Below are positions 1-12,417 of a stretch of DNA of 12,417 nt, one piece after another; position 1 is the stretch's first letter; each line of letters opens with the position of its first letter. The notes beneath the pieces are model-generated. The model was given only the letters and a program-made list of their open reading frames with translations. It ran no database searches and was not told the origin of the DNA. Origin of the DNA: Candidatus Pacearchaeota archaeon (lineage in GTDB: Archaea > Nanobdellota > Nanobdellia > Pacearchaeales > GW2011-AR1); assembly GCA_016234025.1 (NCBI GenBank), contig JACQLL010000091.1:1-12417 (forward strand). The letters are read 5' to 3'. The position numbers and the translations under genes were made by a program.

Positions 1-34
1 ACTCAACTCGGCGTTCTCACTAAAAACCCTAATA

Positions 35-42
35 ATTATAAA
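35..42 (+). promoter_or_regulatory. TATA box for the prepilin-like operon
   Basis: The octamer ATTATAAA lies with its first base exactly 29 nt before the ATG at 64. The same spacing occurs before the genes at 4047, 6321, 6372, 11548 and 12222. An archaeal TATA box at this distance puts the transcription start at or beside the ATG, so the mRNA is probably leaderless. Both this promoter and the one at 4018 run TTATAAACA...ATTAAAATG. This is the main reason for starting the first gene at 64, although its frame stays open to the window edge. Confidence 0.7.
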
Positions 43-63
43 CATTCTCTTCTTCTCATTAAA

Positions 64-1155
64 ATGGAAAAGAGAGGCGAACTAACTTCGACGCAAATAA
101 TAACAATACTTCTGACAATTATTGGTTTCGTCGTAGTCGTAATCTTTCTCCTGACAATCCTTGATTTCAAAAACACATCATTGGACGAAGTATGCCGATT
201 GTCAATACTAACAAGAGCCACGACTCCGGACGCTCTGGAAAAATTCATTCCGCTAAACTGCGAAACGAAAAGATACTGTCTGACGACAACAGGAGAGGAC
301 TGCGTTCAGTTCATTGGAGAAAGCAACGTCGAGAAAGTAAAACTTCCTTCGGGAACTCTTGAAAACGGAAAAACAAAGGCTGCTCAAAAAATCGAAGAAA
401 TATCTGCCAACGCAATGTTCGACTGCTGGTCAATCACCGGAAAAGGAAGACTAGACATATCTTCGGGAGCGGTAAAAAATCCGACAAACATTTTAACAGA
501 CATATACTCTGTCGACGGCGCAAAACCAATCTGTCTCGTCTGTTCAAGAATCGCAATCGCAGATGACCTCGCAAAAAGAGAAGATATCTTAAAAGACGTT
601 AATGTGAACGACTACTTCGGAAAACAAAAAGTCCCCGGTTCTGATTTGACTTACCTTCAAACGCTAACAGACAAACAAATAAACTCGTATCCAGCCGCAT
701 TCACCCAAGAACTCGGTAAAAGCTCTCCAAAAACAACAAACGAAATCGCAATCATCTTCACACAGATAATCACCGACGACAAAGCTCCAATACTTCAGGC
801 AATAGAAAAAGGAACAAACACCGGAGTCTCGACAGCAGGAGGAATCTTGCTCGGACCGACGGGAGCTATCTCTCCGCTCAAGACCTTGGGACTTTCCGCC
901 ATCGCAGGAATCGTCTCATCGACGATTTCCGGAGGAATCGCATACGTTAAAGCAAAAGAAAACCAAGGCCTAGCAATAACGCATTGCGACAAGCTGACAA
1001 GTCCTGAAAAAGAAAGATACGGCTGTTCGGTCATCGCTCCTATTGATTACAATGAAGTCGAAACAATCAATCAGCTATGCTACAAAATCGAAGGAACCCC
1101 AAGCGCCGGCGGTTCATCTCTCGGCGCAGGCGGTGAATTCGGCGGAACGACATGA
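64..1155 (+). CDS. Membrane-anchored surface protein, first gene of the prepilin-like operon
   Basis: 363 aa of unrecognised family. The N-terminus is short and basic (MEKRGEL) followed by a hydrophobic helix at about residues 10-33, which resembles a class III prepilin signal or an uncleaved anchor; R4-G5 would be the possible processing site. The rest is predicted to be outside the cell and has ten Cys (44, 66, 72, 80, 121, 157, 160, 308, 321, 339), including a CLVC pair. A Gly/Ala/Ser-rich hydrophobic stretch at about 252-295 could be a second membrane-inserting segment. The tail after 344 is Gly/Ser-rich and looks disordered. The frame is open upstream to the window edge, but the TATA box at 35 supports the ATG at 64. 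The stop overlaps the next start as ATGA, so it is the operon's first gene. It is longer than its neighbours and lacks the KKAQ motif, so calling it a pilin would be unsafe. Confidence 0.75.
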   Translation: MEKRGELTSTQIITILLTIIGFVVVVIFLLTILDFKNTSLDEVCRLSILTRATTPDALEKFIPLNCETKRYCLTTTGEDCVQFIGESNVEKVKLPSGTLENGKTKAAQKIEEISANAMFDCWSITGKGRLDISSGAVKNPTNILTDIYSVDGAKPICLVCSRIAIADDLAKREDILKDVNVNDYFGKQKVPGSDLTYLQTLTDKQINSYPAAFTQELGKSSPKTTNEIAIIFTQIITDDKAPILQAIEKGTNTGVSTAGGILLGPTGAISPLKTLGLSAIAGIVSSTISGGIAYVKAKENQGLAITHCDKLTSPEKERYGCSVIAPIDYNEVETINQLCYKIEGTPSAGGSSLGAGGEFGGTT

Positions 1156-1682
1156 AATACAAACTTCCAATGAAAAATAAAAAAGCAAATATCCTCGAAG
1201 AAAATACTCTAAGCACGATAATCGCAGTAATCGGAATCCTCCTGATATTATTCGTAATTTACAAGGTCTACATAAAAATAAATGAGGACTCTGAAATAAA
1301 CAAAGCCCGCACATTCGTCCAAAGCTTATCAGAGAAAATTAACGCTGTAAAAATAAATTCCCAAGAAAACATAACTCTGACAGGATTCAGCGCAGAAAAA
1401 ACATGGTATATTCTCGCATTCGATAAAAACCAACTCGACAAACCGGACAAATGCCTCTTCGACAGCTGCGTCTGCGTCTGCCCTGGAGTTTCAACTGAAA
1501 CATGTCAAAAGCAAGGACTATGCGAATCAGTCGAAACAGAAAAAATCACAATAAAAACAACATACATACCAATTCCTCAGAATCTAATTAAGATGGAAGT
1601 AACTAAGACAGAAAAAGAAATAACATTATTTAGTCAATTTACTAAAATAGAAGTTGACGAGATTATAAAGAGAGTAGGATGA
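1152..1682 (+). CDS. Prepilin-like protein with Cys-rich cluster
   Basis: 176 aa. The N-terminus MKYKLPMKNKKANILEE fits a class III signal: basic leader, predicted cleavage after KKA (residue 12), and Glu at position 5 of the mature chain, as in type IV pilins. One hydrophobic helix spans about 20-38. The ectodomain contains a compact cluster of six Cys at 101, 106, 108, 110, 118 and 124 (C-x4-C-x-C-x-C-x7-C-x5-C), which could be disulfide-bonded or bind metal. Beyond the signal I do not recognise a family. The ATG overlaps the preceding stop (ATGA), which supports 1152; an internal ATG at 1170 would give the shorter MKNKKAN leader seen in the neighbours and is a fair alternative. It is probably processed by an A24 prepilin peptidase such as the one at 6372. 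Its own stop overlaps the next start. Confidence 0.8.
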   Translation: MKYKLPMKNKKANILEENTLSTIIAVIGILLILFVIYKVYIKINEDSEINKARTFVQSLSEKINAVKINSQENITLTGFSAEKTWYILAFDKNQLDKPDKCLFDSCVCVCPGVSTETCQKQGLCESVETEKITIKTTYIPIPQNLIKMEVTKTEKEITLFSQFTKIEVDEIIKRVG

Positions 1683-2104
1683 TGAACAAAAAAGCAGGCA
1701 CAGGCGAAACTTTGAAAGACAACTTGATTTATTTAATCCTGTTGGTAATATTTTTCATCATAATGTTTTTCTTCGTCTTAAGTAAAGCAAATAGCGCGTC
1801 GCTCTGGTCAGACTATTACGCAAAAGAATTAACCAAAGTCATAAACAACGCAAAGCCAAACGACGAAGTAACTCTCAACTTTCACAAAGCAACAGAAATC
1901 GCACAAAAAAATTCAGTTCCATCCATCAGCGAAATTTTTACATTCGACAACTCACAAAACAAACTCTGCGTGAAACTCTCGCCATCAAGACAAACATGTC
2001 GCTTTTACTTCAACAACGTAGACATAACCAGCCCGGAAATAAGAATAGACATCTCATCTGAAAAAAATCTCCTATCCTTCCAAATCAAAGAGAAAACAAA
2101 ATGA
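1679..2104 (+). CDS. Prepilin-like protein (short)
   Basis: 141 aa. It starts MMNKKAGTGE, with predicted prepilin-peptidase cleavage after KKA, then a very hydrophobic helix at about 14-36 rich in Phe, Ile and Leu. The ectodomain of about 100 residues has only two Cys (97 and 107), ten residues apart, which could close one disulfide loop, and ends in an alternating pattern consistent with beta strands. No known domain is recognised. The start overlaps the upstream stop (ATGATGA), so either ATG 1679 or ATG 1682 could be used; translation is probably coupled. Its length and single helix match a minor pilin or pseudopilin subunit. That role is inferred from the signal and the operon, not from homology. 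Confidence 0.78.
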   Translation: MMNKKAGTGETLKDNLIYLILLVIFFIIMFFFVLSKANSASLWSDYYAKELTKVINNAKPNDEVTLNFHKATEIAQKNSVPSISEIFTFDNSQNKLCVKLSPSRQTCRFYFNNVDITSPEIRIDISSEKNLLSFQIKEKTK

Positions 2105-2529
2105 AAAACAAAGCCCAAGCAGGAAACATAACAATGATAGTAGTATTCGTCGCAATACTGATGATAATCGCATCAGGGATAGTAATAGGCATCTCTGCCT
2201 TCTTCTCTTCAGAAGACGCTTTTAGAAAAACCGACGCCGAAGTTCTAAACACGAAAATAAAAAACTGCTTTATTGAAAATTCTGTTTCGGAAAAATTAGA
2301 CATATACGAACTCTGTTCGCTAAATGAAGAAGTAATAAAAAGAAATTACATAATCGAAATAAAACAAAACGGCGAAGCATTCTATAATTACGGCGACACT
2401 GAAAAATGCCTCCTCGGCGACGAGAATCAAGCATTTCCAATTTGCTCAACTTCAACTCTAAAAAAAGATGAAAAAACATTCACAATAACAACAGGAAGCA
2501 ATCAACTTTCAAAAATAGAACAAAAATGA
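2101..2529 (+). CDS. Prepilin-like protein (MKNKAQ type)
   Basis: 142 aa. The N-terminus MKNKAQAGN carries the KAQ processing motif common in DPANN pilin-like proteins, followed by a hydrophobic helix at about 10-35. The ectodomain has four Cys (56, 72, 103, 115), allowing two disulfides, and a basic, polar C-terminus. ATGA overlaps join it to the genes before and after. No Shine-Dalgarno motif precedes the start, so coupled re-initiation is likely. The family cannot be named from sequence alone; a minor pilin or pseudopilin role is inferred. Confidence 0.78.
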   Translation: MKNKAQAGNITMIVVFVAILMIIASGIVIGISAFFSSEDAFRKTDAEVLNTKIKNCFIENSVSEKLDIYELCSLNEEVIKRNYIIEIKQNGEAFYNYGDTEKCLLGDENQAFPICSTSTLKKDEKTFTITTGSNQLSKIEQK

Positions 2530-3059
2530 AAAACAAAAAAGCACAAACAGGAAAAATAATTGCATCTCTTGGGGTAATCGTGCCGGTGATTTTAATAATG
2601 ACTTTATTTGTCAGCGCCTCTCTCGCAATCTCTTCTTTCAAAAAGGAGAACCAAAGAGTGGAATCTCCAAAAAATCAGATTGACTCTCTTCTGTTAAAAA
2701 AAATAACTCTTGACATTGAAGAGCAAAAAGAATTCCTTATCCTCGACGCCTATGTGTTATTAGACAAGAAAAAAATAGAAAAAGAACAATTCCAAGAAGC
2801 TCTGAAAACTCTCGTCGATGAGAAAAATCCCTGCCTCGCTTTAGCAAAAGGAAACTCTCCGTCGCCTGCAGGACTGGCAGGAGCCGAAGCAAACGACGAC
2901 TTCGTCATAGAACTAAAAGAAGACGATCTCTACCTCGGAAACATCGGCACGACTCCTCTTTCTCTGATAAAATACAAGAAACTCTTGAGCCAGACGCAGG
3001 TAAAAACGACTGAAGATATTTTCATCGAAAGCTACATCGGAGAATGCCCAAATGAATAA
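2526..3059 (+). CDS. Prepilin-like protein (MKNKKAQ type)
   Basis: 177 aa. It begins MKNKKAQTGK, a clear class III signal with predicted cleavage between A6 and Q7, followed by a hydrophobic helix at about 11-36. Residues 40-100 are charged and mainly helical, which could extend the N-terminal helix as in type IV pilins. Two Cys remain, at 103 and 174. A Pro/Ala/Gly-rich linker at about 109-122 separates this region from a small C-terminal acidic beta-rich part. The start overlaps the preceding stop (ATGA), and the end overlaps the next gene by 8 nt. The overall design matches a pilin-type subunit, but no specific family was recognised. Confidence 0.78.
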   Translation: MKNKKAQTGKIIASLGVIVPVILIMTLFVSASLAISSFKKENQRVESPKNQIDSLLLKKITLDIEEQKEFLILDAYVLLDKKKIEKEQFQEALKTLVDEKNPCLALAKGNSPSPAGLAGAEANDDFVIELKEDDLYLGNIGTTPLSLIKYKKLLSQTQVKTTEDIFIESYIGECPNE

Positions 3060-3522
3060 AAAAGCCCAAGTCCCGGCTCTGTTCACAATTATAATAGCGA
3101 TAGCCCTCTCTGCATCGGCGCTATATATCATCGTAACATCCAACAATAACCGCTACTCAAACTTAATAGAAATAAACAACCTGATAGAACAAACGCAATT
3201 CAAGGAGTTATACATAAAAGAGCAGGCAAAAATAATCCTCAACGAAACGATTAATTTGTGTCAATCATGCACTGAAAAAAACTTAAAAGAATTGTTCAAA
3301 GAAAAGTCCATAGAAAGACAAAACCTCTTCCACTACGACGGTGCAGGAAACTTTTACGCAAACATCAAAGAAGACAACTTAGAAATCAAAGAAGAGGAGA
3401 ACTATAAGCTAAGCATTCCGGAAATAAAAATCGAATCAGAGATAAACCAAAACGAAATTCAGAAAAACTTCAATCTTTGCATTCTATTCGACAAACAAGG
3501 CGATTTTGTCGGATATTGCTGA
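3052..3522 (+). CDS. Prepilin-like protein (MNKKAQ type), last gene of first operon
   Basis: 156 aa. MNKKAQVPA is a textbook DPANN-style class III signal with predicted cleavage between A5 and Q6. The hydrophobic helix spans about 8-28 and is rich in Ala and Ile. The ectodomain is charged and mostly helical, with a CQSC pair at 70-73 and two more Cys at 143 and 156; the last Cys is the final residue of the protein, which is unusual and suggests a C-terminal disulfide. It overlaps the upstream gene by 8 nt in another frame. After its stop comes 0.5 kb without a gene, beginning with strong hairpins, so this is taken as the end of the operon. Confidence 0.78.
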   Translation: MNKKAQVPALFTIIIAIALSASALYIIVTSNNNRYSNLIEINNLIEQTQFKELYIKEQAKIILNETINLCQSCTEKNLKELFKEKSIERQNLFHYDGAGNFYANIKEDNLEIKEEENYKLSIPEIKIESEINQNEIQKNFNLCILFDKQGDFVGYC

Positions 3523-3550
3523 CTGCTAAACACATAAACTTTCGAGATTA

Positions 3551-3585
3551 TAGTAAACCAACTTAATTCTTCGGTTGGTTTACTA
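3551..3585 (+). repeat. Hairpin A1: perfect 12-bp inverted repeat, TAGT...ACTA
   Basis: TAGTAAACCAAC (3551-3562) and GTTGGTTTACTA (3574-3585) are perfect reverse complements around the 11-nt loop TTAATTCTTCG. It starts 28 nt after the operon's last stop, so it may sit in the 3' end of that mRNA. There is no T-tract after it, so it is not a canonical terminator. The arm and loop resemble those of the element at 12282-12370 (consensus TAGTNNACCAAY then TTAATYYTTCGG), so the two look like one repeat or RNA family. Confidence 0.8.
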
Positions 3586-3586
3586 G

Positions 3587-3631
3587 ACAGCGGAGCAACA
3601 AAAGAGCCGAAAGACTTTGTTGGTCTGCTGT
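3587..3631 (+). repeat. Hairpin A2: 16-bp near-perfect inverted repeat
   Basis: ACAGCGGAGCAACAAA (3587-3602) pairs with TTTGTTGGTCTGCTGT (3616-3631) across 16 positions, with one G-G mismatch and one G-T wobble, around a 13-nt loop. It begins one base after hairpin A1, so the two would stack as tandem stems if transcribed. Possible roles are a 3' end stabiliser, a processing site or part of a structured RNA; nothing distinguishes these here. Confidence 0.75.
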
Positions 3632-3773
3632 AGCCGCGGCGACTGGGATTTGTTCCGCCTGCCGTCGCCACGAGAGGATGGAAGAGGTGGTGGGCGGGGC
3701 CGAAGTTCCTCCAAAGCCGCCGCGCCGTCTACAAATCTCCGTCGCCGCGCCGTCTCCAAATCGGGCGCGGCTT
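3632..3773. other. GC-rich non-coding stretch
   Basis: In 3661-3780, 80 of 120 bases are G or C by hand count, far above the flanking genes. Short open frames exist on both strands (3617-3811 on +, 3583-3792 on -), but their products are low-complexity Arg/Ser/Ala/Pro strings without hydrophobic core or family resemblance, so I do not call them genes. Local pairings can be drawn, for example GGCGAC (3638-3643) with GTCGCC (3664-3669). The stretch could be a structured RNA or decayed repetitive DNA. Confidence 0.6.
3718..3762 (+). repeat. Two-copy direct repeat, 25-bp period
   Basis: CGCCGCGCCGTCTACAAATC at 3718-3737 recurs at 3743-3762 with a single A-to-C change (19 of 20 positions identical). 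The two copies are 25 bp apart, start to start, inside the GC-rich stretch. Confidence 0.8.
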
Positions 3774-3874
3774 CGAAATCCCGCAGCCGCAAGGTCGGCG
3801 GAGTAGATTAAAGCAGGCAGCGTTTATTCGTAGTCAATCTCACATTGCCACAAACTCTGCGGAGTAGATTAAAG
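3774..3874 (+). repeat. Imperfect duplicated block, copy 1
   Basis: This block of about 101 bp matches 3901-4004. It begins CGAAATCCCGCAGCCGCA, contains GTTTATTC and CATTGCC in the middle, and ends CTCTGCGGAGTAGATTAAAG. Internally it has two related sub-repeats ending in GGCGGAGTAGATTAAAG (to 3813) and TGCGGAGTAGATTAAAG (to 3874). Across both blocks, four sub-repeats end at 3813, 3874, 3939 and 4004, a period of 61-65 bp. Confidence 0.75.
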
Positions 3875-3900
3875 CCAGTGGGATTATTTCATAGAGAGTT

Positions 3901-4004
3901 CGAAATTCCGCAGCCGCAGAAACTGCTGCTAAATTTAAGTTGGCGAAGTTTATTCTATCCACCTCGCATTGCCGCAGCCGCAAACTCTGCGGAGTAAATT
4001 AAAG
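3901..4004 (+). repeat. Imperfect duplicated block, copy 2
   Basis: Second copy of the block at 3774, 26 bp after its end. It begins CGAAATTCCGCAGCCGCA and ends CTCTGCGGAGTAAATTAAAG. In the last sub-repeat CCGCAG (3972-3977) and CTGCGG (3987-3992) are complementary, so a short hairpin is possible; the third sub-repeat has its own GCAG/CTGC pairing, partly compensating for its sequence changes. The block ends 14 bp before the next TATA box, so it could also act as an upstream promoter region. Confidence 0.75.
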
Positions 4005-4017
4005 TCAAAGAAAAACA

Positions 4018-4025
4018 TTTATAAA
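4018..4025 (+). promoter_or_regulatory. TATA box for the second prepilin-like operon
   Basis: TTTATAAA begins 29 nt before the ATG at 4047, the same spacing as elsewhere in the window, and is preceded by the A-rich AGAAAAACA, which could be the BRE. It fixes the start of the next gene at 4047 rather than the in-frame ATG at 3969, which lies upstream of the promoter and inside the repeat block. Confidence 0.8.
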
Positions 4026-4046
4026 CAATGTTTGATATTGATTAAA

Positions 4047-4502
4047 ATGAAAAAGAGAATGAATAAAAAGGCTCAAGACCTCTCAATCGGAACACTCATC
4101 CTCATCGTCCTCGGAATAATAGTTCTCGTTCTTTTAATTTTAGGATTCTCTCTCGGCTGGAGCAACCTCTGGGAAAAAATAAACATCTTCGGCGGCTCAA
4201 GCTCAATCAGCGACATCGTAACCGCCTGCAATCTTGCAGTCACCGCAAACTCGAAATTCTCATACTGCCAGGACTTTAAAGAAATAAAACTCGACGGCGA
4301 AACGCAATATCTAAACTGCCAGGACTCGAGAGTCCAACCAAACCTTGACTCTTCGGTAAACTGCGACGTTGAAGGTCTGACAGACGCAAAAGATATTGCT
4401 GAATGGCAATGCTTAAAACTTCAGCAACAAAATAAGCTGAAAGCAAATACAAAAGTAAACGGCTTTACTTGCACAAGCGAATTTAACATAGACCTTGAAT
4501 AA
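4047..4502 (+). CDS. Prepilin-like protein (MNKKAQDLSIG type)
   Basis: 151 aa. MKKRMNKKAQDL contains the KKAQ motif, with predicted cleavage between A9 and Q10, followed by a long Leu/Ile/Val helix at about 15-35 and then GWSNLW. The ectodomain has six Cys (61, 74, 91, 106, 122, 142). The pattern A-C-x-L-A-x5-K-x2-Y-C-x5-I is shared with the next gene product, so the two are paralogues. The start rests on the leaderless promoter at 4018; ATG 4059 (MNKKAQ) is an alternative. The next ATG follows 4 nt after the stop. I take it as a structural pilin or pseudopilin; the assembly machinery is not in view. Confidence 0.82.
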   Translation: MKKRMNKKAQDLSIGTLILIVLGIIVLVLLILGFSLGWSNLWEKINIFGGSSSISDIVTACNLAVTANSKFSYCQDFKEIKLDGETQYLNCQDSRVQPNLDSSVNCDVEGLTDAKDIAEWQCLKLQQQNKLKANTKVNGFTCTSEFNIDLE

Positions 4503-4506
4503 GCCC

Positions 4507-5187
4507 ATGAACAAAAAAGCATTCGACTTGTCAATCTCGACGCTCGTGATTATCGTCTTGGGAATTTTAGTTCTCATCGGAGTTTCATATATGCTAACAA
4601 AGGGTTTCAAAAATCTAAACTCTTCAACAGAACCTTTCCTCGACACAACACAAACAAGCGCAATCAAACAGGCATGCTCGCTCGCCTGCTCAAACGAAGA
4701 CAAGCTGACTTACTGCTGTAAAGAATATGAAATAGACGATAAAAAAATTCAATGCGGCGATGAAAGATTGGGAGTGGGTTGTGGTTTGAGGTGCGAAAGA
4801 TTTTCTTGCTATAATAACCAGTCCTTTGATGAGATAGCAATAGGAACATATCCACATCCTAATTCGGTTCAATTAACTTCTGCTCTTGTAAATCACTATG
4901 GAGAAAAAATAGGTAGATGGGCAGATGGAAATTGTTTAATGATAACGATAGATAATGAAGTTATTGTGCGTAATTACGGGAATGCAGGGGGTTGCGATTC
5001 TGTTGGATGGAGTGTAACATTGGAACCAATCTTAGAACAAATTATCGAAGATAGCTCATGCAACTTAGATGAATTGGATTCAAAAATTAAAAATCTTTAT
5101 TATTCTACAACTGAAGAACAATTTTCACAAAATTTTGATTGTTTAGGTACAATTGAATTTTTTGAAGTCGGTTGGGGTCCAGAATAA
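4507..5187 (+). CDS. Prepilin-like protein, chimeric, 12 Cys
   Basis: 226 aa. MNKKAFDLSIS is a class III signal in which Phe replaces the usual Gln after the predicted cleavage site; the helix spans about 11-30. Residues 56-71 share the A-C-x-L-A...K-x2-Y-C motif with the preceding paralogue. There are 12 Cys (57, 61, 70, 71, 83, 92, 96, 101, 143, 163, 185, 212). From about residue 79 the codon usage changes sharply: Asp is GAC in 4 of 5 codons before and GAT in 9 of 9 after; Phe is TTC in 3 of 3 before and TTT in 6 of 6 after. The C-terminal two thirds are therefore probably of different origin. A TTG at 4495 would add four residues (MNKP) and overlap the upstream stop, but ATG 4507 gives the family-typical N-terminus. 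Confidence 0.82.
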   Translation: MNKKAFDLSISTLVIIVLGILVLIGVSYMLTKGFKNLNSSTEPFLDTTQTSAIKQACSLACSNEDKLTYCCKEYEIDDKKIQCGDERLGVGCGLRCERFSCYNNQSFDEIAIGTYPHPNSVQLTSALVNHYGEKIGRWADGNCLMITIDNEVIVRNYGNAGGCDSVGWSVTLEPILEQIIEDSSCNLDELDSKIKNLYYSTTEEQFSQNFDCLGTIEFFEVGWGPE

Positions 5188-5188
5188 A

Positions 5189-5317
5189 ATGTCCCACGAC
5201 GACCCAACTCAAAGAAGAAAGACAAAACGCGACAAAAAAGCTAAAAGAAGATATAAAATTTACAAAAAAGGAGGCTCGCACCGGACAATGAAAATCAAAT
5301 TGAAAAACGAAAACTAA
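5189..5317 (+). CDS. Small basic protein, 42 aa, unknown
   Basis: It starts MSHDDPTQRRKTKRDKKAKR and ends KIKLKNEN. It is strongly basic, with a Lys/Arg-rich middle, a GGSHR turn, no Cys and no hydrophobic segment, so it is probably cytoplasmic and could bind nucleic acid. The ATG is one base after the preceding stop, and the frame exactly fills the gap to the convergent gene, sharing the tetranucleotide CTAA (5314-5317) with that gene's stop. The peptidase/protease pair at 7208-7211 shares CTAA in the same way. This placement is the main support for a real gene. No family is recognised. Confidence 0.55.
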   Translation: MSHDDPTQRRKTKRDKKAKRRYKIYKKGGSHRTMKIKLKNEN

Positions 5318-6321
5318 TTTCTGCTCTTAACCACTTCTTCCAAAATCTCCAAAGTGTAAGCCAAGACCAAAGGACCGATAATAAAACCAAAAATTCCAAA
5401 AATAGAAATTCCTCCAAAGATTCCAAGTAACATAACAAAAGGATTTATCTTCGACTTGTCTCCCAAAATTTTCGCTTTCAAAACAGAATCAATCAAGACA
5501 CTCAAAGCCAATCCAACAACCAAAACTCCTCCTGCAGTAAAATAATTCTTCACAACAAGATTATAAATCAAAAGAGGAATCCAAACTACCGCCGGACCTA
5601 GAGCAGGAATAAAGGCAAAAAAGAAAATAAGCAAAGACAAAAGTAAAAACGAATCAATTCCAAGAAAATAAAAACCAAGTGAGCCGACGATAAACTCTAT
5701 AAAAGCAATAAACAAAGTTCCGTAAACCAAAACATTCGTTATTCTGGAAATGTCCCTGCTAACCTCTTCCTTATCCTTGAAAGGAATGAAATCTTTCAAA
5801 CGAACGGCGAGGCCATCCCAATGAACAAGAATATAATACATTCCAAACAAGCTGATTAAAACAGAAATCAAAAAAGAAGGAGCCCGATAAACCGCAGAAG
5901 TTAAAAAAGAAACAAAAATAGAATCCTTCCCTGAAAAATCTTCCGGACTAATATCAAACTTATCAAGCAGAGGATAAGACGAAATTTTCCCGAGGATATT
6001 CTCGAAATTTCCTCCGCTCAAATAAACTTGCGCCTGCTGCAAAGCACTTCCCAAGACCAAAGCAATGGGCAAAATAAGAATTAATAAAACCACAAATATA
6101 GAAATCAAGGCAGCACCAAATTTACCAAAAGGTTTCTGAATTCTAATGAACAAAGGTCTTACCAAATAAGCAAGAATAAAAGCAGAAATCAAAGCAATCA
6201 AATAATTTTTCAAAATCAAATAAGACAAAATTACCAAAACAATAACAACAGCCCAGAAGAAATATTTCTCATAATCTCCCTCGTATCCAATCTCTCTCTT
6301 TCTAAAACTTTTCCCAAACAT
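5314..6321 (-). CDS. AI-2E family transporter (PerM-like membrane protein)
   Basis: 335 aa, usual length for the family. It has a hydrophilic N-terminus, two helices at about 20-54, another at 70-95, a soluble segment at about 98-140, and a C-terminal membrane bundle from 146 on. Family hallmarks are the AYLVRPL end of the second helix (51-57), FIPALGPAVVWIP (237-249) and the Gly-rich region INPFVMLLGIFGGISIFG (293-310) running into IGPL (315-318). The family is annotated as AI-2 exporters in some bacteria, and some members act as Na+/H+ antiporters; the substrate here is unknown. The start at 6321 is supported by a TATA box 29 nt upstream, shared with the divergent peptidase gene. No direct link to the pilin genes is seen except this shared promoter. 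Confidence 0.9.
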   Translation of the reverse strand: MFGKSFRKREIGYEGDYEKYFFWAVVIVLVILSYLILKNYLIALISAFILAYLVRPLFIRIQKPFGKFGAALISIFVVLLILILPIALVLGSALQQAQVYLSGGNFENILGKISSYPLLDKFDISPEDFSGKDSIFVSFLTSAVYRAPSFLISVLISLFGMYYILVHWDGLAVRLKDFIPFKDKEEVSRDISRITNVLVYGTLFIAFIEFIVGSLGFYFLGIDSFLLLSLLIFFFAFIPALGPAVVWIPLLIYNLVVKNYFTAGGVLVVGLALSVLIDSVLKAKILGDKSKINPFVMLLGIFGGISIFGIFGFIIGPLVLAYTLEILEEVVKSRN

Positions 6322-6342
6322 AAAACTAAAAAAATAAGAAGC

Positions 6343-6350
6343 TTAATAAA
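6343..6350. promoter_or_regulatory. Shared, symmetrical bidirectional TATA box
   Basis: TTAATAAA on the + strand reads TTTATTAA on the - strand. Its upstream edge is 29 nt from the + strand ATG at 6372 and 29 nt from the - strand ATG at 6321. It is flanked by AAGAAG (6336-6341) and CTTCTT (6352-6357), a perfect inverted repeat that gives each direction the same purine-rich BRE-like sequence. Start codons, inverted repeat and TATA box all share one centre at 6346.5. One TBP site could therefore direct leaderless transcription both ways. Confidence 0.7.
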
Positions 6351-6371
6351 ACTTCTTGTCTTAACAAAATA

Positions 6372-7211
6372 ATGAACGAACATTATTTCCTCTTCGCCAT
6401 CGCGCTTCTCTGGACTCTCTTCGCAACAATCCAAGACATCAAACATCGCGAAGTCGCAAACTGGCTGAACTTCTCGCTTCTTGCATTTGCTTTGTCTTAT
6501 CGCGCTTTCTACTCAATCTCAACAAAACAATATCAATTCTTTCTCGTCGGAATTCTCGGCTTCGGAGTTTTCTTCATAATCGCAAATATACTTTACTACT
6601 CAAACGTCTTCGCAGGCGGCGACGCAAAACTCCTGATGTCCTACGGCGCAATCATTCCCTTCACATCATACATCTCTGTTCCGATTATAGCTCTGTTCTT
6701 CACGCTTCTCCTCCTGACAATCGGCGCCGGCTACAGCATCGTTTACAGCGTCGGAATAATCTCGAAAAATAAAAAGAAATTCCTGAAAGAACTGGAAACA
6801 AAAATCAAAAAAAACAAAACTCTCCTGACTCTCTCCTTAATCGTTTTTTTAATTTCAATAATACTAACAACCAAAAGCAAAATATTCGTCCCGCTTGCAC
6901 TAACCTCTATAATACCTGCGATTTATCTCTACTCGTCTTCTCTGGAAAAATGTATGATTAAACTCTACCCTCCTTCAAAGTTAACAGAAGGCGACTGGCT
7001 GGAAAAAGACGTGAAAATCGGAAGAACAACAATCAAAAAAACAGTTCACGGCTTGACAAAAAAAGACATCGCATTCCTAAAAAAGCACCGCCGCTCCGTC
7101 TTCGTCAAAGAAGGAATTCCTTTCACTCCTGCATTCCTGATTTCTTTAATAGTCACGATAATTTTGTTTTTGAAATTCCCTGACTTTAGTTTTTTCTTGT
7201 TGAGGTTCTAA
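6372..7211 (+). CDS. Archaeal prepilin peptidase (A24 family, FlaK/PibD-like)
   Basis: 279 aa polytopic membrane aspartic protease. The first catalytic Asp is D22 in QDIKHREVANWLN; the second is D84 in AGGDAKLL, the GxGD-type motif. The C-terminal part carries the archaeal A24 signature: EGDWL (206-210), HGLTKKDI (226-233) and KEGIPFTPAF (246-255), followed by a last helix. About six to seven membrane segments are visible, with a basic cytoplasmic stretch at 131-149. In this family the enzyme cuts class III signals before the hydrophobic helix, which fits the KKAQ/KKA motifs of the seven genes at 1152-3522 and 4047-5187. It shares its promoter with the AI-2E gene and ends in a CTAA overlap with the convergent protease gene. 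FlaK and PibD cannot be told apart without homologues. Confidence 0.92.
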   Translation: MNEHYFLFAIALLWTLFATIQDIKHREVANWLNFSLLAFALSYRAFYSISTKQYQFFLVGILGFGVFFIIANILYYSNVFAGGDAKLLMSYGAIIPFTSYISVPIIALFFTLLLLTIGAGYSIVYSVGIISKNKKKFLKELETKIKKNKTLLTLSLIVFLISIILTTKSKIFVPLALTSIIPAIYLYSSSLEKCMIKLYPPSKLTEGDWLEKDVKIGRTTIKKTVHGLTKKDIAFLKKHRRSVFVKEGIPFTPAFLISLIVTIILFLKFPDFSFFLLRF

Positions 7212-10200
7212 GTTTCGTAGGTAACAATCAATTTCGGTCGCTTCTCGGAATCAGGATCATTCACGCCGTACATATCCAATGCGTCTCCGCCACCAACTGG
7301 TTCAATGTTAAGGATATCATTGCCGGTACGCAAACACAACATTGTCCAGTCATTTAGTTTAATGAAAGAAATTCCAGTATTGTCAAGAATAAACTCATTT
7401 CTCTCATCCACAATTATATCATCCATATCAAATTGACCTCCAGTCTCTGAATTATTTAGAAATCCACATCTCTGATAGTCAGAATTTGTTAATGACATTG
7501 GGTCTAATTGCGTTGACTCTAATAACACGATGTAGTCCTCGCTATCACCATCATCCGATCTAATATACCATGGATATCCAGACAGCTTCGCCTCAATAAT
7601 ATTTCCAGATATAGACAATGTGTCAAATGAAAAAAAGCTTCTATAGTTATAATACTTATTTCCACCAATATGAGACGCTACACGTGGAGTTCCAAATATA
7701 TTGCCATTTGGAGAATCTCTGACGTACTGCCATGTATCTGCTTGGCCAAGAAATAAAGAATCATCTAAAGAAGCTTCAATTATCGCCGTGCATGTTCCGT
7801 CTCCGTTGTCGATGTGATTTACTGGGCAATTAGATTCTGTTTCTTCGCTAGTATAAAGGCCCGTAAGTTGTTTGTCATGATGGAATCTTGGCCATTCTTG
7901 GTTTTCCTCAACATATGGACTGTCAGTTTCCCAAATATAAATTGAGCCACGATTTTTATATTTTTGTTCCACAAAGTCGAATTCATTGTTTGAACTTGTT
8001 ATGATTTCGACTAAATTATCTTGGTCTAAATCAAATAATACTGGAGCAGAACTTGCGCCAGTTTCAGATATTTTAGGATACCCTTCTAAGAGGTTGCCGT
8101 TCACATCAAAAGCATAAACCCTACGATTACTTTCAGTAGATAAACCTATCCCCCCATTATTAATACTTCCAAATGAACTATGAAATTTATGCGATCCAGG
8201 ATAATTAACATAAACAGGCCAACCATTTAAAATATTTCCCTGTTTATTAAAAAGATAAATTTTTCCAAATCCATTAGCAGCAATTTCTAAATCATCATTT
8301 TCATCAATATCGACTAACGATACACTTAAGAGAAAACTGCCCATTTCTACGGGCCAGCCAGTTAAATATTGCCCATTTTTGTTAAGAACATGCACGCCAC
8401 CATAATTAGTATCAAAGGTTCCTTGGTAGTATAATGCAAAAATAATGTCATCGTTTCCATCATTATCAACATCTCCCACAACAGGCGAATTAACTGGTAA
8501 TCCTGGAACATCTATAGGCCAACCATTGACCAGAGTTCCATCCTTGTTATAAACATAAACTCTTCCTTCATTAACAAATTCTTGTTGTTGCTCATCATAG
8601 CCTCCGTTAATAATGGTAGCAACAACAATCTCTAAATCACCGTCCATATCAAAATTTCCAACTGCAGGCGTAGAAAAATATTCCCAGGAAGTGGCGTAAT
8701 AATTATATTGGCCTAAACTCATGCTTGAAAGAACAACTCCCTCTTGACTAATAATACAAAGTTTGTTTTCTCCATTAAATGCATTATTATTTTTTAATAT
8801 TATTTCAGTTTGACCATCTTTGTCTAAATCTGCAGCCATCACATTTGAAAAATAACTTGTTCCACACTCTTCAATCTGCGAATTAAATAAAATAGAACCA
8901 TCGCCATTAAAGGAGTAAAGATAAAGTTTCGCATTTTCAACTAGAGGAGGGAAGATTATCTCATCGTATTCATCGTCATCTAAATTAACAAGAACGAGAT
9001 CCTGATAGTTTTTTGCTGCATCTTCTAGTGCAACCACAATACTTTGCAGGAGATTACCTTCTTGATCGTAAATAAGGACTTTTTGCTGATTGCCCATAAA
9101 AGGAACAACAACCTCCTCATTATCGTCTCCTAATACATTACCTATTGTCGTCTGGAGATAGCCTGGCCAAATGAGATATCCATCTTGACCGGAATCAAAA
9201 TTAAGTCTTACTGGCCAACTCTCTTTTAACGTTGTATCAACATTAATTTTCTCTACCTCAACAGTATCTCGGATTCCATTAAGTAGTTCAACATAAGCAA
9301 TAATTAATAGCGTGCCATCTTCTGTTAAAGTATTTGCCAACAATCTTGCTTCAAGAACATTTTGATTGTCTATAACTATCCCATTATTTGTTGGTGGTCC
9401 GTCATTAAAAGAATATTCCACATAAAAATTATCAATAGGGTAATTGAATATATTTTCAAGTCTAATTCTTAAATCATTTTTTGGATTTATAGTATCATAA
9501 TTAAGCGGTTCTATAAACTTAAATTTATTAAATTTGAAATAACCATAATCATCATAGTGATTATTATTTTCATCATGAACTCTTAATCTTATAATACTTG
9601 GGCTTGATAGGGTAAGCGAGTCTAAGTTCTCATACAAAACGCCATTTGCAGGAATAGAACCAGAACTTGTTATTAAAGTCCAATCATCTTCATCTAGTTC
9701 AGATAAAGGTAAATCAGGAGCATGAGACAATTCATAGTATTCAAAGTTATTTCCCTCTATTTTTCCAGTTATGTCAATTTCCAAAGAATCTTGTTCAATG
9801 GCATCCAAAGCAACGATTATCGGCTCTTCAGAAAACACAGAGTTCATTGCATCAACAACGCCAAAACCTTGAGTAGTAACTTTTTCTCCATTCGGCAACA
9901 ACTCAGCAGTATTTTTTATAATTGTTTTAATCTGCTCTGAAGTATAACTTGGATTCTTTTGTTTTATCAAAGCCGCTAATCCAGAAACATGTGGAGCAGC
10001 CATACTTGTTCCAGAGATAGCAATGTGTCCTTCAAGTTCAGGACTACATTCTTCTCCGCCCTCAAGCCAATTATCCCATTGTGCTGCACAAATCTCTAAC
10101 CCTGGAGCAACAATATCTGGTTTAATTATCGCCTCCCTGATTTCATTTTCATCTTTCCAAACAACGGGACCTCTTGAACTGAAGTAAGCCATTTCTAAAT

Positions 10201-11548
10201 TCTTGTCAACGGCTCCAACAGTAATTGCTCGTCTTGCTGTTCCGGGACTCAATATTGTTTCTTTGTATGGCCCAGAATTTCCAGCAGAAATGACAGCAAC
10301 AACTCCAAGGTCAACAACATTATCTATAGCTAAAGATACATCATCATCGGGATCTCCACCGCCTCCTAAACTCATACTAATCACATCCAAGTGATCTAAA
10401 AAATCTCCGTCCTGGTTCGGGTCAGCGCTTCTCTCGATGGCTGCGATAATGTCGCTATCCGATCCGCTGCCATATGAACTTAAAACCTTATAACCAACGA
10501 TACTCGCATCAGGTGCAACACCTTTCAAGACTCCGTTTCCAGCAGCAGTAGCAGCAACATGAGTGCCATGCCCATAATCATCCATGGGGTCTCTGTCAAC
10601 AATGTCTTCAGGATCATTATAATCCCCATCTCCATTGACATCCTGGCTATTTACAAAATCAAATCCATCAATGACTTTATCACAATTTCCATTCAAAAAT
10701 TGCTGTGTTGTACAACTTCCTAAATCTTCATGAGTATAATCAACTCCTGTATCAATTATTCCAATTGTAATTCCTCTTCCCGTTAAGCACAAAGCACCCC
10801 CTCCAGTGTACGCCTTTGTATAATCTATCTCATCTCCAGAAAAAACTAAACAAGCTTCAACCTCCTTCGTTGCTGCTCCTGTTAGTCCATTGCCCCCGAC
10901 ATTTTCACATTCATTTCCACCAGGCCTACAATATTCCCAGACATCATCTGCGTTTATCAAAGGAACAGAATCCATCAAAGTTGCGTAAACTTTGTAATTA
11001 GGACTTACTTTATAACCTTCGCTCTTTAATCTTTCAACATCTTCTTTCTTTAGTTCATTAACAACAACCGCATTAATAACCTTAGTAAATCTATTCTTTA
11101 TTTTAACATCGGAATTAATCTGCAATAATTTTCTCTTGGTGTTATCCTGCTCTTTTGTAATCTTAGTCTTCTGCTTGTTTAATTTTTCTTGTAGGTTTGT
11201 AGAGAGTTTATTTTTTTTGTAAGTAACAACTAAAGGTTCTTCATTCAATCTGATTATATAGCCGTCATATTTTTGTTGTTCTAATTCTTGAGAAAAAACA
11301 ATATCGTTTCTCAACAACAAAGGATTAAAATTCTGATTACCATAAGGAAAAATGTCATCCCTTTGTCCTTCTTCTAAAAATTCAAGATATGCGTAATTAA
11401 AAAAATTGTTAATCTGTTTTTCGTCTAATCTTCTTTCTTCTATTGTCGGAGCAAACCTCAACTCTTTATCAAAAACAAAAAACTCCAATGCTGAAAAAAC
11501 CAACACAAAAGAAACAATTAATAAAACTCCTACAACTCCTTTTTTCAT
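7208..11548 (-). CDS. Large secreted subtilisin-like (S8) protease with FG-GAP propeller and DNRLRE-like domain
   Basis: 1446 aa. Residues 1-26 are a signal peptide or N-terminal anchor; about 95-195 resembles an inhibitor I9-type propeptide. The catalytic triad is D266 (IIDTGVD), H327 (YGHGTH) and S515 (SGTSMAAPH), with N424 (AGNSGP) as the oxyanion residue, so it should be active. An Asp-rich loop at 303-324 may bind calcium. After a beta-rich region at about 570-770 there are six clear FG-GAP/VCBS-like Asp repeats (starting 854, 906, 964, 1025, 1079, 1172) and two degenerate ones (803, about 1127), which suggests a 7- or 8-bladed propeller. Residues 1240-1446, from NGDGTC to RPKLIVTYE, match DNRLRE-type domains of surface proteins. 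No C-terminal anchor is seen. Codon use is GAT-rich, unlike the GAC-rich flanking genes. Likely a protein-degrading or adhesive surface enzyme. Confidence 0.92.
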   Translation of the reverse strand: MKKGVVGVLLIVSFVLVFSALEFFVFDKELRFAPTIEERRLDEKQINNFFNYAYLEFLEEGQRDDIFPYGNQNFNPLLLRNDIVFSQELEQQKYDGYIIRLNEEPLVVTYKKNKLSTNLQEKLNKQKTKITKEQDNTKRKLLQINSDVKIKNRFTKVINAVVVNELKKEDVERLKSEGYKVSPNYKVYATLMDSVPLINADDVWEYCRPGGNECENVGGNGLTGAATKEVEACLVFSGDEIDYTKAYTGGGALCLTGRGITIGIIDTGVDYTHEDLGSCTTQQFLNGNCDKVIDGFDFVNSQDVNGDGDYNDPEDIVDRDPMDDYGHGTHVAATAAGNGVLKGVAPDASIVGYKVLSSYGSGSDSDIIAAIERSADPNQDGDFLDHLDVISMSLGGGGDPDDDVSLAIDNVVDLGVVAVISAGNSGPYKETILSPGTARRAITVGAVDKNLEMAYFSSRGPVVWKDENEIREAIIKPDIVAPGLEICAAQWDNWLEGGEECSPELEGHIAISGTSMAAPHVSGLAALIKQKNPSYTSEQIKTIIKNTAELLPNGEKVTTQGFGVVDAMNSVFSEEPIIVALDAIEQDSLEIDITGKIEGNNFEYYELSHAPDLPLSELDEDDWTLITSSGSIPANGVLYENLDSLTLSSPSIIRLRVHDENNNHYDDYGYFKFNKFKFIEPLNYDTINPKNDLRIRLENIFNYPIDNFYVEYSFNDGPPTNNGIVIDNQNVLEARLLANTLTEDGTLLIIAYVELLNGIRDTVEVEKINVDTTLKESWPVRLNFDSGQDGYLIWPGYLQTTIGNVLGDDNEEVVVPFMGNQQKVLIYDQEGNLLQSIVVALEDAAKNYQDLVLVNLDDDEYDEIIFPPLVENAKLYLYSFNGDGSILFNSQIEECGTSYFSNVMAADLDKDGQTEIILKNNNAFNGENKLCIISQEGVVLSSMSLGQYNYYATSWEYFSTPAVGNFDMDGDLEIVVATIINGGYDEQQQEFVNEGRVYVYNKDGTLVNGWPIDVPGLPVNSPVVGDVDNDGNDDIIFALYYQGTFDTNYGGVHVLNKNGQYLTGWPVEMGSFLLSVSLVDIDENDDLEIAANGFGKIYLFNKQGNILNGWPVYVNYPGSHKFHSSFGSINNGGIGLSTESNRRVYAFDVNGNLLEGYPKISETGASSAPVLFDLDQDNLVEIITSSNNEFDFVEQKYKNRGSIYIWETDSPYVEENQEWPRFHHDKQLTGLYTSEETESNCPVNHIDNGDGTCTAIIEASLDDSLFLGQADTWQYVRDSPNGNIFGTPRVASHIGGNKYYNYRSFFSFDTLSISGNIIEAKLSGYPWYIRSDDGDSEDYIVLLESTQLDPMSLTNSDYQRCGFLNNSETGGQFDMDDIIVDERNEFILDNTGISFIKLNDWTMLCLRTGNDILNIEPVGGGDALDMYGVNDPDSEKRPKLIVTYET

Positions 11549-11569
11549 TCTTTATTAAAACACTGGGGC

Positions 11570-11577
11570 TATATAAA
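11570..11577 (-). promoter_or_regulatory. TATA box for the S8 protease gene
   Basis: On the minus strand TTTATATA begins at 11577, 29 nt before the A of the ATG at 11548, preceded by GGAAATT as a possible BRE. It lies in the 41-bp gap after the HIT-like gene, so the protease has its own promoter although the two genes point the same way. Confidence 0.65.
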
Positions 11578-11589
11578 AATTTCCATAAA

Positions 11590-12222
11590 TCAGGCCACTC
11601 TTCTCCGCAACTTCAAGACTTTTTCTTCCCTCTGCGGTTTCTTTATCCTGATAACCTCCGGCTTCTTAACAACTCTTAACAACTTGTAAACCTCTTCCAT
11701 TTCCTCCTCGCTCGCGTCATATCTCGGAGAATTAACGCTCAACGGCTTGTCATAAACCGGAATCACGTTCACTATCGCCTCGCCGAAAGAACTCTCTGTC
11801 TGTATCTCGCACGAACTCGCCTTCAGCTTCAAAGAAATCTTCCCCGCAATCTTCTTTGCAAAACTAAAAGCAGAACCCGGCAGAAACTTACTGTCTCCAA
11901 TCGCCTTCTTTGGAATTAGAATAATATGCCCCTTTGAAATTGCTTTTTTCGAAATAATCGCAATAACCTCTTTGTTCTCATCTATTTTCTTACTCGGTAT
12001 ATCGCCGTCGACAAGCATTCTAAAAATTCCTTTCTGGCTCTGCGTCTCGCCACGCCGTTGAAAACCCTGCCCTCTTTGCTGCTCAATCATCGCGGCAATC
12101 GCCTCGTCAGTCATCGAATTCAACTGCTCCTGTGCCTGCTCTCTCTGTCCCTCCGGAAGCCGATTAATCTGCGCCTGCAACTGCTTTCTTCCCTCGAGGA
12201 TTTCTTCACTGCTAACAACCAT
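11590..12222 (-). CDS. HIT-fold protein lacking the histidine triad, with N-terminal helical extension
   Basis: 210 aa from ATG 12222; an in-frame ATG at 12228 would add MV. I prefer 12222 because a TATA box lies exactly 29 nt upstream. Residues about 5-50 are a Gln/Glu-rich helical extension, probably coiled coil. About 66-160 follow the HIT pattern: IFRMLVDGDIPSKKI, then KGHIILIPKKA, then GEAIVNVIPVYD. In active HIT hydrolases the last segment reads HxHxH before IIPR; here those positions are Glu, Ile and Asn, so catalysis is not expected. The C-terminus after about 178 is very basic, which suggests nucleic acid or ribosome binding. HIT enzymes hydrolyse nucleotide phosphoramidates and related compounds; this one may have kept only ligand binding. 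The assignment rests on motif alignment by eye. Confidence 0.75.
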   Translation of the reverse strand: MVVSSEEILEGRKQLQAQINRLPEGQREQAQEQLNSMTDEAIAAMIEQQRGQGFQRRGETQSQKGIFRMLVDGDIPSKKIDENKEVIAIISKKAISKGHIILIPKKAIGDSKFLPGSAFSFAKKIAGKISLKLKASSCEIQTESSFGEAIVNVIPVYDKPLSVNSPRYDASEEEMEEVYKLLRVVKKPEVIRIKKPQREEKVLKLRRRVA

Positions 12223-12243
12223 CACCATAATAAAAAAACGACT

Positions 12244-12251
12244 TTTATATA
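12244..12251. promoter_or_regulatory. TATA box of the HIT-like gene, possibly bidirectional
   Basis: TATATAAA on the minus strand (from 12251) is 29 nt from the ATG at 12222. On the + strand the same octamer reads TTTATATA and predicts transcription from 12273, which is again an ATG, but that frame is only ATG AAA ATA TAG. A + strand transcript would start just before the structured element at 12282. The minus direction is well supported; the plus direction is inferred from symmetry. Confidence 0.55.
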
Positions 12252-12281
12252 ATTATTGAATCTTCTTTTCCCATGAAAATA

Positions 12282-12370
12282 TAGTCCACCAATTTAATCT
12301 TTCGGTTTTCTGAAGCTTCGTGAGAAGCGAAGATTAGAGAACTTCGTTCTCTTTATTTATTGGTGGACTA
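12282..12370 (+). ncRNA. Candidate structured RNA element B1 (three-way junction)
   Basis: TAGTCCACCAAT (12282-12293) and ATTGGTGGACTA (12359-12370) are perfect 12-bp complements. Inside, TAATCTTTCG (12295-12304) pairs with CGAAGATTA (12328-12336) with one bulged T; within it an alternative GCTTC-GTGA-GAAGC hairpin (12315-12328) has a GNRA loop on the + strand. A further hairpin, AGAGAAC-TTC-GTTCTCT, spans 12336-12352. Together these make a closed three-way junction. Arm and loop match hairpin A1 at 3551. It may be a free RNA, a leader of a gene beyond the edge, or a palindromic mobile repeat; transcription is not shown. Confidence 0.4.
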
Positions 12371-12417
12371 CGTCAAGAACCCTCAAAGATTTCGGGTTCT
12401 TGAGCGCATCCAAGAAT
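12357..12417. other. Unresolved open frames running off the right edge
   Basis: On the minus strand a frame ends with ...LKNPKSLRVLDVVHQ and a TAA stop at 12357-12359 (19 codons visible). On the plus strand a frame with possible TTG 12360 or GTG 12363 starts reads VDYVKNPQRFRVLERIQE to the edge. Both look protein-like and resemble each other because hairpin B2 is palindromic. At most one is likely to be a gene, and the visible part cannot decide it. Confidence 0.3.
12373..12403 (+). repeat. Hairpin B2: 10-bp inverted repeat at the window edge
   Basis: TCAAGAACCC (12373-12382) and GGGTTCTTGA (12394-12403) are perfect complements around an 11-nt loop. It starts two bases after element B1, repeating the tandem arrangement of A1 and A2 at 3551-3631. 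Confidence 0.7.

Follow-up and report, generated by a model that had tools for sequence, protein, structure and literature searches.

Twin-hairpin repeats in a Pacearchaeota genome are probably MITE-like elements inserted at TA sites

Gene content and hairpin loci of the window

The window, a stretch of 12,417 nt, was contig C63 of a Candidatus Pacearchaeota archaeon assembly (663,516 bp in 97 contigs, 75% complete); the genomes analysed here were draft assemblies. It carried a run of short ORFs (64-5187), several of which showed, by eye, KKAQ-like residues at the N-terminus ahead of a hydrophobic stretch, an arrangement that we take to be that of archaeal pilin-type proteins; two of these ORFs gave no Pfam match. 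The run was followed by ORFs for an AI-2E family transporter (5314-6321), a leader peptidase (Peptidase_A24, 6372-7211), a 1446-aa subtilase (Peptidase_S8) with FG-GAP-like repeats (7208-11548), and a HIT-domain protein (11590-12228). Two hairpin-forming loci had the following features:

3549..3632, + strand: complete twin-hairpin element of 84 nt, with TATAG on the left, CTGTA on the right and TA at both ends
3551..3585, + strand: hairpin 1 of the first copy, with arms 3551-3562 and 3574-3585 and an 11-nt loop
3587..3631, + strand: hairpin 2 of the first copy, in inverted orientation, from the predicted fold of 3549-3632
12280..12417, + strand: long-form element truncated by the contig end, its left part and module as in the copies at L009 and L013
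12282..12370, + strand: hairpin 1 of the second copy, with arms 12282-12293 and 12359-12370 and a loop insert with further branches
12373..12403, + strand: first interior hairpin of the long form, with 10-bp arms 12373-12382 and 12394-12403
12410..12417, + strand: start of the 5' arm of the second interior hairpin, truncated by the contig end, from comparison with L009 and L013

A sequence-only reading of the window had described a perfect 12-bp inverted repeat with an adjoining second hairpin at 3551 and again at 12282, and a repeat search recovered both. The arms matched over 12 nt at 100% in each copy; the 11-nt loop given for the first was borne out, and in the second the arms lay 65 nt apart, around an insert that folded into further branches. 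The true repeat unit begins two bases before the arm described in that reading, with TATAG, and complete units end in TA. Folded as RNA, 3549-3632 formed two hairpins at -36 kcal/mol (z -6.46) and 12280-12405 two hairpins at -50.6 kcal/mol (z -6.75), with 0 of 200 shuffles equally stable in either case. The R1 covariance model scored 87.2 bits at 3549..3632, an element that is itself among the 12 source sequences of the model, and 28.3 bits across 12280-12372 of the second copy.

Copy number and distribution

The claim of a repeat family, made from two copies, proved correct on a genome-wide scale. TTAATYYTTCGG had 56 matches (25 + 31) compared with 0 for the reversed pattern, ruling out a chance two-copy repeat; two of the matches, C24:4376 and C75:5163, fell outside the repeat. 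The shorter signature TATAGTNNACCAA, allowing at most one mismatch, was found at 180 sites compared with 12 for its reversed-pattern control. Counting two TATAG ends per element, the 180 minus 12 sites give an estimated density of about one element per 8 kb of the 664-kb assembly. A contig end lay within 200 bp of 38 of 54 copies, against an expected share of 5.9%, and this clustering suggests that the repeats break the assembly, which would also account for the window stopping within one.

A covariance-model search, as the earlier reading had proposed, was run with the 12-sequence model and matched the family in 19 genomes. These included 12 of the 138 genomes of the window's family, and 14 of 378 genomes of the class had matches, with G189, G249, G316, G322 and G358 belonging to four other families. 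Presence was patchy, as three of the seven genomes of the genus matched, the window's included. Per-genome copy numbers from the family and class scans are lower bounds, since stricter filters were applied and at most 31 or 11 candidates per genome were scored, and a 'negative' genome is one with no match under these filters; G015 counts as negative although its locus L138 contains a match to the model. Because the model was built from 10 sequences of the window's genome and two of G127, a genome of the same family, distant members were undercounted. In a pattern scan of named genomes, Candidatus Pacearchaeota archaeon RIFCSPHIGHO2_01_FULL_33_47 alone gave matches, at two loci, and two exact patterns, which could miss divergent copies, had 0 matches in viral contigs. 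G112 and G127, genomes of different genera, shared a 73-nt subtype (L108, L083:6350-6422) that was almost the same in both except in the loop, and similar elements of this type occurred in G083 and G023 (also L095 and L067). From sequence likeness, the near-identity of this subtype across genera suggests horizontal spread.

Element anatomy and paired ends

From left to right, the core of the element comprises TA, then a hairpin TAG...CTA and, past a short linker, a second, inverted hairpin ending CTA-TA. Complete copies were dispersed and 83-342 nt long, without a transposase gene, for which they are too short; short forms measured 83-95 nt in the window's genome and 72 nt to about 110 nt in relatives. 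In a 131-nt form the hairpin 1 loop contains an insert, and a 200-nt form (L009, L013), which starts as the 12280 copy does, has in addition two more hairpins between the core hairpins. In L009 and L013 the module continues into a third hairpin and then into the usual right end ...GGTTCACTATA, so that GC-rich repeats running on beyond 12417, as predicted by the sequence-only reading, found no support. The copy at L039 reached 342 nt, with a predicted fold made up almost entirely of hairpins; L010 and L015 held single-hairpin versions, and the copy at L026 lacked the inner hairpin arms, so copies can exist without them. A module related to the hairpin at 12373..12403 was present in the same-genus genome G128 (L085, L086). 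A four-hairpin long form was seen there (L085:1023-1173, L086), and its interior hairpins were related to those of the window copy.

To describe the ends we used 78 hand-picked matches (58 from relatives and 20 from the window's genome, one strand each), chosen from 130 and 98 listed matches and leaving aside partial matches, single-hairpin versions and most long forms; of the 78, 75 were unique. TA stood at both ends in 68 of the 75, and the inverted terminal repeat TATAG at the left end in 60 and at the right end in 54. Within one element, the 26-bp ends on the left and on the right were more alike than ends from other genomes: at positions 6-26, likeness was 0.62 compared with 0.52, and 0 of 2000 permutations were as high (15 representatives). 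The stems themselves were free to vary while keeping their pairing. Among 88 elements of 19 genomes, the 24 stems whose likeness was below 67% paired at a mean of 9.7 of 12 positions, compared with 7.2 (maximum 7.9 in 500 trials) when partners were shuffled among elements; the test kept 88 of 97 elements, and three of the 24 stems paired poorly (6-7 of 12). Together, end likeness and stem pairing point to two constraints acting jointly, in that the ends match each other, as those used by a transposase do, and each end is palindromic. Palindromic ends could be kept by selection for the hairpin, as single-stranded DNA or as RNA, or by correction of one arm from the other during replication.

Insertion at TA sites

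The element inserts at TA and leaves TA on both sides. This target duplication was seen from empty and filled sites in two settings, a second repeat (the D repeat) and a deaminase gene. The D repeat was empty at L054, and also at L045, where its loop differed slightly; it was filled at L027, at TTAAA^TA, and at L037, where another element occupied the preceding TA, and both junctions were seen. The left junction alone of the L027 type recurred in eight more copies (L017, L018, L019, L021, L035, L036, L048 and L050), which need not be separate events because the compound may have been copied. Elements thus nest in other repeats. The D repeat (L045, L027, L054; L069:1790-1880) is a second repeat family, TATAGCAACTGAC..., and a landing site for many A-type copies; its right hairpin resembles that of an element in G020, and its TATAGCAACTGACTTAA resembles, by eye, the IS630 end TATAGATAACTGACTTAA.

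At L014 a copy splits a deoxycytidylate deaminase gene. With the element and one TA taken out, the frame was restored and matched Pfam PF00383, and it was collinear and gap-free at the junction with all eight aligned homologues (of 1,831 found). In G029 (L065/L133), an older copy sits inside a Y1 transposase gene; the junction there was not clean, as keeping one TA fails to restore the frame of the family. Elements lay mostly between genes: an ORF of at least 100 aa crossed the joined flanks (450 nt each side) of 12 of 85 elements compared with 471 of 655 random points, and the 12 are an upper limit because several of these frames look unlike real proteins. The element at L012:629-711, which is of the 3549 type, keeps a reading frame open and may add an amino-acid stretch to a protein. 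Among 66 unique sites, with both sides pooled, related copies included and TA itself only two bases long, the target preference was symmetric: A was preferred at -3 (57% compared with a background of 33%, p 1e-8) and G avoided at -1 (2% compared with 11%).

The earlier reading had offered structured RNAs as an alternative to a repeat family, and of the two the repeat family stood. A structured-RNA family, or a set of transcript-end hairpins, that spread secondarily would account for the stable folds (z -6.0 to -6.8 for four sequences of the window's genome and -4.2 for a relative), for the 73 of 85 elements that interrupt no ORF of at least 100 aa, and for the compensatory stem changes that the reading had said to look for and that were indeed found, with eight of 23 pairs changed on both sides in the 12-sequence alignment. 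However, paired arms are expected of transposon ends too, many elements matched the covariance model on both strands, and one copy splits the deaminase gene. Rfam gave 0 matches in the window at the gathering threshold and, in four other loci, one weak match that lay outside the element, which rules out a known Rfam RNA. We therefore regard an RNA family as very improbable. The duplicated TA, the split gene and the symmetry of the two strands favour mobile DNA.

Candidate enzymes

We consider that both loci are probably non-autonomous, MITE-like elements moved in trans, with a transposase of the IS630/Tc1-mariner type as the probable mover. The transposase, acting in trans and most likely an IS630/Tc1-mariner enzyme (DDE, TA target), would recognise the outer ~26 bp of each end as terminal inverted repeats, cut the ends and paste the element into a TA. 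Longer copies carry their additional hairpins within the hairpin 1 loop and in the stretch between hairpins 1 and 2. The duplicated TA, together with the likeness of the two ends and the preferred target bases, makes such an enzyme the best guess. Within the family, the DDE_3 domain was found in five of 12 element-positive compared with three of 126 element-negative genomes (Fisher p 1e-4); it exceeded the cut-off in one of seven further positives, making six of 19 positives in all. Profile searches found no DDE_3 match in the window's genome, G112, G127, G128 or G316. Three IS630-type genes in G020 and G023 were flanked by TATAG ends about 1.1 kb apart, and these copies were rejected as direct parents since their ends share TATAG with the element and then differ. 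No autonomous copy, sought as convergent ends 0.8-3 kb apart, was found among the first 100 of the 180 sites in the window's 75%-complete assembly, nor was one found near single ends in G316. A palindrome is not needed by plain IS630 ends, and this counts against the IS630 reading.

Inverted hairpin pairs with a fixed short foot sequence and free stems recall REP dimers, as far as the available text of PMC3733652 describes them. Under a REPIN-like origin, a Y1 (HUH) transposase of the IS200/RAYT kind would recognise the pair in single-stranded form, and TATAG would belong to the stretch of guide sequence adjoining the hairpin foot. Y1_Tnp was indeed found in 16 of 19 positive compared with 13 of 35 negative genomes (Fisher p 0.0014), G189 matching only below the cut-off and the 35 negatives being compared without matching for genome size or completeness. 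This association is real as well. Yet Y1_Tnp had no match in G316, G026 and G134, all element-positive. RAYT genes are often flanked by their own REPs, according to the available part of PMC6006769; here an element lay within 1.5 kb at three of 30 Y1 loci, at one of them inside the gene, and none had an element on each side. The ends also read TATAG and not the foot guide of REP/RAYT systems, GTAG (or GTGG). We regard this reading as quite unlikely. The positive genomes tend to be larger, which may raise the count of any transposase and so both the DDE_3 and the Y1 associations.

G316, with at least seven copies and neither a DDE_3 nor a Y1_Tnp match, would suit a different enzyme, for instance a serine recombinase acting on circles or another transposase family, that joins DNA at a TA core; a 2-bp core would likewise leave TA on both sides. 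The G316 assembly is 96% complete, and a divergent or lost enzyme could also explain the missing matches; we hold such a recombinase to be distinctly improbable. Also unlikely, in our view, is a mobile superfamily found in five or more families of a single archaeal class, with ends recognised more by hairpin shape than by sequence, moved by an enzyme neither IS630-type nor Y1 and growing by hairpin uptake.

Comparison with known elements

We class the elements as MITE-like and not under a named IS family because the MITE features tested were present, although searches found no autonomous partner, whereas two REP/RAYT tests and the test for IS630 ends failed. The Correia elements or NEMIS of Neisseria are, in the available text of PMC2229807, small and non-coding, with TA termini, target duplication and a long paired structure, and occur in a short and a longer form an internal stretch of ~50 bp apart. 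The elements described here share small non-coding size, TA termini, target duplication, base pairing and short and longer forms, and differ, on a comparison of descriptions, in their archaeal host, their two separate variable-stem hairpins and their extra-hairpin forms. RUP of Streptococcus pneumoniae, for which the same text gives IS630-Spn1 as proposed mover and a known partner with similar ends, is likewise about 100 bp, uses TA targets and inserts into a transposase gene (here one Y1 gene); unlike for RUP, no partner with similar ends was found here. ISY100 (IS630/Tc1-mariner) duplicates its TA targets, and its 24-bp imperfect terminal repeats are a likely minimal requirement in the portion available of PMC2170065. 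The TA target with TA duplication and the terminal repeats are common to both, and unlike ISY100, which carries its transposase gene, the elements here have no gene and have subterminal palindromes.

In form, the likeness is to REP dimers and REPINs, which in the accessible sections of PMC3733652 and PMC6006769 also show paired inverted palindromes, heterodimers of different stems, stem-loop spacers and mostly intergenic positions; the elements differ from REPINs in TATAG ends set inside TA sites, where those have GTAG or CGTC tags, and in showing no flanking Y1 pattern. The TATAGGA...TCCTATA palindromes that enclose REP dimers in Anabaena variabilis, in the excerpt of PMC3733652, are likewise long with TATAG ends, and, compared by description only, differ in being cyanobacterial and in having one consensus. 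By analogy, the Pacearchaeota element appears to work like Correia/NEMIS and RUP and to look like a REP heterodimer. It stands apart from the known kinds by its twin palindromic ends, by the accretion of hairpins and by its host, a DPANN archaeon.

Ultra-small DPANN archaea are regarded as streamlined, and dense mobile repeats in a 664-kb assembly, with most TTAATYYTTCGG copies at contig ends, contrast with that view. In the open-licence literature we found no paper on miniature inverted-repeat elements in DPANN archaea, and nothing by title on mobile elements for Pacearchaeota MITEs; the list of archaeal MITE hosts in a review names, in its available part, no DPANN groups and adds 'several other archaeal genomes'. 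The system provides both empty and filled sites together with a simple target rule, and it allows terminal-hairpin selection to be tested in a TA-targeting transposon.

GC-rich block

The block at 3633-4010 of the window is GC-rich with internal repeats in an AT-rich genome. In a search of 146 kb of the genome it matched itself and one other place, L035 on contig C60, and was about 81% alike to L035:227-349.
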